Part shown: piece after piece, positions 1 to 64,000 of the stretch
Numbering within the stretch: position 1 is the stretch's first letter
Layout: each line of letters starts with the position of its first letter
Assembly (NCBI RefSeq): GCF_006716425.1
Contig: NZ_VFOZ01000001.1
Coordinates: 4,650,001 to 4,714,000, forward strand
Source: Actinoallomurus bryophytorum
GTDB taxonomy: Bacteria; Actinomycetota; Actinomycetes; Streptosporangiales; Streptosporangiaceae
Direction: 5' to 3'
DNA length: 64,000 nucleotides
Program-made: the position numbers and the translations under genes
Notes under the pieces: generated by a model
What the model was told of the DNA's origin: nothing
Database searches by the model: none
The model's input: only the letters and a program-made list of their open reading frames with translations

Positions 1-1057
1 ATGAGGTCGGGCTTGCCGTCCCCGGTGAGATCGCCGATGCCGGTGAGCTCGGCCATGCCGTTCCAGCCACTCGTGCCGATCTCGATGCGGGTGCCCAGGG
101 TGTTCGTGTCGCCGGGGTAGAGCCACAGCGTCCCGTCGGCCGTCTTGGTGGCGACCAGGTCGGGCTTGCCGTCCCCGGTCAGGTCACCGATGCCGGTGAG
201 GTCGGCCATGCCGTTCCAGCCGCCCGTGCCGATGAGGCGCCGGTCCGCGGCGGCGAACGTCGGGCCGGGGTAGAGCCACAGCTGCCCGCTCGCCCGGTCG
301 GCCGCGACCAGGTCGGCGGTGCCGTCACCGGTCTGGTCGCCGAGACTCGCCAGATCGGCGTCGGTGTGGCCGGTGACCGTGTACATGCCGCTCGCCTGCA
401 TGTCCGCGGCGAGGCTGGTGGCCGCGATGGTGTGCGCGCCGCCCGTGGCCTTCCACGGATCCCAGACGGTGATCGTCCCGGCGGCGCTGTCGTAGCCGTA
501 CGCGATGATCGCGTGGCCGACCTTGCTGCCGCTCATGCCCGCGTTCCAGGGCAGCTTCTCCATCCACACGCCGAGGATGGGAGCCCGCTTCAGCACGCCG
601 ACGTCATAGGAGACCTGCGACATCATGCTCGACGCCGTCGAGGCGTCGGAGAAGCCGTAGCTGTAACCGAGCGGGTCCACGTAGCCGTTGACGACGGGGA
701 GCGCCTGGTTGCCGTACGTCCCGTTCGCCGCGGTGGTGCCCATCGCCGTCGCGAGCGTGTCCTGGCTGACGGAGACCCCGAAGGTGGACAGACTCATCGC
801 CGCCGACGTGGGGACGCAGTTGTAGTTGGTGTCCTGGTACTGGCCGGTCAGCGACAGCTTCCCCGAGGCCGGAGCCGCGGCCGTCGCCGACCTCGCGAGC
901 TTGGGCGCCATGGTGGAAGGGGTCGGGTGGACGACGGCGTCGCCGGGGGTGGTATCGACGCGTCGGCCGCCCGTGCCGTTCCCGTCACTCCAACGGCCGC
1001 CAGGGCGAGTGCGACCGCCGGGGCCACCAACGGCAGGCGCCGGCCGAACGACTTCAT
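1..1057 (-). CDS. secreted C39-like peptidase with FG-GAP/VCBS repeats (partial, frameshifted)
   Basis: The gene runs off the left edge. Reading leftwards from ATG 1057 there is a clear Sec signal peptide ending in TARA-ADA. About 35 residues on, the reading frame changes. The body is open from about position 950 to the window edge. It carries a papain-like peptidase_C39_2 domain, with the presumed catalytic Cys in NYNCVPTSAAMS, the His in VGHAIIAYG and then WDPW. After it come at least two near-identical FG-GAP units (GMADLTGIGDLTGDGKPDL). One extra base in the G5 run at 945-949 would join signal peptide and domain, giving ADASIPPPGDAVV. Without it the body could only start at an internal ATG at 911 and would lack a signal. 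It is probably an extracellular cysteine peptidase or peptidase-like adhesin; the substrate is unknown. Confidence 0.7.
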
Positions 1058-1303
1058 GGATATCTCCTCGCACGGGGGGACGCGGCCACTGATCCGGCTT
1101 TCCAGGAATGGCGGCCACGCGATCGGATATCAGCGGTCCCGGGTCATCCCCGAGCCGCCGGACGGGTTTTCGACGATGCCGTCGGGAAAGCGGTTCCAGG
1201 GAATTCTTTCGCGGCGAGACGTGTCGAGGTACGGCCGAAGAACAGATGCCGGTCGGTTTGATGAGAAAGGCATCGCTCATTCGCTCCCGAACCGGCGAAA
1301 GGG

Positions 1304-2038
1304 ATGCTACTGGAAGATGATCATGAGCTGTCCGGCGGGGGTATTGCACCGGAGGCCGCCAGGGTCTTCTACGGGCGGCTGTTCGGCTGGACGTTCGGCG
1401 AACGGACGACGCCGGGAGAGGCATGGGCGGTCAGGAACGACGGGTTCGTCGCCGCGATCGCCGGCGGCCCGGCCCCGGCGACCTGGACCACCTTCCTTAA
1501 CGTCCCGGACATCGACGCGGCGGCCGCCAGGATCGAGCCGAACGGCGGCAGGCTGCGGACACCGTTGAAGGAGGTCACCGGCGAATGCCGGATGACGTAC
1601 GCCGTGGACCCGACGGGCGCGACCTTCGGACTCTGGCAGGCGGGCGGCCACATCGGCGCCACGGTGGTCCAGGAGGAGGGCGCGTTCATCTGGAGTGAGC
1701 TGATGACCGACGACCATGACGCCGCGCTGCCCTTCTACGAACGCGCCGCCGGCCTCACCACGACGATCGTGGACCTGGACGGGTCCCCGTTCACCGGCCT
1801 GGTCGCGGGAGAGCAGATGATCGGCGGGATCATCCCGCGGCAGCGAGAGGGCGCCGCGAACCGCTGGATCGCCTACTTCTCGGTGGCGAGTGCCGTCGAG
1901 AGCGCGGAGTACGCCAAGACGCTCGGCGCCACCATCGTGCACGGCCCCATCGCCACGCCGGTCGGGCCGATCGCGGCGCTCCTCGATCCGCAGGGCGGGG
2001 CGTTCAGCGTCTGGGAGTTCAGCGGACCCACGACGTAG
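1304..2038 (+). CDS. VOC family protein, two glyoxalase-like domains
   Basis: This encodes two tandem vicinal-oxygen-chelate modules of about 120 residues each, the layout of the glyoxalase/bleomycin-resistance-like two-domain proteins. Each has the ARxFYGxLFGW or ALPFYERAAG helix and the DPxGAxFGLW or DPQGGAFSVWEF ending strand. The usual N-terminal strand with an early Trp is missing from this frame. It appears in the +1 frame at about 1307-1345 (CYWKMIMSCPAG). One more G in the G5 run near 1337-1341 would join it smoothly to the domain, so the annotated start is doubtful. The 3' end overlaps convergent lipB by 20 bases. The metal site and substrate cannot be predicted. Confidence 0.8.
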   Translation: MLLEDDHELSGGGIAPEAARVFYGRLFGWTFGERTTPGEAWAVRNDGFVAAIAGGPAPATWTTFLNVPDIDAAAARIEPNGGRLRTPLKEVTGECRMTYAVDPTGATFGLWQAGGHIGATVVQEEGAFIWSELMTDDHDAALPFYERAAGLTTTIVDLDGSPFTGLVAGEQMIGGIIPRQREGAANRWIAYFSVASAVESAEYAKTLGATIVHGPIATPVGPIAALLDPQGGAFSVWEFSGPTT

Positions 2039-2660
2039 AGCGTTCGATCAGCACCTCGGACAGCACGTCCCGGATCTCCGCGTCCGGCGGCAGCGGGCGT
2101 TCGGCCGCCATGCGGCGCAGCGAGGTCATCGTCACGTCGTGCAGCCCGCAGACGGTGAAGGTGTCGAAGGCGGTCATGTCGGGATCGACGTTCAGGGCGA
2201 AGCCGTGGCTGGTGATCCCGTGCCGGATCCGCATGCCGATGGAGGCGACCTTGTGGTGCTCCGGAGTCCAGACGCCGACCAGGCTGGCGGCCCCCGGCAG
2301 GGTGTCACGCCGGAGCGCCGGAAACCCGAGCCGGCCCAGCGCGTCGACGATGCCGTTCTCCATCCACCGCACGATGTCCACCGGCCCGCCCCTTCCGATG
2401 TCCGCGACCAGGTAGCCGACCAGCTGCCCCGGCCCGTGGTACGTCGCGTAGCCGCCCCGGTCCACCTCGACGGTGCGGATCCCCAGGTCGGCGGGCAGAT
2501 CGGCGGCGGCCGTACGCGACCCGTAGGTGATCACCGGAGGATGGCTCAGCAGGAACAGGCGGTCGCCGGCGAGGCCCTCGCGGCGCTCCTTGACCCACCC
2601 CGCCATCAGCGTGCTCGCCTCGTCGTAGGGGATCTCGCCGAGGTCGACGCGCTCGAGCAT
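2019..2660 (-). CDS. lipB: lipoyl(octanoyl) transferase LipB
   Basis: LipB transfers octanoate from acyl carrier protein to the lipoyl domains of dehydrogenase complexes and of glycine cleavage H protein, the first step of protein lipoylation in the cytoplasm. The 213-residue protein has the family length and signature: RGG at 68-70, YHGPGQL at 74-80, the catalytic Lys at 137 (HHKVASIG) and the catalytic Cys at 171 (TVCGL). SHGFALNV at 151-158 is also typical. It is not next to lipA here. It lies 3 bases downstream of the DUF4132-associated gene on the same strand, so it may be read through from that operon. Confidence 0.95.
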   Translation of the reverse strand: MLERVDLGEIPYDEASTLMAGWVKERREGLAGDRLFLLSHPPVITYGSRTAAADLPADLGIRTVEVDRGGYATYHGPGQLVGYLVADIGRGGPVDIVRWMENGIVDALGRLGFPALRRDTLPGAASLVGVWTPEHHKVASIGMRIRHGITSHGFALNVDPDMTAFDTFTVCGLHDVTMTSLRRMAAERPLPPDAEIRDVLSEVLIERSTSWVR

Positions 2661-2663
2661 GGG

Positions 2664-3056
2664 TCAGCCTCCGACGAGCTGGACGAGCTTGATGAACACC
2701 AGCTCAGTATGGACCTCGAGGTCGACGACCTCCTCAAGGGACTCCACCTGACGGTCGCCGGCCAACACGATGAAGCCGTTGTGGGCGAACGCGCGCTCGG
2801 CGATGTCGGCCTGGCGCTCCCAGTCGAGGCGGCGGGCCTCGCGCAGCCGGTAGCCGTTCGCCTCGGCCTCCGCGTCGTCCGGCCGGACCAGGCCGGTGAA
2901 GTGGCGCGACGGCGCCGCGTTGTGCCGGGCCACCTCCTCGCGTACCCGCAGCCGGACCAGCTCGCGTACGGTCATCCGGTCCGGCAGACCGGTCAGCGTG
3001 GACTCGGCCAGCCGCCCCCCGGTCGCGGTCTCGTCGAGCAGCGCCAGAGTCGCCAT
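2664..3056 (-). CDS. conserved hypothetical protein linked to DUF4132
   Basis: This is a 130-residue, charged, mostly helical protein with no motif I recognise. Its ATG overlaps the stop of the DUF4132 gene in a TGATG junction, so it is almost certainly translationally coupled and made in stoichiometry with it. Longer in-frame starts exist upstream but would run through the DUF4132 gene in another frame. The C-terminal part (ERAFAHNGFIVLAGDRQVES) is compact and looks folded. A partner or accessory role for the DUF4132 protein is inference from coupling only. Confidence 0.75.
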   Translation of the reverse strand: MATLALLDETATGGRLAESTLTGLPDRMTVRELVRLRVREEVARHNAAPSRHFTGLVRPDDAEAEANGYRLREARRLDWERQADIAERAFAHNGFIVLAGDRQVESLEEVVDLEVHTELVFIKLVQLVGG

Positions 3057-4906
3057 CAGGATCCTCGCTTGATCTGCCGCAGGATGGTCTGGTCGTCGAT
3101 CGCGGCGTCGTCGGCGAGCAGGAACGCCTTGCTGATGATCAGCGCCAGCCGTTCGTCCTCGAACGGCAGGAAGACCCGGTCGGTGCCGGACGGCGACCGC
3201 ACGATGCACAGGTACGCGTCGTCCGGCTCCATGAGGATGTTGGCCGACCCGAGATGGATCTTGTAGGTGCGCAGCGAGCCGTGGACGCGCAGGAACCGGT
3301 CGGTCAGTTCCGTACGGTCGGCGAGCCTGGTGCGCGGCAGCAGCCGGGCCAGCGCGTCGCGGCGTACGTCCGCCGTCGCGCTGAGCTCGCCGAAGCTCTC
3401 GCGCTGCCAGTAGGCCTGGTAGCGGTCCGCCCCCCGGTCGGACCACTCGGGGTCGGCGGCGATCGAGGTGACCCCCACGAACAGGTCGACGTCGCGCATG
3501 GCCTCGCTGAACACGGCCGGCGGCACCTCGGCCAGCGGCACCTCGCCCCAGGTGCCGCCGGTGCGGCACTCGAACCGCACCTGGTCCGTCGAGGCCAGGT
3601 CCAGCCCCTGCTCGGCGTAGGAGTGGAAGAACCGGGCGCGCCACCGCCGCCCGGCCAGCTCACGGGTCGCGCCGGCCTCGTCGCCGCCGTCCCAGGGCCC
3701 GAGCATCGTCGTCGTCCAGCCGCGGGCCTTGAACAGCGCGTACAGGCGCTGGTAACGGAGAAGGTGCGCGGCGAACCGGTTGGAGTAGTCGCGCGTCTCC
3801 AGCTCGGCCGGGGTGAGCAGGTAGATCTCCCGGAACGCCTGCTTGAACGGCTGGCGGATCCCGCGCTCGGTCAGCAGGTCCCGCCAGGCGCGGATCTCCT
3901 CGATCGACGCGCGCACGGGATGCCAGAGCCGTACCTCACCCACGGCATCGAGTGGCCGCCCGGCGGAGTCGATCCGCTCGCCGCCGATGGGCAGCATGGC
4001 CCGCCATTCGCCGGGAGCGACCTCCACCTCCCAGATGAGACGCTCGGCGAGCGGCCGCCCGAGCGGATGCCCGGCGAACGCACACCACTGCTCGTAGGGC
4101 TGCGGAGCCGAGGCGACGAGCCCGCCCTCCAGTGCCCGGGTGGCCGTGGCGACGTGGGCACGGGCCTTCTTGACCAGGTCGCGCAGCACCTCGAGCTCGT
4201 CCGGATGCTCGCGCCTGACCGCCGCTGGAACACCGCGCAGCTCCGCGCCGCCGGACCGCCGCCACGTGAGGCTCACCTCGCCGGCGACGGTGACCGTCCC
4301 CTCGTACGCGCCCGCCGTCACCCGGAACGCCCCGTCGGCTCCGAAACCGAGGTCGGGCAGCCGGAACGCGGCCTCCGGCCGGTCCGCGAGCGCGGCGTCG
4401 ATCCTCTTCAGGTTGCGATCGAGCTGGACGGGCACACCGCGGTGCCGGACGATCTTGCGGACCTCGCGCAGCGCGGACGCCGCCTCGGGCGTCGGGAACT
4501 CCTGTGCCGAACGGGCCACCTCGAACAGCAGCGCCTGCGACGGAAGGGTCTTCGCCGCGGTGGGCGCGACCGCGATCGTGGGCAGCAGCCGTCCGAGCAG
4601 CTCGGGCAGCCAGGGCTCGTCGCGCAGCAGCGCCACGCGCACCGCGCGGCCGAGCACGCCGACCTCGTCCCCGGTGAACGCCTTGTCCGCCGCGTACGGC
4701 AGCTCGCCCGACTGGACCGCGGCGCCCCGCGCGGCGGCCGCGTCGAGCGCCTGTCGCGCGAACACGGCGTACTCCGAGGCCGCCAGCGTCTCCCAGTCGT
4801 CCGGTCCGGGCCTGGCGTAGTAGTCGTTCGCGGCGATCACCGTCAGTGCCCTGCGAGCGGCGGGCCCTAATGTCACGGAGTCATCGGTGATGGGCATGCG
4901 AGGCAT
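3056..4906 (-). CDS. DUF4132 domain-containing protein
   Basis: The 616-residue protein matches the DUF4132 family (E. coli MolR-like proteins), in which molecular function is not firmly established. Seen here are a helical N-terminal half, a WEVEVAPGEWRAML beta region, the central YLLTPAELETRDYSNRFA segment and a C-terminal module with KIHLGSANILMEPDDAYLCIV and IISKAFLLADD, the DUF7737-like ending common in this family. There is no signal peptide or membrane segment, so it is cytoplasmic. It heads an operon with a coupled 130-residue protein (TGATG overlap) and then lipB. A link to metal or stress biology is sometimes suggested for relatives, but nothing in this sequence proves it. Confidence 0.85.
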   Translation of the reverse strand: MPRMPITDDSVTLGPAARRALTVIAANDYYARPGPDDWETLAASEYAVFARQALDAAAARGAAVQSGELPYAADKAFTGDEVGVLGRAVRVALLRDEPWLPELLGRLLPTIAVAPTAAKTLPSQALLFEVARSAQEFPTPEAASALREVRKIVRHRGVPVQLDRNLKRIDAALADRPEAAFRLPDLGFGADGAFRVTAGAYEGTVTVAGEVSLTWRRSGGAELRGVPAAVRREHPDELEVLRDLVKKARAHVATATRALEGGLVASAPQPYEQWCAFAGHPLGRPLAERLIWEVEVAPGEWRAMLPIGGERIDSAGRPLDAVGEVRLWHPVRASIEEIRAWRDLLTERGIRQPFKQAFREIYLLTPAELETRDYSNRFAAHLLRYQRLYALFKARGWTTTMLGPWDGGDEAGATRELAGRRWRARFFHSYAEQGLDLASTDQVRFECRTGGTWGEVPLAEVPPAVFSEAMRDVDLFVGVTSIAADPEWSDRGADRYQAYWQRESFGELSATADVRRDALARLLPRTRLADRTELTDRFLRVHGSLRTYKIHLGSANILMEPDDAYLCIVRSPSGTDRVFLPFEDERLALIISKAFLLADDAAIDDQTILRQIKRGS

Positions 4907-4951
4907 GGTGGCAAACGGCGCCGACAGAATCGGCCGGTGGCCGCCATGACG

Positions 4952-5941
4952 TCAGCGGGCGTACGCGGCGGCGAGCGCGTGGAAGACCTCTTTCGGCTTC
5001 TGGCTCACGCCGTCCTCGCCGACCTTCACGACGCCGTACGAGCCGAGATCGAGGTCGTGTTCCGGGTCCGCCCGGTGCGGCAGACCGTACCCCGCGAAGG
5101 TGAACCAGAAGGCGCCGTCCACTCCCTCCTGTTCGAAGATCTCCAGGAGTTCCCGCAGGTACGTGACCTGTTCGGACTCGTCGCGTACGTAGGCGCCGTC
5201 GATACGGAGCGGCTCGGCGTCGCGGTCGACGATCATCCAGCCCGTACCCCCGCGGCCGGCCGCGCCACGGTAGGTACAGCATCCGAACTCCGTCACCACG
5301 ACCGGCTTGCCCGACGTGACCCGGCGGCGCAGCTCGCCGGCGAAACCTCCGGCGTTCGACTCGTCGCGGTAGGCGTCGACGGCGACGATGTCGAACGGCG
5401 TCCAGTCGACGTCCTCCCAGGTCCCCGACGCGTAGGTGACCTGCCCGCCGAACCGCCCTCGTACGGCGGCCGCCGCCTCGGCCAGGAACTCGTTGACCTT
5501 CGCGGTCAGCGTGCCGAACGCGGCGCGGACCGCCGGGTCGCCCGACATGACGCCCTCCAGGCGGCCGAAGATGTCCTCACCCGGCAGGAACCCGGCCGCG
5601 AACAGGCTGAGTTCGCAGCCGGTCACGAACACGACCTCCGCGCCCCCGCGGCGGATCTCCTCCGCGTGGTCCGCGCAGTCCTCGAAGAAGGGCAGCATCT
5701 CCCCGGGCGTCAGGTCGGAGGGGAACGGGGCGAACCAGACCTCCAGCCCGGCCTCGGCCGCACACCGCCCGGCGACCGCCAGCCGCTCCGCGTCGCCTCC
5801 GGTGATCCGTACGGCCGTGCAGTGCAACTCGTCGGCGATGACGGCCATCTCGCGACCCGCGGTCTCGCGGTCGAACCGCTCGCGCGAGAGCCTGCCGCCG
5901 GGGAAGAACCCGGTGTCGTAGTTGATGCCCCTGCGACGCAT
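4952..5941 (-). CDS. TIM-barrel glycosidase-like protein
   Basis: This 329-residue cytoplasmic protein begins MRRRGINYDTGFFPGG and resembles actinobacterial proteins often labelled abortive infection protein, although they look like glycoside-hydrolase TIM barrels. Features include KPVVVTEFGCCTYRG, where the Glu sits at a typical barrel strand end, VTGCELS earlier, and FWFTFAGYGLPHR late. ATG 5941 is preferred over an upstream TTG because AGAAGG lies just before it and family members start at the MRRR segment. It stands alone, divergent from the small membrane gene. The phage-defence label is historical; I see no toxin motif. Hydrolase activity is inference. Confidence 0.75.
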   Translation of the reverse strand: MRRRGINYDTGFFPGGRLSRERFDRETAGREMAVIADELHCTAVRITGGDAERLAVAGRCAAEAGLEVWFAPFPSDLTPGEMLPFFEDCADHAEEIRRGGAEVVFVTGCELSLFAAGFLPGEDIFGRLEGVMSGDPAVRAAFGTLTAKVNEFLAEAAAAVRGRFGGQVTYASGTWEDVDWTPFDIVAVDAYRDESNAGGFAGELRRRVTSGKPVVVTEFGCCTYRGAAGRGGTGWMIVDRDAEPLRIDGAYVRDESEQVTYLRELLEIFEQEGVDGAFWFTFAGYGLPHRADPEHDLDLGSYGVVKVGEDGVSQKPKEVFHALAAAYAR

Positions 5942-6172
5942 GATGCCTTCTTTCTGTCCGGTCAACGCCTGTGACCAGCATGGACGCCATCAAGGCCTGG
6001 CCGGCAGAGCGATCTGTCCATGATCAGGCGGTACAACTGTCCTAATTCGCAAAAATTTGGGTATCAAGGCGGCGTCGAAGACCAACAACCGTTGATCATT
6101 GGTTAAATCCGGCGCGCGCCACACCCGGCGTCGGTGGCCGCGGACCAGCGGACATAGTCCTTGGAGGTAGCA

Positions 6173-6370
6173 ATGAAGATCACCACTGCCGTGATCCTCT
6201 TGTGGCTCATCATCGGCGCCATCGCCGCGGGTCAGCGTCATTACTACAGTCACGGCCCGAACAACTGCTCGCAGGCGGGCACGCTCATCGTGACCATCAT
6301 CGCCGGACCCCTCAACTACACCGGCGTGAACCCGAAGATCTCCTGCAAGGCGCCTGAGCCGAGCAAGTAA
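6173..6370 (+). CDS. small single-pass membrane or secreted protein
   Basis: The 65-residue protein starts at ATG 6173, preceded by GGAGG at a good distance. An ATG 12 bases upstream is less well placed. Residues 5-20 are a hydrophobic helix (VILLWLIIGAIAAG). After it come a short polar stretch with one Cys and a second apolar stretch (LIVTIIAGPLNYTGVNP). Proteins with the GPLNYxGVNP ending recur in actinomycetes as small conserved membrane proteins of unknown function. It is a single gene between two divergently placed neighbours. Confidence 0.7.
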   Translation: MKITTAVILLWLIIGAIAAGQRHYYSHGPNNCSQAGTLIVTIIAGPLNYTGVNPKISCKAPEPSK

Positions 6371-6472
6371 GGGGATGTTCGGACTCGCACGTGACGGGTA
6401 TACGAACGCTCCGACTCCGGCGAGGGCGGCAACCACGCTCGGTCGCCCTCGCCCGGTCGGGCCCCGGGTGCG

Positions 6473-8377
6473 TCAGCGGGTCAGATCCCACAGCCGGACG
6501 GAGCGGTCTTCGGCACCTGTGGCCAGCGTCTTTCCGTCCGGGCTGAACTCCACCGAGTCGACCTGGCCCGTGTGGCCCTCCAGGACGGCGATCCTCGTGT
6601 TGGTGACGACGCTGTAGACCATGACCTTGTGGTCCTTGCCGCCACTCGCGACCGTACGGCCGTCCGGGCTGATGGCGACCGAGTCGACCAGTCCCTTGTG
6701 GCCGGTGAACACCCCCGAGCCGAGCCGGGTCTCGACGTTCCACAGCAGGACCCGCCCGTCCTCCCCGGTGCTGGCCAGTGTCCTGCCGTCCCGGCTGAAC
6801 GCGACGGAGTGCACCGCCTGGGCGTGGCCGGTCAGCACCGCGTGCTGTGTCCAGGACCGGGTGTTCCACAGCCGTACGGTCTTGTCCCACGACCCGCTCG
6901 CCAGCGATGACCCGTCCGGGCTGAACCGCACGCTCGTCACGGCGTCGCGATGGTCGCGCAGCACATGGATCGTCCGGCGCGAACGTACGTCCCAGATGCG
7001 TATGGTGTGGTCCTTCGAGCCGCTCGCGAGCAGCGACCCGTCCGGGCTGAAGTCGGCCGTCCAGACCTCCGACCGGTGCCCGGTCAGCGACGCGACCTGG
7101 GTGTTCGTGGCGAGGTTCCACAGGCGCACGGTGTCGTCGTCGCCCGCGGTGGCCAGCAGCCTGCCGTCGGGGCTGAACCGGACCTCCTCGATGGGCGCCT
7201 GGTGGCCGGGTAACTGCGCGAGCTGGACCCGCCGCCGTACGTCCCACAGCTCGATCGTGCCGTCCGAGCCCGCGCACGCGAGTGTCTTTCCGTCCGGGCT
7301 GAACTCCACCGAGAAGATGTTGGTGGCCGACTTCAGGCGTACCGACGGAAAGTGGATCCCGATGTGCACGACCGGGGCGCTGGAGGAGACCGTACGGGGA
7401 CGCGCCGCGGGGTCGGAGCGCCGGGGGAGCCAGACCGCCGCCGCGCCGGTCAGCATGATCGCGACGGCGAGCACGGCCGTGAGGGCACGCACACGGCGGC
7501 GCGGCCGTGGGGGGAGGGGCGCAGGGGGACTGGGCGGCTCGATCTGTACGATCTCGCGGTCGCCGCTCGCGATGCGTGCGAGGTGGCCGGCGAGGTCGTC
7601 GGCGGACAGCCGCATGCCCGGCTCCTTGGCCAGCAGACCGGCGATCACCGGGATGAGCGGCCCCGCACGCCGGGGCGCGGGCGGGTCGGCGGTGAGCATG
7701 GAGACCAGAATCGTGGCGACCGTCTCCCCGTCGAACGGAGGCTGGCCCTCCACCGCGGCGTACATCGTCGCGCCGAGCGACCACAGGTCCGAGGCCGGCG
7801 TCGCGTAGTGGCCACGCGCCTGCTCCGGCGCCATGAACGACGGCGTCCCCAGCATCGCGCCCGTCTGGGTGAGCACGGTGCCGCCGTCGAGTGCCGCGAT
7901 GCCAAAATCCGTCAGCACCGCACGCTCGCCGTCGAGCATCACGTTGGCCGGCTTCACATCCCGGTGGACGACGCCGGCCGCGTGGGCGACGCGTAACCCG
8001 GCGAGGAGCTGACCGCCGATCCGCGCCACCTGCCGCGGCGGCAGCGGGCCGTCCGCCTTGACGATCTTGGCGAGAGTGCGGCCGCGTACGAGCTCCATCA
8101 CGATCCACGGCCGCTCGTCCTGGTGGACGACCTCGTGCACGGTGACGATCGCGGGATGGCTCAGCCGGGCGGCGGCGCGTGCCTCCCGCAGGGTACGGGC
8201 GGTGAGGGAGGCGACCTGCTCGTCGTCGAGGCCGGCCGGGAACCGGATCTCCTTGATCGCCACGTCACGGCCGAGCGACTCGTCGTGGGCCCGCCAGACG
8301 ACTCCGATGGCTCCCTCGCCGAGAACCTCGATCAGGACGTACTTTCCGCCGAGGAACTCACCCTTCCCCATCGTCAC
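6473..8377 (-). CDS. serine/threonine protein kinase with C-terminal WD40 propeller
   Basis: The 634-residue protein joins an N-terminal Hanks-type kinase to a seven-bladed WD40 propeller. The kinase has a Gly-rich loop (LGEGAIGVVW, about 19-28), VAIKEI with the ATP-binding Lys, HRDVKPANVML with the catalytic Asp, a DFG-type LTDFG and the GTPSFMAPEQ activation segment. A Pro-rich linker leads to one membrane helix at about 295-315. The propeller that follows has seven repeats ending LWDV, LWNL, IWDV, LWNT, LWNV, VYSV and LWDL. It should be a type I membrane kinase with the propeller outside the membrane as sensor or scaffold. The substrate is unknown and no phosphatase is adjacent. Confidence 0.95.
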   Translation of the reverse strand: MTMGKGEFLGGKYVLIEVLGEGAIGVVWRAHDESLGRDVAIKEIRFPAGLDDEQVASLTARTLREARAAARLSHPAIVTVHEVVHQDERPWIVMELVRGRTLAKIVKADGPLPPRQVARIGGQLLAGLRVAHAAGVVHRDVKPANVMLDGERAVLTDFGIAALDGGTVLTQTGAMLGTPSFMAPEQARGHYATPASDLWSLGATMYAAVEGQPPFDGETVATILVSMLTADPPAPRRAGPLIPVIAGLLAKEPGMRLSADDLAGHLARIASGDREIVQIEPPSPPAPLPPRPRRRVRALTAVLAVAIMLTGAAAVWLPRRSDPAARPRTVSSSAPVVHIGIHFPSVRLKSATNIFSVEFSPDGKTLACAGSDGTIELWDVRRRVQLAQLPGHQAPIEEVRFSPDGRLLATAGDDDTVRLWNLATNTQVASLTGHRSEVWTADFSPDGSLLASGSKDHTIRIWDVRSRRTIHVLRDHRDAVTSVRFSPDGSSLASGSWDKTVRLWNTRSWTQHAVLTGHAQAVHSVAFSRDGRTLASTGEDGRVLLWNVETRLGSGVFTGHKGLVDSVAISPDGRTVASGGKDHKVMVYSVVTNTRIAVLEGHTGQVDSVEFSPDGKTLATGAEDRSVRLWDLTR

Positions 8378-8448
8378 GGTACGAGCCTAACCGTAAGCGG
8401 AGCGTGCATCACGGAATCGTCCGACATGCACCCCGCCTCGCCGGGGGT

Positions 8449-8937
8449 CTACAGCTCGTGGCGCCAGTCGTTGCAGCGCATGAAGCTGCCCTTGGGGAAT
8501 TCGAAGTCATGCTCCCCGGCGAACGTGAAGCCCGCCTTGTGGCAGATCGCGTTGGACGCGGGATTGTCGACCGAGGGGTACGCGTGCAGCCACCGGTGTC
8601 TCCCCGCGGCGGAGGCGCGGTCGATGATCGCCTTGGCGGCCGCGGTCGCCACGCCCTTGCCCTGGAACTCCGGCAGGACGTTCCACCCGGTCTCGTACAC
8701 CGTCTCGTCCTGCCACTCGCGCTCCCAGTAGCCGACGCTGCCGGCCGTCGCGCCGTCCAGGACGACGGTGAACATGCCCCCGGCGCCCGTCTCCATCTCG
8801 AGGTAGCGCGCGTGCCGTTTGAGCACCTGCTCCTCGGTCTCCGGACCGCCCAGGTGGGCCCAGATCTCGGGTGTGTTGAGCCGCTGGAGCAGGACAAGGT
8901 CCTTGTCGGCCCACGGCTCGAGCTGTATCGGTGACAT
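8449..8937 (-). CDS. GNAT family N-acetyltransferase
   Basis: The 162-residue protein has the GNAT fold signatures: the acetyl-CoA loop at VLPEFQGKGVATAAAKAII (motif A, Q/R-x-x-G-x-G/A) and the late NPASNAICHKAGFTFAGEHDFEF strand-helix. This resembles RimJ/RimL-like acetyltransferases. The start at ATG 8937 is chosen because the 13 residues encoded upstream do not fit the family. The substrate is unknown. It lies between the kinase and the MerR-GNAT gene on the same strand, with about 50 bases to the latter, and may be co-transcribed with it. Confidence 0.85.
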   Translation of the reverse strand: MSPIQLEPWADKDLVLLQRLNTPEIWAHLGGPETEEQVLKRHARYLEMETGAGGMFTVVLDGATAGSVGYWEREWQDETVYETGWNVLPEFQGKGVATAAAKAIIDRASAAGRHRWLHAYPSVDNPASNAICHKAGFTFAGEHDFEFPKGSFMRCNDWRHEL

Positions 8938-8985
8938 GGCTCCCCTTCGAGTCCGTGCCAGTCTGCCCGGGCTCACCGACAGAAA

Positions 8986-10434
8986 TCAGAGGTCACGGCG
9001 CATGCACACGCGAGGCCAGCGGTGCAGGCCGTGCGCCGCCTCGCGGTCGCGAAGCTCCCGCAGCCCCGGAGTCAGCTCGGCCTCGTCGAGGCACCGGAAC
9101 CCGCACCGCTCGTAGTACGGGGCGTTCCACGGCACCTCGGTGAACGTCGTGAGGGTCAGGGCGGCGATGCCGTCGGCCGTGGCCAGCCCCGCGAGATGGT
9201 CGAGCAGCGACCTGCCCACGCCGCGTCTCGCGCTGTCCGGGTGCACCGAGACCTGCTCGACGTGGAGGTTGCCGTCGACCAGGTCCGCGACCAGGTACGC
9301 GACGGGCCGGTCGGAGTCGCTCACCGCCACCCAGGCACGCCCGGCCCGCCGGTAGCCCGCGAGAACGTCCAGCGGGAACGGCTCGTCATCGGCGATCTCG
9401 GGCATGCCGATGGCACGGAAGGACTCTCCGGCGGCCCACTCGATGTCCCGCAGGATCGGCAGCTCGTCATCGCGGACCGCTCTGATGCGCATGGCGCCAT
9501 TGTCGCGCCACGGACCCGTCAGCGCAGCGAGGAACCAGCGCGCGGCCGGAACCGGATCGGGCCTGCCCTCCTCGCCGTTGACCAGGGCCAGCAGCCGCCA
9601 GTACCGGGAGACATCCGGGTCGGCACCGACGCGGATCCGTCCGGTAAGCCACGCGCGGAACTCCGCGTCGTCCTCGCGCCGGTGCGCCGCCGCGAAGACG
9701 GCGGCCAGCTCCTCGGCGACCGGCCGGGCCTCGGCGGAGACCGGCGAGAGACCCCGGTCTCGCGCCGCTCCGGCCAGCTTCAGGACGGCGTTCTCGGCCC
9801 GCCGCCAGCTCTCCGGGTCGCCCCGGTCGGCGCCGGAGGCACGGTCGGCGGCGTGCCGCTCGAACGCTCGCCGCACTCCGGCGCGGAAGCCGGCGTCGCC
9901 GACGAGATGAGCCAGCTCGATCCACGCCTCGATCTGTTCCGGCGCGGCCTCGGCGGGCAGGCCGGGCAGCAGCCGTACGCGGGCGGCGAAGCCGGGCTCC
10001 AGGTCCAGCCCGCCTGCCGCCTCGTCGATGAGGTCGGAGACGAGGACGCGGCGTTGCTCGTCGGAGAGCCGGGCGAGCCGGTTGACCCGCGCGAGCCCGG
10101 CGGCGTCCGTGCCACGCGCGGCGACGTACGCCAGGACGGCCTGGCGCACGCGCAGGGTCTGGATCTGGGTCTCCAGCGCCTCGGCCTGGCGGCGGGCGAC
10201 CTCGGCGAGGGTACGCGCGCCGGTGAGCACACGGGTGATCGTGGCGAGGTCGACACCGAGGTCACGGAGCGTACGGATGAGTTCGAGACGGCTCAGCGCC
10301 TCCTCGTCGTACAGCCGGTATCCGCCCGGCGTACGGTCGACCGGCGGCACCAGGCCCGCGTCGGAGTAGAACCGCACGGTCGGCACCGGAAGGCCGCTGA
10401 GCCGTGCGACCTGGCCGATGGTGCGCAGGCTCAT
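8986..10434 (-). CDS. MerR-family regulator fused to GNAT acetyltransferase
   Basis: The 482-residue protein starts with a MerR winged helix-turn-helix (IGQVARLSGLPVPTVRFYSDAGLVPP, PGGYRLYDEEAL) and a coiled-coil linker with a heptad-like run at 70-100. A helical middle region follows. The last about 160 residues are a complete GNAT domain (IRAVRDDELP, VHPDSARRGVGRSLLDHL, APYYERCGFR). The sensor position of a normal MerR protein is therefore occupied by a catalytic-looking domain. It overlaps the upstream hydrolase gene by four bases (ATGA), so the two are translated together. It may sense or acetylate a small molecule handled by the hydrolase; that is inference. Confidence 0.9.
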   Translation of the reverse strand: MSLRTIGQVARLSGLPVPTVRFYSDAGLVPPVDRTPGGYRLYDEEALSRLELIRTLRDLGVDLATITRVLTGARTLAEVARRQAEALETQIQTLRVRQAVLAYVAARGTDAAGLARVNRLARLSDEQRRVLVSDLIDEAAGGLDLEPGFAARVRLLPGLPAEAAPEQIEAWIELAHLVGDAGFRAGVRRAFERHAADRASGADRGDPESWRRAENAVLKLAGAARDRGLSPVSAEARPVAEELAAVFAAAHRREDDAEFRAWLTGRIRVGADPDVSRYWRLLALVNGEEGRPDPVPAARWFLAALTGPWRDNGAMRIRAVRDDELPILRDIEWAAGESFRAIGMPEIADDEPFPLDVLAGYRRAGRAWVAVSDSDRPVAYLVADLVDGNLHVEQVSVHPDSARRGVGRSLLDHLAGLATADGIAALTLTTFTEVPWNAPYYERCGFRCLDEAELTPGLRELRDREAAHGLHRWPRVCMRRDL

Positions 10435-11192
10435 GTCAGGCGGTCCAGGATGAGGCGGGCGACGTCATCGGGGGCCTCCAGGTGTACGTCGTGGTCGGTG
10501 GCGAGGTCCACGAGGGTCAGCAGGGGCGTGGTGGCGGCGACGGCGGTCAGCGCGCGGGCGAACCCCCGCCGGTACGCCGCGAACGCCTCGGCGACCTCGG
10601 GCGGCAGGAGCCGCTCCACGCCGGTCCCGGTCGTCGACACCACGACCAGCTCGCACCGGGTGGCCGCGTACGTGCCGAGCAGGTCCAGGGCGTCGAACTC
10701 CTCGATCAGCCGGGTCAGCGCGGGGTCGCCGGCGGTTTCCAGCGACGCGTCGAGGAACGCGCGCATCGTACGGCGCGCGGCGTCTTCGTCGATCCCCTCG
10801 AACGGGCCGGTGGGGTTGGTGTGGCCGTCCAGGTTGACGGCCAGCGGGCACTCCGGGTGCCGGGTCGCCCAGACGGCCGCGACCATCCCGCCCAGCGAGT
10901 GCCCCGCGACGGCCGGGCTCTCCAGTCCCGTCTGGGCGGTCACGGCGGTGAGGTCGTCGATCGCGGCCGCCCACGACCACGGCCCCGGACCCGAACGCCC
11001 GTGCCCGCGCAGATCGGCGGTGACGACGCGCAGCCCGGCTTCGCTCAGCCCCGGCACCACCGCCCGCCAGTCGTCCATGGTCCGGCCGCCGCCGTGCAGC
11101 AGGACGACCGCCCGGCCATTTCCGCCGTGGTCGCGGACGGCGATGTCTACGCCGTGGGAAGAGACGGTGGACTCGGAAATGGGCGGGGTCAT
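10431..11192 (-). CDS. alpha/beta hydrolase
   Basis: The 253-residue cytoplasmic protein has a standard alpha/beta-hydrolase core: VVLLHGGGRTMDDW with the oxyanion loop, DLRGHGRS, the nucleophile elbow GHSLGG, and a late TLVDLATDHDVHLEAP segment carrying the likely catalytic His. Relatives include esterases, epoxide hydrolases and lactonases, so the reaction is unknown. Its stop overlaps the start of the MerR-GNAT gene (ATGA), suggesting control by or with that regulator. Confidence 0.9.
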   Translation of the reverse strand: MTPPISESTVSSHGVDIAVRDHGGNGRAVVLLHGGGRTMDDWRAVVPGLSEAGLRVVTADLRGHGRSGPGPWSWAAAIDDLTAVTAQTGLESPAVAGHSLGGMVAAVWATRHPECPLAVNLDGHTNPTGPFEGIDEDAARRTMRAFLDASLETAGDPALTRLIEEFDALDLLGTYAATRCELVVVSTTGTGVERLLPPEVAEAFAAYRRGFARALTAVAATTPLLTLVDLATDHDVHLEAPDDVARLILDRLT

Positions 11193-11233
11193 GGTGGCTC
11201 CTTATAAGGGGATGTCCGCGCCACTATGAAGTC

Positions 11234-11464
11234 TCAAGTCACTTGAGACTCAAGCCCGGTGGGTCCCGCAGTTCTTCTGGCCCTGCCGGCGGCGGCCCTG
11301 TCGGCGGTCAGCACGTCGCGCACCGCCGCGCGGCTGTAGCGGCGGTGGCCGCCGGGCGTACGCAATGGTGTCAGCCTGCCCTCGCGGGCCCATCGGGCGA
11401 TCGTGGGGGTACGGACGCCGAAGATGGCGGCGACCTCGCGTGGTCTCAGCAGGTCTTCTTGCAT
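11234..11464 (-). CDS. BldC-like helix-turn-helix protein
   Basis: The 76-residue protein has the compact MerR-type winged helix of the BldC group (LRPREVAAIFGVRTPTIARWAREGRLTPLRTPGGHRRYSRAAV), without an effector domain. ATG 11464 begins right before this domain; the 44 residues encoded upstream are Pro/Gly-rich and unlike the family. BldC controls the onset of development in Streptomyces. Whether this copy is the orthologue or a paralogue cannot be told, and the tail differs. It sits between the hydrolase operon and the RsbW-like gene. Confidence 0.85.
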   Translation of the reverse strand: MQEDLLRPREVAAIFGVRTPTIARWAREGRLTPLRTPGGHRRYSRAAVRDVLTADRAAAGRARRTAGPTGLESQVT

Positions 11465-11592
11465 GGGGGAGCTTCCTGCTTCGGGCCCCGGCCCTGAGCC
11501 GCTCCGCTTCCCCGTGGCCGGCGCCGGATTCGGGGGGTTTCCGGCGGTGGCCACAGCGCACTCAGGGCCGGGACGATCATGGGTTAGGCGGG

Positions 11593-12066
11593 TCACATCC
11601 GCAGGTCGGAGCAGGGTCCGGGGTCGGTTCCGTCGTCACCCGCGATGGCCCAGACGGTCTTGCCGCCGTGGTCTTCCAACCGCCAGCCCCAGTCCTTGGA
11701 ACACGCCTCGACCAGCAGCAGGCCGCGGCCGTCCACGCGCTCGACGGACCGCCGCCGGCGGTCGGGGCACGCCTCGCTGCCGTCCCAGACCTCGATGAGC
11801 ACGGTGCGGCCCTGCCGGGAGAGGGTGAGGTGGAAGACGTCGCCAATCTTCACCGCATTTGCGACGAGCTCGGCGGTAATGATGAGAGCGTTGTCGATAA
11901 TGTCGAGAATATTCCAGTCGGCGAGGGCGAGACGCATCAATATACGTGCCTGTTCGGCCGCGATCGGATGCGGGGGGAGAGGCAATCGGTACGTCCGGTT
12001 CTCCGTGATATCAGGCCGCAGTACCGTCTCTTCGGTGGCGGCCTGTACTTCAGACGTCGGGCGCAA
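11593..12066 (-). CDS. RsbW-like ATP-binding regulatory protein (HATPase_c_2)
   Basis: The roughly 157-residue protein has the GHKL ATPase fold of anti-sigma or regulatory ATPases: LIITAELVANAVKIGD (N box), VLIEVWDGSEACP (D-x-G type, partly altered), VDGRGLLLVEACSKDWGW and a final GGKTVWA. I place the start at TTG 12066 because AAGGAGG lies eight bases ahead. A TTG at 12123 is possible but has no such site. It is divergent from an XRE regulator and its DUF397 partner, the usual actinobacterial three-gene regulatory cluster. It may bind a sigma factor or an anti-sigma antagonist; the partner is not visible here. Confidence 0.85.
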   Translation of the reverse strand: MRPTSEVQAATEETVLRPDITENRTYRLPLPPHPIAAEQARILMRLALADWNILDIIDNALIITAELVANAVKIGDVFHLTLSRQGRTVLIEVWDGSEACPDRRRRSVERVDGRGLLLVEACSKDWGWRLEDHGGKTVWAIAGDDGTDPGPCSDLRM

Positions 12067-12190
12067 TCCTCTGCCCTCCTTGGATCTCGATTTTTCCGTC
12101 GTGAACTGCGCACAAGAATGCAAGGGGCGCGTTAATCTGTCGCCGTTCCTCTTCAGCCCCGGAAGACCCAGGACAACTCAGAGGTGGGCC

Positions 12191-13000
12191 GTGCTCCCGA
12201 AGCCATCACCGGACCCGAAGTCGTCGATGTGGGCGTGGCTCGCCCACGACCTGCGCCTCTACCGCACCCAGCGCGGCCTGTCCGGCGACGCGGTCGCGAA
12301 ACTGATCAACTGCGCACGCTCCAGCATTTCCCGCTTGGAGAACGGCGAGGCCAAACTGGACGAAGGCCAGGCAGCGGCCCTGGACGAACGCTGGCGCACC
12401 GGCGGCCACTTCGGCACGATGCTCTGGTACGCCCGCTTAGGCCATGATCCAAATTGGTTCAAGCAGCACGTCGGCCTTGAGTCTGAAGCCTCGGTAATCA
12501 AGGTCTACGAGGCGTCGGTCATCCCGGGTCTGCTCCAGCTTCCGGAGTACGCGCACGAGTTGCTCACAGCGGGTGGAGAACCGAACGTCGAGGAGCTTGT
12601 CGCGGAACGGATGGCCCGGCAGGCGATCCTTGAGCGGGACCCCCCACCCCTCATACTCGTGTTGCTGTCCGAGAATGTCCTGCATTGGAACATCGGCGGA
12701 TCGGAGCTGATGCGGAAGCAGCTCGCCCACATCCTTGAGATGTCGCAAAGGACGAACATCGGACTACGCATCATCCCCAGGTCGGCCGGAGCCCATCCTG
12801 GGCTGGACGGTAGCTTCAAGATCATGACGGGTGCGGGAGGCGACGTGGCGTTCACGGAGTCCCCAGGCGGAGGAAGGCTGGTGCCCTCCACAACAGAGGT
12901 GCGATCATACGTAACGCGGTATGACCGCATTGGGCAGAAAGCATTGCCCGAGGATCAATCCCGAGAGTTGATCATTCAGATCGTGGAGGCGATGGGATGA
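12191..13000 (+). CDS. XRE-family regulator with DUF5753
   Basis: The protein has an N-terminal Cro/C1-type helix-turn-helix (RLYRTQRGLSGDAVAKLINCARSSISRLENG) followed by the DUF5753 region (YEASVIPGLLQLPEYAHELL, LVLLSENVLHW, RIIPRSAGAHPGLDGSFKIM). This is the WhiJ-type architecture of actinomycetes. GTG 12191 is chosen because GAGGTG lies six bases upstream and the helix-turn-helix starts at once. The stop overlaps the start of a DUF397 gene (ATGA). Proteins of this kind repress developmental or metabolic genes and are often controlled by their DUF397 partner. Confidence 0.9.
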   Translation: MLPKPSPDPKSSMWAWLAHDLRLYRTQRGLSGDAVAKLINCARSSISRLENGEAKLDEGQAAALDERWRTGGHFGTMLWYARLGHDPNWFKQHVGLESEASVIKVYEASVIPGLLQLPEYAHELLTAGGEPNVEELVAERMARQAILERDPPPLILVLLSENVLHWNIGGSELMRKQLAHILEMSQRTNIGLRIIPRSAGAHPGLDGSFKIMTGAGGDVAFTESPGGGRLVPSTTEVRSYVTRYDRIGQKALPEDQSRELIIQIVEAMG

Positions 13001-13083
13001 GTTCTCCTGTCTGGCGCAAGAGCAGCCGCAGCGGGACCCAGCAGGGTGACTGTGTCGAGGTGGCCGTCACCGAAAGTGAGTGA
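12997..13083 (+). CDS. truncated DUF397 protein
   Basis: A 28-residue reading frame starts at ATG 12997, overlapping the stop of the XRE gene by four bases. Its sequence (WRKSSRSGTQQGDCVEVA) is the exact N-terminal signature of DUF397 proteins, normally about 60-70 residues long. Here a stop follows TESE, so the second half with the usual VRDSK and W-x-x-F motifs is absent. I found no continuation in another frame just downstream. It may be a decayed partner gene or a genuinely minimal one. Confidence 0.7.
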   Translation: MSSPVWRKSSRSGTQQGDCVEVAVTESE

Positions 13084-13096
13084 CTAGCCTGGTCGG

Positions 13097-13468
13097 ATGA
13101 GTTCGTCGCCCGCGCAGAGTCTGCGTGTTCTGCCCTCGCGGTTCATTCTCGAACACCTTCCGGAGGCGCGGATGCCCTCCGATGACTCGTGGGTGGCGTT
13201 GGTCCGGGCACCGGAAGGGCTCACGGTCGTACGCGCGACCGACGCGTCGGATCCGCCTGGGCTCTGGGCCGGACTCTACGGGGGCGAGACCGCGCACGGC
13301 CTCGACATACCCGGGATGCTCGCCGCGCTCATCGGCCCGCTCGCCGGGGCGGACGTCCCCGTCTTCGTCGCCTCGACCTTCCACGCCGACCTCGTCCTCG
13401 TACCGCTCGACCGGCGTGCCGACGCCGTGGCGGCCCTGCGGGACGCGGGCCACACCGTCACAGAGTGA
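13097..13468 (+). CDS. ACT domain-containing protein
   Basis: The 123-residue protein resembles the ACT_7/CASTOR-type ACT proteins: PEGLTVVRATDA, then a GLDIPGMLAALIGPLAGADVPVFVASTFHADLVLVPLDRRADAVAALRDAGH module with the beta-alpha-beta-beta-alpha-beta order. Such proteins bind amino acids or nucleobases as regulators. No enzyme domain is fused. It starts 14 bases after the DUF397 stop and is followed 33 bases later by an APH-like kinase, so the three may share a transcript. Confidence 0.85.
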   Translation: MSSSPAQSLRVLPSRFILEHLPEARMPSDDSWVALVRAPEGLTVVRATDASDPPGLWAGLYGGETAHGLDIPGMLAALIGPLAGADVPVFVASTFHADLVLVPLDRRADAVAALRDAGHTVTE

Positions 13469-13501
13469 TGGCCGTCGTGGCGGTCGCGGGGAGGCGGGCC
13501 G

Positions 13502-14302
13502 GTGGTTGAGCACGTCCACTGGGAGGACCTTCCCCGCGGCACGAGGGAAGCGATCGAGCGGCGCACGGGGACGGTCTCCTCGGCGAAGACAGTGTCGGAA
13601 GGGCTCAACTCCGCGCTGGCGGCGGTGCTCACGACCGAGACCGGACCAGTGTTCGTCAAGGGGATGCGCCGCGACCATCGGCGTCGCGGGACGCAGGACA
13701 TGGAAGCGCTGGTCAACCCGTACGTCACCCGTCTGTCGCCTCGGCTGCTGTGGCGGGTCGAAGGTGAGTGGGACGTGCTGGGGTTCGAGGCGGTGGACGG
13801 CCGGCACGCCGACTACCGTCCCGGTTCCCCGGACCTGGCGAAGATCGCGGCGACCCTGGTGGAGCTGGGGGCGCTGCGGTGTCCCGACCTGCCCGTGAAG
13901 CCCGCCGAAGATCGCTGGCGGGCGTACGTGGACGGGCCCGCGGAGCTGGAGTGGCTCGAAGGCGACCGGCTTCTCCACACCGACTACAGCCCGCTCAACG
14001 TGCTCGTCACCCGCGACCGTGCGTTGCTCGTCGACTGGGCGTGGCCGACACGGGGACCCGGCTGGATCGCCCCGGCATGCATGGTCCTGCGGCTGATCGC
14101 GAACGGGCATGGCGCGGAGGCGGCGGAGCGGGTGTTCGCGGACGTGCCCGCCTGGCATGACGCGCCGGCGGACGCGCTCATGGTGTTCGCGCGGGCGAGC
14201 GCGCGACGGTGGGCGGAGATACCGGACGCCGGCGCTCCCCAGTGGACCCAGGACATGAAGAAAGCGTCACGCGCGTGGGTGGAGCACAGAGCGGCCGGCT
14301 GA
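13502..14302 (+). CDS. aminoglycoside phosphotransferase-like kinase
   Basis: The 266-residue protein has the APH/choline-kinase fold: a short N lobe with VFVKGMRRDH as the ATP-binding Lys segment, the catalytic loop HTDYSPLNVLV (H-x-D-x5-N) and the metal-binding LLVDWAWPTRG. It starts at GTG 13502. Relatives phosphorylate small alcohols or amino sugars, and many actinobacterial copies are not resistance genes. Nothing in the context suggests an antibiotic. It is convergent with the DUF574 methyltransferase, separated by four bases. Confidence 0.85.
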   Translation: MVEHVHWEDLPRGTREAIERRTGTVSSAKTVSEGLNSALAAVLTTETGPVFVKGMRRDHRRRGTQDMEALVNPYVTRLSPRLLWRVEGEWDVLGFEAVDGRHADYRPGSPDLAKIAATLVELGALRCPDLPVKPAEDRWRAYVDGPAELEWLEGDRLLHTDYSPLNVLVTRDRALLVDWAWPTRGPGWIAPACMVLRLIANGHGAEAAERVFADVPAWHDAPADALMVFARASARRWAEIPDAGAPQWTQDMKKASRAWVEHRAAG

Positions 14303-14306
14303 GCCG

Positions 14307-15152
14307 TCACCGCTTGCGCGCGACGCCGCCGTAGTTGCTGACCTCGACGGCGCTCGGGCGGGGGCCGGAGGACTCGGGCCGCCAGTCGGACACGATCTCC
14401 ACGCCCGGGTCGATGAGCTCGAGTCCGTCGAAGACGAGCTGGACGAAGTCCTCCATCGGGCGCGCCTGGGCGGGTACGCCGGCGGTGCAGTACGACTCCT
14501 CCAGCCCGTGTACGGCCTCCGGGTCGTGTTCGGGCGTGACGTGGGAGGAGACCACGTAGCTGCCGGACGGCAGGGCGTCCACCAGCGTACGGACGACGGT
14601 TCGCGGGTCGTCACGGTCCGGGATGAAGTGCAGGACCGCCACCAGCAGCAACGCCAGCGGCTGGTCGAAGTCGAGCACATCTTTGGTGGTCGGGTGGGTG
14701 AGGATCTTCTCCGGCTCGCGCAGGTCCGCCTCGATGAACGCGGTGCGTCCCTCGGGGGTGCCGGTGAGCAGGGCCTTGGCGTGGCTGAGCACGATCGGGT
14801 CGTTGTCCACGTAGACGACGCGGGAGTCCGGTGCGGCCTTCTGGGCCACCTCGTGGACGTTGTTCGCGCTGGGCAGGCCGGTGCCGATGTCGAGGAACTG
14901 GCGGATGCCCGCCTCCTCGGCCAGATAGCGCACGGCGCGGCCGAGGAAGGCGCGGTTCTCGCGGACGCCCGTACGGACCGCGCTCCAACTCTGCAGCGCC
15001 TTCTCCGCGGTCACCCGATCGGCCTCGAAATGGTCCTTGCCGCCCAGGTAGTAGTCGTACATGCGGGCCGCGTGCGGGTGGTTGACGTCGATCCCCGATG
15101 TCGTCTGGTCCGACGAATCCGCCCCGTCCGGAACCGGCTCATACCTAGACAT
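14307..15152 (-). CDS. DUF574-type SAM-dependent methyltransferase (copy 1)
   Basis: The 281-residue protein belongs to Methyltransf_19 (DUF574), a family expanded in actinomycetes. Family marks include IDVNHPHAARMYDYYLGGKDHFEADR, RENRAFLGRAVRYLAEEAGIRQFLDIGTGLPSANNVHE (SAM site), VVYVDNDPIVLSHA and LLLVAVLHFIPD. The start is set at ATG 15152 because the residues encoded upstream lack family character. The methyl acceptor is unknown. A second copy lies at 49277-50113. Confidence 0.9.
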   Translation of the reverse strand: MSRYEPVPDGADSSDQTTSGIDVNHPHAARMYDYYLGGKDHFEADRVTAEKALQSWSAVRTGVRENRAFLGRAVRYLAEEAGIRQFLDIGTGLPSANNVHEVAQKAAPDSRVVYVDNDPIVLSHAKALLTGTPEGRTAFIEADLREPEKILTHPTTKDVLDFDQPLALLLVAVLHFIPDRDDPRTVVRTLVDALPSGSYVVSSHVTPEHDPEAVHGLEESYCTAGVPAQARPMEDFVQLVFDGLELIDPGVEIVSDWRPESSGPRPSAVEVSNYGGVARKR

Positions 15153-15779
15153 GATCACCAGACTATCCAACCGAACATAATGGCCCCGAGTCGGCGACGC
15201 ACGCCGATGTTCGCCGGCCGGCGCGTGCCTGGTCGAGGCGTTGCCGGAGATGGGAAATCTGCCGGAGCTCACGCCGCTCGATATTGACGGTGTGTAATCG
15301 CGCCGACGCCGAGGGTGATGTCATTAGCAACGCGAACAATCGCGTGTGTCCTAAACGGGCGCTGGTGACGTTCGGTGAGGCGGCGTACGGGAGGGCTGGG
15401 ATGTATGCGGGGCTATGGCGCACCATTTATCCGGCTCTGCCGCATCTGTGGCGTCACGTAGAGTGACGTATAAAGTGTGCCTGAAGAAGCGGTCGTCGAT
15501 TAACTTTCCGAAGCCGGGCAATGGCGCCTGGATTTCCTTGGTCGTTTTCGAGGCAGGAATCCAGGTGAGAGTGAGTCGAGCCGAACAACTGAAAACCGAA
15601 GGCCGTACCCCCGTCGTCGCCCCGCCGTTGCGCTTGTCGTCGTCGGTGACGCGGGAACCCGTCGGCCAGTTCTCTTACCTGACCTAACTTGTCCCGATTC
15701 GCTCTCGCAGACTAGGCCCTATGCAGGAGTTGTGATGAAATGGCAATGATGACCATTTCGCTGCGATTTATGAATCGTC
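15153..15779. other. intergenic region with no convincing gene
   Basis: The stretch is somewhat lower in GC than its neighbours. Open frames here are short and lack codon bias or motifs. It holds a promoter-like dyad (15452-15474) and an imperfect hairpin with arms CCTGGATTTCC (15527-15537) and GGAATCCAGG (15556-15565). It probably provides promoters for the methyltransferase to the left and the membrane protein to the right. Confidence 0.5.
15452..15474 (+). promoter_or_regulatory. palindrome abutting a TATAAA -10 box
   Basis: CGTCAC (15452-15457), a GTAGA spacer and GTGACG (15463-15468) form a perfect six-base dyad immediately followed by TATAAA (15469-15474). A repressor bound here would block RNA polymerase. 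The nearest downstream gene starts at 15780, so a leader of about 300 bases would be transcribed. Regulator unknown. Confidence 0.35.
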
Positions 15780-18098
15780 GTGGCGACTCCAAGGTGCTAT
15801 CAGGCCGTGCCGCACGTCCTTCCTCGTCGGCCGTGGCGCGGTGCGCGTCCGGTGCCTGCGGCGGACCGGACCCTGCAGCCGGTGGCGGTCGTGGGTGACC
15901 AGGCGCAGAGGTCCCGGCACTCCGGGCCGCCGGAGCGGGACCGGGTGCGCCGTCGCGGCGCGCGGCGTTGCCGGCTCATCCTCTATGTCGCCGGGGGACT
16001 GCTGGGTCCGGGTTACTGGCTGTGCGGCGCGGTGTCGGACGGGCATGTGTTCGGTAAGTCGGCGACCGAGGTCCACTTCACGGAGTTCGTCCTGGCATCG
16101 GTCATTGTGGTCGTGGCGTCGTGGGGACTACTGCTCATCCTCGGTGAAGCGATGCTCTTCGCGCTGGCGGTGTTCAAGGCCGACGACCGGGAGCGGTACG
16201 ACATCTACCGCAACCTCATGATTTTGTGGGGGTACGTGCTCACGCTGGGGATCCCACGGCACTTCCGCAGGCTGCCGGCACAGTTCGGCGCCTTTTCCGA
16301 CGACGCGTGGGGCGATGGCGAGGACCGCCAGGGGGGTCATCGGCCGGGCGACTGCCGCCACGAGGACACGCGTGACGGCGCCGGCCGCCCTGCCGCGCGG
16401 GAGCGTACGGGGTCGCGGGAACGTACGGGGTCGCATGAGGACGCAAGCGATCGAACGGCGGCGGCCTGGGATGGGGCGGACCCTGCCCGGCCGCCCCGGC
16501 GGCGTACGGAGGATGGACGGGACCGCAGGGGTTCCCGAGAGGTGCCGGAAAGCCGGGAGAGGACCTGCGGCCCCGGGGGAGGACCCGAGGACCCGCGAGC
16601 GTCCCGTGACCGGGAGGCGGCCCACGATCGCCCTGTGGAGGGCGCACATCGCGACTCGGCCACGCGCCGCCGCGAGCCGAGCGAGGCCGAGGCCCGCGAC
16701 CGCACGGGCGTGCGGCGGGGTGCGGCGCCGCGTCAGGGCGCGTCAGAAGACCCGGCGCGCGGTCAAGGCGAGGAAGGCGGACGACGGGTCGCCGCGTCGC
16801 GGAGGGGTGGGACGAGCGGTGGAGCGGGCAGGGAAGAGGCTCGCGACCGCAGGGAAGAGCACGAGGACGTAGGCCACGACGCGGCGCCAGGCGGACGTTC
16901 GCCGTACGGGCCCGGCCGGGAGGGGCCTCGCCGGGAGGCCACGGGCGAACGCACCGGAAGGCGCCAGGACGGCCGCGGCCGAGCCCTGTCGTCCTTGAGC
17001 GAGGACACGGGAGACGGCGCCCGCCGCCGCGAAGGCCCACGCGACCGCACCACCGAACGCCGGCAGACCCGCGGCGCCGCGACACCGATCGGACGCGAGG
17101 ACGCGGACCGCCACGAGAAGCCCGGTCCCGGCGATCCCCGGCGCGGACGGGCGGTGCCCCGTGAGGGCGAGGGCGTGGGGGACGAGGCAGGCCGGGCCGG
17201 GACTACGCGCGGCCGTGCGGTGCCGGCTGAGCCCGGGGCGGGGCGGGAGATGCCCGGTGGCCGCAGCACGCGGCGTGGGCGGGTGGTCTCTCCGAAGGGT
17301 GAGCGTGCGGCGGACGGCGCGCGACGCGGGGAGAGCGCGCGCGACCGTGTGGAGGAGCAGCAGAAGGCGGCCCGCATGGTGCCACCGCCCGGCCACAGGG
17401 AAGGGCAGGACGGCGCAAGGCGCCGGAACGTGCCCGGCGGCCGCAAGACGGACCGCGATGACGCGCGAGACCCGTCGGTGCCCCGGCCGCACGCGGATCC
17501 TCCGGACGAGGTGGGGTTCCGTGGTGTGGAGCCGAAGGGTGGGGTGGAGCGGGGGGTTTCCGGTGAGGGTGGGGGTGTGCGGGGTGTCCCGGGTGGGCGG
17601 GGGGCGGCTCGCGATGGGGTGGGGTTCCGTGGTGTGGAGCCGAAGAGCGAGGTCGAGCGGGCGGTTTCCGGCGAGGGCGAGGGCGTGCGGGGTGAGCCCG
17701 GCCGGCGGAGGGCGGCTCGGGAACGTGCCGTCTCCCGGCGCCGGGAGACGGCCGCGCGGGATCAGGCGCAGGGGGCCGAGGACCCCGCGCGGGAGAGTCC
17801 GAGGCAGCTGGGGCCGATCTTCCCGCCCCGGCCGGCGGCCGGGGTCGAGGTGGATCCCGTCACGGGTCCGCCGGCCGGGTCGGCTTCGGCGGCGTTCAAC
17901 CCGGGGGCCATCGCGTCATCGTTCGCCGACACCCTGCCGGCCGAGCAGGCCGAGTTGCGGCACGCGCTCGACCTGCTCCTCAGGTACGCCGCGCGTATCG
18001 AAGGAGACGAGACCCCGGCCCCGCCTCCGGTCACGGAACCCACACTCTGCGACGGGAAACCGTTCGGCATCGCCGCGGAGCCGAGCCGAGACCCATGA
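15780..18098 (+). CDS. membrane protein with long charged repetitive cytoplasmic tail
   Basis: A 772-residue frame from GTG 15780. About 65 Arg-rich residues lead into two membrane segments (LILYVAGGLLGPGYWLCGAV and FVLASVIVVVASWGLLLILGEAMLFALAVF). The remaining 600 or so residues are an Arg/Asp/Glu/Gly-rich, surely disordered tail. The tail contains 22-residue units beginning GRAVP or GRVVS (near 17140-17340) and two 36-residue units beginning VGFRGVEPK at 17511 and 17619, exactly 108 bases apart. A short C-terminal helix (LPAEQAELRHALDLLLRYAARIEG) closes it. The membrane part is convincing; that the whole tail is translated is less sure, because opposite-strand frames are also open through it. 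No family recognised. Confidence 0.55.
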   Translation: MATPRCYQAVPHVLPRRPWRGARPVPAADRTLQPVAVVGDQAQRSRHSGPPERDRVRRRGARRCRLILYVAGGLLGPGYWLCGAVSDGHVFGKSATEVHFTEFVLASVIVVVASWGLLLILGEAMLFALAVFKADDRERYDIYRNLMILWGYVLTLGIPRHFRRLPAQFGAFSDDAWGDGEDRQGGHRPGDCRHEDTRDGAGRPAARERTGSRERTGSHEDASDRTAAAWDGADPARPPRRRTEDGRDRRGSREVPESRERTCGPGGGPEDPRASRDREAAHDRPVEGAHRDSATRRREPSEAEARDRTGVRRGAAPRQGASEDPARGQGEEGGRRVAASRRGGTSGGAGREEARDRREEHEDVGHDAAPGGRSPYGPGREGPRREATGERTGRRQDGRGRALSSLSEDTGDGARRREGPRDRTTERRQTRGAATPIGREDADRHEKPGPGDPRRGRAVPREGEGVGDEAGRAGTTRGRAVPAEPGAGREMPGGRSTRRGRVVSPKGERAADGARRGESARDRVEEQQKAARMVPPPGHREGQDGARRRNVPGGRKTDRDDARDPSVPRPHADPPDEVGFRGVEPKGGVERGVSGEGGGVRGVPGGRGAARDGVGFRGVEPKSEVERAVSGEGEGVRGEPGRRRAARERAVSRRRETAARDQAQGAEDPARESPRQLGPIFPPRPAAGVEVDPVTGPPAGSASAAFNPGAIASSFADTLPAEQAELRHALDLLLRYAARIEGDETPAPPPVTEPTLCDGKPFGIAAEPSRDP

Positions 18099-18531
18099 CG
18101 CGACCCCCGAATGCCGCAACACCACCGGCCCGGAGAGACCTGCTACCGCTTGCCACGAACTGACCGCACCTGACGAACCCGAGCCCCAGCGCGTCGAACG
18201 CCGTCCCCCTGGCCACGTCCCAACGCGGTCGGGCGGCAGTGGGCGAGAACCTTCTGCCCGTACTGGACACCGTGGCCGCCCCCAGGACCCCCGTGTCAAC
18301 CGCGGCTGAGGCATCACCCTCGGTTGGCGGTGGCAGCTTCACTAGTCGGGATCCCTCGGGCGTGTCGCGCGAGGTCCGTCGCAATCGTGCGGCCTCGGGT
18401 GAGTACCCGCCGGTTGACCGCGGACTGCCGTGCCGAGCGACGTCAGCCGCGTCCCGCGCCCCGCAAGGTCGCCATCGGCGAGGTCCTCCAGGCACGAGTG
18501 GGCCGGTCGTTCGCGTCCCGCCGAACTCAGG
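18099..18531. other. intergenic region, nothing recognised
   Basis: Between the membrane protein and the TetR gene there is no open frame with codon bias, RNA gene or repeat that I can support. It may contain the 3' ends of both transcripts. Confidence 0.4.
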
Positions 18532-19125
18532 TCAGGCCGGCAGGCGGGACGGGGAGTCGAGCTCGGCCACACGCACCCGCAGGTCGTTCAAGGCCGCTGC
18601 GGCATGGACCGGGAACGGTTCGTCGTCGCCCGACGACATCCAGCGCTCGACGGCGACCGAGAACGCGAGCATCCCGACTTCCGCCCCCAGCCGGGCTGTC
18701 AGCTCGTCCGCACCTCGTTCGCGCAGGGCGGCGCTGATCGACCTGGCGATCCGGGCGTGCTTGAGCAGCCCCCGCTCCTGCACTTCGCTGTTCGCCGCGA
18801 CCACCAGCACGCGCTGGGCGGCCTTGGCCCGCTGCTGCGGGGTCATCGCGACCTCGGCGGCCGCGAACGCCGCCTGCAGGCACTCGGTGAGCGTGGCATC
18901 CGGTGAGGCGGCACGGATGCCGTCGGCGAACAGCCCGGCCAGCACGTCTTCACCGCCGAACAGGACCTCCCGCTTGTCGGCGAAGTGCCGGAAGAACGTG
19001 GCGCGGTTCAAGCCGGCGCGATCAGCGATCTGCGCGACGGTCGTTTCCTCGTAGCCGTTCTCCACGAACAGGCCCAGCGCGGCGGTCTCCAGGCGCTCAC
19101 GCGCGTCCGGCGCCCATCTGCTCAC
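18532..19125 (-). CDS. TetR-family repressor
   Basis: The 197-residue regulator has an N-terminal TetR helix-turn-helix (ALGLFVENGYEETTVAQIADRAGLNRATFFRHFADKREVLF) and an all-helical ligand domain. The start is GTG 19125; upstream in-frame codons would read through an operator. It is divergent from an SDR gene, and the intergenic region holds three copies of a GATGCGA-N5-TCGCATC operator (19141-19225). The gene is therefore probably autoregulated and represses the SDR gene until a ligand binds. The ligand is unknown. Confidence 0.92.
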   Translation of the reverse strand: MSRWAPDARERLETAALGLFVENGYEETTVAQIADRAGLNRATFFRHFADKREVLFGGEDVLAGLFADGIRAASPDATLTECLQAAFAAAEVAMTPQQRAKAAQRVLVVAANSEVQERGLLKHARIARSISAALRERGADELTARLGAEVGMLAFSVAVERWMSSGDDEPFPVHAAAALNDLRVRVAELDSPSRLPA

Positions 19126-19140
19126 CCGGACAGTATAAGC

Positions 19141-19159
19141 GAGGCGACTGGATCGCATC
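19141..19159. promoter_or_regulatory. TetR operator O3
   Basis: GAGGCGA-CTGGA-TCGCATC matches the O1 palindrome with one arm mismatch. It lies just upstream of the TetR start at 19125, where it could block that promoter. Confidence 0.7.
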
Positions 19160-19173
19160 AGCGGGCGAGCAGT

Positions 19174-19192
19174 GATGCGACGGTGTCGCATG
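19174..19192. promoter_or_regulatory. TetR operator O2
   Basis: GATGCGA-CGGTG-TCGCATG, one mismatch from perfect. It begins exactly 33 bases from the starts of O3 and O1, placing all three sites on about the same face of the helix. Confidence 0.7.
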
Positions 19193-19206
19193 GCGGTGTT
19201 AGAGTT

Positions 19207-19225
19207 GATGCGACCGGATCGCATC
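19207..19225. promoter_or_regulatory. TetR operator O1
   Basis: GATGCGA-CCGGA-TCGCATC has perfect seven-base arms around a five-base spacer. It is the best copy of the set and the closest to the SDR gene, so it is likely the main site for repressing it. Confidence 0.75.
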
Positions 19226-19294
19226 GGCACTCCGGCCGCGGCCTCCACGGCCGCGCATCTTCATCCACCTGAGGCACGACCAAGGAGAATCCCC

Positions 19295-20176
19295 ATGCGC
19301 GTCTTCGTCACCGGCGCTTCCGGCTGGATCGGCTCGGCCGTCGTCCCCGAACTCATCAGTGCCGGCCACCAGGTCCTCGGACTGGCCCGCTCGGACGCCT
19401 CCGCCAAAGCGGTCGCCGACAGGGGCGCCGAGGTGCTGCGCGGCGACCTGAACGACACCGACGTGCTGCGCGCCGGTGCCCTCGACAGTGACGGCGTCAT
19501 CCATCTGGCCTTCGTCGTGCCCAGCGTGACCGAGGCCGCGACGCGGACCGATGCCATGGCCATCGAGACGTTCGCCGCCGGCCTCGCCGGCTCCGGTAAG
19601 CCCCTGCTCATCTCCGGCGCGACGCTCGTCACACCCGGCCGGACCGCGACCGAACGCGACGAACTCATCGCCGCCGGGCCCATCGCGGCACGCATCACCA
19701 ACATGCGGGCAGCGCTCGCGGCCACGGACAGGGGCGTGCGCACCTCTCTGGTCATGCTGCCCCGCTCGGTGCACGGCCAGGGAGAACGCCACGGCTTCAT
19801 CCCCCAGCTGATCACCGCGGCCCGTGCCAGAGGCGTCTCCGGTTACGTCGACGACGGGGCCTCCCGCTGGCCCGCCGTCCACGTGAAGGATGCCGCGCGT
19901 CTTTACCGGCTGGCCGTCGAGAAGGCTCCCGCCGGCGCGGTGCTCAACGCCGTCGGCGACGAAGGCGTACGCATCCGTGAGATCGCCGAGGCCATCGGCC
20001 GGCATCTGAACCTGCCCGCCCGGTCGCTGCCCGCCGAGGAGTTCGGAGGAATGCTCGTGCGCCTCCTCGGCACCGACATGCCCGCCTCCAGCACCATCAC
20101 CCAGGATCTCCTGGGCTGGAAGCCCACCCACCCGGGCCTCATCGAGGACATCGAACAGGGCCACTACTTCAGCTGA
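19295..20176 (+). CDS. NAD-dependent epimerase/dehydratase (atypical SDR)
   Basis: The 293-residue protein has the N-terminal dinucleotide motif VTGASGWIGSAVVPEL and the SDR-a5-like features of the NAD-dependent epimerase/dehydratase superfamily: GDLNDTDVL, IHLAF, RWPAVHVKDAARLYRLA. A canonical YxxxK is not obvious, which is common in atypical SDRs. ATG 19295 follows AAGGAGA at eight bases. It is divergent from, and presumably repressed by, the TetR gene at 18532. The substrate is unknown. Confidence 0.9.
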   Translation: MRVFVTGASGWIGSAVVPELISAGHQVLGLARSDASAKAVADRGAEVLRGDLNDTDVLRAGALDSDGVIHLAFVVPSVTEAATRTDAMAIETFAAGLAGSGKPLLISGATLVTPGRTATERDELIAAGPIAARITNMRAALAATDRGVRTSLVMLPRSVHGQGERHGFIPQLITAARARGVSGYVDDGASRWPAVHVKDAARLYRLAVEKAPAGAVLNAVGDEGVRIREIAEAIGRHLNLPARSLPAEEFGGMLVRLLGTDMPASSTITQDLLGWKPTHPGLIEDIEQGHYFS

Positions 20177-20200
20177 CCCCCGGGGACGGCAGGCGAGCGG

Positions 20201-20995
20201 TCAGAGGGCGACGAACGTGAGGCCGCGTTTCTGCAACGTCGGGATGACGTTCCGCAGGGCTTCGATCGTCTCGGAGCGGTCGCCGCCGCCGTCGTGGCAC
20301 AGCAGGATGTCGCCCGGCTTGGAGGCGAGGAGGGCGCTGGAGATCCGGCTGGTACCCGGGCGTGCCCAGTCGCGGGGGTCGACGGCCCAGTCGATGCAGA
20401 TCATGCCGCGTTCGGCGGCCGTGTCGAGGACCTGGGTGGACCAGGCGCCGCCGGGGGAGCGGAAGAACTTCGGCGCCACGCCGGTCAGCTGCGCGACCCG
20501 GTCGTGCGCGTCGCCGATCTCGACCTTCATCTTGGCCGCGGACAGCTGCGGCAGGTTCAGTGGATGGGTCATCGTGTGGTCGGACACCTGGTGGCCGTCG
20601 GCCACGATGCGCCTGACCAGCTGCGGGTACTCGGCGACCTGCTCCCCGATCAGCGAGAACGTCCCCTTCACACGGAACTCCGCCAACAGGTCCAGCATCT
20701 TCGGCGTCCAGGTCGGGTGCGGCCCGTCGTCGATGGTCAGGGCCACTGCCGTGGGCGGGGCGGGCGGCGACATGTCCTTCAGGCCGTGAGCCGGGCGCTG
20801 CAGCGCCTGCATTGGGCCGTGCGCGTATCCAGGGTCCGGCGGAGGGCCGTGTGCGGCCGTGCGGCGCGCCCTCAGTGTCCTGGGGGCCGGATCGGGCTGC
20901 AGTCCGCGTACGACCACGGGCCCGCCACCGGCCAGGAGCCCGACAGCACCGGCAGCGACGGTGAGCAACGCCTGGCGCCTGTCGAGTCCGCTCAT
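20201..20995 (-). CDS. polysaccharide deacetylase, Tat-exported
   Basis: The 264-residue protein starts at ATG 20995 after a GGGGGCGG site. It begins MSGLDRRQALLTVAAGAVGLLAG, a twin-arginine type signal. The NodB domain carries the metal-site motifs: TIDDGPHPTWTPK (motif 1, DD), HQVSDHTMTHP (motif 2, H-x3-H), FFRSPGGAWS (motif 3) and a late LLCHDGGGDRSETIEAL. It should remove acetyl groups from cell-wall or extracellular sugars using a divalent metal. It is convergent with the SDR gene and divergent from the propeller gene. Confidence 0.92.
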   Translation of the reverse strand: MSGLDRRQALLTVAAGAVGLLAGGGPVVVRGLQPDPAPRTLRARRTAAHGPPPDPGYAHGPMQALQRPAHGLKDMSPPAPPTAVALTIDDGPHPTWTPKMLDLLAEFRVKGTFSLIGEQVAEYPQLVRRIVADGHQVSDHTMTHPLNLPQLSAAKMKVEIGDAHDRVAQLTGVAPKFFRSPGGAWSTQVLDTAAERGMICIDWAVDPRDWARPGTSRISSALLASKPGDILLCHDGGGDRSETIEALRNVIPTLQKRGLTFVAL

Positions 20996-21190
20996 ACCGC
21001 CCCCTGAATACCGGTCCCTGATTCGTCCCTGCCCGGTGATGGGACGCGGATGCTGACCCGCGGGTTCATCAATCGGCAAGGGAAGGGTATTGCCCTGCCC
21101 TGTCGCGTACGCGGCGTTTGGGCCACGTGGCGCCGAGAGCCCCATTGCGAGGGCGCCGTACCAGGATCTCCGTCGCGGAGACATAATCGT

Positions 21191-22387
21191 GTGGTGTTCG
21201 GTAACGGACCGCGTTACCCGGTGATCGAGTCCAAGTGCGGCTGGTCGGCGGCTCCCGTGGTGAGCGATGACCTGATTCTGCTGACGGGCGGCGCCGGCGG
21301 TCAGGAGATGGGCGAGGCGCCCATCCTGCAGGCGATCGACGGCGACGGTGAGCGCTTCCGGCTGAGCCGCAAGGCCAGCGGCCGGGAGATAGAGCCGGGG
21401 GAGATCAGTACGGCCCCCGGCGGTGACATCGTCTTCCCCGTCTACGAGCACGACACGTCCTTGCAGGTCATGAGAGTCAGAAGGGACGGCAGCGTACGCG
21501 CGGTCGACGAGCTGCCCGACGATGATCCCTACGACATCGTCGCGTACGACATCGGCAGCAAGCTCCGCGTCGCGGTCCGTGCCCTGGACGACGACGGCTA
21601 CCTGTGCTCGTGGCTGTACCGCCAGGGCCGGCGCCAGGGCATCACGTACCGGCTCTGGGGCGAGGAGCACTACCGCTGGAGCAGCGAAGAATGGCTGCTC
21701 CACGCGAGCGGCGACACCGTCGTCGGCGCGACCTCACCCGACTACGGCCGGCCGGGCCCGGCGCAGACGTGGGTGGGCCGGAACGCCGCCACCGGGGCGG
21801 CCCGATGGTCCGCCGACACCGGCGGGTACGTCCTGGCGGGCCGGGCCGGCGACGCGCTCATCGCGGTCGACCTGGCCTCCTTCGACCGTACCGACCGCGG
21901 CGAGCACGACTATGAGTACGCCTCCGCCGCCCGCGACACCGGGGTCCACGCGATCGACCTGGTCACCGGCGACCGGAGATGGAGCAGCCTCGTACCCGGC
22001 CGCGCGCACAGCGCGGCGGTCGGCCCGACCGGCGTCTCGGTGTGCGCCGAGTCCGCCGACGACGGCACCTGGCGGGTGCACCACCTCGGCCTCGACGGAG
22101 CGTACGAGGGGGTGACACCGCTCGGCGGGCACGCGTGCGTGGTCGCGCGTACGGCGGAGTTCACGCTCGCGCTCGTCGAGGGGCAGTGGCTCATGGCGCT
22201 CGACAACCCCGGCGCCCAGGTCCCCGGTCCCATCGAGCCCTGGACGATCCCGATACCGCTGGGCGGCCTCGCGCCGAGCTACGCCGCGCGGGTGGCCGAC
22301 ATGCGTCTCGACACGGTCCCGATCACGCTCGCCGGGTCGCGTTGCCACCTCCGGGGCATCGGCAGCCTCCAGGTCATCGAAGTCTGA
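21191..22387 (+). CDS. PQQ-like beta-propeller protein
   Basis: The roughly 398-residue protein is made of PQQ-binding-like blades (AILQAIDGDGERFRL, TWVGRNAATGAARWSADTGG, VHAIDLVTGDRRWSSLVPG). There is no signal peptide, so it is probably cytoplasmic and a scaffold or sensor. GTG 21191 follows a GGAG ten bases ahead; the next codon is also GTG and could be the start. No pyrroloquinoline-dependent enzyme residues are recognisable. Confidence 0.75.
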   Translation: MVFGNGPRYPVIESKCGWSAAPVVSDDLILLTGGAGGQEMGEAPILQAIDGDGERFRLSRKASGREIEPGEISTAPGGDIVFPVYEHDTSLQVMRVRRDGSVRAVDELPDDDPYDIVAYDIGSKLRVAVRALDDDGYLCSWLYRQGRRQGITYRLWGEEHYRWSSEEWLLHASGDTVVGATSPDYGRPGPAQTWVGRNAATGAARWSADTGGYVLAGRAGDALIAVDLASFDRTDRGEHDYEYASAARDTGVHAIDLVTGDRRWSSLVPGRAHSAAVGPTGVSVCAESADDGTWRVHHLGLDGAYEGVTPLGGHACVVARTAEFTLALVEGQWLMALDNPGAQVPGPIEPWTIPIPLGGLAPSYAARVADMRLDTVPITLAGSRCHLRGIGSLQVIEV

Positions 22388-22476
22388 CCGTCCAGTTCAG
22401 GCGCTGTTCGGGTCGCGCGCAGAAAAAATATTGAATCCGCACCAAACCGCGGCGCGCTCGCCCCCGAATAACCGAT

Positions 22477-24192
22477 GTGAAAGCGAAATGGATCGGTCAT
22501 CCGGTAGGCGGTGTCGCCGGCGTTCTCGCCGGAGGCGTCGCGCTGGGAATCGCCGAGCTGTTCGCGGCCTTCGCCGGAGGTGCGCAGGCATCACCCGTGA
22601 TCGCGGTGGGTGCGGTCGGCATCACTTTGACCCCGGAGTGGCTCAAAGAGTTTGCGATCCGGCATTTTGGTACTAATGACAAACTTGCTCTTCTGATCGG
22701 TCTGGGCGCCGGCATCGCGGTTCTCGCGATTGTGATCGGAATCGTGGCGAGAAAGCGTCTGGTGCCGGGCCTGATCGGTTTTATGGCCTTTGGTGCGCTC
22801 GGCGCGGTTTCGGCCGTGACCCGGCCCGCGAACGACTGGATCACCGCCGTCCCGTCGATCGCCGGCGGCCTGGCCGGCATGGCCGCCCTCACCCTCCTCG
22901 TCCGTGCGATGGCACGCGCCGGCCTCGCGACGGCCCCGGCGAGGCGGACGAAAGCGAGCCCGGAGACCGACCCGCGAGTGCCGGACGAGACTCCCGCGCC
23001 CGACGTGGCCAAGGTGCCCAGCGGAGCCGGCGAGGTCAAAGTGCCCAGTCGGGCTGTGGTCTCCAGCGGCGGCGGAGAGCCTTCCGACGAGATCGCGAAC
23101 CGGGACGAACCCAAGGGCCCGTCCGGCACCGGCCGGCGGAGTCTTCTCCTCACCGGTGCCGGAGCGGTCGCCGTCGCCGGCGCGAGCGGCCTGGGCGGCC
23201 GGCTCCTGCTGGCGCGCGACAACGTGGGCGCCGCGCGCAAGAACGTACGGCTCCCCAGGCCCGTCTCCACGGCCAAGGCCGTCCCGAACGGTGCGCAGAT
23301 CCGCGTCCCCGGCATGACGCCGTTCGTCACGCCCAACCCCGACTTCTACCGCGTCGACACGGCCCTGACCCTCCCGCAGGTCTCCCCGCACGACTGGATG
23401 CTGCGGATCCACGGCATGGTCGACCACCCGGTCGAGCTGTCCTTCGACGACCTGCTCAGGCAACCGATGCTCGAACGCGACATCACGCTGAGCTGCGTCT
23501 CGAACCAGGTCGGTGGCAGGTACGCGGGCAACGCCCGCTGGTTGGGCGCCTCGCTGCCCGCTCTGCTCAGAAGCGCCGGCGTACGGTCCGGCGCGGACCA
23601 GGTCCTCAGCCGCTCCACCGACGGGTTCACGATCAGCACGCCGATCCAGACGATCATGGACGGCCGCGACTCACTGCTGGCCGTCGGCATGAACGGTGAA
23701 GCGCTCCCGGTCGCGCACGGATTCCCGGCCCGCATGATCGTGCCCGGCCTGTACGGCTACGTCTCGGCGACCAAGTGGGTGGTCGATCTCAAGGTCACCC
23801 GGTTCTCCACGGACAGGGCGTACTGGACCAAGCGCGGCTATTCGGAGCAGGCGCCCATCAAGACGCTCTCCCGTATCGACGTGCCGCGATCGTTCGCGCA
23901 GGTCAAGGCGGGTCGGGTGCCGATCGCGGGCACCGCGTGGGCGCAGCACCGCGGGATCGACGTGGTCGAGGTCCGCGTGGACAACGGGCCGTGGCGACGG
24001 GCCGAGCTCGCGCCGGTCCCCGGTATCGACACCTGGCGCCAGTGGGTCCTCGAGTGGGACGCCGCGCCCGGCTCACATCGGCTGGAGGTCCGCGCCACCG
24101 ACGGCACGGGCACCGTCCAGCCCCAGAAACGCGTGCCAATCATCCCCAACGGGGCGACTGGCTGGCATTCGGTCGTGGTCACGGTCACCTGA
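22477..24192 (+). CDS. membrane-anchored molybdopterin-dependent oxidoreductase
   Basis: The 571-residue protein has an N-terminal part with four or five membrane helices (about 10-150), a Pro/Ser linker, and an RRSLLLTGAGAVAVAGASG segment resembling a twin-arginine motif. A sulfite-oxidase-fold domain follows. The molybdenum-ligating Cys is at about 340 (ITLSCVSNQVGG). LRIHGMVDHPVELSFDDLL precedes it, and the C-terminal Ig-like dimerisation domain (VEVRVDNGPWRRAELAP) follows. It is an extracytoplasmic oxidoreductase of unknown substrate. The next gene encodes a fasciclin lipoprotein 47 bases on, a pairing I have seen repeatedly in actinobacteria. Confidence 0.92.
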   Translation: MKAKWIGHPVGGVAGVLAGGVALGIAELFAAFAGGAQASPVIAVGAVGITLTPEWLKEFAIRHFGTNDKLALLIGLGAGIAVLAIVIGIVARKRLVPGLIGFMAFGALGAVSAVTRPANDWITAVPSIAGGLAGMAALTLLVRAMARAGLATAPARRTKASPETDPRVPDETPAPDVAKVPSGAGEVKVPSRAVVSSGGGEPSDEIANRDEPKGPSGTGRRSLLLTGAGAVAVAGASGLGGRLLLARDNVGAARKNVRLPRPVSTAKAVPNGAQIRVPGMTPFVTPNPDFYRVDTALTLPQVSPHDWMLRIHGMVDHPVELSFDDLLRQPMLERDITLSCVSNQVGGRYAGNARWLGASLPALLRSAGVRSGADQVLSRSTDGFTISTPIQTIMDGRDSLLAVGMNGEALPVAHGFPARMIVPGLYGYVSATKWVVDLKVTRFSTDRAYWTKRGYSEQAPIKTLSRIDVPRSFAQVKAGRVPIAGTAWAQHRGIDVVEVRVDNGPWRRAELAPVPGIDTWRQWVLEWDAAPGSHRLEVRATDGTGTVQPQKRVPIIPNGATGWHSVVVTVT

Positions 24193-24239
24193 CGACCTGG
24201 CCTGTTCGGTTCATGAAATCAATCAGAAGGAGAAGTCAC

Positions 24240-24869
24240 GTGAAGACCCGTGTTCTGGCCGTAAGTATGGTCGCCGGCGGTCTGCTGCTCAGCGGCGCGG
24301 CCTGCGGTGGCAGCAAGAGCGACGACAGCGCCTCGTCCTCCTCGTCCACCGCGTCCGCTCCGGCCGCTGGCGCGACGTCCAGCGCCGCGATGTCCGACAA
24401 GCCCTTCGGTGCTGGCTGCTCGGCCGTGCCGAGCAGCGGCAAGGGTAGCTTCTCCGGCATGTCGGCGGACCCGGTGGCCACCGCGGCCTCCAACAACCCG
24501 GCCCTGTCCACGCTGGTCACCGCGGTCAAGAAGGCCGGCCTGGTGGACACCCTCAACTCCGCGCAGAACATCACGGTGTTCGCGCCGGACAACGACGCGT
24601 TCGCGAAGATCCCGAAGAAGACCCTGGCCAAGGTGCTCGCCGACAAGAAGACGCTCTCGAGCATCCTCACCTACCATGTCGTCGGCCAGAAGGTCGCCCC
24701 CGACGCCCTGGGCAGCGGCAGCTTCAAGACCCTCCAGGGCGGCATGGTCACCACCAGCGGCTCGGGTGAGTCCTACAAGGTCAACGACTCCAACGTGGTC
24801 TGCGGCAACGTCCAGACCGCCAACGCCACCGTGTACATCATCGACACGCTGATGATGCCCAAGAAGTAA
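24240..24869 (+). CDS. fasciclin-domain lipoprotein
   Basis: The 209-residue protein begins at GTG 24240 after AAGGAGAAG. It has a signal peptide with a lipobox-like SGAAC (Cys 22), a Ser/Ala-rich linker, and one FAS1 domain with DPVATAASNNPALSTLV, ITVFAPDNDAFAKIP (H1) and the YH motif ILTYHVVGQ. It is similar in layout to mycobacterial MPT70/MPT83. It is likely anchored outside the membrane near the oxidoreductase encoded upstream. A strong terminator follows it. Confidence 0.93.
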   Translation: MKTRVLAVSMVAGGLLLSGAACGGSKSDDSASSSSSTASAPAAGATSSAAMSDKPFGAGCSAVPSSGKGSFSGMSADPVATAASNNPALSTLVTAVKKAGLVDTLNSAQNITVFAPDNDAFAKIPKKTLAKVLADKKTLSSILTYHVVGQKVAPDALGSGSFKTLQGGMVTTSGSGESYKVNDSNVVCGNVQTANATVYIIDTLMMPKK

Positions 24870-24891
24870 GCAACCCCCGTACGACGAGAGC

Positions 24892-24918
24892 CGGCCCCGA
24901 CCCGTAAGGTCGGGGCCG
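24892..24918. terminator. strong hairpin terminator between convergent genes
   Basis: CGGCCCCGACC (24892-24902), loop CGTAA, GGTCGGGGCCG (24908-24918): an eleven-base perfect stem between the fasciclin gene and the convergent catalase gene. There is no long T tract, so it may work in both directions. Confidence 0.7.
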
Positions 24919-24931
24919 CTCCCAATTCCGC

Positions 24932-27001
24932 TCACGCGGGTACGGCCGCCACCTCGCGTTCGTAGTGGCGATGGGTCGCCACCGCGTCGGCGAACTCCTT
25001 GATGAAGACCCCGTCCGACCGTTCACCGATCACGACGCCCTCGTGGTGGCCGTGCCGGTCCTCGCACGGCACGCGGGCGGTCAGGAGGAGCTCGACGCCG
25101 TCGCCCAGCGCGCCGATGGCCTTGTAGTGCTTGAACGCCTCGGTGACGAAGTACACCGCCTTCCCGTCCTGGGACAGCGTGCGGATGGAGTCCATTCCGC
25201 CCGGTATCAGCAGCGCGTCGTACAGCACGGAGTCGACCGTCGGCAGGGCACGGGTGACCTTCACCAGTGCTCCGTCGGCGGCACGTACGGTGCCGTCCCT
25301 CGCGGCCAGGATCTCCGGGTTCGCCGCCAGGTCGCACAGGCCGGCCCACGCCATCTCCACGTCGTCGGCGTCGACGCCGTCCGCGACCAGAATCGCGATC
25401 TTCCGGGTGGCGGGGCTGTGCGTGGTGTTCGCCTGGCTCAGGGCGGGTGACCTGAGGCCCTGGTTCTCACTCACCGCCCGGTCCGGCGGCTCGACGCCGA
25501 CGCCCTCGGCGACCATGACGGCGAGGTCGTGGTCGACGCGGTTCAGGTTGGCCACCACGCCCTCACGTACGTGCCGGTGCTCGACCTTGCCCAGTTCGAA
25601 CCGGAACGCCGCGACGATGTGCTCCTTCTCCCAGGCGCTCATGCTGTTCCAGAACAGCGTGGCCTGGGAGTAGTGGTCGGCGAAGCTCCCGGCGCGCTTG
25701 CGGATCTTGTCGCCGGCGACGTGTTCCGGGTAGTGGACGTACGCGCCCGCCTCGGCGAGGGCGGGGCAGCCGCCGCCCAGGGAGTTCGGGTGGTACGTCG
25801 TACGGGACTTGGTGATCTCGGTCTGGTGGTAGCCGTCGACCTGGTGGTTGTGCACCGGCGCGATCGGCCGGTTCACCGGCAGCTGCGGGAAGTTGGGCCC
25901 GCCGAGCCGGATGAGCTGTGTGTCCAGATAGGAGAACAGCCGTGCCTGCAGCAGCGGATCGTCGGTGAAGTCGATGCCGGGCACGCTGTTGCCCAGGTGG
26001 AACGCCACCTGTTCGACCTCGGCGAAGAAGTTGTCCGGGTTGCGGTCCAGGATCATGCGGCCGACCGGCAGCACCGGGACCTGCTCCTCCGGGATGATCT
26101 TGGTGGCGTCGAGCAGGTCGAAGTCGAACCGGTCCTGGTCGGCCTCGGGCACGAGCTGCAGGCCCAGCTCCCACTCCGGATACTGGCCGGCCTCGATCGC
26201 CTCCCACAGGTCACGGCGGTTGAAGTCCGGGTCCTTCCCGGCCACCTTCTGCGTCTCGTCCCACACCAGCGAGTGCGTGCCGAGCCGCGGCTTCCAGTGG
26301 AACTTCACGAACGTGCCCACCCCGGCGTCATTGACGAGCCGGAACGTGTGCACCCCGAATCCCTGCATCATCCGGAAGCTGCGCGGCAGCGCGCGGTCCG
26401 ACATCATCCACATCATCATGTGCGTGGTCTCGGGCTGGAGCTGCACGAAGTCCCACAGCGTGTCGTGGGCCGAGGACGCCTGCGGGATCTCGTTGTGCGG
26501 TTCCGGCTTCACCGCGTGGACGAAGTCCGGGAACTTGATCCCGTCCTGGATGAAGAAGACCGGCATGTTGTTGCCCACGAGGTCGAAGTTGCCCTGGTTC
26601 GTATAGAACCTGGTGGCGAAGCCGCGCACGTCCCGTACGGTGTCCGCCGATCCGCGGGACCCCGCGACCGTCGAGAAGCGCACGAACACCGGCGTGCTCG
26701 CCGACGCGTCCCGCAGGAACTCCGCGCTCGTGTAGTCCGCCAGCGACTGGTAGACCTGGAAGTGCCCGTACGCCCCGGCGCCCCGTGCGTGGACGACACG
26801 CTCCGGGATGCGCTCGTGGTCGAAGTGAGTGATCTTTTCGCGGAAGTGGAAGTCCTCCATCAGCGTCGGCCCACGCTCGCCCATCCGGAGAGAGTTGTCG
26901 GTGTCGTCGACAGGGATCCCCTGGTCCGTGGTGAGCACGCCCGCACAGGGATCGACCCGATGGACGTCCAGCTGCCGCTGCTTCTCATCCGGCGAAGTCA
27001 T
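24932..27001 (-). CDS. katE: large-subunit catalase (HPII type)
   Basis: The 689-residue monofunctional haem catalase has the clade 2 layout: catalase core plus a C-terminal DJ-1/PfpI-like domain ([34 protein letters not shown]). Active-site residues visible are His 71 (RVVHARG), Asn 144 ([10 protein letters not shown]) and the haem-ligand Tyr 358 (RLFSYLDTQ). It breaks down hydrogen peroxide in the cytoplasm. It is a single gene, convergent with the fasciclin operon. Regulation is not visible. Confidence 0.95.
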
Positions 27002-27134
27002 GTGTCTTCCCCCCGATCAGGTCCGCGTAGGTCCCGGGGCCGGGGCAGTGACGCGAACGCGGCGATTGGCCCCTCACTCCCAGAGTAGGCCGCGGGTCAC
27101 GGCCGTATTCCGGGGGTGAGGGGCGATACGCGCG

Positions 27135-27296
27135 TCAGGCGTCCAGCGCCGCGTGGACCATCGCGAGCACGTTGGCGGCGATCAGCACGCCCAGTGCGGC
27201 CATCCCCAGCCGGGAGTCGTCCCGGCGGAACATCCAGGCGAGCAGCGCGACACCGCAGCCGGAGATGATCAAAATGATGGTGAACAGAACGGTCAT
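27135..27296 (-). CDS. small two-helix membrane protein
   Basis: A 53-residue frame from ATG 27296 encodes two apolar helices (VLFTIILIISGCGVALLAWMF and LGMAALGVLIAANVLAMVHAAL) joined by RRDDSR. Composition and length fit a small integral membrane protein. The function is unknown. It lies between the catalase and another small membrane protein on the same strand. Confidence 0.6.
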   Translation of the reverse strand: MTVLFTIILIISGCGVALLAWMFRRDDSRLGMAALGVLIAANVLAMVHAALDA

Positions 27297-27416
27297 GGAG
27301 TCATCTCCACGGAAGATCGCCGGGTGGCGTGGCCACCCGGAGTAGTGAGGGTCTCCTCCGGAGACCGGGACACCGGGACGCCGCCATCGACGGGCGGCCC
27401 TCCCGGGGCCGTCCGC

Positions 27417-27770
27417 CTATGCCGGCGCGGACACGGGTGGCGCGCGGCTGCCGCAGGCAGGGCGTCCGGAGGCCGGGAGTACGTCACGTCCTGGGGACAG
27501 GAGCCGGCGGCGACCGGCCAGGAGGACGACGACCAGGGCGGACAGGAGTCCCGCCCCGGTGCCGGTCTGGCGGTGTTCGCCCGGCCGGGGCTGAGCGTGG
27601 AGATCGAGGATGGCCTGGGGGCCCTGTCCGCCCGTCGCGGTGGCCACCACCGGATGACCATGATCGGCGGCGGCGCCGGCCTGGGCGGCGCCGCTCAGGC
27701 CGAACGCGACGACCAGGGCGATCAGCAGGCACGCCAACGGCGACCGACGCGTCCGGTCAGCCGCTGACAT
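27417..27770 (-). CDS. hypothetical exported or membrane protein
   Basis: The 117-residue protein has a good signal-like N terminus (RRSPLACLLIALVVAFGLSGAAQAG), a His/Gln/Gly-rich middle and a second apolar helix (GAGLLSALVVVLLAGRRR) followed by a basic tail. No family recognised. It precedes the small membrane gene and follows the siderophore-interacting gene on the same strand. Confidence 0.55.
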   Translation of the reverse strand: MSAADRTRRSPLACLLIALVVAFGLSGAAQAGAAADHGHPVVATATGGQGPQAILDLHAQPRPGEHRQTGTGAGLLSALVVVLLAGRRRLLSPGRDVLPASGRPACGSRAPPVSAPA

Positions 27771-27800
27771 CGAACCTCCTGGTCAAAGTCCTCCCTGAAA

Positions 27801-28490
27801 CTACTCCATACCCTTCTTGCCGGGAGTCCAGAACGGCTTGGTGACGACCGAGCGGCGTGGCCAGCCGCGGTCGCCGACGAGATGGGCACGTACGGCTTGG
27901 ACGGTGCGGGCCTCGCCGGCGAGATAGGCGGTGCCCGGCTCGTCCGGGAGGTCCAGTTCGCGGACGGCCTGGACGAGCGTGGCCGACGAGGCGGCGGACG
28001 CGCCTTCGCGGAAACGCCAGGTGAGGTCGATCGGGAGCCGGTCCGCCGGGGTGTCCACCTCGATCACGCCGTACGCGGAGGCGTCCGCGCCGAGCGCGCG
28101 CAGCATCGGCCCGAAGGCCACCGCGGCGGTCTCGTCGCCGGCGAACAGGTGGTACGCGGACGGGCGGGTCACCAGGGCGCCCTCCGGCTTGGTGAAGACG
28201 ACCTCCTGGTCCGGCCGTACGGACCGGGCCCAGCGGGCGCCGGGCCCGTCGCCGTGGTCGAGCACGTACAGCTCCAGCGCGGAGCCGTCGTAGTCCCACA
28301 CGGAGTAGGTACGGCGCGTGACCAGGCCCTCGGCGACGAGACGGATGTGCTGGCCCGGGGTCCAGCCCAGGCCGGGCGCGGCGATCGCGATCCGGCGCAT
28401 CCGCGGCGTGACCAGGTCCGTCGCGGTGACCGTGCCGTGGACGAACAGCCGGTCGAGCAGGGCCTTGCCCGCGCTCCGTACGCTCACCAT
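27801..28490 (-). CDS. siderophore-interacting protein (FAD-linked reductase)
   Basis: The 229-residue protein matches the SIP/ViuB family: a ferredoxin-reductase-like FAD-binding domain (RRIAIAAPGL, PGQHIRLVAEG, the FAD motif RRTYSVWDYD) and a SIP C-terminal domain (YHLFAGDETAAVAFGPMLRAL, AYLAGEARTVQAVRAHL). It releases iron by reducing ferric siderophores in the cytoplasm. ATG 28490 follows GGAGG. No siderophore synthesis or uptake genes are nearby. A possible iron-dependent operator was not found. Confidence 0.9.
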   Translation of the reverse strand: MVSVRSAGKALLDRLFVHGTVTATDLVTPRMRRIAIAAPGLGWTPGQHIRLVAEGLVTRRTYSVWDYDGSALELYVLDHGDGPGARWARSVRPDQEVVFTKPEGALVTRPSAYHLFAGDETAAVAFGPMLRALGADASAYGVIEVDTPADRLPIDLTWRFREGASAASSATLVQAVRELDLPDEPGTAYLAGEARTVQAVRAHLVGDRGWPRRSVVTKPFWTPGKKGME

Positions 28491-28552
28491 CCTGACCTCC
28501 AAGTCGAGATATGTCGTGACTATAGATGAGTCGGCCTCGGGACGGAACCAGA

Positions 28553-29797
28553 TCACTGCCCCAGTTGGCCACGGCGGCGTTTCAGGTAGGCGGTCTCGGC
28601 GGTGTTGCCCGCCAGCTCGATGGCCTTGTCGTAGGCCGCGCGCGACTCATGACCGCGGCCCAGCCGGCGCAGCAGGTCGGCGCGGGTCGCGTGGTAGGCG
28701 TGATAGCCGGCCAGCTCGTCCTCGAGCCGGTCGACGGCCGCCAACGCCACCTGCGGGCCGTCGAGCTCGGCGACGGCGACGGCACGGTTGAGGGCGATGA
28801 TCGGCGAAGGGTCGAGGCGGATGAGCTGGTCGTAGAGGGCGAGGACCTGCGACCAGTCGGTGTCGCGTATGTCGCGGGCGGAGGTGTGCACGGCGTTGAT
28901 CGCCGCGAGGATCTGGTAGCGACACGGAGCCACCCCGGCGGCGGCAGCGGCGAGGCGCTCGCGCACCAGCCGATGACCCTCGGCGATCAGCGCCGCGTCC
29001 CAGGCCCCGCGGTCCTGCTCGTCGAGGGCGACCAGCTCGCCGCCGGCCGAGACCCGTGCGGTGCGGCGGGCCTCCGTGAGGAGCATCAGCGCCAGCAGCC
29101 CGGCCACCTCACCGTCGTCCGGCATCAGGGCACGGATCAGGCGGGTGAGCCGGATCGCCTCGGCGGTCAGGTCGTGGCGTACGGGATCGGTGCCGGGGCC
29201 GGTCGCCAGGTAGCCCTCGTTGAAGACGAGGTACAGGACGGCGAGTACGCCGGAGACGCGGCCCGGCAGATCCTCCGCGGCCGGCACCCGATAGGGGATG
29301 CGGGCCGCCTTGATCTTGGCCTTCGCGCGGGTGATCCGCTGCCCCATGGCGGTCTCGGCCACCAGGAAGGCGCGGGCGATCTCGGGCACGGTCAGACCGC
29401 CGACCATGCGCAGAGTCAGCGCCAGGCGGGACTCCATCGCCAGCGCCGGATGACAGCACGTGAAGATCAGCCGGAGCCGGTCGTCGGCGATGGCGCCGGC
29501 ACGCTCGGGCGGGTCGTCGTCGTACACCAGCAGAGCCTCCTTGTGCTTGTCGTCGCGTTTGTTCTCGCGCCGGATCCGGTCGATGGCCTTGCGGCCCGCG
29601 GTGGTGGTCAGCCAGGCACCGGGGTTGGGGGGTACGCCGTCGGCGGGCCACCGCTGGACTGCGGTCGCGAACGCCTCGGCCGCCGCCTCCTCGGCGATGT
29701 CGAGGTCACCGAAGCGCCTGGTCAGGGTCGCGACCACGCGCGCCCACTCCTCGTGGTGGGCCCGGGTGATCGCCTCTCGGGCGTCGATCGCGCTCAC
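28553..29797 (-). CDS. ECF42-type RNA polymerase sigma factor
   Basis: The roughly 414-residue protein has sigma-70 regions 2 and 4 (ITRAHHEEWARVVATLTRRFGDLDIAEEAAAEAFATAVQRWP; EIARAFLVAETAMGQRITRAKAKI). A long C-terminal extension follows (VLYLVFNEGY, ALYDQLIRLDPSPIIALNRAVAVAEL), which is the hallmark of the ECF42 group. GTG 29797 gives the usual length; longer forms starting near 29890 are possible. ECF42 genes normally sit beside a DGPF (YCII) gene; here none is adjacent, unlike the second copy at 60453. Confidence 0.9.
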   Translation of the reverse strand: MSAIDAREAITRAHHEEWARVVATLTRRFGDLDIAEEAAAEAFATAVQRWPADGVPPNPGAWLTTTAGRKAIDRIRRENKRDDKHKEALLVYDDDPPERAGAIADDRLRLIFTCCHPALAMESRLALTLRMVGGLTVPEIARAFLVAETAMGQRITRAKAKIKAARIPYRVPAAEDLPGRVSGVLAVLYLVFNEGYLATGPGTDPVRHDLTAEAIRLTRLIRALMPDDGEVAGLLALMLLTEARRTARVSAGGELVALDEQDRGAWDAALIAEGHRLVRERLAAAAAGVAPCRYQILAAINAVHTSARDIRDTDWSQVLALYDQLIRLDPSPIIALNRAVAVAELDGPQVALAAVDRLEDELAGYHAYHATRADLLRRLGRGHESRAAYDKAIELAGNTAETAYLKRRRGQLGQ

Positions 29798-29974
29798 AGG
29801 AACGGCCGCACCTCGACAAAGATCACGGAAACCGGGTACCGCATCTCGGATCATCTCCTGTGACTCGGGGCGCTCCTCATGGGCACCGTTCATACGGACA
29901 ACGAACACCTCTGCCCGGATCCGACACCCCATCGTCGCGTTCTCCGCATTCCGCTGCCGAGATGCCGGATCTCG

Positions 29975-31443
29975 TCAACGGACGGTCTCGGGACGGAACC
30001 AGATCCCGACGAGGAACGCGGCGAGCAGCACGACGAGCGCCACCACCCGGTAGCCGGCCGCGACGGCGTCGGCGAACGCGGCCACGGCAGAGGCGCTGTG
30101 GCCGGACCGTGCGAGCGCCTCGCCCGGCGAGTGCGCCCCGGCGCCTCCGGGCAGCCGGGCGGTGAACCGTACGGTGAGGATCGTGCCGAGCACGGCCACC
30201 CCGAGCGCGCTGCCGATCTCCCGCGCCGCGCCGTTCAGGCCGGACCCCAGCCCCGCCCGGCCGTGCGGTAGCGCGCCGATGACGCCCGTGGACAGCGTCG
30301 GCACGCACAGGCCCATGCCCAGCGACATGACCAGGAGGAACAGCGCGTACAGGAGGTACGGCGTCCGCGGCCCGGCGAACGACATCAGTGCGAGGCCGCC
30401 CGCGATGATCACCATGCCCGACGTGACGATCCGGCGCCCGCCGAACCGGCCGGCCAGGCCGACGCTCCGGGGCGAGATGAACATCATGCCCAGCGCCAGC
30501 GGGCCGATGGCGACGCCCGTGAGCACCGGCGAGTAGCCCTTCACGTACTGCAGGAACTGGGCGTTGACGAAGAACAGCGCGAACAGCCCGAAGAACCCGA
30601 TCCCGACGCCGATGACCCCCGCCCGCAGCCGGGCGGCGCGGAAGATCCGGGGATCGATCAGCGGGTGCTCCACGCACAGCGCACGTACCGTGAAGGCCGC
30701 GAACACACCGGCGGCGACCGCGAAGGCGCCGAGCACGGTGCCGCCCGACCAGCCCTGCTCGGGCCCCTCGATGATCCCGTAGAGCAGCGCGGCGAAGGCG
30801 AGGATGAGCAGCGCCGAGCCGGTCAGGTCCAGGTCGGCGTGGTACCGGTCCGAGCGCGGCGCGAGCCGTGCCGTGAGCACCAGCAGGACGGCCATGATCG
30901 GCACCATCGCCCAGAACAGCCCCGCCAGGGCAGGTACTGAAGGATCAGGCCGCCGCCGATGTTGCCGAAGATGCCCGCGAGACCCGTCGCGGCGGTCCAG
31001 GTGGCAATCGCGTACGGCCGCCGCGCGGGCGGGAACGCACCGATGGACAGTGAGAGCGTCGCGGGCATGACCAGGGCCGCGCCGACGCCGGTGACCACCC
31101 GCCCGGCGAGCAGCACGCCGACGCCGGGCGCCAGCGCGCACACCAGGCAGCCGACGGCGAACAGGCCGAGGCCGCCGAGCAGCGCGCCCTTGCGGCCGTG
31201 CCGGTCGCCGAAGGCCCCTGCCGGGATGAGCAGGCAGGCGAACACGAGGACGTACGCGTCGATGATCCACAACAGCTCGGCCGAGGAGGGCCGCAGCGTG
31301 CTCGCGGACAACTTCGGGATGGCCAGGTTGATCGCGGCGACCAGGGCGATGGTCATCGTCGCGCAGGCCGACATCAACCCCAGGATCGCGGTGCGCCGCG
31401 GGTGTCCCGCCTCCGGCGGGCTCAGCTCGGCTTGCAGTGTCAC
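29975..31443 (-). CDS. MFS transporter, DHA2-like (frameshifted)
   Basis: The gene reads in two frames. From GTG 31443, after GGAGG, the first part encodes helices with the MFS motif AFGDRHGRKGALL up to LQYLPWRG near 30925. The rest, from about 30930 to the stop at 29975, is in the next frame (LFWAMVPIMAVLLVLTARLAP onwards). One extra base in the C4 run at 30920-30923 would give PWRGLFWAMVP and a normal protein of about 489 residues with 14 predicted helices. It is a putative drug or metabolite exporter. It is divergent from a LysR gene that probably controls it. Confidence 0.8.
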
Positions 31444-31498
31444 GGGAACCTCCGAGGGCGAGACGCTGAACGCGTCACAACGTAAGCTGCCAGGTGAT

Positions 31499-31530
31499 CT
31501 GCTTTCAAATGCATCTTTCGCAGGTGAGAA
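31499..31530. promoter_or_regulatory. possible LysR operator between MFS and LysR genes
   Basis: A loose dyad CTGC-N17-GCAG containing AAATGCATCTTT, with a second AAATGCA at the LysR start codon, lies in the 87-base divergent region. The AT-rich partial palindrome fits a LysR T-N11-A type site, but the match is weak. Confidence 0.3.
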
Positions 31531-32436
31531 ATGCACGGCACGCATTCCAAGCTCGATCTGAACCTTCTCGTGTCCCTCGACGTCCTGCTCCAGGAGCAGA
31601 GCGTCGGCGCCGCCGCCGCGCGCCTCCACCTGTCCGAGCCCGCCATGAGCCGTACGCTCGCGCGCATCCGCAAGGCGCTCGGCGACCCGGTGCTGGTGCG
31701 CTCGGGCCGGGCGATGGTGCCCACACCGCGGGCGCTGGCCATCCACGCGGAGGTGCACGAGCTCGTCGAACGCGCCAGCACCGTGTTCACCGAGCGGGCC
31801 CTCGACCTCGCGACGCTGGACCGGACGTTCACGTTCCAGGCGGACGACTCGGTCACCGCGGTCGCGGCGGCGGCCCTGCTCGCCCGGATGCGCGGGGAGG
31901 CGCCGGGCGTCTCCATCCGCTCGCTGCCCGAGGGCGCCGCCGACTCGGGCGCGCTGCGCGAGGGCCGGATCGACCTGGAGATCGGAGTGATCGCCGACCG
32001 ATCGCCCGACGTCGTGGTCGAACCCCTCCTGCACGACCCGGGCGTCGGGGTCGTACGCGCCGGGCATCCGCTGCTCACCGGGGAGATCACGCTTGCGCGG
32101 TTCGCCGCCGCCGAGCACCTGACGACCTCACGGCGTGGCCGGCTCGAGGGGCCGATCGATGCGGCTCTGGCCGCGCACGGGCTGCGGCGCCGGGTGGTCG
32201 CCTCGGCGCCGTCGTTCTCCTCGGCCCTGCTCATCCTGCTGACGACCGACCTGGTCGGGCGGGCCGGCCGGAGGCTGCACGCGCCGCTCATCGATCGGCT
32301 GGGGCTCGTCGCCTTCGACTTCCCGATAGACGTGCCGTCCGTGCCGCTCGCGATGGCCTGGCACCGCCGCTACGACACCGACGCCGCCCATGTCTGGCTC
32401 CGGCGGTGCGTCCGAGATGTCTTCGCCGGCCTGTGA
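31531..32436 (+). CDS. LysR-family transcriptional regulator
   Basis: The 301-residue protein has the LysR helix-turn-helix (LLVSLDVLLQEQSVGAAAARLHLSEPAMSRTLARIRKALGDPVLVRSG) and a periplasmic-binding-protein-like effector domain (FTFQADDSVTAVAAAALLARM, LEIGVIADRSPDVVVEPLL). It resembles the NodD/LinR-like branch in which the helix-turn-helix begins DLNLL. It is divergent from the MFS exporter with 87 bases between them, the classic arrangement for control of the transporter. Confidence 0.92.
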   Translation: MHGTHSKLDLNLLVSLDVLLQEQSVGAAAARLHLSEPAMSRTLARIRKALGDPVLVRSGRAMVPTPRALAIHAEVHELVERASTVFTERALDLATLDRTFTFQADDSVTAVAAAALLARMRGEAPGVSIRSLPEGAADSGALREGRIDLEIGVIADRSPDVVVEPLLHDPGVGVVRAGHPLLTGEITLARFAAAEHLTTSRRGRLEGPIDAALAAHGLRRRVVASAPSFSSALLILLTTDLVGRAGRRLHAPLIDRLGLVAFDFPIDVPSVPLAMAWHRRYDTDAAHVWLRRCVRDVFAGL

Positions 32437-32448
32437 GTCCCTGAGTCC

Positions 32449-33636
32449 TCAGACGAACGTGCGCTGGCGTACGTGGACGGCCTCGAGCAGGCCCAGGGCG
32501 ACCATGTTGGCGAGGGTCGCCGACCCGCCGTACGACAGGTAGGGCAGGGGCACACCGGTGATCGGCATCAGGCCGAGGCACATGCCGATGTTCTCGAACG
32601 CCTGGAAGCCCAGCCAGCAGACCACGCCCGCGGCGAGCAGGACGCCGAAGCTGTTCTCGCAGTTGATCGCGATCCGCAGCCCCCGCCACAGCACCACCCC
32701 GAGCAGCGCGACGATCAGCGCCGAGCCGACGAAGCCGAGTTCCTCCCCGGCCACGGTGAAGATGAAGTCGGTGTGCTGTTCGGGCACGAAGTGGCCGGCG
32801 GTCTGCGGCCCGTGGAACAGGCCGCGGCCGAACGCGCCGCCCGAACCCACCGCGATCCGTGCCTGCGCGGCGTTGTAGCCGACGCCCTTCGGGTCGGCGG
32901 CCGGGTAGGCGAAGGCGATGAACCGGTCGACCTGGTACGGCTTGAGCACCCGCAGCTGCCAGCCCGCGACCGCAGCCGCCACCCCCGCGCCGACCAGCGA
33001 GAACAGCCAGCGCTTCGACACCCCCGACACCGCCACCATGGCCAGGATCAGCACCGCGAGCACCATAGTGGTGCCCAGGTCGGGCTGCATGACGACCAGG
33101 ACCACGATGAGCCCGGCCAGCGTCAGCGCGGCTAGCAGGTCGCCGGTGCTCGGCTCGGTGTGGCCCTCACGCGGCTCACCGAGCAGCACCGCGAGCACCA
33201 TCACCAGCCCGACCTTGCCGAACTCCGCCGGTTGCAGCTGGAAGCCGCCGCCCACCTCGATCCAGGAATGATGCCCCTTGATCGTCGAGCCGAGCGGCGT
33301 GAGCACCGCCACCAGCCCGACGCAGGACGCCGCGTACACCATGGGCGCGTACGCGCGGACCAGCCGGTAGTCCAGCATCGACACCGCGAGCGCGAGAGTC
33401 AGGCCGACCGCGACGGTCAGCAGATGCTTCTTCAGGTAGCTCTCCGGGTCGCGCCCGGCCTGGAGCAGTCCGGGCCGGGTCGCCGACCAGACGAGCAGCG
33501 TGCCCAGCCAGGTCAACCCGAGGACGGCGCTGAACAGCACCCAGTCGAGGCGGCGGAACATGGACCCGCGAGCCATCGCGCGCCGCACCGGAGAGCGCCT
33601 CAGCGTGGGCAGGCCCCCGCCGTAGCCAGCGGACAT
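32449..33636 (-). CDS. rodA: RodA/FtsW-family peptidoglycan glycosyltransferase
   Basis: The 395-residue SEDS protein has ten or so membrane helices. Conserved segments include GxxSWIExGxFQLQPAEFGKVGLV, MQPDLGTTMV, KPYQVDRFIAFAYP, the long extracellular loop with GPQTAGHFVPEQHTDFIFTVAGEELGFVGS, and LMPITGVPLPYLSYGGSATL near the end. It polymerises lipid II with a partner penicillin-binding protein. That partner is not adjacent here, so this may be a second copy. It is convergent with the LysR gene. Confidence 0.93.
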   Translation of the reverse strand: MSAGYGGGLPTLRRSPVRRAMARGSMFRRLDWVLFSAVLGLTWLGTLLVWSATRPGLLQAGRDPESYLKKHLLTVAVGLTLALAVSMLDYRLVRAYAPMVYAASCVGLVAVLTPLGSTIKGHHSWIEVGGGFQLQPAEFGKVGLVMVLAVLLGEPREGHTEPSTGDLLAALTLAGLIVVLVVMQPDLGTTMVLAVLILAMVAVSGVSKRWLFSLVGAGVAAAVAGWQLRVLKPYQVDRFIAFAYPAADPKGVGYNAAQARIAVGSGGAFGRGLFHGPQTAGHFVPEQHTDFIFTVAGEELGFVGSALIVALLGVVLWRGLRIAINCENSFGVLLAAGVVCWLGFQAFENIGMCLGLMPITGVPLPYLSYGGSATLANMVALGLLEAVHVRQRTFV

Positions 33637-33772
33637 GGCAGTGCCCTACCCTGCGCGCCGAAGCCGCAGCTCCCTTTTTGCGTAATCGTTTGACAAGGCC
33701 CTGAACTGCGGTTTCACTGAAATTACCGCCTCATTCCGAGGCGTTCCGCATGTCGCGAGGAGGTGAGACGGG

Positions 33773-33856
33773 TTGAGTCCCGACAGCAGCCGTCCCCGCC
33801 GGTCGCCAGACCGGCATCGACTCGTCGCACCCGGCATGCGCACCTCTGACGCGTGA
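33773..33856 (+). CDS. possible 27-residue peptide
   Basis: A short frame starts at TTG 33773 behind a very good GGAGGTGA site and ends just before the ribosome site of the next small membrane gene. The sequence is basic (RPRRSPDRHR). It could be a leader peptide or chance; no homologue known to me. A weak promoter (TTGACA near 33691) lies upstream. Confidence 0.25.
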   Translation: MSPDSSRPRRSPDRHRLVAPGMRTSDA

Positions 33857-33881
33857 CGGGTACGGCGCCAGGGAGGTCGTC

Positions 33882-34070
33882 ATGACGATCATCATTGGCA
33901 TTCCGCCGCTGACCGCGCCCGGTGACCTGGCCGAGGCGATACGCCTACTCCTCACCGTCGCCGAACCGATCGCGATGGCCGTCGCCGCCGCCTGCGGAGC
34001 GGGCCTGCTGCTCCAGCTCGGCCTGGGCCTCGGCATCAAACTCACCCAGCGCGCACTCCGCCAGGTCTAG
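33882..34070 (+). CDS. small membrane protein
   Basis: The 62-residue protein starts at ATG 33882 after GGGAGG. One long apolar stretch (AEPIAMAVAAACGAGLLLQLGLGLGIKL) follows a short N-terminal part. No family recognised. It is convergent with the membrane protein at 34083. Confidence 0.6.
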   Translation: MTIIIGIPPLTAPGDLAEAIRLLLTVAEPIAMAVAAACGAGLLLQLGLGLGIKLTQRALRQV

Positions 34071-34082
34071 GGCTCGGTAGTC

Positions 34083-34820
34083 CTAGATCGTCACGGTCTC
34101 CGGGGCGCGCTTGCGAGTGACGTAAAGGCGCGCCGCGGCGGCCATGAGGATGGCGATGGGGAGCCAGACGGCCGCCACCATCCAGAGGTTCTCGCCGTTC
34201 TTGCCCAGCAGGACCGGCGAGATGAGCCCGCCGGCGAACAGTGCGAAGGCGAGTCCCAGTGCGGCGACCATGCCCGGCGTCGGGTCCGGGACGGCGCGGC
34301 GGCGGAGCAGCCGCCAGGCGCACGCGGCCGTCATGAGGAGGCCGCAGGGGACGGTGAGCAGCGCACCGATCAAGCCACGCGCGCGCATGTCGGCGGGGGC
34401 GTCTTGGGTCTTCTGGGAGTCGCCCTCCGCCGCGATCTCGGTGACGAAGCCGCGCCAGATGGTGCCGGTGACCCGGTCGCCCTCGTCGAGGGCGTCCAGG
34501 ACGGGGCCACGGGAGTCGTAGAACGTCTCCCGTCTGACCCCGTCCGCGCCCGTCAGGAACGCACGGTCCGACTCGCTCCTGCTGCGGGTCAGCCGGACGC
34601 CGGACACGGTGAACTCCTGTGTCCAGCGGCATTCGGCGGGCGCGGCCGGAGCGGCCGGACAACGCGGCGCCGCCTCGTAGGCGTGCAGGTCACGTGCTCC
34701 GCCCGGCGCGATCCACGTGACGAGGATGACGCCGATCAGCACCAGGGTGGCGCCGAACAGCAGGGTGAGCACGGTCCCGACCGCGCTGCGCAGAATCCGG
34801 GTGGGGGGAGGTACGGCCAC
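34083..34820 (-). CDS. membrane protein with extracellular domain
   Basis: The 245-residue protein starts at GTG 34820. A first helix (VLTLLFGATLVLIGVILVTWI) is followed by an extracellular part of about 90 residues containing two Cys (CPAAPAAPAECRW) that could form a disulfide. Three further helices close it (GALLTVPCGLLMTAACAW, GMVAALGLAFALFAGGLI, MVAAVWLPIAILMAAAARL). The function is unknown. It lies on the same strand as the NACHT gene but is separated from it by the minisatellite region. Confidence 0.75.
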   Translation of the reverse strand: MAVPPPTRILRSAVGTVLTLLFGATLVLIGVILVTWIAPGGARDLHAYEAAPRCPAAPAAPAECRWTQEFTVSGVRLTRSRSESDRAFLTGADGVRRETFYDSRGPVLDALDEGDRVTGTIWRGFVTEIAAEGDSQKTQDAPADMRARGLIGALLTVPCGLLMTAACAWRLLRRRAVPDPTPGMVAALGLAFALFAGGLISPVLLGKNGENLWMVAAVWLPIAILMAAAARLYVTRKRAPETVTI

Positions 34821-34956
34821 GTCCAGATCGTCCCACTTAGTGGATCTTGGTGAGCGACCGGCCGACCACCAAGATCCCTCAACCGCCCTCGCGCGGCGCG
34901 CCCCCCACCCGCAGACGACCAGGACACGCCCAGGGTCCGTCTCGAAGTCATGCTGT

Positions 34957-35000
34957 CGCCGTGTGGCCGCCGTGTGGCCGCCGTGTGGCCGCCGTCTGGG
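34957..35000. repeat. 11-base tandem repeat (cgccgtgtggc x4)
   Basis: Three exact and one altered copies of CGCCGTGTGGC in direct tandem. A short inverted CGGCGCCTGGGCGGCG follows, then the TTATCCACA element at 35017. Confidence 0.85.
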
Positions 35001-35016
35001 CGGCGCCTGGGCGGCG

Positions 35017-35090
35017 TTATCCACAGAACCCCGCTCTACTTCCGCCCGCCGCTGTTCCCGCTGGACAATGAGAGTGGGATGGCACCCCCG
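35017..35090 (+). repeat. dispersed element copy 1 (TTATCCACA-N33-CGCTGGACAATG)
   Basis: A DnaA-box-like TTATCCACA (35017-35025), 33 bases, then CGCTGGACAATG (35059-35070) and GAGAGTGGGATGGCACCCCC. The same order, the same 33-base spacing and a closely related tail occur at 51976. Both copies lie between genes and both lead straight into a GC-rich minisatellite. One shared origin is likely; the function is unknown. Confidence 0.7.
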
Positions 35091-35091
35091 G

Positions 35092-35266
35092 GCGGGTGGG
35101 CTCCAGGTGGGTGGGCTCCAGGTGGGTGGGCTCCAGACGGGTGGGGCCCAGGCCTGACGGGGCCCAGGCCTGACGGGGCCCAGGCCTAACGGGCCCAAGA
35201 CCGGACGCGGCCCAAGACCGGGTGGGGCCCAAGACCGGGTGGGGCCCAAGACCGGGTGGGGCCCAG
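35092..35266. repeat. GC-rich minisatellite, 11 units of 15-17 bases
   Basis: Eleven head-to-tail units all end in CCCAG, CTCCAG or CCCAAG. Units 1-4 are 15 bases (GTGGGTGGGCTCCAG type). Units 5-7 are 16 bases (GCCTGACGGGGCCCAG type). Units 8-11 are 16-17 bases (ACCGGGTGGGGCCCAAG type). The unit families are ordered, as expected of repeated slippage or local amplification. The array ends 22 bases from the 3' end of the NACHT gene. Confidence 0.9.
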
Positions 35267-35288
35267 ACCGAGGACTTCGAGGCAGGCC

Positions 35289-38200
35289 CTATGAGTCCGG
35301 CGGGCGGCGTCTGCCGTACGCGGCCGTGCGCAGGGCGGCGGTGATGCGGTCCAGGTCGGCGTCCGGCCACTTCTGGTGCAGCGACCGGACCAGCGCGATG
35401 AGCATTCCCCTCCCGCCGATGCCGGGGCTGGTCTTGCCGGAGTTCCTGGCCCACAGGTCGTTCACGACGTCCATGTAGGCCTCCGACGGCGGAACGCGGC
35501 TCACCTCGCGCAGCAGGTCGACGGTCGTCGCGATGGGGAGCGTGCGTGCGTCGTCGCGCAGCCGCAGCAGGACCTGCTTTTCCAGGCCGGGGAACTCCTC
35601 CAGCACCTCGAGGCACGGAGCGTAGCGTTGGGCGCGCTCCCACGCGGGCGTGTCCCCGCTGTAGTCCAGCAGAGAGAGGAGGTAGGCGGGCAGGACCGCG
35701 CCGTCCTCGCCCTGACGCCAGCGGACCTGGTCGCCCATCGCACGGAAGTACGGGACGGCCTGGAGCAGCAGCATCCCCATGCGCCAGTTGGGCAGGAACG
35801 CCATCTTGCGGATCACGAACCCGAGCTCGGTGCCGGCCGGGGTGCTCAGGTCGAACGACTCCGCCGGGTCGTGGGAGAGGAGCACGTCATAGTCGGTGAG
35901 CTCCAGCCGCGCGGTGTGCGGGGAGATGACGAAGGCGTCCAGCAGGCGTGCCGGCGAGCCGTCCTCGCGTGTCAACGTGACGTCGACGGTCGCTTCGTCC
36001 CGGCTCGCCCGTACGCGCAGGGTGTTGACCAGGCCGTTCCACTCCGAGGCCGTCAGCTGTGACTTCCATAGGTGGCTGTGCTCGATCCAGCGCTCGACGG
36101 CGGCGCCCGTGCCGCGGAACATCGTGCGGACGTCGAGCCCGCCCTTGCCGGACAGCAGGACGAGCAGCACCGTGAGGTTGGCGGAGTAGGCGGCCAGGCG
36201 CCGGGTGAGCGTGTGCCGCGCCGGTTCGTACGCCGGGTAGGACCGGCTCGGATGGGGGTACAGCGCGCCGTCGAGGATCTCCAGCAGGAGCTCGCGGTAG
36301 CTCTCGCGCGCCGTGTCGGGCAGCCCGCCGAAGATCGCCGCGAGGAAGTCGACGACGGGCACGCGTTCGGCGACGCAGGCGAACGACAGGATCGAGTGCA
36401 GGAACCCGTCGTCGAGCCGCCCGCCGGCGGTGGACCGGCTGCGGACCAGGTCGTGCACGGCCACCAGGTCGGCCAGCGCGCGGTTGGTCAGCCACGCGAC
36501 CAGGAACTCCCCGAAGGTCGTGTGCAGGAACTCGTACGTGCGGGTCCGATGGCCACGCGCGTGCGCCTCGGAGCGGTGGATGAAGAAGAACCGGCCGATG
36601 GCCCGCTGCGCGAGGCTGAGGGCGGCCTCGTCGGCGTCCGGCTCGGCACCGTTCGGCTCGGGTCGCAGGAGCGCCAGGTCGCGGTCCAGCTCGCTGTCGC
36701 TGACGCTCTGGCGGCCACGGGCGAACATCGCCAGCGCCACCGCCGCCAGCCGGTCCAGCTCGGTCTCGGCGAGCTTGCGCTGCGCGCTCAGCGACAGGGA
36801 CTGGTTGCCGGGGTACTTCCGGATCTCCCGTAGCGCGAAGTCCATCAGCAGCGCCTCGTACAGCTCGGCCTGTCCGAGGCTGGCATCCCCGTTGAGCAGG
36901 GCGTTCTCGGTGGCATCGAAGACGGCGAGCATGAGGAGGAGCAGGGGCTGGCGTGCCAGCTCCCGGTGGGACAGCGCGGCCTCGGCGGTCAGCGGGAGCA
37001 GCCCTCGGCTCTTGAGGATGTCGGCGTTGTGGCGCCTCCAGACGTCGAGCCACTGACGCACCTGGTCGTCGCTGAAGGGCTGGAGCTGAAGCGCGATGCT
37101 TCCCGCCGGGTAACGCACCCGGTCGGCCACGACCGTGCGGCTCGTCACGATGACGACGACGGGACGGCCGAGGGCGAGCTGGCGGCGCTGGAAGTCGCGT
37201 ACCTGCTCGAGGTAGTCATAGCGGTTGACGCCGGCGGCCTGCAGCAGCTCGTCGAACCCGTCCAGCATCACCACCGGCAGCGCGCCGGGAGCCGCGTCGA
37301 GCAGGTCGTGGAAGGCCGCACGCTCGCCGGCCTGGCGGAAGATCGCCTGTTCGATCTGCTCCTGGATCAGCGACTCGGCCTCGACGTCGCGCAGCTCGAC
37401 CCGGATCGGCAGGAAGTCCTGCTCCGGGAGGCGCGCGGCGAGGACCTCGGTCAGCTTGGACTTGCCCGACCCCGGCTCGCCGAGCACGACGAGCGGTGCC
37501 TGCACGGCACGCGGCAGCGTGAGGAACCCGGCCAGGAACGTCTCGACGTACGGGATCGGCTCCTGGGCGGCCCACCACTCCTGTCCGGACGGAGCGTCAC
37601 CCGGACGTACCTCGGCCGCCTTGCAGCGCGGGCTGACGTACGCCTCGCCGAGCGTGGGCAGCGCGACCCACTCCGGCGCGTGCCCGGTGGCGACGACCGG
37701 GTCGGCGAGCGCGGCGCGATATGTGCGGATCAGATGGCTGCGCGGCCGGTCGCCCGGACGCTCACCGGCCATCTCGCTCAGCAGCCGCCCCACCTCCGAC
37801 AGCCCGGCGCTCAGCCCGGCCGCCTCGGTGAAGCTCGCCCAGACCTCGAACTCGCGGTTGTCGGTGGCGAGCCGGCGGAACGCGTCGTCGTACGTGGTGA
37901 GCGCCTGCGGCGGCATCTTGCGGACCGTGTCCAGCGCGCGGGTGCGCTCGCGCCCCGCGAGGGACTCCCACGCCGGGGCGGCGCGGATCAGCGTCGCGAG
38001 GCGGCGTGACATGAGCTCGTAGACCGCCTCGATCGCCTCGCGCGTACGTGCGTAGGGCACGTGCGGCTCGGGCATCGGCAGCCGGTCGGTCAGCAGACCG
38101 TCGATCAGGTCGACGTACCCCTTCGGCGGGCTGCCGCCGTGTGTGAGGCGCTCGCCCGCCGTCGCGGCGAGGCGTTCGGGGGTGAGCGGCAGGCTCGTAC

Positions 38201-38558
38201 GGTCCAGGGTCTCGAAGTAGGAGGACACGACGAGCACCGCGTGCGCCGCGGCGAGCCGCTGCGTGCGGTCGTACCGCGACAGGCCGTTGCGGCGCTCGGA
38301 GACCCGGCGCACCGACTCGTGGCCGAACCTGACCACCTCGTCCTTGAGGTCGAAGAGGTTCATGGGGGCCGACGGGTCGGCCCCCATGGTCCAGGCCGTC
38401 GCGGCCCACGTCGCCAGCCCCGCCGACATCACGCCGTCGAGGAGGCCGATGAGCCGGCTCTGGCGATCGCCAAGAATTTTCAGTGCGTCGACGTAGGTCA
38501 ACGACTCGGACACGTCGGCTCCGCGGGCGTTCGGGGGAAGTCGGGGCGTGTTCATCAT
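35289..38558 (-). CDS. NACHT-domain NTPase (STAND superfamily)
   Basis: The 1089-residue cytoplasmic protein has a helical N-terminal region of about 300 residues of the type found before NACHT domains in Streptomyces. A NACHT core follows, with Walker A GEPGSGKSKLT at 360-370, the hydrophobic-acidic Walker B VVMLDGFDELL at 429-439 and a VIVTSR sensor about 35 residues on. The C-terminal half is a long helical and beta-rich region without obvious repeats. GTG 38513 is an alternative start. Bacterial NACHT proteins include antiphage sensors, but many actinobacterial copies are uncharacterised and no effector domain is visible here. It stands alone between a minisatellite and a methyltransferase gene. 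Confidence 0.9.
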   Translation of the reverse strand: MMNTPRLPPNARGADVSESLTYVDALKILGDRQSRLIGLLDGVMSAGLATWAATAWTMGADPSAPMNLFDLKDEVVRFGHESVRRVSERRNGLSRYDRTQRLAAAHAVLVVSSYFETLDRTSLPLTPERLAATAGERLTHGGSPPKGYVDLIDGLLTDRLPMPEPHVPYARTREAIEAVYELMSRRLATLIRAAPAWESLAGRERTRALDTVRKMPPQALTTYDDAFRRLATDNREFEVWASFTEAAGLSAGLSEVGRLLSEMAGERPGDRPRSHLIRTYRAALADPVVATGHAPEWVALPTLGEAYVSPRCKAAEVRPGDAPSGQEWWAAQEPIPYVETFLAGFLTLPRAVQAPLVVLGEPGSGKSKLTEVLAARLPEQDFLPIRVELRDVEAESLIQEQIEQAIFRQAGERAAFHDLLDAAPGALPVVMLDGFDELLQAAGVNRYDYLEQVRDFQRRQLALGRPVVVIVTSRTVVADRVRYPAGSIALQLQPFSDDQVRQWLDVWRRHNADILKSRGLLPLTAEAALSHRELARQPLLLLMLAVFDATENALLNGDASLGQAELYEALLMDFALREIRKYPGNQSLSLSAQRKLAETELDRLAAVALAMFARGRQSVSDSELDRDLALLRPEPNGAEPDADEAALSLAQRAIGRFFFIHRSEAHARGHRTRTYEFLHTTFGEFLVAWLTNRALADLVAVHDLVRSRSTAGGRLDDGFLHSILSFACVAERVPVVDFLAAIFGGLPDTARESYRELLLEILDGALYPHPSRSYPAYEPARHTLTRRLAAYSANLTVLLVLLSGKGGLDVRTMFRGTGAAVERWIEHSHLWKSQLTASEWNGLVNTLRVRASRDEATVDVTLTREDGSPARLLDAFVISPHTARLELTDYDVLLSHDPAESFDLSTPAGTELGFVIRKMAFLPNWRMGMLLLQAVPYFRAMGDQVRWRQGEDGAVLPAYLLSLLDYSGDTPAWERAQRYAPCLEVLEEFPGLEKQVLLRLRDDARTLPIATTVDLLREVSRVPPSEAYMDVVNDLWARNSGKTSPGIGGRGMLIALVRSLHQKWPDADLDRITAALRTAAYGRRRPPDS

Positions 38559-38635
38559 CGCCCATTTATGTGCCCGCGGGACAGCGGACCGTACGGGGGC
38601 CTCCGTACGGTCCGGGCGTCACCGCGATGTGCGCC

Positions 38636-39475
38636 TTATCCGCGTACGGCGGCGCGGGCGAGCATGGACAGGCGGGCGGGGCGCAGGCCGTCCGTGCGTT
38701 CCCACAGGACCGGGGGGACCGCGTCGAGCTGGCTCAGCTGTTCGACCACGTCGAAGCCGTGCTCCCCGAGCAGCGTGGCCATCTCCGGCGGGCTGAAGTA
38801 GCTCAGCCACGGCTCGCCGCGCTCGGCCGCGACCGGTGCGACGAGGGCGACGTACTCGTCGCCCGCGGCGTCTCGCAGGCCCGCGGGGAGCATGTAGTCG
38901 AGCACGAGCTCGGTGCCGGGCGCGAACCCGCCGACCACCGTGAGCGTCTCGCCGACGGCCTCGGGGGTGAGGTACATGACCACGCCGAGCCAGCTCACGA
39001 GCGCGGGCCGCGTGCGGTCGAAGCCGTTCTCGGCCAGGCCGTCCGCCGGCGACTCGTGTTCGAGGTCGACCGGGACGTACGTGACGGTGTCCGGGACCGT
39101 CGTGCCCGAGTCGGCGAGCAGTTTCCGTTTCCACTGCTGGGTCGCGGGGTGGTCGACCTCGAAGACGCGTACCCCGCCGCCCGACCGGTACGCGAAGGTG
39201 TCGAGTCCCGCGCCGAGGATCACGTACTGGGTCACACCGTCCGCGAGCAGGTCCTCGGTGTAGCGGCTGCGGGTGGCGGCCGCGGCCCGCGCGCCGGAGA
39301 GTACGGGATGGGTGCCGTGGAGGCGGTGGTAGGACACGAACTCCTCGGCACGGTCGCCCAGGAGCGTGTACGCGAGGGTGTCGGCGAAGATGGGCGGCGC
39401 CTCGTCGACGATCAGATGGGCCGCGCGTGCGGCGGCGGCGAGCATGGCGGTCTCGCTGGGGTTTCCGTCATTCAT
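38636..39475 (-). CDS. class I SAM-dependent methyltransferase (TIGR00027/LCM-like)
   Basis: The 279-residue protein resembles the leucine carboxyl methyltransferase-like family common in actinomycetes: AAARAAHLIVDEAPPIFADTLA, RSRYTEDLLADGVTQYVILGAGLDTFAYR (SAM site), VFEVDHPATQQWKRKLL, SWLGVVMYLTPEAV. ATG 39475 follows a GTG one codon upstream. The acceptor is unknown. A strikingly AT-rich block (39480-39555) lies just upstream and must hold its promoter. Confidence 0.9.
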   Translation of the reverse strand: MNDGNPSETAMLAAAARAAHLIVDEAPPIFADTLAYTLLGDRAEEFVSYHRLHGTHPVLSGARAAAATRSRYTEDLLADGVTQYVILGAGLDTFAYRSGGGVRVFEVDHPATQQWKRKLLADSGTTVPDTVTYVPVDLEHESPADGLAENGFDRTRPALVSWLGVVMYLTPEAVGETLTVVGGFAPGTELVLDYMLPAGLRDAAGDEYVALVAPVAAERGEPWLSYFSPPEMATLLGEHGFDVVEQLSQLDAVPPVLWERTDGLRPARLSMLARAAVRG

Positions 39476-39479
39476 CACG

Positions 39480-39555
39480 ACAGAAAAATCTACCTTGCCT
39501 TTTCCCTATCATATCACAATTAAGAATTTTATATAAGGGGAATGCAATAACAATT
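39480..39555 (-). promoter_or_regulatory. AT-rich promoter block
   Basis: About 75 bases, mostly A and T (TATATAAAATTC, TATGAT on the minus strand), inside otherwise very GC-rich DNA, directly upstream of the methyltransferase gene. It also has a GCAAT-AACA-ATTGC dyad at 39544-39557. Several -10-like hexamers are present. It is a plausible site for a strong promoter or for binding of an AT-preferring nucleoid protein such as Lsr2. Confidence 0.5.
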
Positions 39556-39560
39556 GCGGG

Positions 39561-40172
39561 TCACTCGACAACGGCGGGACGGTCCGGGTGGTCTACGCGT
39601 ATGACGAGGTCGGCGACCCGATCCTCTTCGTACCGCGCGTACGCGGGAAGTGTCCAGCGGTCCTCGGCAGGGGTGTTACGCGCGAGCGCTCCCGGCGACA
39701 GCCACAAGTGCGCCGAAAGGTCGAATGGCAGCCCGCGGCCGAGCAGAAGGGCGCCGTCCAGGAGGAGCACCCCGCCGGGCGGCAGCGTGACGTACGAAGC
39801 CCGTACGGCACGGTCGGTCACGCTGTCCCGGAGAGCGGGCAGCACCCGGCCCGAGCCGCCCGGCCCGAGCGGGCCGAGGACCTCACGTACCAGCGCCGCG
39901 GAGTCCAGCCATTCGTCGTAGAACACGTCCGGGTCCGTGCGGCCGCGCTCGAAGCGCAGCGACGCGGGCCGCAGGAAGTCCACGGCCGACACGCGTACGA
40001 CCTCGCGGCCGCGAAGCCGCAGCGGACCGGTCAGGGCGTCGGCCAGGTCTCCGGGCCGGGCCGGCGGCGCGCCGTCGATGACCACCCGCAGCCGTTCCGC
40101 CCCGGCGGCCGACGCGATGCGGTCGGCCAGCTCCTCGACGAGCAGGGAGGGGGAGATCGGCCGTATGCGCAC
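39561..40172 (-). CDS. uridine kinase-like protein with degenerate P-loop
   Basis: The 203-residue protein aligns by order of motifs with actinobacterial proteins called uridine kinase (VSAVDFLRPASLRFERGRTDPDVFYDEWLD, LLLDGALLLGRGLPFDLSAHLWL). At the Walker A position it reads VIDGAPPARPGDLADAL, without G-x4-G-K-S/T. It may therefore bind nucleotides weakly or not at all, or use another mode. GTG 40172 is chosen because the residues encoded upstream are Pro/Ser-rich noise. It is divergent from a VOC gene. Confidence 0.75.
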   Translation of the reverse strand: MRIRPISPSLLVEELADRIASAAGAERLRVVIDGAPPARPGDLADALTGPLRLRGREVVRVSAVDFLRPASLRFERGRTDPDVFYDEWLDSAALVREVLGPLGPGGSGRVLPALRDSVTDRAVRASYVTLPPGGVLLLDGALLLGRGLPFDLSAHLWLSPGALARNTPAEDRWTLPAYARYEEDRVADLVIRVDHPDRPAVVE

Positions 40173-40258
40173 CCCGACATCCTGCCCGTGGACGGGAGCG
40201 GGGGGCACGCCTGGGTACAACCTGGGAGGAGACAGCACCGTGCCAGGGGGGAGCACCG

Positions 40259-40639
40259 ATGTCGATCCAGCTGAACCACACCATCGTCGCGGCACGTGAC
40301 AAGGTGGCCGCCGCGGAGTTCGTGGCCGGCATCCTGGGGCTGAAGGTCAGCCCTCCGTTCGGCCCGTTCCTGCCGGTCGAGACCGCGAACGGCGTCACGC
40401 TGGACTTCATGGACGCCGGCGCGAACCGGGTCGTACCCCAGCACTACGCGTTCCTGGTGTCGGAAGAGGAGTTCGACGAGATCTTCGCGCGCATCCAGGA
40501 GGCCGGCATCCCCTACTACGCCGACCCCGCCCACCATGAGGCCGGAGAGATCAACCACCTCGACGGCGGCCGCGGCGCGTACTTCGACGACCCGGACGGC
40601 CACAAACTGGAGATCATCACCCGGCCCTACGGCGGCTAG
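40259..40639 (+). CDS. VOC family protein
   Basis: The 126-residue single-module glyoxalase/dioxygenase-like protein begins with LNHTIVAARDKVAAAEFVAGILGL and ends with GGRGAYFDDPDGHKLEIITRPYGG. Likely metal ligands are the early His and the late Glu. Its ATG is at 40259. Relatives include ring-cleavage-like and resistance proteins; the substrate is unknown. It overlaps the convergent DUF1232 gene by four bases. Confidence 0.9.
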   Translation: MSIQLNHTIVAARDKVAAAEFVAGILGLKVSPPFGPFLPVETANGVTLDFMDAGANRVVPQHYAFLVSEEEFDEIFARIQEAGIPYYADPAHHEAGEINHLDGGRGAYFDDPDGHKLEIITRPYGG

Positions 40640-41091
40640 CGCTTCGGCGGAGGCACCTGCCGTGGCGGCTGCGGCTGGGGCACCTGAGGCGATCGCTGCG
40701 GCTGGGCACGCTTGCGCGACATCTCCTGGCCGATCGCGAACAGCAGCCAGCCGAACGCCCCCGCGTCGTCGACCACGCCCACCGGCAGCAGGAAGTCGGG
40801 GATGAAGTCGATCGGCGACACGATGTAGACCACCGCGATGATCATCGCGATGATCTTGCCTTTGCTGGTGCGGTAGACGCGGTCCTGGGCGTTCGCCACC
40901 AGCCGCCCCGACCGGCCGCGACCGCGCCCACGGCCGCGTCTCATGCGGAGCAGGCCCGCGATGAGGATGACGGAGCCGAGGGCCATGGTGATGACGCCGA
41001 TCGTGTTGACGCCGACGTCCCCGACGTGGCCGTGGACGGCGAACGTCAGGATCGCGCCGGCGAACAACGCCAGAACGCCGGGCAAGACCAT
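40636..41091 (-). CDS. DUF1232 (YkvA-like) membrane protein
   Basis: The 151-residue protein starts at ATG 41091 after GGAGG. There are two membrane helices, a basic RMRRGRGRGRGRSGR stretch, then the DUF1232 signature (KIIAMIIAVVYIVSPIDFIPDFLLPVGVVDDAGAF) and a Pro/Gln/Arg-rich tail. The family is widespread and its function is not established. Confidence 0.85.
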   Translation of the reverse strand: MVLPGVLALFAGAILTFAVHGHVGDVGVNTIGVITMALGSVILIAGLLRMRRGRGRGRGRSGRLVANAQDRVYRTSKGKIIAMIIAVVYIVSPIDFIPDFLLPVGVVDDAGAFGWLLFAIGQEMSRKRAQPQRSPQVPQPQPPRQVPPPKR

Positions 41092-41261
41092 CTGATCCTC
41101 CGTGGTGCTCGGGGCTCCACCGTGCTCGAAGCTCCACGCGAGTATGACCCGAACCGCCGATTTCATTCGCATCGGAGGACCCGGCTTTCCTTCGGCGGCG
41201 GGTACGAGAGAGGCTGACCGTACGGGTGCTTTCTCATGCTTTGGGCGAGAACGGAGTGGAC

Positions 41262-42464
41262 ATGGCTTTGGACCTGGTATCGATTCGCGCGGCCTACCCT
41301 GCGCTACGCGACGGCTACGCCTATCTGGACGGTGCGGCGGGTACGCAGGTTCCGGAGTCGGTGATCGAGGCGATCTCGGCCGTCTACCGCGGCGGTATCG
41401 GCAACGAGGGGGGAGCGTTCCCGGCCAGTGACCGGTCCGCCGCGATCGTCGCGGCCGGCCGCCAGGCCTTCGCCGACCTGGTCGGCGGCGACCCTCGCGG
41501 CGTCGTCGTCGGACCCAACATGACCACGCTGACCTACCGCTTCGCCTACACGCTGTCCCGTACCTGGCGGCCCGGCGACGAGATCGTGCTGTCCCGCCTG
41601 GACCACGACGCGAACGTACGGCCGTGGGTACAGGCGGCCGAACGGGCCGGTGCCACCGTCCGGTGGGCCGAGGTCGACCTGCCCGCGGGTGAGCTGCCGG
41701 CCGAACAGTACGACGCGCTGCTGAGCGACCGGACGCGCCTGGTCGCGGTGACCGCCGCGAGCAACGTGCTCGGCACGATGCCCGACGTCGCGGCGATCAC
41801 GAAGCGGGCACACGAGGCCGGCGCGCTCGCCTACGTCGACGGCGTGCACGCCACTCCGCACACCCCGATCGACATCGCCTCGCTCGGCGCCGACTTCTAC
41901 GCCACGAGCGCGTACAAGTGGTCCGGCCCGCACCTCGGTACGGTCGTGGCCGCGCCGGAGCTGCTCGAGACGCTCCAGCCCGACAAGCTGGCGTCCGCGC
42001 CGTCGGACGTGCCGGTGCGTTTCGAGACGGGTACCGCGGCCTTCGCCGACCTCGCGGGAGTGGCCGCCGCCGTCGACCACCTCGCCGGGCTCGACCCGGA
42101 CGCCCAGGGCGATCGCCGGCAGCGCCTCCTGGCCTCGATGAGCGCGGTCGAGGCGCACGAGCAGGCCGAGCTGGCCCATCTGCTCGAGGGCCTGGCCGCG
42201 CTCCCCGGCGTACGGCTGATCGGGGCGCCCCGGCGCCGTACCGCGACGGCGTACTTCACCGTCGACGGGTACACGCCGCGCGCCGTGGCGGAGCACCTCG
42301 CCTCCCGGAAGGTGAACGTCTGGAGCGGGCACAACTACGCCTGGGAGCTCACCGCCGCTCTGGGCATCCGCGACCACGGCGGCGCCGTACGCGCGGGGCT
42401 CGTGCACTACAACGACCGGTCCGACGTCGAGCGGCTGCTGACCGCCGTATCAGAATTGGTCTAG
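41262..42464 (+). CDS. cysteine desulfurase-like class V aminotransferase
   Basis: The 400-residue PLP enzyme of fold type I has [16 protein letters not shown] at the start, the PLP-contact region [27 protein letters not shown] with the PLP-binding Asp, and the Schiff-base Lys at 219 ([10 protein letters not shown]). It belongs to the cysteine desulfurase-like group of Actinobacteria and may not be a true NifS/IscS. ATG 41262 is the natural start; an ATG at 41226 has less support. It is followed after 59 bases by a dipeptidase, likely one operon. Confidence 0.9.
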
Positions 42465-42523
42465 GGCGTACCCGCCGGACAGCCCTGGCCCCAGCCGTTT
42501 CCGTCAGTGAGGACAGCACACCG

Positions 42524-43726
42524 ATGACGTACACCGCCGACCCCGAAGCTCTGGACCGCGCCCGCGCGCTGCTCGCCGGCCACCCCGTGGTGGACGGGCA
42601 CAACGATCTCCCGTGGGCGCTGCGGATGGAGGCCGGGTACGACCTCGACCGGTTCGACATCGCGACCGACCAGACCGGACGCCTGCACACCGACCTGGCA
42701 CGCCTGCGCGCCGGTGGCGTCGGCGCGCAGTTCTGGTCGGTGTACGTGCCGTCCTCGCTGCAGGGCGACAGCGCGGTCAGCGCGACGCTGGAGCAGATCG
42801 ACTGCGTACACGCGCTGGCGGCGCGCTACTCGGGCGACCTGCGTCTCGCGCTGACCGCCGACGACATGGAGGCGTCGTGGGCCGACGGCCGGATCGCGTC
42901 CCTGATCGGTGCCGAGGGCGGCCACTCCATCGCGAGCTCGCTGGCGACGCTGCGCGGCCTGTACGCGCTGGGCGTCCGCTACATGACGCTCACCCACAAC
43001 GACAACGTGCCGTGGGCGGACTCCGCCACCGACGAGCCGGCCGCGAACGGCCTCACCCGCTTCGGCGAGGAGGTCGTACGCGAGATGAACCGGCTGGGCA
43101 TGCTGGTCGACCTGTCACACGTCGCCGCCGACACCATGCGGGACGCGCTGCGCGTCACCCGCGCGCCGGTGATCTTCTCGCACTCGTCCTCACGCGCCGT
43201 CTGTGACCATCCGCGCAACATCCCGGATGACGTGCTGTCCCTGCTGCCGGCCAACGGCGGCCTGGCGATGGCGACGTTCGTGCCGAAGTTCGTCCTGCCC
43301 GAGGCCATCGAGTGGAGCCGGGCGGCCGACGCCAACATGCGAGCCAACGGCCTGGACCACCTGGACACCTCGCCGGAGGCGATGAAGGTGCACCAGGCGT
43401 TCGAGGCCGACAACCCCCGGCCGGTGGCGACCCCCGCGACGGTCGCGGACCACCTCGACCACATGCGCGAGGTGGCCGGCATCGACCACATCGGCATCGG
43501 CGGCGACTTCGACGGCACCGCGTTCACACCGGACGGTCTCGACGACGTCTCCACCTACCCGAACCTCATCGCGGAGCTGTTCGGCCGCGGCTGGACCGAG
43601 GCCGAGCTGGCCAAGCTCACGTGGGGCAACGCGGTACGCGTGCTGCGGTCCGCCGAGGACGCGGCACGCGAGCTGAGCCGCACCGAGAAGCCGTCCATCG
43701 CGACGCTCGAGCAACTGGACGGATAG
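42524..43726 (+). CDS. membrane dipeptidase family (peptidase M19)
   Basis: The 400-residue metallopeptidase of the renal dipeptidase family has the zinc-binding and catalytic landmarks [53 protein letters not shown] and [13 protein letters not shown]. No signal peptide is visible, so it is probably cytoplasmic. Family members cleave dipeptides, often with D-residues. ATG 42524 is set by the family N terminus. Confidence 0.93.
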
Positions 43727-44276
43727 GAGCGGCTTCTCCGATACACGGTGCCGTGTCGCAGAGCGTGTTCGAGATCTGGTTCGCGACCGGATGACGGTCG
43801 TGGCTTGAGCGGGCGCCCCTCGAAGACGAGTGTCGCCGGGGACACCCAGAAGCTGAAGCGCTTCTCTGGTGGGAGCGGATGGACCCAGCGGACGATGTAG
43901 TCGAGGTCGAGCAGCAGGCGTGGCAGAACGGCATCGGTGTGCTGCACGTACAGGCCGTGTGGGCCGCCATCACCACCATGTCTCGATGCCCTTGGCCCGC
44001 GGTCATCCGGTAACCCGCCCCGGACCTCGAACCCTGGAACACATCCACTGAGACCAGTTCAATACGCTCTCAGTCTTCGCCGTGACAGAGGCGCAGCTCG
44101 CGGCGTGCCTGCCGGCGCCCGCAGCGGCGCTCTTCGCGCCGGAAGTCCTGCCACTCACGGCCCCCACTGACCCTACCGCGGACGAACAGGTAGTAGTCGA
44201 CGCTACGCGAGCCGCAGGTGACGGGGAACCCGTTCGGCCGCCGGCGCATCCCATTCGTGTACGCCGGTTAAATACG
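43727..44276. other. degraded intergenic region
   Basis: About 550 bases between the dipeptidase and the tRNA array promoter. I see no intact gene. Two fragments on the minus strand look like remnants: the one at 43796-43980, and a frame near 44075-44225 reading SVDYYLFVRGRVSGGREWQDF and ending at a stop. The region may be a scar of past insertion or deletion. Confidence 0.4.
43796..43980 (-). pseudogene. fragment of a conserved hypothetical protein
   Basis: A minus-strand frame reads GLYVQHTDAVLPRLLLDLDYIVRWVHP followed by RFSFWVSPATLVFEG. This resembles a compact protein family in actinomycetes with the DLDYIVRWV / FSFWVxPATLVF pattern. After that the sequence loses character, and no good start is present. 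It is probably the N-terminal part of a broken gene. Confidence 0.35.
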
Positions 44277-44304
44277 TTGCTCTCGGCGGGATGGGCCATA
44301 GAAT
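44277..44304 (+). promoter_or_regulatory. promoter of the leader/tRNA array
   Basis: TTGCTC (44277-44282) and TAGAAT (44299-44304) with a 16-base spacer. Transcription would begin near 44311, about 28 bases before the leader peptide start and about 160 before the first tRNA. Confidence 0.5.
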
Positions 44305-44338
44305 GGAAGCAAGAGATCGGGCAAGGAGGGGATCGCAC

Positions 44339-44416
44339 GTGAATACCGCACTATGGCATCTGTCGCAGCGCATGCGATATGAGCTGCGTGCTGTCCTCGC
44401 GGAGACCTCCGGGTAA
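44339..44416 (+). CDS. 25-residue leader peptide
   Basis: A short frame starts at GTG 44339, eight bases after AAGGAGGG, and ends at TAA 44414. The peptide has one Trp and several Arg/Leu (ALWHLSQRMRYELRAVL). Promoter, strong ribosome site, short peptide and then a terminator hairpin are the parts of a translation-sensing attenuator. What it would sense is unknown. The first tRNA behind it carries a Trp anticodon. Confidence 0.55.
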   Translation: MNTALWHLSQRMRYELRAVLAETSG

Positions 44417-44436
44417 GGCATACCGCCTGATCGGAG

Positions 44437-44471
44437 GCCGCCTGAGGACAACGTCCCAGGCGGCTTTTCTT
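44437..44471 (+). terminator. intrinsic terminator with a competing upstream arm
   Basis: GCCGCCTG (44437-44444) pairs with CAGGCGGC (44457-44464). The stem extends inside by GGAC/GTCC and is followed by TTTTCTT (44465-44471). A second CCGCCTG at 44423-44429 could pair with the same 3' arm. CCTCCG (44406-44411) can pair with CGGAGG (44432-44437). The alternatives are mutually exclusive, as in attenuators. Confidence 0.75.
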
Positions 44472-44543
44472 ATGGGTGAGCCAGCGGATAGGCGACCGGT
44501 TTCCAAGTCCGGCGGAATGCGGGTTCGACTCCTGCCGCCCATG
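44472..44543 (+). tRNA. tRNA-Trp (CCA), array member 1
   Basis: Acceptor ATGGGTG/CGCCCAT, anticodon loop TTCCAAG giving CCA, T arm GCGGG-TTCGACT-CCTGC. Position 8 is A instead of T and the anticodon stem has one T-T pair, so it is slightly degenerate. It begins one base after the terminator T tract. Confidence 0.7.
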
Positions 44544-44628
44544 CATTGCCTTCTCGTTTCGGCGATGGCACGTGAATTGACAACTCAACAGCGCGCTGAT
44601 TACGCGCGGCCTTCGTGTGCCGCGCCCT

Positions 44629-44701
44629 GCCTCTGTAGCTCAGTGGAGAGAGCGCCCGCTTGCGGAGCGGGAGGCCCCAGGTTCGAGTCCTGGCGGAGGT
44701 G
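44629..44701 (+). tRNA. tRNA-Arg (GCG), array member 2
   Basis: Well-formed cloverleaf: acceptor GCCTCTG/CGGAGGT, T8-A9, D stem CTC/GAG, perfect anticodon stem CCCGC/GCGGG with loop TTGCGGA, T arm CCAGG-TTCGAGT-CCTGG. The GCG anticodon is rare in bacteria, where CGN codons are normally read by ACG (inosine). Confidence 0.85.
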
Positions 44702-44707
44702 CTGCGT

Positions 44708-44779
44708 TCCCGGGTCGTCCAGTCGGAAGGACACGTGATTCTGGATCACGAGAGCGAGGTTCGAATCCTTGCCTGGGAG
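44708..44779 (+). tRNA. tRNA-Gln (CTG), array member 3
   Basis: Acceptor TCCCGGG/CCTGGGA, D stem GTCC/GGAC, anticodon stem CGTGA/TCACG with loop TTCTGGA, T loop TTCGAAT. The fold is intact; it starts six bases after member 2. Confidence 0.85.
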
Positions 44780-44783
44780 CTCC

Positions 44784-44852
44784 GCCGCCGCACACGGCTT
44801 GTGACCCCGCCCTCGTAAGGCGGGCGGCCCGGGTCGGCACCGGGTGGCGGCT
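44784..44852 (+). tRNA. tRNA-Thr-like (CGT), array member 4, degenerate loops
   Basis: Acceptor GCCGCCG/TGGCGGC and anticodon stem CCGCC/GGCGG with loop CTCGTAA are sound. The D arm is minimal (CAC/GTG) and the T loop is GTCGGCA instead of TTCRANT. It may be a decaying or minimal tRNA. Confidence 0.45.
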
Positions 44853-44856
44853 TTGA

Positions 44857-44929
44857 ACGCTCGTAGCCCAATCGGCAGAGGCACCGGCCCGAGGAGCCGG
44901 AGGTGCGGGTTCGAGTCCCGCCGAGCGTA
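44857..44929 (+). tRNA. tRNA-Leu-like (GAG), array member 5
   Basis: Perfect acceptor ACGCTCG/CGAGCGT, T8-A9, anticodon stem CCGGC/GCCGG, T arm GCGGG-TTCGAGT-CCCGC. The loop CCGAGGA has C instead of T at position 33. The variable loop is short although leucine tRNAs normally have a long one, so the charging identity is open. Confidence 0.7.
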
Positions 44930-44939
44930 CGGATTTCTT

Positions 44940-45012
44940 GCCGCCATAGCCCAACTGGTAGAGGTGTCGCGCTCAGAACGCGAAGGTCAAGGTTCGAATC
45001 CTTGTGGCGGTA
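44940..45012 (+). tRNA. tRNA-Leu-like (CAG), array member 6
   Basis: Acceptor GCCGCCA/TGGCGGT, T8-A9, anticodon stem TCGCG/CGCGA with loop CTCAGAA, T arm CAAGG-TTCGAAT-CCTTG. The anticodon reads CUG (Leu), but the variable loop is the short class I type. Confidence 0.75.
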
Positions 45013-45027
45013 CTACGTGCAGGTCAT

Positions 45028-45099
45028 GGCCCCTTCGACTACGGGTTAGGTTCCGGGGTTCTCAACTCCGGGGAGCGGGTTCGAGTCCCGCAGGGGCTA
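45028..45099 (+). tRNA. tRNA-Glu (CTC), array member 7
   Basis: Acceptor GGCCCCT/AGGGGCT, anticodon stem CGGGG/CTCCG with loop TTCTCAA, T arm GCGGG-TTCGAGT-CCCGC. The D stem has a mismatch. Confidence 0.8.
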
Positions 45100-45104
45100 C
45101 GCGA

Positions 45105-45180
45105 AGCGCAGTGGGGGAGCTCGGCCGTCCCCGTCGGTTTCATACGCCGAAGATCGTGGGTTCGAATCCCACCTGCGCCA
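45105..45180 (+). tRNA. tRNA-Met (CAT), array member 8
   Basis: Anticodon loop TTCATAC in stem TCGGT/GCCGA, D stem GGGG/CCCC, T arm GTGGG-TTCGAAT-CCCAC, acceptor AGCGCAG/CTGCGCC. The first acceptor pair is an A-C mismatch, as in initiators, but the three G-C pairs of an initiator anticodon stem are not all present. Elongator, initiator or Ile2 cannot be decided. Confidence 0.75.
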
Positions 45181-45184
45181 CTGG

Positions 45185-45255
45185 TCCGGTGTCATCCAAC
45201 GGCAGGATGCGCGGTTGTTACCCGCGTAATGCTGGTTCGAGTCCAGCCGCCGGAG
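45185..45255 (+). tRNA. tRNA-Asn (GTT), array member 9
   Basis: Acceptor TCCGGTG/CGCCGGA, D stem ATCC/GGAT, anticodon stem CGCGG/CCGCG with loop TTGTTAC, T arm GCTGG-TTCGAGT-CCAGC. Fully formed. Confidence 0.88.
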
Positions 45256-45266
45256 CGTGTTCTCCC

Positions 45267-45339
45267 GCCCTCGTAGCTCAGTGGACAGAGCGCCCGCCTC
45301 CGAAGCGGGAGGCCGCCGGTTCGACTCCGGCTGAGGGTA
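45267..45339 (+). tRNA. tRNA-Arg (CCG), array member 10
   Basis: Acceptor GCCCTCG/TGAGGGT, T8-A9, D stem CTC/GAG, anticodon stem CCCGC/GCGGG with loop CTCCGAA, T arm GCCGG-TTCGACT-CCGGC. It closely resembles member 2, suggesting duplication within the array. Confidence 0.88.
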
Positions 45340-45364
45340 CAGCGGCCCCCCGACGGGACGCCGT

Positions 45365-45437
45365 GGTGTTCATGGTGCAACGGCAGCACACCGGGTTGTG
45401 GTCCCGGAGATGGTGGGTTCGATTCCCCCTGATCACC
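45365..45437 (+). tRNA. tRNA-His (GTG), array member 11
   Basis: Acceptor GTGTTCA/TGATCAC with one mismatch, an extra G at -1 facing C73 as histidine tRNAs require, D stem GTGC/GCAC, anticodon stem CCGGG/CCCGG with loop TTGTGGT, T loop TTCGATT. Confidence 0.8.
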
Positions 45438-45441
45438 CTGA

Positions 45442-45523
45442 GCATGGGCCTGGTCACCGGTGAGACCAAGCGGCTGTAAACCGCCCGCTTCGCGCTGTGC
45501 AGGTTCGACTCCTGCCCCATGCA
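45442..45523 (+). tRNA. tRNA-Tyr (GTA), array member 12
   Basis: Perfect acceptor GCATGGG/CCCATGC, D stem GGTC/GACC, anticodon loop CTGTAAA, a long variable arm (CCGCTTCGCG region) as expected for bacterial tyrosine tRNA, and T arm GCAGG-TTCGACT-CCTGC. Confidence 0.85.
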
Positions 45524-45602
45524 CGTACCGCGGCTCACCGGACCGAGCACCCGGCTGCGAACCGGGGGACTCCCACGGGAAAGGTTCTCCGCTGTGCGTG
45601 CT
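45524..45602 (+). other. tRNA-like remnant after the array
   Basis: A D-like arm GCTC/GAGC and an anticodon-like arm CCCGG-CTGCGAA-CCGGG (GCG) are present. No TTCRANT T loop follows, and the best acceptor pairing would overlap the end of the tyrosine tRNA. It is probably a decayed thirteenth member. Confidence 0.35.
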
Positions 45603-45682
45603 GGAGTGAACCGTCAGACGTTCGGCTCCGTATGCCGAAAGGGGGCAGGTGTGCAGCACCCCACGGCGAAGGGAGCCAGGCG

Positions 45683-46285
45683 TTGATATCGGACAGGTCG
45701 CCGAGCGCGCGTGCCCAGTGGCAGGCCTGCCGGGCGAAGACCCGCTGTGCGCGTGGTGCCCGGTTTGTGACTGGGGCGGACATCGTCCGGATCTCTCGTG
45801 CGCTTGCCTTGGAACCATGGCATTTCACGCAGACCGCGCCCGCCGTGGCCGGCGACCCCACGGGAATCGTCCTCGACAAGGGTCGGCGCCGGGTCTTCCT
45901 CAAGCTTGCCAACGCCACTCACGGGTGCGTCTTTTCGGTCCGTACTCCCAGCGGCGTCAGCTGCTGCGGCCTTGGAGACATCGCACCGATCTCTTGCCGG
46001 ATCTTCCCGGCCGACACGAAGGACGGCGCCCCGGTGATACGTCCCGAGCCCGGAGATGACGGCCGGGAGTGGAAGCTGGAGGATCTGGACCAGGAGGCGC
46101 TGACCGAAGCCCTGCGCACCTGGTCGGCCGACCGCGACCAGTGGTTCGAGATCGTGGCGCGGTGGAACGCGCTGGCGGCCGAGTCCGGCTCGGAGTCCGA
46201 CATCGAGGACTTCCAGCGCTATCTGCTCGAGGCGGTGACGGCCCGCACGGCCGGCGCCGCGTGGCCAGAGGAGGCGACGGCGTGA
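45683..46285 (+). CDS. YkgJ-type cysteine-cluster protein A
   Basis: The roughly 200-residue protein has the pattern ACRAKTRCARGARFVTGADIVRISRALALEPWHF followed by GCVFSVRTPSGVSCCGLGDIAPISCRIFPA. This is the Zn/Fe-chelating YkgJ-like family with Cys residues in both halves. TTG 45683 is proposed because GGGAG lies eight bases upstream and the N-terminal Cys pair is kept; GTG 45767 would remove it. Its stop overlaps the start of the next YkgJ-type gene (GTGA), so the two are probably made together. The function is unknown. Confidence 0.75.
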   Translation: MISDRSPSARAQWQACRAKTRCARGARFVTGADIVRISRALALEPWHFTQTAPAVAGDPTGIVLDKGRRRVFLKLANATHGCVFSVRTPSGVSCCGLGDIAPISCRIFPADTKDGAPVIRPEPGDDGREWKLEDLDQEALTEALRTWSADRDQWFEIVARWNALAAESGSESDIEDFQRYLLEAVTARTAGAAWPEEATA

Positions 46286-46854
46286 ACGGCAGTGGTGCCA
46301 ATGTCGCCGGCTGTGCCGACTGCGGTGGCAAATGCTGCCGCTCGTACGTCGTCGGGGTGACCGCCAGGGATGTCCGGGTGCTCGCAGACGGAGCCGCCAT
46401 GGATCCGGGCGACTTCGTCAGGCTGATCGACACCGACAAGGAGGGCTTCCGCCTTCGGGCGGGCGGGCCCGCGAAGAAACTCTGCCTGCAGCGCATACCG
46501 GAGACCGGCGCCTGCGTGCTCCTCATGGAGATCGCTTCCGGCAAGGCCCGGTGCGGTGTTTACGCCCACCGTCCGCTGGTGTGCAGCAACTTCCCCACGA
46601 GCCTTGAGAACGGCGGGGTGACGATCCGGAAGAACATGGCCTGCGGCCCCGACTCCTGGAACCTCGCCACGATGGACCTTCCCGCCTACCGTCGCGACCT
46701 CATCCGTGACGAAGAGGCACGGGCCGAACACCGAAAGATCATGCGGGCGTGGAACAAGCGCGTCGATGCCTCCAGCCGCGAAGCGACGCCCGAGGATCTT
46801 TACGAATATCTGATGAACCCCCCGCTCGAAGCGGAGCAAGGTCACAAAGACTGA
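46282..46854 (+). CDS. YkgJ-type cysteine-cluster protein B
   Basis: The 190-residue protein has the full N-terminal motif CADCGGKCCRSYVVGVTARDV and further Cys at KLCLQR, GACVLL, ARCGVYAHRPLVCSNFP, typical of YkgJ-like metal-chelating proteins. The GTG start overlaps the stop of protein A. Such proteins may bind iron-sulfur or zinc; no enzyme activity is assigned. A paired arrangement with a diverged partner suggests a heterodimer (inference). Confidence 0.85.
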   Translation: MNGSGANVAGCADCGGKCCRSYVVGVTARDVRVLADGAAMDPGDFVRLIDTDKEGFRLRAGGPAKKLCLQRIPETGACVLLMEIASGKARCGVYAHRPLVCSNFPTSLENGGVTIRKNMACGPDSWNLATMDLPAYRRDLIRDEEARAEHRKIMRAWNKRVDASSREATPEDLYEYLMNPPLEAEQGHKD

Positions 46855-46875
46855 ACCGCGGCGCCGTACGAGGAG

Positions 46876-47856
46876 TCAAAGGTGCGGCGGCAGTCCGAAC
46901 AGGGAGAACAGGCCTCCGGTCTCGATGAAGTAGTGGAGTCCCGTGATCCGGTCGCCGGTCAGCTCGAGGACGTGCACCGAGAAGGGCTCGAACCGGCCGC
47001 CCGGGCCGCTGGGGCGGTATTGCCCGAACGCGGGGGAGGAGTTCGCCGCGATCGGGACCAGGCGTGAGCCCTCGCACTCGATGCCGGGTCCGCTCCACCA
47101 CGCGCGCATGCGTTCGGGGCCGCGCATCCACAGGTCGTACGGCGGCATCGACTGGGTCGCCTCCTCGTGCAGCAGCGACACCAGGGAGTCCAGGTCGTAC
47201 CGCTCGAACGCGTCGACGTAGCGCGTGACCAGCTCGCGTTGCGTGTCGTCCATCGGCCGGACCGGGTCGGAGTCGCTGACGCCGCGCTCGCCGAGCGTGG
47301 AACGGGCTCGCTGGAGCGCGCTGTTGACCGACGCGGAGGTGGTGCCGAGCAGCTCGGCGACCTCTTTGGCCGTCCAGCGCAGCACCTCCCTCAGGATCAG
47401 CACCGCCCGCTGCCGGGGCGGCAGGTGCTGCAGCGCGGCGACGAACGCGAGGCGGACCGTCTCACGGGACACGGCCTGCTCGGCCGGGTCACCGCCGGCC
47501 GCCGCCAGGACACTGGAGTCGGGGACCGGCCCGACCCACGTGGTCTCGGCGAGCGGCGGGCCGAGCGGGGAGTCGGGGGCCCAGGCGGGACCCAGGTCGA
47601 TCGGGCGCGCACGGCGCTGCCGCCCCTTGAGCAGGTCGAAGCACACGTTGGTGGCGATGTGGTAGAGCCAGGACCGCAGCGCGGCGCGCCCTTCGAAGCG
47701 ATGGAGGCCGCGCCACGCGCGTACGAGCGTCTCCTGTACGGCGTCCTCGGCCTCGAAGGCCGACCCGAGCATCCGGTAGCAGTAGCCGGTCAGCTCGACC
47801 CGGTGCTGCTCCAGCTCCTCGAACCGGTGTGATGTGCCGCTCACGGTCTCGCTCAT
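46876..47856 (-). CDS. ECF sigma factor with C-terminal SnoaL-like domain
   Basis: The 326-residue protein has sigma region 2 (GYCYRMLGSAFEAEDAVQETLVRAWRGLHRFEGRAALRSWLYHIATNVCFDLLKGR), region 4 (LPPRQRAVLILREVLRWTAKEVAELLGTTSASVNSALQRARSTL) and a C-terminal SnoaL-like domain (VTRYVDAFERYDLDSLVSLLHEEATQSMPPYDLWMRG). This layout (TIGR02960, similar to mycobacterial SigG) uses the extra domain in place of an anti-sigma factor. ATG 47856 is chosen from the family length. Confidence 0.92.
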   Translation of the reverse strand: MSETVSGTSHRFEELEQHRVELTGYCYRMLGSAFEAEDAVQETLVRAWRGLHRFEGRAALRSWLYHIATNVCFDLLKGRQRRARPIDLGPAWAPDSPLGPPLAETTWVGPVPDSSVLAAAGGDPAEQAVSRETVRLAFVAALQHLPPRQRAVLILREVLRWTAKEVAELLGTTSASVNSALQRARSTLGERGVSDSDPVRPMDDTQRELVTRYVDAFERYDLDSLVSLLHEEATQSMPPYDLWMRGPERMRAWWSGPGIECEGSRLVPIAANSSPAFGQYRPSGPGGRFEPFSVHVLELTGDRITGLHYFIETGGLFSLFGLPPHL

Positions 47857-47978
47857 CTGGGCACCATCTCCGTCGATTCGGCGAGCCTGGCCGGGGACCG
47901 ACCATGCTAGGCGCCGACGCTGACAGAACGCCGACACCGCCGTTGACATGGAACGCCGCGATCCGGAGGATCCAAAAT

Positions 47979-49265
47979 ATGGCTTCCGTCCCGAGTAATC
48001 CCGAATCAGTCTTCACGTACGGCGCGCCGCTGCTGAAGTTCGGCACCGGGTCCTCCGCGGAGATCGGCTACGACCTCGGCCAGTACGGGGCGCGCCGCGT
48101 CCTGGTCGTCACCGACCCGGGTGTCGCCGCCACGGGCGCTCCCCAGCGGATCGCCGAGCAGATGAAGGCGTACGGGATCGAGGCGGAGGTGTTCGACGGC
48201 GTACGCATCGAGCCGACCGACGCCGGGATGCGCGAGGCGATCGGGTACGCGCGGGACTCGGGGCCCTGGGACGCCTTCGTCGCGGTCGGCGGGGGATCCA
48301 GCATCGACACCGCCAAGGCCATCAACCTCCTGACCACCAACGACGGCGACCTCGCCGACTACCTCAACCCGCCGATCGGCGCGGGACGTGCCCCCGCGCG
48401 GCCGTTGAACCCGCTGGTGGCGGTGCCGACCACGACCGGAACCGGCGCGGAGAGCACGACCGTCTGCGTGCTCGACGTCCTGGATCTTCGGGTGAAGACC
48501 GGCATCAGCCATCCGCGCCTGCGGCCCACCCTCGCGGTGGTCGACCCCGACCTCACCCGTACCCAGCCGTCGGGCGTGACGGCCTCGGCCGGCATGGACA
48601 TCGTCTGTCACGCGCTGGAGAGCTACACGGCCCGGCCCTACACCTCCTTCGAGCGCAAGCGGCCCGAGGAGCGGGTGCCGTACTGCGGCGCCAACCCGGT
48701 CGCCGACATGTGGTCCGAGCGCGCCCTGGCGCTGGTCGCACGCTCGTTCCGCACCGCCGTACGCGACGGGGACGACACGGAGGCCCGCGGCGAGATGGCG
48801 CTCGCCGCGACCTTCGCCGGCCTGGGCTTCGGCAACGCCGGCGTGCACATCCCGCACGCCAACGCGTACCCGATCGCCGGCCAGGTCAGGGACTTCCATC
48901 CGGCCGGCTACCCGCGGGAGGAGCCGATGGTGCCGCACGGCATGGCGGTCTCCCTCACCGCACCGGAGGCGTTCCGGTTCACCTTCGAGGCGGAACCGGA
49001 CCGGCATGTACGCGCGGCGGAGCTGCTCGAACCCCGGCTCGACCGGAGCGGCGACCCGGCGGAGTACCTGCCCTCGGTGCTGATCCGCCTGATGCGTGAC
49101 ATCGGGATCCCGAACGGGATCGCGGACGTCGGCTACACGGACGCCGACGTCACCGACCTCGTCGCGGGCACGCTGAAGCAGCAGCGGCTCCTCGCCACCT
49201 CGCCGCGGGAGACGACCGAGGACGACCTCGCCGGGATCCTCACCCGGTCGATGTCCCTCTGGTAG
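47979..49265 (+). CDS. iron-containing alcohol dehydrogenase (hydroxyacid-oxoacid transhydrogenase-like)
   Basis: The 428-residue group III dehydrogenase has the NAD-binding GGGSSIDTAKAINLL, the VPTTTGTGAESTTVCVLD motif, and the metal-site His cluster (MDIVCHALESYTARPY, VHIPHANAYPIAGQV, MVPHGMAVSLTAP). Its closest resemblance is to ADHFE1-type hydroxyacid-oxoacid transhydrogenases, which couple 4-hydroxybutyrate oxidation to 2-oxoglutarate reduction. ATG 47979 follows GGAGGA. It is divergent from the ECF sigma gene. Confidence 0.9.
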   Translation: MASVPSNPESVFTYGAPLLKFGTGSSAEIGYDLGQYGARRVLVVTDPGVAATGAPQRIAEQMKAYGIEAEVFDGVRIEPTDAGMREAIGYARDSGPWDAFVAVGGGSSIDTAKAINLLTTNDGDLADYLNPPIGAGRAPARPLNPLVAVPTTTGTGAESTTVCVLDVLDLRVKTGISHPRLRPTLAVVDPDLTRTQPSGVTASAGMDIVCHALESYTARPYTSFERKRPEERVPYCGANPVADMWSERALALVARSFRTAVRDGDDTEARGEMALAATFAGLGFGNAGVHIPHANAYPIAGQVRDFHPAGYPREEPMVPHGMAVSLTAPEAFRFTFEAEPDRHVRAAELLEPRLDRSGDPAEYLPSVLIRLMRDIGIPNGIADVGYTDADVTDLVAGTLKQQRLLATSPRETTEDDLAGILTRSMSLW

Positions 49266-49276
49266 GCGGCCTCCGG

Positions 49277-50113
49277 TCAGGTCTTGCGGGCCACGCCCGC
49301 GTACCCCCAGGAGTGTTCGGGGTGCTCGAACGGCACGTCGGTCTCGGCGGGACGCCACAGCGGGAGGTACACCAGGCCGGGGTCGAGCAGCTCCAGGCCG
49401 TCGAAGAACGTCTCGACGCTCGCGTGGTCGCGCGGCCTGCCGGGCGCCGAGGCGCGCGAGTAGAGCTTCTCCACCGCCTCGACGACCTGGTTGGAACGTC
49501 CGTCGAGTGTGCCGTGGGAGAGGGCGAGGTAGCTTCCGGGCACCGTGGCGGCCGTGAGGCGCTTCACCAGGTCGCCCGGCTGCTCCTCGTCGGTGATGAA
49601 GTGCAGGACGGCGACGAGCAGGAGGCCCAGCGGCTGGTCGAAGTCGATGAGCCTGGTCACGTCCGGGTGGGCGAGGATCAGCTCGGGTTCGCGTAGGTCC
49701 GCGTGCACGATCGTGGCCCGGTCGTTGCCGGCCAGGATCGACCGGCTGTGCGCGATGGCGACCGGGTCGGTGTCGACGTAGACCACCCGGGACTCCGGAG
49801 CCGCGGATTGGGCGATCTCGTGGACATTTCCCGAGGTCGGTACGCCGGATCCGATATCGAGAAACTGCCGGATCCCCGCGTCGACCAGGAACTTCACCGC
49901 CCGGCCCAGAAACGCGCGGTTCGCTCGTGCGGCGTCACGCGCGGTCGGCTCGATCGCGGTGAGCGCGCTCGCCACGTCGCGGTCGGCGGCGAAATTGTGT
50001 GAACCGCCCAGTAGGGCGTCGTATACCCGGGCGACATTGGCGCGTTCCACATCGACTTCGGGGGGTGCCCAGCTTTCGTGCTCCACCTGTCCGCCATTCG
50101 TGTCAGGGGTCAC
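49277..50113 (-). CDS. DUF574-type SAM-dependent methyltransferase (copy 2)
   Basis: The 278-residue protein is a second Methyltransf_19 member: VDVERANVARVYDALLGGSHNFAADRDV, FLDIGSGVPTSGNVHEIAQ (SAM site), VVYVDTDPVAIAHSRSIL, LLLVAVLHFITDEEQP. GTG 50113 is set by the family start. It shares fold and motif order with the copy at 14307 but differs clearly in sequence. The acceptor is unknown. It is divergent from the PP2C phosphatase gene. Confidence 0.9.
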   Translation of the reverse strand: MTPDTNGGQVEHESWAPPEVDVERANVARVYDALLGGSHNFAADRDVASALTAIEPTARDAARANRAFLGRAVKFLVDAGIRQFLDIGSGVPTSGNVHEIAQSAAPESRVVYVDTDPVAIAHSRSILAGNDRATIVHADLREPELILAHPDVTRLIDFDQPLGLLLVAVLHFITDEEQPGDLVKRLTAATVPGSYLALSHGTLDGRSNQVVEAVEKLYSRASAPGRPRDHASVETFFDGLELLDPGLVYLPLWRPAETDVPFEHPEHSWGYAGVARKT

Positions 50114-50266
50114 TGACTGGCCGTGACCACACTGGAAAGCCCGGTCGTGATCAAGCCTAGATGGTTGGGGCGTACGGGTCGATGTGCGCGCGGCATATCC
50201 GTATATAGTTCCCGAATTCGCCAGCGTGTGGCGTTGCTCCCTCATGCCCGCTCATAGGAGGATCTG

Positions 50267-51958
50267 GTGCCACGGCTACATGGAGCGGACAGGGAGGCCC
50301 GCGCGACCATGGAGCAAGGTGTCGACGCGAGCGTCCGCACCGCCCCGGCGGCGCTCGGACTGACCACGCTCGCCACGTTAGCCGTGGCGGCGACGGGCCG
50401 GGTGCTGCGCTGGAGCCCGGCGGCCGCCGAACTCTTCGGCAGGACGACTGCCGAGGTCCGCGGCCGCGACATGTGCGACGTGATGCTGAACGGCGAGCAC
50501 CGCGAGGCGGTCACGACGGCGATCGCGGGCGCGGCGACCGGCACGGCCTCGACGGCCCTGCTGCCGTTACGACTGGGCGACGGGCACGTCGTCCCGGTGG
50601 AGTTCCGCTGGGAGCCGATGACCGACATCCAGGGCCGGGTGACGGTGGGGGTCAGCGCGCTGCCCCGGCATGACGCTCCCGCCACGGACCAGGTGGTCCT
50701 GGGCATCGGCGCGACCCTGGACCTGCGGCAGACCGCCCGCGAGCTGGCGGACGCCCTCACCTCACGCCTCTGTTACGGCGCCGGCGTGTACGTGCTCGAA
50801 CGCCTGCTGGTCGATGACCAGGTGCCCTCCTACGAGGAGACCGAGTCACGCGTCGTCGTACGCCGGATGGCACTGCGCGTCGCCGACGGGCGCCCACACG
50901 ACTGGGCGTCGGCGTTCCCCCCGGACGAGGTGATCGCCTACTCGGTCGACACGAGCATCGTGCGCAGCATGAGCACCGGCCGCCCGATCGCCTTCACCTC
51001 CCTGGACACCCAGACCATGGGCCGGCTCAGAGACCGCCTGTCGGTGCGGCCCTCGCTCAACGAGATCCTCGGCCTCCACAGCTTCCTGACCGTCCCGCTC
51101 ATCGCGCGCGGGACCGTCATGGGCTTCACGGTGCTCGCCCGCCGGCCGGGTGCCGCGCCCTTCACCGCCGAGGAGGCGGACCTCGCCCACCGGCTCGCCG
51201 ACCACGCCGCCGTGTGCATGGACAACGGCCGCCTGTACGACCGGGAACGGCGCACCTCTAAGATCCTCCAGCGCAGCCTGCTGCCGGTGGCACTGAAGAC
51301 ACCGCCCGGAATGCAGATCGCCCACCGCTACCTGCCCGCCGGCCAGACCAGCCGGATCGGCGGCGACTGGTACGACGCCATTCCGCTCCCCGGCGGAAAG
51401 GTCGCACTGGTCGTCGGCGACGCGATGGGCCACGGCACCACCGCGGCACTGGTCATGGGCCAGCTGCGCACCGCCGTACGCATCCTGGCCAGGCTGGGCC
51501 TGCCGCCCGCGGACCTGCTGCGAAACCTGGACGAGATCGCCCAGGAACTCACGACGGCGCAGTTCGCCACGTGCATCTATGCACTCTGCGACCCGGCCGG
51601 CGGACGCGTCACCATCGCCCGTGCGGGCCACGTCCCGCCGATCCTCGCAACCGCAGAGGGCTCGTCGGAACTGATCGACCTGCCGCCCGGCCTTCCCCTC
51701 GGGGTGGGTGAGGCCAGCTACGAGGCGATGGAGATCCAGGTACCGGAGAACAGCACGCTCATCCTGTGCACGGACGGACTGGTCGAACACCGCACCCGCG
51801 ACATGGACACGGGCCTGGCCGAGATCCGTGCCCTCCTGTCCGAGGCGCCGCACGACCTGGAGACCGCCTGCGACCAAATCGTGAAACACCTGCACACGGG
51901 CGTGAGCACGGACGACGCGACCCTGCTCCTGGCCCGCCTCCAGCCACCTGCACACTGA
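50267..51958 (+). CDS. PAS-GAF-PP2C (SpoIIE/RsbU-type) phosphatase
   Basis: The 563-residue protein has a PAS domain (about 35-130: GRVLRWSPAAAELFGRTTAEVRGRDM), a GAF domain (about 145-325: FLTVPLIARGTVMGFTVLAR) and a C-terminal SpoIIE/PP2C domain. The PP2C metal-site motifs are RIGGDWYDAIPLPGGKVALVVGDAMGHG and a late VSTDDATLLLARL. It should dephosphorylate an anti-sigma antagonist in a partner-switching pathway. No switch partner is adjacent. The GTG start follows GGAGG. Confidence 0.93.
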   Translation: MPRLHGADREARATMEQGVDASVRTAPAALGLTTLATLAVAATGRVLRWSPAAAELFGRTTAEVRGRDMCDVMLNGEHREAVTTAIAGAATGTASTALLPLRLGDGHVVPVEFRWEPMTDIQGRVTVGVSALPRHDAPATDQVVLGIGATLDLRQTARELADALTSRLCYGAGVYVLERLLVDDQVPSYEETESRVVVRRMALRVADGRPHDWASAFPPDEVIAYSVDTSIVRSMSTGRPIAFTSLDTQTMGRLRDRLSVRPSLNEILGLHSFLTVPLIARGTVMGFTVLARRPGAAPFTAEEADLAHRLADHAAVCMDNGRLYDRERRTSKILQRSLLPVALKTPPGMQIAHRYLPAGQTSRIGGDWYDAIPLPGGKVALVVGDAMGHGTTAALVMGQLRTAVRILARLGLPPADLLRNLDEIAQELTTAQFATCIYALCDPAGGRVTIARAGHVPPILATAEGSSELIDLPPGLPLGVGEASYEAMEIQVPENSTLILCTDGLVEHRTRDMDTGLAEIRALLSEAPHDLETACDQIVKHLHTGVSTDDATLLLARLQPPAH

Positions 51959-51975
51959 TCGCCCACCCGCGAGAG

Positions 51976-52054
51976 TTATCCACATCCGCCCCGGTCGTCT
52001 TCCCCCGCCTTGGGGGTCGCTGGACAATGGGAATAGGGCGGCCCCCCAGGGCGG
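51976..52054 (+). repeat. dispersed element copy 2 (TTATCCACA-N33-CGCTGGACAATG)
   Basis: TTATCCACA at 51976-51984, 33 bases, CGCTGGACAATG at 52018-52029, then GGAATAGGGCGGCCCCCCAGGGCGGGCGGG. The order, the spacing and most of the tail match copy 1 at 35017. It starts 17 bases after the phosphatase gene and runs into a minisatellite. Confidence 0.7.
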
Positions 52055-52165
52055 GCGGGGCTTACAGGGCGGCCCCCCAGGGCGGGCGGGGCTTACAGGG
52101 CGGGGCTTACAGGGCGGGGCTTACAGGGCGGGGCTTACAGGGCGGGGCTTACAGGGCGGGGCTTA
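52036..52165. repeat. GC-rich minisatellite: 2 x 31 bases then about 5 x 14 bases
   Basis: Two exact 31-base units (52036-52066 and 52067-52097) are followed by four exact copies of the 14-base GGGCGGGGCTTACA (52098-52153) and a partial fifth. The 14-base unit is the outer part of the 31-base unit with its centre deleted. Degenerate copies continue to about 52220. The motif differs from that of the 35-kb array. Confidence 0.9.
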
Positions 52166-52390
52166 GGGGGCGGCCCCAGGATGGCCCCCAAGAGCGGGCG
52201 GGCTTACAGGGCGGGCGGCATCTGCGGCGGGGCGGAGCCGTGTGCATACGGTGGTCAGCGTCTGGGTGGACATGCCCGCTGTCCGTTCGCGCGGTTCGGT
52301 GGGTTTGGTGACCGTAGGCTTCGTGGTTCGTTGATGCAGGTGGTGCGGGGCCTTCGTGGCGTCGGCCCGGGTCAGGTGCACGGCCTAAGT
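52166..52390. other. non-coding flank between minisatellite and IS110 remnant
   Basis: GC-rich sequence with scattered degenerate copies of the minisatellite unit. No gene with codon bias or motif is visible on either strand. Confidence 0.4.
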
Positions 52391-52812
52391 CGATTCCGCG
52401 ATGCCGTCGCTGTCTTGGGTGACGCACGGGCGCGACCGGCGGGCGCCGCGTCTGCGGTGGCGTAGGCGTGGGCGTCCAGTGGGTCGGACTTGCCCAGGTT
52501 GCGGCGCTGGGGGCGGTCGGGCCGGTTCACCTCGATGACGTCGGCGCCCTGGTTGGGCAGGTAGCGGACTAAGCCTGCCTCGTAGGTACCGGTGTCCTCG
52601 ATCCCGGCGCTGTGTGGCCGCCCGAACGAGCGCGTCCACTCCCGTAGTTGTTCATAGTCCTCGCCGTGGCCTGGAAGGGTGCACCGGCGATCCTGGTGCC
52701 GTTCATCAGCTCCATCGCTGCGTGATGGGCGTCGGCGTGGGTGTCGAGGCCGCCCACGATCCGCCGCTTTTTGGGCCTTCCATCCGCACGTGCCTTGACC
52801 TGCCACCTCCGT
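52391..52812 (-). pseudogene. IS110-family transposase remnant
   Basis: Reading leftwards from about 52812: KKRRIVGGLDTHADAHHAAMELMNGTRIAGAPFQATA, then a change of frame, then EDYEQLREWTRSFG, GIEDTGTYEAGLVRYL, EVNRPDRPQRRNLGKSDPLDAHAYATADAAPAGRA. These are the N-terminal DEDD-type motifs of IS110 transposases. The second half of the protein is absent and the frame is broken, so the element is dead. It sits next to the minisatellite and may have inserted there. Confidence 0.8.
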
Positions 52813-52948
52813 AGCGAACGTGAGGTGGTACGCGCCGGGCCGGTGAGCGGACAGACAGTGACGGGACCTGTTGCCAGGTCCTAGTCAAGTCACGAGCACC
52901 CCCCAGAGCGACCCCCGGGCGGCCTCCCAGAACGGGCCTACAAGGCGG

Positions 52949-54652
52949 TCAGCGCGTGGGTTGGGGTTGGGAGCCGAAGGCGGTCAGGAAGCGGTCGCGG
53001 AAGGCGTTCATCGGCCAGACCGGGGCGTGCGGGCCGGGTTTGAGGCCGTCCTGCCAGCCCCACGTCGAGATCCGGTCCAGTACGGCCGGGTCCCGGGCGA
53101 CGATGGTGATCGGCACGTCCCGGTCGGCGTTCTGGCCGGTGATGAGCGGGGCCGGCTGGTGGTCGCCGAGGAAGATGAGCACCAGGTTGTCATCGCCGTA
53201 GGTCTGCACGTAGGAGATGAGGGCGTTCAGCGAGTACTCGATCGACTGCCGGTACGCCGTGCGGATTCGCGACGGGCTGCGCCACACGTCCTCCGGCTTG
53301 TCGCCGGCGGCGGCCATCGGGCCGAAGACCGTGCCGTCGCCCACGGTTTTCCAGTCGACCAGGCCGGACGGGGTCGGGGCCCAGGGCGCGTGGCTCGTGA
53401 CGAGGGGGATCTCGGCCATCACCGGCGGGTGTTTCGGCTTCGCCCGCTCGGTGCGCTGGAAGACCGACAGGGTGTACTGGTCCGGCGGGGTGCCCCAGTT
53501 GAAACGGGGGCCGCGGTACCCGATGGTCCAGCGGTCGTAGACGTGTTCGTACCCGTAGAACTTCGCCTCCGGCCAGGCGGTGGTGGTGCCCGGCATCACG
53601 GCGGCCGTCTGCCAGCCCGCGCCCTCGAACGCCTTGGAGAGAGTCAGGCGGTCGCTCGACACCAGGCTGTTGTAGCGCTGCTGGTTGTTGATCCACAGTC
53701 CGGACAGCAGCGTGGAGTGGGCCAGCCAGCTGCCGCCGCCCGCCGTCGGTGAGGTGAGGAACGCGCTGCGGGAGGCGAACCCGGCCGCGCGCAGCCGGCT
53801 GCTTCCGGCGTCGAGGACGGCGCCCACCTCGGAGGCGTACCTCGGGTCCTCGATCGCGTCGCGTCCGTAGCTCTCGACGAAGGAGAGGAGGACGTCCTTG
53901 CCGCGCAGGCCGGTCAGAAGCCGGTCGGACGGGACGCCGCCGAAGGCGTCCACGGAGGCCTCCTTGGCGAACTCCTTGCGGTCCTCCAGGCTCCTGCGCA
54001 CCTGGAGCAGGCGGCCCGCGGCGACGCCGGCGACCGGCACGCCCGGGACGAGCTGTGCGCCCAGGGCGGCGCAGGTCACCCACGCGACGCCCAGGAGAGT
54101 CGCGGCGCCGGTCGCGCTGGTGTTGTGCTGGACTACGAGGCGGGTCAGGCGCAGCACCGCCAGCGTCATGAGGACGAGTACGCCGACGGCGAGGACCGCG
54201 GCCAGGATCCCGGCGCCGATCGCGCCCGCCCTGCCGACCGATGCCGAGAGGAACTGGTTGGCCGAGCCGAACAGGGACCAGTCGAACACCAGGTTGAACG
54301 GCCGGGCCAGAACCGTGGAGAAGCCGATATCGACGATCTTCACGATGGCGAGCAGCCCGAGGATCACTCCGATGATCACCGCCGCCACCCGCTTCGCCCT
54401 CCCCGGCAGGATCAGGACCAGGGCGACGCCGAGCAGTCCCTCCAGCGGGATGCGTACGAACGCCTCAGGGGTGAAGCGGGTGATCTGGTTCGGCGCGATC
54501 AGGGCGAACAGCACGAGCACGCAGGCCAGCGCCGTCGTCACCCATCCCGCGACGGTGCGCCCTCTCGACCGGTGACCGCCGCCCTCGACGGCGTCCGGCG
54601 ATGGCTCCGTACCCTGGGCCGGTCGACGGCGCAAACGCGTGAAGAACGGCAA
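52949..54652 (-). CDS. membrane sulfatase-like protein (LTA synthase-type)
   Basis: The 567-residue protein has four or five N-terminal membrane helices (to about 205) and a large extracellular sulfatase-fold domain: LLSFVESYGRDAIED, SPTAGGGSWLAHSTLLSGLW with the nucleophile position (Thr/Ser), EIPLVTSHAPWAP, VLIFLGDHQPAPL. It resembles the alkaline-phosphatase superfamily enzymes that transfer glycerol-phosphate or phosphoethanolamine to envelope polymers. The substrate is unknown. It is a single gene beside the IS110 remnant. Confidence 0.88.
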   Translation of the reverse strand: MPFFTRLRRRPAQGTEPSPDAVEGGGHRSRGRTVAGWVTTALACVLVLFALIAPNQITRFTPEAFVRIPLEGLLGVALVLILPGRAKRVAAVIIGVILGLLAIVKIVDIGFSTVLARPFNLVFDWSLFGSANQFLSASVGRAGAIGAGILAAVLAVGVLVLMTLAVLRLTRLVVQHNTSATGAATLLGVAWVTCAALGAQLVPGVPVAGVAAGRLLQVRRSLEDRKEFAKEASVDAFGGVPSDRLLTGLRGKDVLLSFVESYGRDAIEDPRYASEVGAVLDAGSSRLRAAGFASRSAFLTSPTAGGGSWLAHSTLLSGLWINNQQRYNSLVSSDRLTLSKAFEGAGWQTAAVMPGTTTAWPEAKFYGYEHVYDRWTIGYRGPRFNWGTPPDQYTLSVFQRTERAKPKHPPVMAEIPLVTSHAPWAPTPSGLVDWKTVGDGTVFGPMAAAGDKPEDVWRSPSRIRTAYRQSIEYSLNALISYVQTYGDDNLVLIFLGDHQPAPLITGQNADRDVPITIVARDPAVLDRISTWGWQDGLKPGPHAPVWPMNAFRDRFLTAFGSQPQPTR

Positions 54653-54772
54653 TCCAGGGGCCTTTCAGTACGGTGCCGGATGATCCGGTCACTGCTGCGA
54701 GCACCGGCCCGCCCTCCGGCGACGGATCGGTGGTGCTGTTTATTACCTACACGGAAGACCACAGGAGGCGGT

Positions 54773-55771
54773 TCAACCGTTATGGGCGGAATCCGGGGTG
54801 GCCGTGGCCGGTGGGAGCCCGGCGGTCGCGCGGGCGAAACGGGCGCCCCACTCACGGATCCGCTCGACCAGCTCGGGCGAGCCGACCACCTCGAACTCGG
54901 CGCCGACGGTGCCCAGTGCCAGTATCGGCCAGTCCAAGGAGTCCGCGGTCATCAGCATGCGGCAGCGTCCGGAGTCGAGGTCCTCGACCGTCGCCCACTG
55001 GCCGACCTGCGCGCGCACCTGGTCTCCGGGAGCGTGCACGACCGCCTCGACGGTGTACGGAGCGGGGATGTTGCCGATCCCGGCGCGTACGAACGCCGCC
55101 GGGTCCTCGGCCGGCAGCTCGCGCGGGCGGAAACGTACGCTCGTGCCGGCCGGATCGGCGAGCCGGTCGAGGCGGAAGCTGCGCCAGTCGTGCCGGGTGA
55201 GGTCGTACGCGACGAGGTACCAGCGGCGGCCGAGCGAGACCAGCCGGTGCGGCTCGACGTGCCGCTCGGTGCGCTCGCCGCGATGCGCGGTGTAGGAGAA
55301 CCGCAGGCGCTCCTCGTCACGGCAGGCCTGCGCGACGGTCGTGAGCACGCCCGAGTCGACGGTCGGCCCGGTGCTCCACACCGCGGGCACCGTGGCCACC
55401 CGCAAGGCGTCCACCCGGCGGCGCAGACGTGCGGGCATGACCTGCACCACCTTGGTGAGGGCGCGGATCGAGGACTCCTCGATGCCGGCCACCGCGCCCT
55501 GGGCGGCCGCCCGCAGCCCGATGGCGAGCGCCACCGCCTCCTCGTCGTCGACCACGAGCGGCGGCAACGCGGCGCCGGGGGCGAGCTGGTAACCACCGGC
55601 CACACCGCGATGGGCCTCGACCGGATAGCCGAGCTCCCTTAGCCGGTCGACGTCACGCCGCAGGGTGCGTACGGACACCCCGAGCCGGCCGGCGAGCTCG
55701 GTACCCGGCCAGTAGCGGTGGGTCTGCAGCAGCGAGAGCAGCCGCAGGGTCCGAGAGCTCGTGTTGGCCAT
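54773..55771 (-). CDS. YafY/WYL-type transcriptional regulator
   Basis: The 332-residue protein has an N-terminal HTH_11 winged helix (TLRLLSLLQTHRYWPGTELAGRLGVSVRTLRRDVDRLRELGYPVEAHRG). The WYL domain follows (RFSYTAHRGERTERHVEPHRLVSLGRRWYLVAYDLTRHDWRSFRLDRL). WYL domains bind nucleic acids or nucleotide-like ligands. ATG 55771 begins the family N terminus. The target is unknown. Confidence 0.92.
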   Translation of the reverse strand: MANTSSRTLRLLSLLQTHRYWPGTELAGRLGVSVRTLRRDVDRLRELGYPVEAHRGVAGGYQLAPGAALPPLVVDDEEAVALAIGLRAAAQGAVAGIEESSIRALTKVVQVMPARLRRRVDALRVATVPAVWSTGPTVDSGVLTTVAQACRDEERLRFSYTAHRGERTERHVEPHRLVSLGRRWYLVAYDLTRHDWRSFRLDRLADPAGTSVRFRPRELPAEDPAAFVRAGIGNIPAPYTVEAVVHAPGDQVRAQVGQWATVEDLDSGRCRMLMTADSLDWPILALGTVGAEFEVVGSPELVERIREWGARFARATAGLPPATATPDSAHNG

Positions 55772-55813
55772 GCCCTCATCATGCACGCGACACAGGTCAG
55801 AAAGTGGCCGGAA

Positions 55814-57766
55814 TCAGCTCGTCGGGACGGGCACGTCGACGAGCAGCGACGTGCCGCCCCCGGTGGGGCTGATCACCCGGATCGTCCCGCCGAGCGACTC
55901 GATGCGGTCCTTGAGCCCGAACAGTCCGGATCCGCGGGTGGGATCGGCTCCGCCGATGCCGTTGTCGTTGACCCGCAGCTTGAGGGTGGCGTGTTCGAGG
56001 GTCAGGTCGATGTTGACGACGGTGGCGTGGGAGTACTTCGCCACGTTGGTGAGCGCCTCGGAGACGGTGTAGTAGATGGCGACCTGGATGTGGTCGGGCA
56101 GGTTCCGGTCGATGTGCACACCGAGCTTGGCCGGCACCTCCGACCGCTGGGTCAGCGCCTCGAGGGCACGGCGGAGGCCGCTTCGCGAGAGCGTCGCCGG
56201 GTGCAGGCCGCGGGAGATCTCGCGCAGGTCGTCCAGCACGCTGTCCAGGCCTCGCGCGGTCCCGGCCAGCTGCTCCTTCAGGTGAAAGAGCTCGGGGTCG
56301 ATGATCCCGTCCGTCTCCAGCAGCTCCTTCCCGAGAGCCGTGAGGCGCCGCTGCGGCCCGGTGCTGAGGTTGCGCTCGATACGTCGCCGCGCCTCGTCGG
56401 AGGCCGCGACGATCCGTGCGGAAGAGGCGAGCAGCTCGTTGCGGTTCTCGGCGTTGGCGATCGCGGTGGCCAGGAGTTCCACGAATTCCACCAGGCGCTC
56501 CTCGGTGTCTTTGGGAGGCGGCTCGGGGTCGAGCGAGAACACCGCGATCATGCCCCAGAGGTGCCCGCCGACCGTGATCGGGCAGCCCACGACATAGCGG
56601 ATCCCGTGCACCCGCGACCAGACCCCGATCGTGCTCGTGGCCTCGTCGGTGTTGACGCGCGCCGGCCGGCGGGTCTGGACGATCTCGGCCGCCGCGCTCT
56701 GCTCCTCGACCGGCCAGCGGCCGTTGACCGGGGGCATGATGTCCGGGGCGCCGGGCGAGGTCCAGTGGCCGACCGCGGTCGCGACCAGAGAGGGGTCGAA
56801 GCGGTTGACGACCGCGTACTCCATCCCCTGAATCCGGCCCAGCTCGCTGGCGACCGCGGTGAAGATCTCGCTCGGGGAGACGCCGCGGGCGATGAGCGTC
56901 GCGATCCGGCGGAGGGCCCCCTGCTCCTCCACGACCCGCCGGAGCTGCTGGCGGTCCGCCTGCAGCGAGCCGGCCATCACGTTGAAGGTGCGTTCGAGTA
57001 CGCCGACGTCGTTGCGTGAGACCTCGGGGATCCGTACCGACAGGTCGCCGCCGGCCAGGTTGCTGGCCATGGCGGAGGTACGCCGGACCGGGCGGAGAAT
57101 GGCACGTGTCAGGTAGCCGGAGAAGAGCAGCAGGAGCAGCAACGCCCCGCCCGCGCCGACCGCCGCGATGATCGTGGCGTGGGCCGCGTCCGCCGTGGAG
57201 CGCCCCTCGTGGGACTGGATCAGATCGTTCTCCGCGGCCATGAAGGCGTCGAACTGCGTGCGCAGCGGTGCGAGCCGCTGCTCTCCCTCGGCGATCGTCG
57301 CCAGCGACCGCGCGGACACGGGCTCCTGCTGGATCGCCGACGCGAGCGGGATCGAGTACTCGCGGACGTACGTCTCGGTGTTCTGCACGATCTCCTGCGC
57401 CCGCGAGCTCTGGGCGGGGTCGTTCTCCGCGGTGAGGCGCTCCAGCGTCCGGCCTTCGGTGATGGCGTCGGACTGGGCGTCCTTCAGGGGCGCCAGAAGC
57501 CTCCTGTCCCCGGTGATGACGAAGCCGCGCACGTCGGTCTCGAGGTCGGTCACCAGCCTCTGCAGGCGGTTCGCCGAGGCCATGATCGCCTTGGCGTGGT
57601 TCGCGACGCCCGCCGACTTTCTCAGGTCGAGGATGACCGAGAACAGCAGGGAGTACGCGCCGATGGCGAGCAGCACGACGATCCCGCTCGCGAAGACGAT
57701 GCGGCGGGTCAGTCCACCTCGCGGATCGGTCCCCGATCGCTTCGGGCGTGTCGCCCGCTCGCTCAC
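55814..57766 (-). CDS. CHASE3-HAMP-GAF sensor protein with kinase-like ATPase, no acceptor His
   Basis: The 650-residue protein is laid out as a membrane sensor kinase: helix 23-46, CHASE3-like extracellular four-helix region, helix 198-218, HAMP 219-271, GAF 285-445, then a HisKA_3-type dimerisation helix and an ATPase domain (VSEALTNVAKYSHA, LRVNDNGIGGADPTRGSGLFGLKDRIESLGG). In the dimerisation helix the usual R-I-E-R-D-L-H-D-G reads R-I-E-R-N-L-S-T-G (Ser 468), so the phospho-acceptor His is missing. No response regulator is adjacent. It may act without phosphotransfer or through a partner. Confidence 0.9.
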   Translation of the reverse strand: MSERATRPKRSGTDPRGGLTRRIVFASGIVVLLAIGAYSLLFSVILDLRKSAGVANHAKAIMASANRLQRLVTDLETDVRGFVITGDRRLLAPLKDAQSDAITEGRTLERLTAENDPAQSSRAQEIVQNTETYVREYSIPLASAIQQEPVSARSLATIAEGEQRLAPLRTQFDAFMAAENDLIQSHEGRSTADAAHATIIAAVGAGGALLLLLLFSGYLTRAILRPVRRTSAMASNLAGGDLSVRIPEVSRNDVGVLERTFNVMAGSLQADRQQLRRVVEEQGALRRIATLIARGVSPSEIFTAVASELGRIQGMEYAVVNRFDPSLVATAVGHWTSPGAPDIMPPVNGRWPVEEQSAAAEIVQTRRPARVNTDEATSTIGVWSRVHGIRYVVGCPITVGGHLWGMIAVFSLDPEPPPKDTEERLVEFVELLATAIANAENRNELLASSARIVAASDEARRRIERNLSTGPQRRLTALGKELLETDGIIDPELFHLKEQLAGTARGLDSVLDDLREISRGLHPATLSRSGLRRALEALTQRSEVPAKLGVHIDRNLPDHIQVAIYYTVSEALTNVAKYSHATVVNIDLTLEHATLKLRVNDNGIGGADPTRGSGLFGLKDRIESLGGTIRVISPTGGGTSLLVDVPVPTS

Positions 57767-57933
57767 TGATCATCCCCCCGGAGCGGCGATTACAGACGGT
57801 AAGGCGGTTCGGCCGTGCCTGTCACTCTACGGTGGCCAGGAGTGCCTTGACGACCTGCGCGAATCCCCGTCGTCAGGGGGATGACCAGGCGTTTCTCTGG
57901 TCACTGACGTTGCGGCCGTACGGCCCGCAACGC

Positions 57934-58296
57934 TTACAGTCCGACACCGGCGGCGTATCCGAGGGCCGCCGCGAGCACGCCGAGGACCAGGCTCCCGAGC
58001 GCGTTCAGCCCGGCCTCGAGGAGCGAGCCCTCCTCGAGGAGGCGCGTGGTCTCGAAGCCGAACGTGCTGAAGGTCGTGAGGGCGCCGCAGAAGCCGGTGC
58101 CGGCGAAGACGACCAGATCCTTGGGCAGCGACTGCGAGGCGCCGGTGAGCACGCCCAGCACCAGGCAGCCGATCAGGTTGACGGTCAGCGTCCCCCACGG
58201 GAAGACGCTCTCGTGGCGCCGCTGGACGGCCCGGTCGAGGAGGTAGCGGGCGGGGGCGCCGATGGTCCCGCCGAGGAAGACCAGGATGACGGTCAC
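57934..58296 (-). CDS. crcB: fluoride exporter CrcB, subunit 1
   Basis: The 120-residue Fluc-type channel subunit has four helices, the [20 protein letters not shown] start, [21 protein letters not shown], and the [23 protein letters not shown] signature with the TxSTF fluoride-track residues. GTG 58296 overlaps the stop of the DUF190 gene by four bases. Two different CrcB subunits in one operon suggest a heterodimeric channel. It is expected to be controlled by the fluoride riboswitch upstream. Confidence 0.95.
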
Positions 58297-58643
58297 GACG
58301 AGCCGCCCTTCGCCCGGCCCGCGTAGCGATGGACCTCGACGTCGTCGATGATCACGAGTCCCTCGTCGATGAGGCCGTCGAGCGCGGGCAGGAAGCCGTC
58401 GATCTTGTCCTCGGTGTCGACGATCACGATGGCGACGGGCAGGTCGTCGCTGAGGGACAGGATCCGGCTGGTGTGGATGTGGGAGGACGCGCCGTAGCCC
58501 TCGATGCCGTGAAAGACACTGGCGCCCGCGAGCCCGTACTCGTGCGCCCGGTGCACGATCTCGGTGTACAGCGGCCGGTGGTGGTGCTGGTCGGTCTCGC
58601 CGATGAAGATCGTCAACCGGCGTGCGCGGCCCTGCGATCTCAT
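58293..58643 (-). CDS. DUF190 protein
   Basis: The 116-residue protein has the DUF190 pattern ([75 protein letters not shown]), related in fold to PII-like proteins. It is frequently found with crcB and may regulate the channel. It overlaps both neighbouring crcB genes by four bases, so the three are translationally coupled. Confidence 0.93.
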
Positions 58644-59167
58644 GTGCTCCGTCCTTTCTCTCCCCGTCTGACGGGCCGTCCGGCGATGAGCCGGACCAGC
58701 GCGATGCCGCACCACACGGCCGCCACACCGCCGACGAGGCTGCTCAGGGCGTACGCGCCGGTGAGCGCCCACGCGCCGTTTCCGGCGAGACCGCGGAGTT
58801 CGACGGCGAAGGTGGAGAAGGTCGTGTAGCCGCCCAGGATCCCGATCCCCACGAACGGACGTACGTAGCGACGGGGCGGCCAGACGTCCAGGACGAACAC
58901 CATCAGGATGCCGAGCGCGAAGCTCCCGCTCAGGTTGATCAGGAAGGTCGCCCAGGGAAAGTGGCCCGCGTGCACCGGCATGGCGGTGGCGATGAGATAG
59001 CGCGCCACGCTGCCCAGCCCGCCGCCGAGGGCGATCGCGGCCAGGACGTCGAGCCGGCGATCGCGCCGGGAGGGGCGCCCTGCGCGAAAGACGTCCGGCT
59101 GCTCGCCGTCGAGGCCCACGCCGGAACCGGCGGGCGGGGAGTCGGGGTCGATCGGGCCGTGCGACAT
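58640..59167 (-). CDS. crcB: fluoride exporter CrcB, subunit 2
   Basis: The 175-residue protein has a polar N-terminal extension of about 45 residues, then a Fluc subunit: [16 protein letters not shown]-type start ([19 protein letters not shown]), [22 protein letters not shown] and [19 protein letters not shown]. The first helix is amphipathic in character, unlike subunit 1. Its ATG overlaps the stop of a 19-residue leader frame (TGATG). It heads the operon. Confidence 0.93.
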
Positions 59168-59226
59168 CACGACATTGTCCCGTAGGGAGGGATCGCGGGG
59201 CCGGGCTGCGGGCGGTGTACGGGCAT
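59167..59226 (-). CDS. 19-residue leader frame coupled to crcB
   Basis: A short frame from ATG 59226 to TGA 59167-59169, just behind AGGGAGG. Its stop overlaps the crcB start in a TGATG junction, so crcB translation probably depends on it. The ribosome site lies in the 3' arm of a hairpin (CCCTG/CAGGG) right after the fluoride aptamer, where the riboswitch can hide it. The peptide (Pro-rich) is probably not functional in itself. Confidence 0.55.
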
Positions 59227-59239
59227 GGTGCCTCCCTGA

Positions 59240-59295
59240 CCTTGGCCAGGGACCGTCAGCGGAGATCCGCGGTTGGAGGTGAGCCCCATCACCTG
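59240..59295 (-). ncRNA. fluoride riboswitch (crcB motif)
   Basis: On the minus strand the sequence reads GGTGATGGGGCTCACC, then TCCAACC, a GCGG-ATCT-CCGC hairpin, then TGACGGTCCCTG. This follows the crcB consensus nearly element by element: a GGNGAUG-stem-CNCC first hairpin, the AAC junction, a second hairpin and the UGAUG/C...CUC/CCUNC 3' part of the pseudoknot. It sits directly upstream of a CrcB/DUF190/CrcB operon. The likely mode is control of translation initiation, because the next hairpin contains the ribosome site. Confidence 0.85.
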
Positions 59296-59385
59296 CTGCG
59301 GGATCCATTGTGCCGTATCGCCGTCCTCAGGGACGAACGGGCGGCCCGCTGGAGCTCACGGGCCGCCCGTACGCCCCCGGCCCGG

Positions 59386-59802
59386 TCAGAGCCCGAACCG
59401 GTCGAGGAGGGCGGTCGCCTGCGGGCGCCGGTACCGCGCGATGATCACGAACAGGACGGCGAACCCGGCCGGCATCAGTGCCCACACCGGGGCCAGGACG
59501 AGCAGCTGGGTGAGAACCGCACCGATCATGACGCCGACCAGGCCGATCGCGGCCGGGGTGGCGAGCCGGGGGATCAGCAGGCCGATCGCGCCGGCCGCCT
59601 CGCACGTACCGGTGAGGTAGCGGAACCACTGGCCCCAGCCGATCTTGGTGAAGGTCTCCACCGCGTCCCGCTGGCCCGCGAACTTGGGCGCGGCCGAGGC
59701 GAACAGCAGGAAGGCCGCCAGCAGGATCTGGACCGTCCACAGCGTGATGTCGGTGGCGCGTCGCCGGTTCGTCGTGGGCGCTGAGCGGGTCGCTGTGCTC
59801 AT
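59386..59802 (-). CDS. DoxX-family membrane protein
   Basis: The 138-residue protein has four membrane helices with the DoxX-like pattern (LWTVQILLAAFLLFASAAPKFAG, WFRYLTGTCEAAGAIGLLIPRLA, AIGLVGVMIGAVLTQLLVL). Family members take part in redox or thiosulfate-linked processes in some organisms; the role here is unknown. It is divergent from the DGPF/ECF42 pair. Confidence 0.9.
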   Translation of the reverse strand: MSTATRSAPTTNRRRATDITLWTVQILLAAFLLFASAAPKFAGQRDAVETFTKIGWGQWFRYLTGTCEAAGAIGLLIPRLATPAAIGLVGVMIGAVLTQLLVLAPVWALMPAGFAVLFVIIARYRRPQATALLDRFGL

Positions 59803-60016
59803 GTCGTGGGTCCTTCCGGATGCCGGCCGGGTCGCGTCTCAACCCGTCCTCGTGTTCACGCGTCGAACGAGGGGCGCCAGGATCGACATGCCGGGCGATT
59901 TCTTCGGCGGGGAAACAAATCTCGGCCGACGTGTCGATCCGCACGCGTCCCGTTCGACGCGTAGGCAAAGGCCGGGCCGGACCCGCCTTAGGACCACTGC
60001 ACAAGGAGACACGGCG

Positions 60017-60352
60017 ATGCGATTCCTGCTGATGACGACGGGCGACCCACAGGCCACGGCGGCCCCGCTCGACGAGAACCTCATGATCGAGATGGGCAAG
60101 TTCATCGAGGAGATGACCCAGGCCGGGGTGCTGCTCGCCACCGGCGGGCTCGACCCGAACGGCATCCACATCAAGAACTCCGGCGGCGAGATCACCGTGA
60201 CCGACGGCCCGTTCGCCGAGGCGAAGGAGGCCGTCGTCGGCTTCGCCCTGATCGACGTCAGGTCGAAGGAGGAGGCGGTCGAGCTCTCGAAGCGCTTCTG
60301 GAAGATCGTCGGAGACGGCGAGGGCGAGATCCGGCAGGTCTTCGGCCCGTGA
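60017..60352 (+). CDS. DGPF (YCII-related) protein
   Basis: The 111-residue protein has the YCII fold and the conserved DGPFAEAKEAVVGFALIDV signature. ATG 60017 follows AAGGAG. It lies 100 bases upstream of an ECF42-type sigma factor, the well-known conserved pairing. DGPF proteins are usually among the genes controlled by the neighbouring ECF42 factor. Confidence 0.93.
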   Translation: MRFLLMTTGDPQATAAPLDENLMIEMGKFIEEMTQAGVLLATGGLDPNGIHIKNSGGEITVTDGPFAEAKEAVVGFALIDVRSKEEAVELSKRFWKIVGDGEGEIRQVFGP

Positions 60353-60452
60353 TCTCGCGGTCCCGCATGGCCGTCGTCATGCGGGACGGGCCAGGTCACG
60401 CGATGCCCCTACGGCTTGCGCCGGAGCGGGCACCGGTGCTCTGATCGGTCGC

Positions 60453-61730
60453 GTGACCGCTTCGGATACCCACCGCGCGATCGACGCGGTGTGGCGGCTC
60501 GAGTCGGCCCGGATCATCGCCGGCCTGACCCGGATGATGCGCGACGTCGGCGTCGCCGAGGAGCTCGCGCAGGACGCGCTGGTCGTCGCGCTGGAAAAAT
60601 GGCCCGAGTCTGGCGTCCCGGATAATCCGGGCGCCTGGCTCATGGCCACCGCGAAGCACCGGGCGATCGATCTCCTGCGCCGGAACAAGCGCCTGGAGAC
60701 GAAACAGGAGCAACTCGGGCACGAGCTGGAGACCGGCCCGGACACGGCCGAGGCGGAGATCGACGCCGCGCTCGACGACGACCTGGGCGACGACGTCCTG
60801 CGCCTCATGTTCATCTCCTGTCACCCGGTCCTGTCCACCGAGTCGCGCGTCGCGCTGACCCTTCGCCTGCTGGGCGGCCTGACCACCGACGAGATCGCCC
60901 GAGCGTTCCTCGTGCCGGAGCCGACCGTCGCCCAGCGGATCGTCCGTGCCAAGCGCACGCTTTCGGCGAAGCGGATCCCCTTCGAGGTGCCGCCCGAGGC
61001 CGAGCGCGCCGCCCGGCTCTCGTCGGTGCTCGAGGTGCTGTACCTGGTGTACAACGAGGGATACTCGGCCACCGCCGGAGACGACTGGATGCGGCCCGCG
61101 CTCTGCGCGGAGGCGCTGCGGCTAGGCCGCGTCCTGGCCGAGCTCGCCCCGAAGGAGCCCGAGGTCCACGGCCTCGTCGCGCTCATGGAGATCCAGGCGT
61201 CGCGCTCGTCCGCGCGCACCGGGCCCTCCGGCGAGCCGATCCCGCTGCTGGAGCAGAACCGCGGGCGCTGGGACCAGCTCCTCATCCGCCGTGGTTTCGC
61301 CGCGCTGCTACGGGCGGAGCGGGCCGGCGCGCCCCTCGGCCCGTACGTCCTGCAGGGCGCGATCGCCGCCTGCCACGCCCAGGCGCGGACCCCGGAGGAG
61401 ACCGACTGGGCCCGCATCGCGACGCTCTACCAGGCGCTCGCACGCCTCACGCCCTCGCCCGTCGTCGAGCTGAACCGCGCGGTCGCGCTCGGCATGGCCT
61501 TCGGTCCGGCCGAGGGCCTGGAGCTCGCCGACCGGCTGACCGGGGAGCCCGCGCTGAAGAGCTACCACCTCCTGCCGAGTGTGCGCGCCGACTTCCTGGC
61601 CAGGCTCGGCCGCTCCGACGAGGCGCGTTCGGAGTACGAGCGAGCGGCCGCACTCACCCGCAACGAACGCGAACGCCGGGTGCTCCTCGAACGCGCCGCC
61701 GCGTGCGCGCCCGGAAAGACGGGCCCTTAG
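60453..61730 (+). CDS. ECF42-type RNA polymerase sigma factor
   Basis: The 425-residue protein has sigma regions 2 and 4 (IDAVWRLESARIIAGLTRMMRDVGVAEELAQDALVVALEKWP; EIARAFLVPEPTVAQRIVRAKRTL) and the long helical C-terminal extension of the ECF42 group (LSSVLEVLYLVYNEGYSATAG, LYQALARLTPSPVVELNRAVAL). The extension is thought to take part in control in place of an anti-sigma factor. GTG 60453. The DGPF gene sits directly upstream. Confidence 0.95.
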   Translation: MTASDTHRAIDAVWRLESARIIAGLTRMMRDVGVAEELAQDALVVALEKWPESGVPDNPGAWLMATAKHRAIDLLRRNKRLETKQEQLGHELETGPDTAEAEIDAALDDDLGDDVLRLMFISCHPVLSTESRVALTLRLLGGLTTDEIARAFLVPEPTVAQRIVRAKRTLSAKRIPFEVPPEAERAARLSSVLEVLYLVYNEGYSATAGDDWMRPALCAEALRLGRVLAELAPKEPEVHGLVALMEIQASRSSARTGPSGEPIPLLEQNRGRWDQLLIRRGFAALLRAERAGAPLGPYVLQGAIAACHAQARTPEETDWARIATLYQALARLTPSPVVELNRAVALGMAFGPAEGLELADRLTGEPALKSYHLLPSVRADFLARLGRSDEARSEYERAAALTRNERERRVLLERAAACAPGKTGP

Positions 61731-61759
61731 GACGCGTAACACGGCACCGCAGGATCCGT

Positions 61760-62389
61760 CTATCGCGCTGTCGCCTGATCGTGGATGTGGGCGATCACGG
61801 TGTCGATGGCGGCTTCCAGGGCGTCGGTGGTGTGCTGGGCCTGGGCGAGCAGAAGCCCGCCCTGGACGGCGGCCAGGAGCGCGAGGGCGAGCTGGTCGGC
61901 GTCGGTCTGCGGGCGCAGGGAGCCATTGGCGAGCATGCCGAGCAGGCCTTCGCGGATTACCGTGGCCCACGCGGTGAAGCTCGCGGCCAGGGCGTCTCGT
62001 GCCTGTGGGTCGTGGTCGGACAGTTCGCTGGACAGGCTGCCGAGCGGGCAGCCCCCGGTGCCGCCGTACTGCCGGGCAGCGTCGACGACGACATCGCGCC
62101 ATGCCTTCAGGGCGTCGAGGCTGTCGAGCCGGGCCAGCAAGGGGGCCTGGTTCGCGAGGATCGCCTCGGTTTGGTAGGCGATGACCGCCCGGGTGAGATC
62201 GTCCTTGTCGGCGAAGTAGTGGTAGATCTGCGATGAGCTGACTCCGGCGACGTCGCGTAGCGCCGGGGTGCTCGTGCCGGCCGCTCCGTGCCGGTACATC
62301 AGATCCGCTGCGGCCGCGATGATCCGGTCGCGGGTCGCGCGGCCCTTCTTGGTGCTCGGCGCGTCCTGCCGCGCTGTCCGCGTTGACAT
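61760..62389 (-). CDS. TetR-family repressor
   Basis: The 209-residue regulator has an N-terminal helix-turn-helix (DRIIAAAADLMYRHGAAGTSTPALRDVAGVSSSQIYHYFADKDDL) and a TetR_C-type ligand domain with the GTGGCPLGSLSSEL pattern. It is divergent from an SDR scar and an NmrA-like reductase gene. Two ATTGGAT-N6-ATCCAAT-type operators (62405-62458) lie in the gap, so it likely represses itself and the reductase. Confidence 0.93.
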   Translation of the reverse strand: MSTRTARQDAPSTKKGRATRDRIIAAAADLMYRHGAAGTSTPALRDVAGVSSSQIYHYFADKDDLTRAVIAYQTEAILANQAPLLARLDSLDALKAWRDVVVDAARQYGGTGGCPLGSLSSELSDHDPQARDALAASFTAWATVIREGLLGMLANGSLRPQTDADQLALALLAAVQGGLLLAQAQHTTDALEAAIDTVIAHIHDQATAR

Positions 62390-62404
62390 CCGCTCACCCC
62401 TGAA

Positions 62405-62424
62405 ACTGGATTTGACGATCCAAT
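62405..62424. promoter_or_regulatory. TetR operator copy A
   Basis: ACTGGAT-TTGACG-ATCCAAT: seven-base arms with one mismatch around six bases. The TTGACG spacer also resembles a -35 hexamer. Confidence 0.65.
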
Positions 62425-62438
62425 CTTAGCCATCCTAG

Positions 62439-62458
62439 ATTGGATAGCCCAATCCAAT
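62439..62458. promoter_or_regulatory. TetR operator copy B
   Basis: ATTGGAT-AGCCCA-ATCCAAT: perfect seven-base arms. It begins 34 bases from copy A and lies just ahead of the SDR scar start codon. Confidence 0.7.
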
Positions 62459-62474
62459 TTGGCGGAGCGTGGCC

Positions 62475-62627
62475 ATGGCTTCCGAACCGACAACCGCGTT
62501 GATCACCGGTGGAACCTCGGGCATCGGCCGCGCCGTCGTGCGGCTTTCCAGCCGCCAGGGCGGGCAGGCCCGGCCGATCACCGGCACCGTCCCGGCCGTC
62601 GACGCCGGACGCGCCTCCGCACTCTGA
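62475..62627 (+). pseudogene. SDR gene reduced to its two ends (50 codons)
   Basis: The frame begins with the N-terminal NAD-binding motif of a classical SDR (ALITGGTSGIGRAVVR). Eight residues after the Arg it passes directly into a C-terminal SDR ending (ITGTVPAVDAGRASAL). Everything between, including the catalytic YxxxK, is missing, but the reading frame is kept. It looks like a clean internal deletion. A very small translated product is possible but could not be an enzyme. Confidence 0.65.
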
Positions 62628-62660
62628 CCTTTTGCGACCCGCCTACGAGGGAGAACATCA

Positions 62661-63497
62661 ATGATTCTGGTAACCGGCGCGTCCGGAAAGGTGGGCTCCG
62701 AAGCCGTCCGGCTGCTCGGCGCGCAGCACCAGTCCACGAGAGCGCTGGTACGCGATGCGTCCCGCGCGCCCCGAGCCGACGTCGAGATCGTCACCGGCGA
62801 CTTCGACCGCCCGGACACGCTCGACGCGGCCATGCGCGGCATCGAGACCGTCATCCTGGTCAGCCCGGCCGTGCCCGCCCAGGAGATCGCGGTCATCGCC
62901 GGCGCCGTGCGCCAGGGCGTACAGCACATCGTCAAGATCACGAGCAAGGCGTCGGCCGATTCCCCGGTCGAGCGCCGTCGCGGTCAGGCGCGGATCGAGG
63001 CTTATCTGCTGACCGCCGGACTTTCCTACACGCTGCTGCGGGCGAACGCCTACATGCAGAACCTCCTCACCCTGGCTCCGATGATCAAACAGTCAGGCGG
63101 GTTCCTGATGTCCGCCGGCGACGGCCAGGTCGGCATGGTCGATGCCCGTGACGTCGCCGCGACCGCCGTGAAGGTGGCCGCCTCGCCGGGGACACACGCC
63201 GGCCGGACGTACTGGCTGACCGGGCCGGACCTGATCACCTACAACGACGTCGCCAAGGAGTTGTCCGAGGCGCTCGGACACACGGTCGATTACCGCCGGA
63301 CCACTCCCGCCGAGCACCGGGTGGCGATGGTCCAGGCGGGCGTGCCCGAGACGGTCGCGACCTCCAACGCCCAGGCCTTCGGGCTGGTCGCCGAGGGTGA
63401 CGCGGCATGGCTGTCGGACGAGGTCGCATCGGTCACCGGCGCGGCGCCGCGCCCGCTGCGCACCTTCATCGCCGACCACATCGCGGCATTCACCTGA
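62661..63497 (+). CDS. NmrA-like NAD(P)H-binding reductase
   Basis: The 278-residue atypical SDR has MILVTGASGKVGSEAVRLL, VTGDFDRPDTLDAAMRGIETVILVSP, YTLLRANAYMQNLL and VDARDVAATAVKVA, as in NmrA/QOR2-like proteins. ATG 62661 follows GAGGGAGA. It is part of the set controlled by the divergent TetR gene. QOR2-like members reduce quinones; that activity is inference. Confidence 0.9.
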   Translation: MILVTGASGKVGSEAVRLLGAQHQSTRALVRDASRAPRADVEIVTGDFDRPDTLDAAMRGIETVILVSPAVPAQEIAVIAGAVRQGVQHIVKITSKASADSPVERRRGQARIEAYLLTAGLSYTLLRANAYMQNLLTLAPMIKQSGGFLMSAGDGQVGMVDARDVAATAVKVAASPGTHAGRTYWLTGPDLITYNDVAKELSEALGHTVDYRRTTPAEHRVAMVQAGVPETVATSNAQAFGLVAEGDAAWLSDEVASVTGAAPRPLRTFIADHIAAFT

Positions 63498-63554
63498 ACG
63501 TCGACACCAGCACGTCGATATCGGCCGTCTTCGAACCCGGGCTCATGCGAGGAC

Positions 63555-64000
63555 CTAGCCGGGCTGGGTGGCCGGCTCCGGCATGAGCAGTCGCACACTC
63601 CTGATCAGTAGCGCGGCGAAGGCGAGCTGGAACGCGAGCTGCCCCTGGATGAGGAATCCATGCTCGGGCAGCACGAAGATCGCGGAGAAGACGCCGCTCG
63701 CGAACTGCGCCAGGAGGAGGCACGTGGCCCACGAGTCGCCGCCGGTCCAGCCCAGCAACCGCGCGCCGAGCGCGAGCTGGAGGACGAAGACCGCGGCGCC
63801 GAGCAGCGTGTGCACCCAGTCGAACATCAGGTTCACGCTGTACGGCGTCAGGACGACGCCCGCCGACATCGCGGCGAGACCGCTCGCCATCCCGCGTATG
63901 TAGGGCGGCGCGGGCCAGGCCGGTGCCGCCCAGCAGAGGGCACGCCAGGTGAACAGGCCGGAGCCGATCAGGGCGATGGCGTACGGTACGACCGTCCGCC
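63555..64000 (-). CDS. membrane protein (partial, runs off the right edge)
   Basis: The frame is open from its stop at 63555 to the window end. It encodes at least five apolar helices (VVPYAIALIGSGLFTW, SAGVVLTPYSVNLMFDWVHTLLGAAVFVLQLALGARLL, ATCLLLAQFASGVFSAIFVL, LAFQLAFAALLIRSVRLL). An internal ATG at 63890 is probably not the start, because hydrophobic coding sequence continues upstream. No family recognised. Confidence 0.7.
   Translation of the reverse strand, partial: RTVVPYAIALIGSGLFTWRALCWAAPAWPAPPYIRGMASGLAAMSAGVVLTPYSVNLMFDWVHTLLGAAVFVLQLALGARLLGWTGGDSWATCLLLAQFASGVFSAIFVLPEHGFLIQGQLAFQLAFAALLIRSVRLLMPEPATQPG

What the first reader, a model, noticed from the sequence alone, without database searches (positions are those of the whole stretch)
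44472..45523. Dense array of 12 tRNA genes, every anticodon starting with G or C
Twelve cloverleafs (Trp, Arg-GCG, Gln, Thr, Leu-GAG, Leu-CAG, Glu, Met, Asn, Arg-CCG, His, Tyr) lie in about 1.05 kb on one strand. All twelve have G or C at anticodon position 34, so all read codons ending in C or G. Normal chromosomal tRNA genes are not packed like this. tRNA arrays of this kind are known from phages and from mobile or plasmid-borne units in actinobacteria and other bacteria. Here no phage or conjugation genes are visible, but the region just upstream is degraded. The array may supplement decoding of the preferred GC-ending codons, or be a relic of an element.
Basis: partly seen in the sequence, partly recalled or inferred. 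Interest (0 to 1): 0.85.

Follow-up and report, generated by a model that had tools for sequence, protein, structure and literature searches.

The report
tRNA array with inventory-matching leader peptide
A cluster of spare transfer RNA genes sits behind a tiny test gene whose amino acids match the transfer RNAs in that cluster, so the cell could make the spares only when it fails to read the test, probably because those transfer RNAs have run short.

Summary
The array is real: ARAGORN of the 12 claimed tRNAs (not Thr). It is an accessory, divergent set; the all-G/C wobble pattern is incidental. The sensing part of the leader holds all ten amino acids served by the array and only two others. 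A second array in the genome has a leader spelling a different set, fitting its own tRNAs. Across the family, leader composition tracks its own array (44 non-redundant loci: 0.586 against 0.117 shuffled, 0/5000), only in the true frame, and in 16 of 18 scorable within-genome swaps. Two-tRNA arrays (Met, Arg) have leaders such as MRIRRRMTMPGWARM. Eight plasmid arrays in Micrococcales, serving 18-20 amino acids, have 43-52-residue leaders; seven use all 20 amino acids, and no other of 5,110 short ORFs scanned does. I infer ribosome-mediated attenuation that releases a rescue tRNA set when matching charged tRNAs are scarce. My searches found no description in print. Expression and function are untested.

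The parts
44268..44304 (+). WblC/WhiB7-type promoter: TTAAAT-ACG-TTGCTC-16-TAGAAT
   Evidence: By reading: 11 of 13 against the published consensus GAAAWY-3-TKGMNN-16..19-TANNNT. Same type scores 11 or more in 65 of 82 loci against 1.4% of shuffles
44323..44329 (+). Shine-Dalgarno sequence AAGGAGG of the leader ORF
   Evidence: score 7
44339..44416 (+). Leader ORF (GTG start, 25 codons, TAA): MNTALWHLSQRMRYELRAVLAETSG
44342..44389 (+). Sensing codons N T A L W H L S Q R M R Y E L R; hold all ten array amino acids (Thr counted), plus A and S
   Evidence: hypergeometric 3.6e-4
44393..44411 (+). 5' strand of the proposed antiterminator (GTCCTC-GCGG-AGA-CCTCCG), last leader codons
44432..44449 (+). 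3' strand of the proposed antiterminator (CGGAGG-CCGC-CT-GAGGAC), overlapping the 5' arm of the terminator
44437..44471 (+). Intrinsic terminator: 12-bp stem with one bulged A, then TTTTCTT
   Evidence: folds. The generic scan did not report it
44472..44544 (+). tRNA-Trp(CCA)
   Evidence: Rfam 28.5 bits, cut-off 29
44577..44591 (+). boxA-like element TTGACAACTCAACAG (own rrn leaders: TTGAGAACTCAACAG)
44629..44702 (+). tRNA-Arg(GCG)
44708..44780 (+). tRNA-Gln(CTG)
44784..44852 (+). Thr(CGT)-like sequence, not called by ARAGORN or Rfam
   Evidence: by eye; conserved in two relatives
44857..44930 (+). tRNA-Leu(GAG), 74 nt
44940..45013 (+). tRNA-Leu(CAG), 74 nt
45028..45100 (+). tRNA-Glu(CTC)
45105..45181 (+). 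tRNA-Met(CAT)
45185..45256 (+). tRNA-Asn(GTT)
45267..45340 (+). tRNA-Arg(CCG)
45366..45438 (+). tRNA-His(GTG)
45442..45524 (+). tRNA-Tyr(GTA)
45528..45600 (+). Degenerate tRNA-like stretch; relative G006 has Arg(TCG) here

Best explanation
A tRNA rescue operon controlled by ribosome-mediated transcription attenuation. The leader ORF is a test message whose sensing codons call for the amino acids of the tRNAs encoded downstream. When those charged tRNAs are available the ribosome runs to the stop codon and covers the 5' strand of the antiterminator (the last leader codons); the terminator forms and the array stays off. When one of them is scarce the ribosome stalls upstream, the last codons pair with the 5' arm of the terminator, and RNA polymerase reads on into the array. 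A boxA-like element after the first tRNA would help polymerase through the untranslated rest, and a WblC/WhiB7-type promoter would add a general translation-stress input. The tRNAs made would let the ribosome finish the leader again, closing a feedback loop. Shown by computation: leader ORF with ribosome-binding site, terminator hairpin, covarying leader-terminator pairing, promoter type, and the match between each leader and its own array. Inferred: the sequence of events, the promoter's regulator, the boxA role, and loss of tRNA (rather than amino-acid starvation) as the natural signal.
For: Window leader: 16 sensing codons use 12 amino acids including all 10 of the array (Thr counted), hypergeometric 3.6e-4; second array 8 of 9, 9e-3. 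Swapping these two leaders gives -0.28 and -0.30 against 0.73 and 0.71 for the own arrays. Family: 82 scored loci 0.612 against 0.196 (sd 0.029) shuffled; 44 non-redundant 0.586 against 0.117 (sd 0.040), 0 of 5000. Frame control, 89 loci: 0.623 in frame, 0.075-0.194 in the other five frames. Within-genome swaps: own better in 16 of 18 scorable pairs. Met+Arg arrays have leaders MRTRRRMSMPGQARM, MRIRRRMTMPGWARM, MRLRRRMNMPRWARM. Eight plasmid arrays in two other families: seven leaders use all 20 amino acids, and of 5,110 short ORFs scanned only those seven do. Leader-terminator helix: 7 of 7 pairs have changes on both sides, 90.6% of cells paired, 47 sequences. Folds: antiterminator -31.1, terminator -25.2 kcal/mol. 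Promoter type in 65 of 82 loci; WhiB7-like ORF in the genome.
Against: No expression data. Close leaders show no third-position excess of substitutions (68/78/79): the residue set is kept, not the peptide. Matching at the codon-anticodon level is significant only for Leu, which may reflect clades. In the window the minimum-energy fold keeps a short leader helix together with the terminator, so exclusion rests on the longer pairing. RNAalifold on the 47 sequences keeps only 5 pairs, and that alignment was fitted to the model. 5 of 91 examined places have no tRNA downstream; 4 of 91 have no leader ORF by my rules. Arrays of G001, G007 and G008 lack such a leader (read). boxA-like TTGACAANT occurs in only 24 of 83 loci. 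The WblC-type promoter is not recognisable at the eight plasmid arrays (7-10 of 13). Three plasmid arrays do not fit exactly: A. caoxuetaonis leader lacks Cys while a Cys tRNA lies about 9 kb past the array, and in two Curtobacterium arrays Phe (and in one also Val) tRNAs were not found though the leader has these residues.
Confidence: 0.87

Rival explanations
1. General ribosome-stalling sensor: the leader responds to translation-targeting antibiotics as WhiB7-type upstream ORFs do, and its amino-acid content is unimportant.
For: WblC/WhiB7-type promoter in 65 of 82 loci; WblC of S. coelicolor directly controls six tRNA genes (PMC7157823, passages).
Against: Does not explain why leader residues match the array's own tRNAs, or fail in other frames and swaps.
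Confidence: 0.07
2. Amino-acid starvation attenuator: the leader senses charging, and the extra tRNAs serve growth under limitation.
For: Matching is mostly at the amino-acid level, not the codon level.
Against: More uncharged tRNA would not relieve starvation (inference); a sensor of up to 20 amino acids is not specific.
Confidence: 0.15
3. The array is a decaying relic of a mobile element and the leader match is inherited, not selected.
For: Larger arrays on plasmids; degenerate Thr and terminal members.
Against: Leaders differ in sequence while keeping the match in 44 non-redundant loci and between two arrays of one genome; promoter and pairing are kept.
Confidence: 0.05
4. Chance or composition artefact of short GC-rich ORFs.
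For: Single loci are only moderately significant (3.6e-4 and 9e-3).
Against: Frame, shuffle and swap controls; all-20 leaders unique among 5,110 short ORFs.
Confidence: 0.01

Closest known systems
Ribosome-mediated transcription attenuators of amino-acid operons (trp, his, leu leaders; recalled, from no call)
   Same: Short ORF with ribosome-binding site, control codons, competing antiterminator and intrinsic terminator before the first structural gene.
   Different: The regulated genes are tRNAs; the leader carries from 2 up to all 20 amino acids, and its set follows the downstream tRNA set.
trn operon of Anabaena sp. PCC 7120 (26 tRNAs on a megaplasmid)
   Same: Accessory tRNA operon, silent normally, turned on by translation stress and favouring survival (PMC10272220, passages).
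   Different: Controlled by the repressor TrcR; 'attenuat' and 'leader' do not occur in the main text.
tRNA array units of Mycobacterium genomes and M. avium linear plasmids
   Same: Dense, redundant, divergent tRNA arrays in actinobacteria (PMC5966550, abstract start in a listing and passages; PMC12803027, abstract, passages, introduction and section 3.1).
   Different: M. avium units hold 26-27 tRNAs and an HNH gene; this one has 11 called tRNAs. 'Promoter', 'leader' and 'attenuat' occur in neither main text.
WblC/WhiB7 regulon of Streptomyces coelicolor
   Same: Promoter type; tRNA genes among the targets (PMC7157823, passages).
   Different: The passages seen describe no leader-peptide attenuator matched to tRNA content.

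Membership tests
Ribosome-mediated transcription attenuator | Short leader ORF with start codon and Shine-Dalgarno sequence before the structural genes | tested here: met
   44339-44416 with AAGGAGG; leader ORF in 87 of 91 examined places
Ribosome-mediated transcription attenuator | Control codons correspond to what the operon supplies | tested here: met
   at the amino-acid level, at the codon level only for Leu
Ribosome-mediated transcription attenuator | Intrinsic terminator with T tract and a competing pairing that involves the leader ORF | tested here: met
   in the window exclusion relies on the longer pairing
Ribosome-mediated transcription attenuator | Read-through rises when the cognate charged tRNA is scarce | not testable with these tools
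   No expression data
WblC/WhiB7 regulon | AT-rich motif 3 bp upstream of -35, spacer 16-19, TANNNT | tested here: met
   65 of 82 score at least 11 of 13 against 1.4% of shuffles; the window has 4 of 6 in the GAAAWY part. Not recognisable at the eight plasmid arrays
WblC/WhiB7 regulon | WhiB7/WblC binding or dependence | not testable with these tools
   Only a WhiB-family ORF ending KRPRGRPRKNAEVAA was found; that this is a WhiB7 AT-hook is by resemblance to the description in PMC3905903
rRNA-type boxA antitermination | boxA sequence in the transcript | tested here: inconclusive
   14 of 15 bases as in the own rrn leaders; TTGACAANT in only 24 of 83 loci. The name boxA is recalled
Actinobacterial tRNA array unit | Dense accessory tRNA cluster redundant with other tRNAs of the genome | tested here: met
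Actinobacterial tRNA array unit | 26-27 tRNAs for 19-20 amino acids with an embedded HNH gene (M. avium types) | tested here: not met
   11 called tRNAs, 10 amino acids with Thr; members too closely spaced to hold such a gene
T-box | Rfam T-box match | tested here: not met
   None among 18 matches at E up to 1 in 43500-47000

The most novel reading that the evidence does not exclude
These leaders are inventory peptides: short genes whose only job is to be read, holding codons for each amino acid whose tRNA the operon can replace, up to all 20. They turn loss of any single tRNA, for instance through tRNA-cutting toxins of competitors, phage infection or the cell's own toxin-antitoxin systems, into expression of a divergent, possibly cleavage-resistant replacement set, with shut-off once the set is restored. 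Leader content evolves by gain and loss in step with the array, in at least three actinobacterial families, on chromosomes and plasmids.
Probability: 0.5. Interest if true: 0.95.

Novelty: new variant of a known kind. Interest (0 to 1): 0.9.

Why it matters
Why bacteria and plasmids carry redundant tRNA arrays, and when they express them, is open; PMC12803027 says the role of the array unit is unknown (introduction). If leader and array are matched as shown, each array announces which tRNAs the cell expects to lose, and one reporter construct can test it. It would be the first case I know of (recall, not a search result) in which attenuation controls tRNA genes and in which one leader peptide samples up to all 20 amino acids. 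The residue-set rule is a simple signature for finding more such operons.

Tried and rejected
Led little way: the generic promoter and terminator scan found nothing. My own hairpin finder returned nothing for the window because it stops 60 bases before the end of the stretch; the terminator rests on the folds. Nearest plasmid and phage DNA hits mostly covered single tRNAs. The second RNA model in the wider class hit 13 of 394 genomes: 7 have arrays, while 2 of the same family (G028, G112) and all 4 from other families have no tRNA near the hit and are taken as false. The boxA-like pattern in named genomes gave 28 stretches, 7 of them actinobacterial with arrays. Codon-level matching fails except for Leu. 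Third-position substitutions show no coding constraint. A Curtobacterium antiterminator is not clear. Of nine plasmid loci, the ninth (Streptomyces halstedii, L272) had two tRNAs and no such leader. Four of the eight plasmid leaders were found with a query that included a leader, so they are not an independent sample. Fetched but not analysed for leaders: L249 beyond the ORF scan and a hairpin scan, L266, L273, L276 (the phage). Rejected: GC-codon supplementation, T-box, dead relic, chance.

Rows dropped: of 104 places listed I examined 91 (the 13 weakest, E from 0.00155 up, were not fetched); one of the 91, G218 contig 2, was represented by the named plasmid record L061, which has the same leader. 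From the scores, 8 of 91 were left out (no leader ORF or fewer than two array amino acids) and one array covering all 20 cannot be scored: 82 left. One search adds seven loci (89 scored) and leaves 2 of 20 within-genome pairs unscorable. ORF counts include nested starts and overlapping loci.
Full report
OBSERVATION. ARAGORN of the 12 claimed tRNAs at 44472-45524. Ten window copies exceed the Rfam tRNA cut-off in the whole-genome search; Trp is just below it in the local scan (28.5 against 29). The Thr copy is called by neither; I recognise it by eye and by conservation in two relatives. The genome (9.47 Mb, 3 contigs) has 47 further tRNA sequences outside its two arrays, for all 20 amino acids; the 11 members are 58-73% identical to their closest same-amino-acid relative. 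So the array is accessory. The G/C wobble pattern is not a rule: the second array (10 tRNAs, L062) has five U34 anticodons.

WHAT LIES UPSTREAM. Reading 44260-44480 shows in order TTAAAT-ACG-TTGCTC-16-TAGAAT; AAGGAGG; a 25-codon ORF MNTALWHLSQRMRYELRAVLAETSG*; and a hairpin followed by TTTTCTT that ends where tRNA-Trp begins. Leader end plus terminator (44384-44473) folds better than all 200 shuffles (z -4.06). The residues before the last eight are N T A L W H L S Q R M R Y E L R. The array, Thr counted, serves W R Q T L E M N H Y: all ten are there, with only A and S besides. The relatives G003 and G006 still have a Ser tRNA in the array, so the S may mark a lost member (inference).

RELATIVES. 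The same array lies in G003 and G006 of the same genus. Their contigs agree in length with records of Actinoallomurus iriomotensis NBRC 103681 and 'Actinomadura sp. DC4' that carry the boxA-like pattern. Their leaders are MNTAHWQMSQGTRYELLHVLLRGSSG and VNTERWLTSQRYELHSVLLMGASG. The genome's second array (Ala Gly Pro Lys Thr Lys Arg Glu Asp Cys) has VTYATTAKPCGLAKECDEPVGASG: K, P, C, G and D appear; W, H, M, N, Q and R do not, although the array has one Arg. A 35-tRNA array on a Nonomuraea plasmid has VISKAAQMQPCRQPWHSALFGDAIAPRQASG.

SURVEY. A covariance model of eight leader ends with terminators hits 84 of 341 genomes of the family, 18 of 68 genera. Of 104 places listed I examined 91: 87 have a leader ORF by my rules, 86 at least one tRNA downstream, 84 at least two. 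Five have no tRNA (L162, L174, L184, L193, L202); Rfam finds none there either.

THE TEST. Score per locus: fraction of array amino acids present in the leader minus fraction of the other amino acids present, without the start codon and the last seven residues. 82 loci: 0.612 against 0.196 (sd 0.029) with leaders shuffled among loci. 44 loci with leaders under 55% alike: 0.586 against 0.117 (sd 0.040), 0 of 5000 as high, 43 of 44 positive. Keeping all residues or dropping four gives 0.502 and 0.556, also 0 of 5000. With 89 loci the true frame scores 0.623 and the other five frames of the same DNA 0.075-0.194. Within genomes, own pairing beats the swap in 16 of 18 scorable pairs from 16 genomes with two or more arrays; the two failures (G217, G218) are paralogues with similar leaders. 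By amino acid (non-redundant set), A, G, L, P and Q are in the leader whenever the array has the tRNA; R, T, V, I, F and S are not significant. Three genomes with only Met and Arg in the array have leaders MRTRRRMSMPGQARM, MRIRRRMTMPGWARM and MRLRRRMNMPRWARM.

BEYOND THE FAMILY. Plasmids of Arthrobacter (2), Paenarthrobacter and Pseudarthrobacter (2) (Micrococcaceae) and Curtobacterium (3) (Microbacteriaceae), found by similarity, have a 43-52-residue ORF before the first Trp tRNA of an array, followed by a strong hairpin. In the stretches fetched, these regions have 32-37 distinct anticodons for 18-20 amino acids; protein genes are interspersed, and whether each is one transcript is unknown. 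Seven of the eight leaders use all 20 amino acids, for example MSALTIQHRDSGRTLRAAMPLNGEWSQNHCATPSYQLFAKVNTV; that of A. caoxuetaonis lacks only Cys, and its only Cys tRNA lies about 9 kb beyond the other members. In two Curtobacterium regions Phe (and in one also Val) tRNAs were not found although the leader has these residues. I scanned 5,110 short ORFs (25-55 codons, Shine-Dalgarno score 4 or more, nested starts included) in all DNA then held: exactly seven use all 20 amino acids, and all seven are these leaders; 37 use 19 or more; random 46-mers reach 20 in 0.1%. The eight are not independent: tblastn links the Curtobacterium three, and three of the Micrococcaceae. Of the six records hit there, one has the leader annotated (hypothetical protein), four have no feature there, and one has no annotation at all.

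MECHANISM. In the window the end of the ORF (44393-44411) can pair with 44432-44449, which holds the 5' arm of the terminator; folded alone this gives -31.1 kcal/mol, the terminator -25.2. In 47 family sequences the central helix has changes on both sides at all seven pairs and 90.6% of cells paired, and the whole structure exceeds 500 shuffles and all slid versions; that alignment was fitted to the model, and RNAalifold on it keeps only five pairs, all with changes on both sides. This is the geometry of classical attenuation: a ribosome at the stop codon masks the 5' strand and the terminator forms; a ribosome held upstream leaves it free and the antiterminator forms. The minimum-energy fold of the window leader keeps a short version of the helix together with the terminator, so exclusion rests on the longer pairing. 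In the Micrococcaceae plasmids the last codons (CCGAAGC or close variants) complement GCTTCGG in the terminator arm over 7-8 bases (in L268 by my reading, where the script lists another 7-base match).

OTHER INPUTS. The promoter fits the published WblC consensus (PMC7157823, passages) at 11 or more of 13 positions in 65 of 82 loci against 1.4% of shuffles. The genome encodes a WhiB-family ORF ending KRPRGRPRKNAEVAA, like the AT-hook described for WhiB7 (PMC3905903, passages). The plasmid arrays show no such promoter. TTGACAAMTSMACAG occurs twice in the genome, once per array; all three rrn leaders have TTGAGAACTCAACAG. An antitermination role is plausible here, but only 24 of 83 loci have TTGACAANT. 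A/T-ending codons are 7 of 14 in the window leader against 10.6% in ten nearby ORFs (p 2.6e-4), which may slow decoding.

SIGNAL. What depletes the tRNAs is not shown. Since the product is tRNA, loss of tRNA is a more sensible trigger than starvation (inference); matching mostly at the amino-acid level does not separate the two.

SURROUNDINGS. The neighbours are a membrane dipeptidase (M19), a CxxCxxCC protein and a sigma factor with a SnoaL-like domain among others; of eight ORFs tested, none matched a phage or conjugation family. The dipeptidase end is also next to the array in G003 and G006 (by reading).

NOVELTY. My searches of the open library for tRNA arrays or operons with leader peptides or attenuation listed no such description; I saw only listings, except for the papers named. 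The Anabaena trn operon is stress-induced but repressor-controlled (PMC10272220, passages). The mycobacterial array papers do not use the words leader, promoter or attenuat-. Rfam matched no leader family in 43500-47000. Most subscription papers are not in the library, so absence from print is not proven. I file it as a new variant of ribosome-mediated attenuation: known machinery, a new regulated product, and a new rule that the leader mirrors the array.

Noticed in passing
L062 1380-2548 (G000:C1:2656379-2657547): Second tRNA array of the same genome with its own leader, terminator and boxA-like element, spelling a different amino-acid set.
   Followed up: yes
window 44857-45013 and family arrays: Array Leu tRNAs are mostly short (74-77 nt; 49 of 55), with no room for the usual long variable arm; three of five non-array Leu tRNAs of the genome (CAA, TAA, TAG) are also called at 74-77 nt.
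   Followed up: partly
window 44629-44702: Arg-GCG, an anticodon absent from the 47 non-array tRNAs, which read these codons with ACG; it would not need A34-to-inosine editing (recalled).
   Followed up: no
L193 and L202 (G004, G201): Leader-like ORFs at model hits but no detectable tRNA downstream: arrays lost, or another regulated gene.
   Followed up: partly
L084, L085, L095 (G007, G001, G008): tRNA arrays of the same genus or family with a WblC-type promoter but no leader like those above (read).
   Followed up: no
L276 (Streptomyces phage Faust 62000-85000): Phage tRNA region annotated with RNA ligase, polynucleotide kinase, a Ro-like protein and a tmRNA, which would fit defence against tRNA cleavage.
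   Followed up: no
L250 5509-6570 and L282 5667-6728: Curtobacterium plasmid arrays include an annotated RNA ligase gene, again suggesting tRNA damage as the threat.
   Followed up: no
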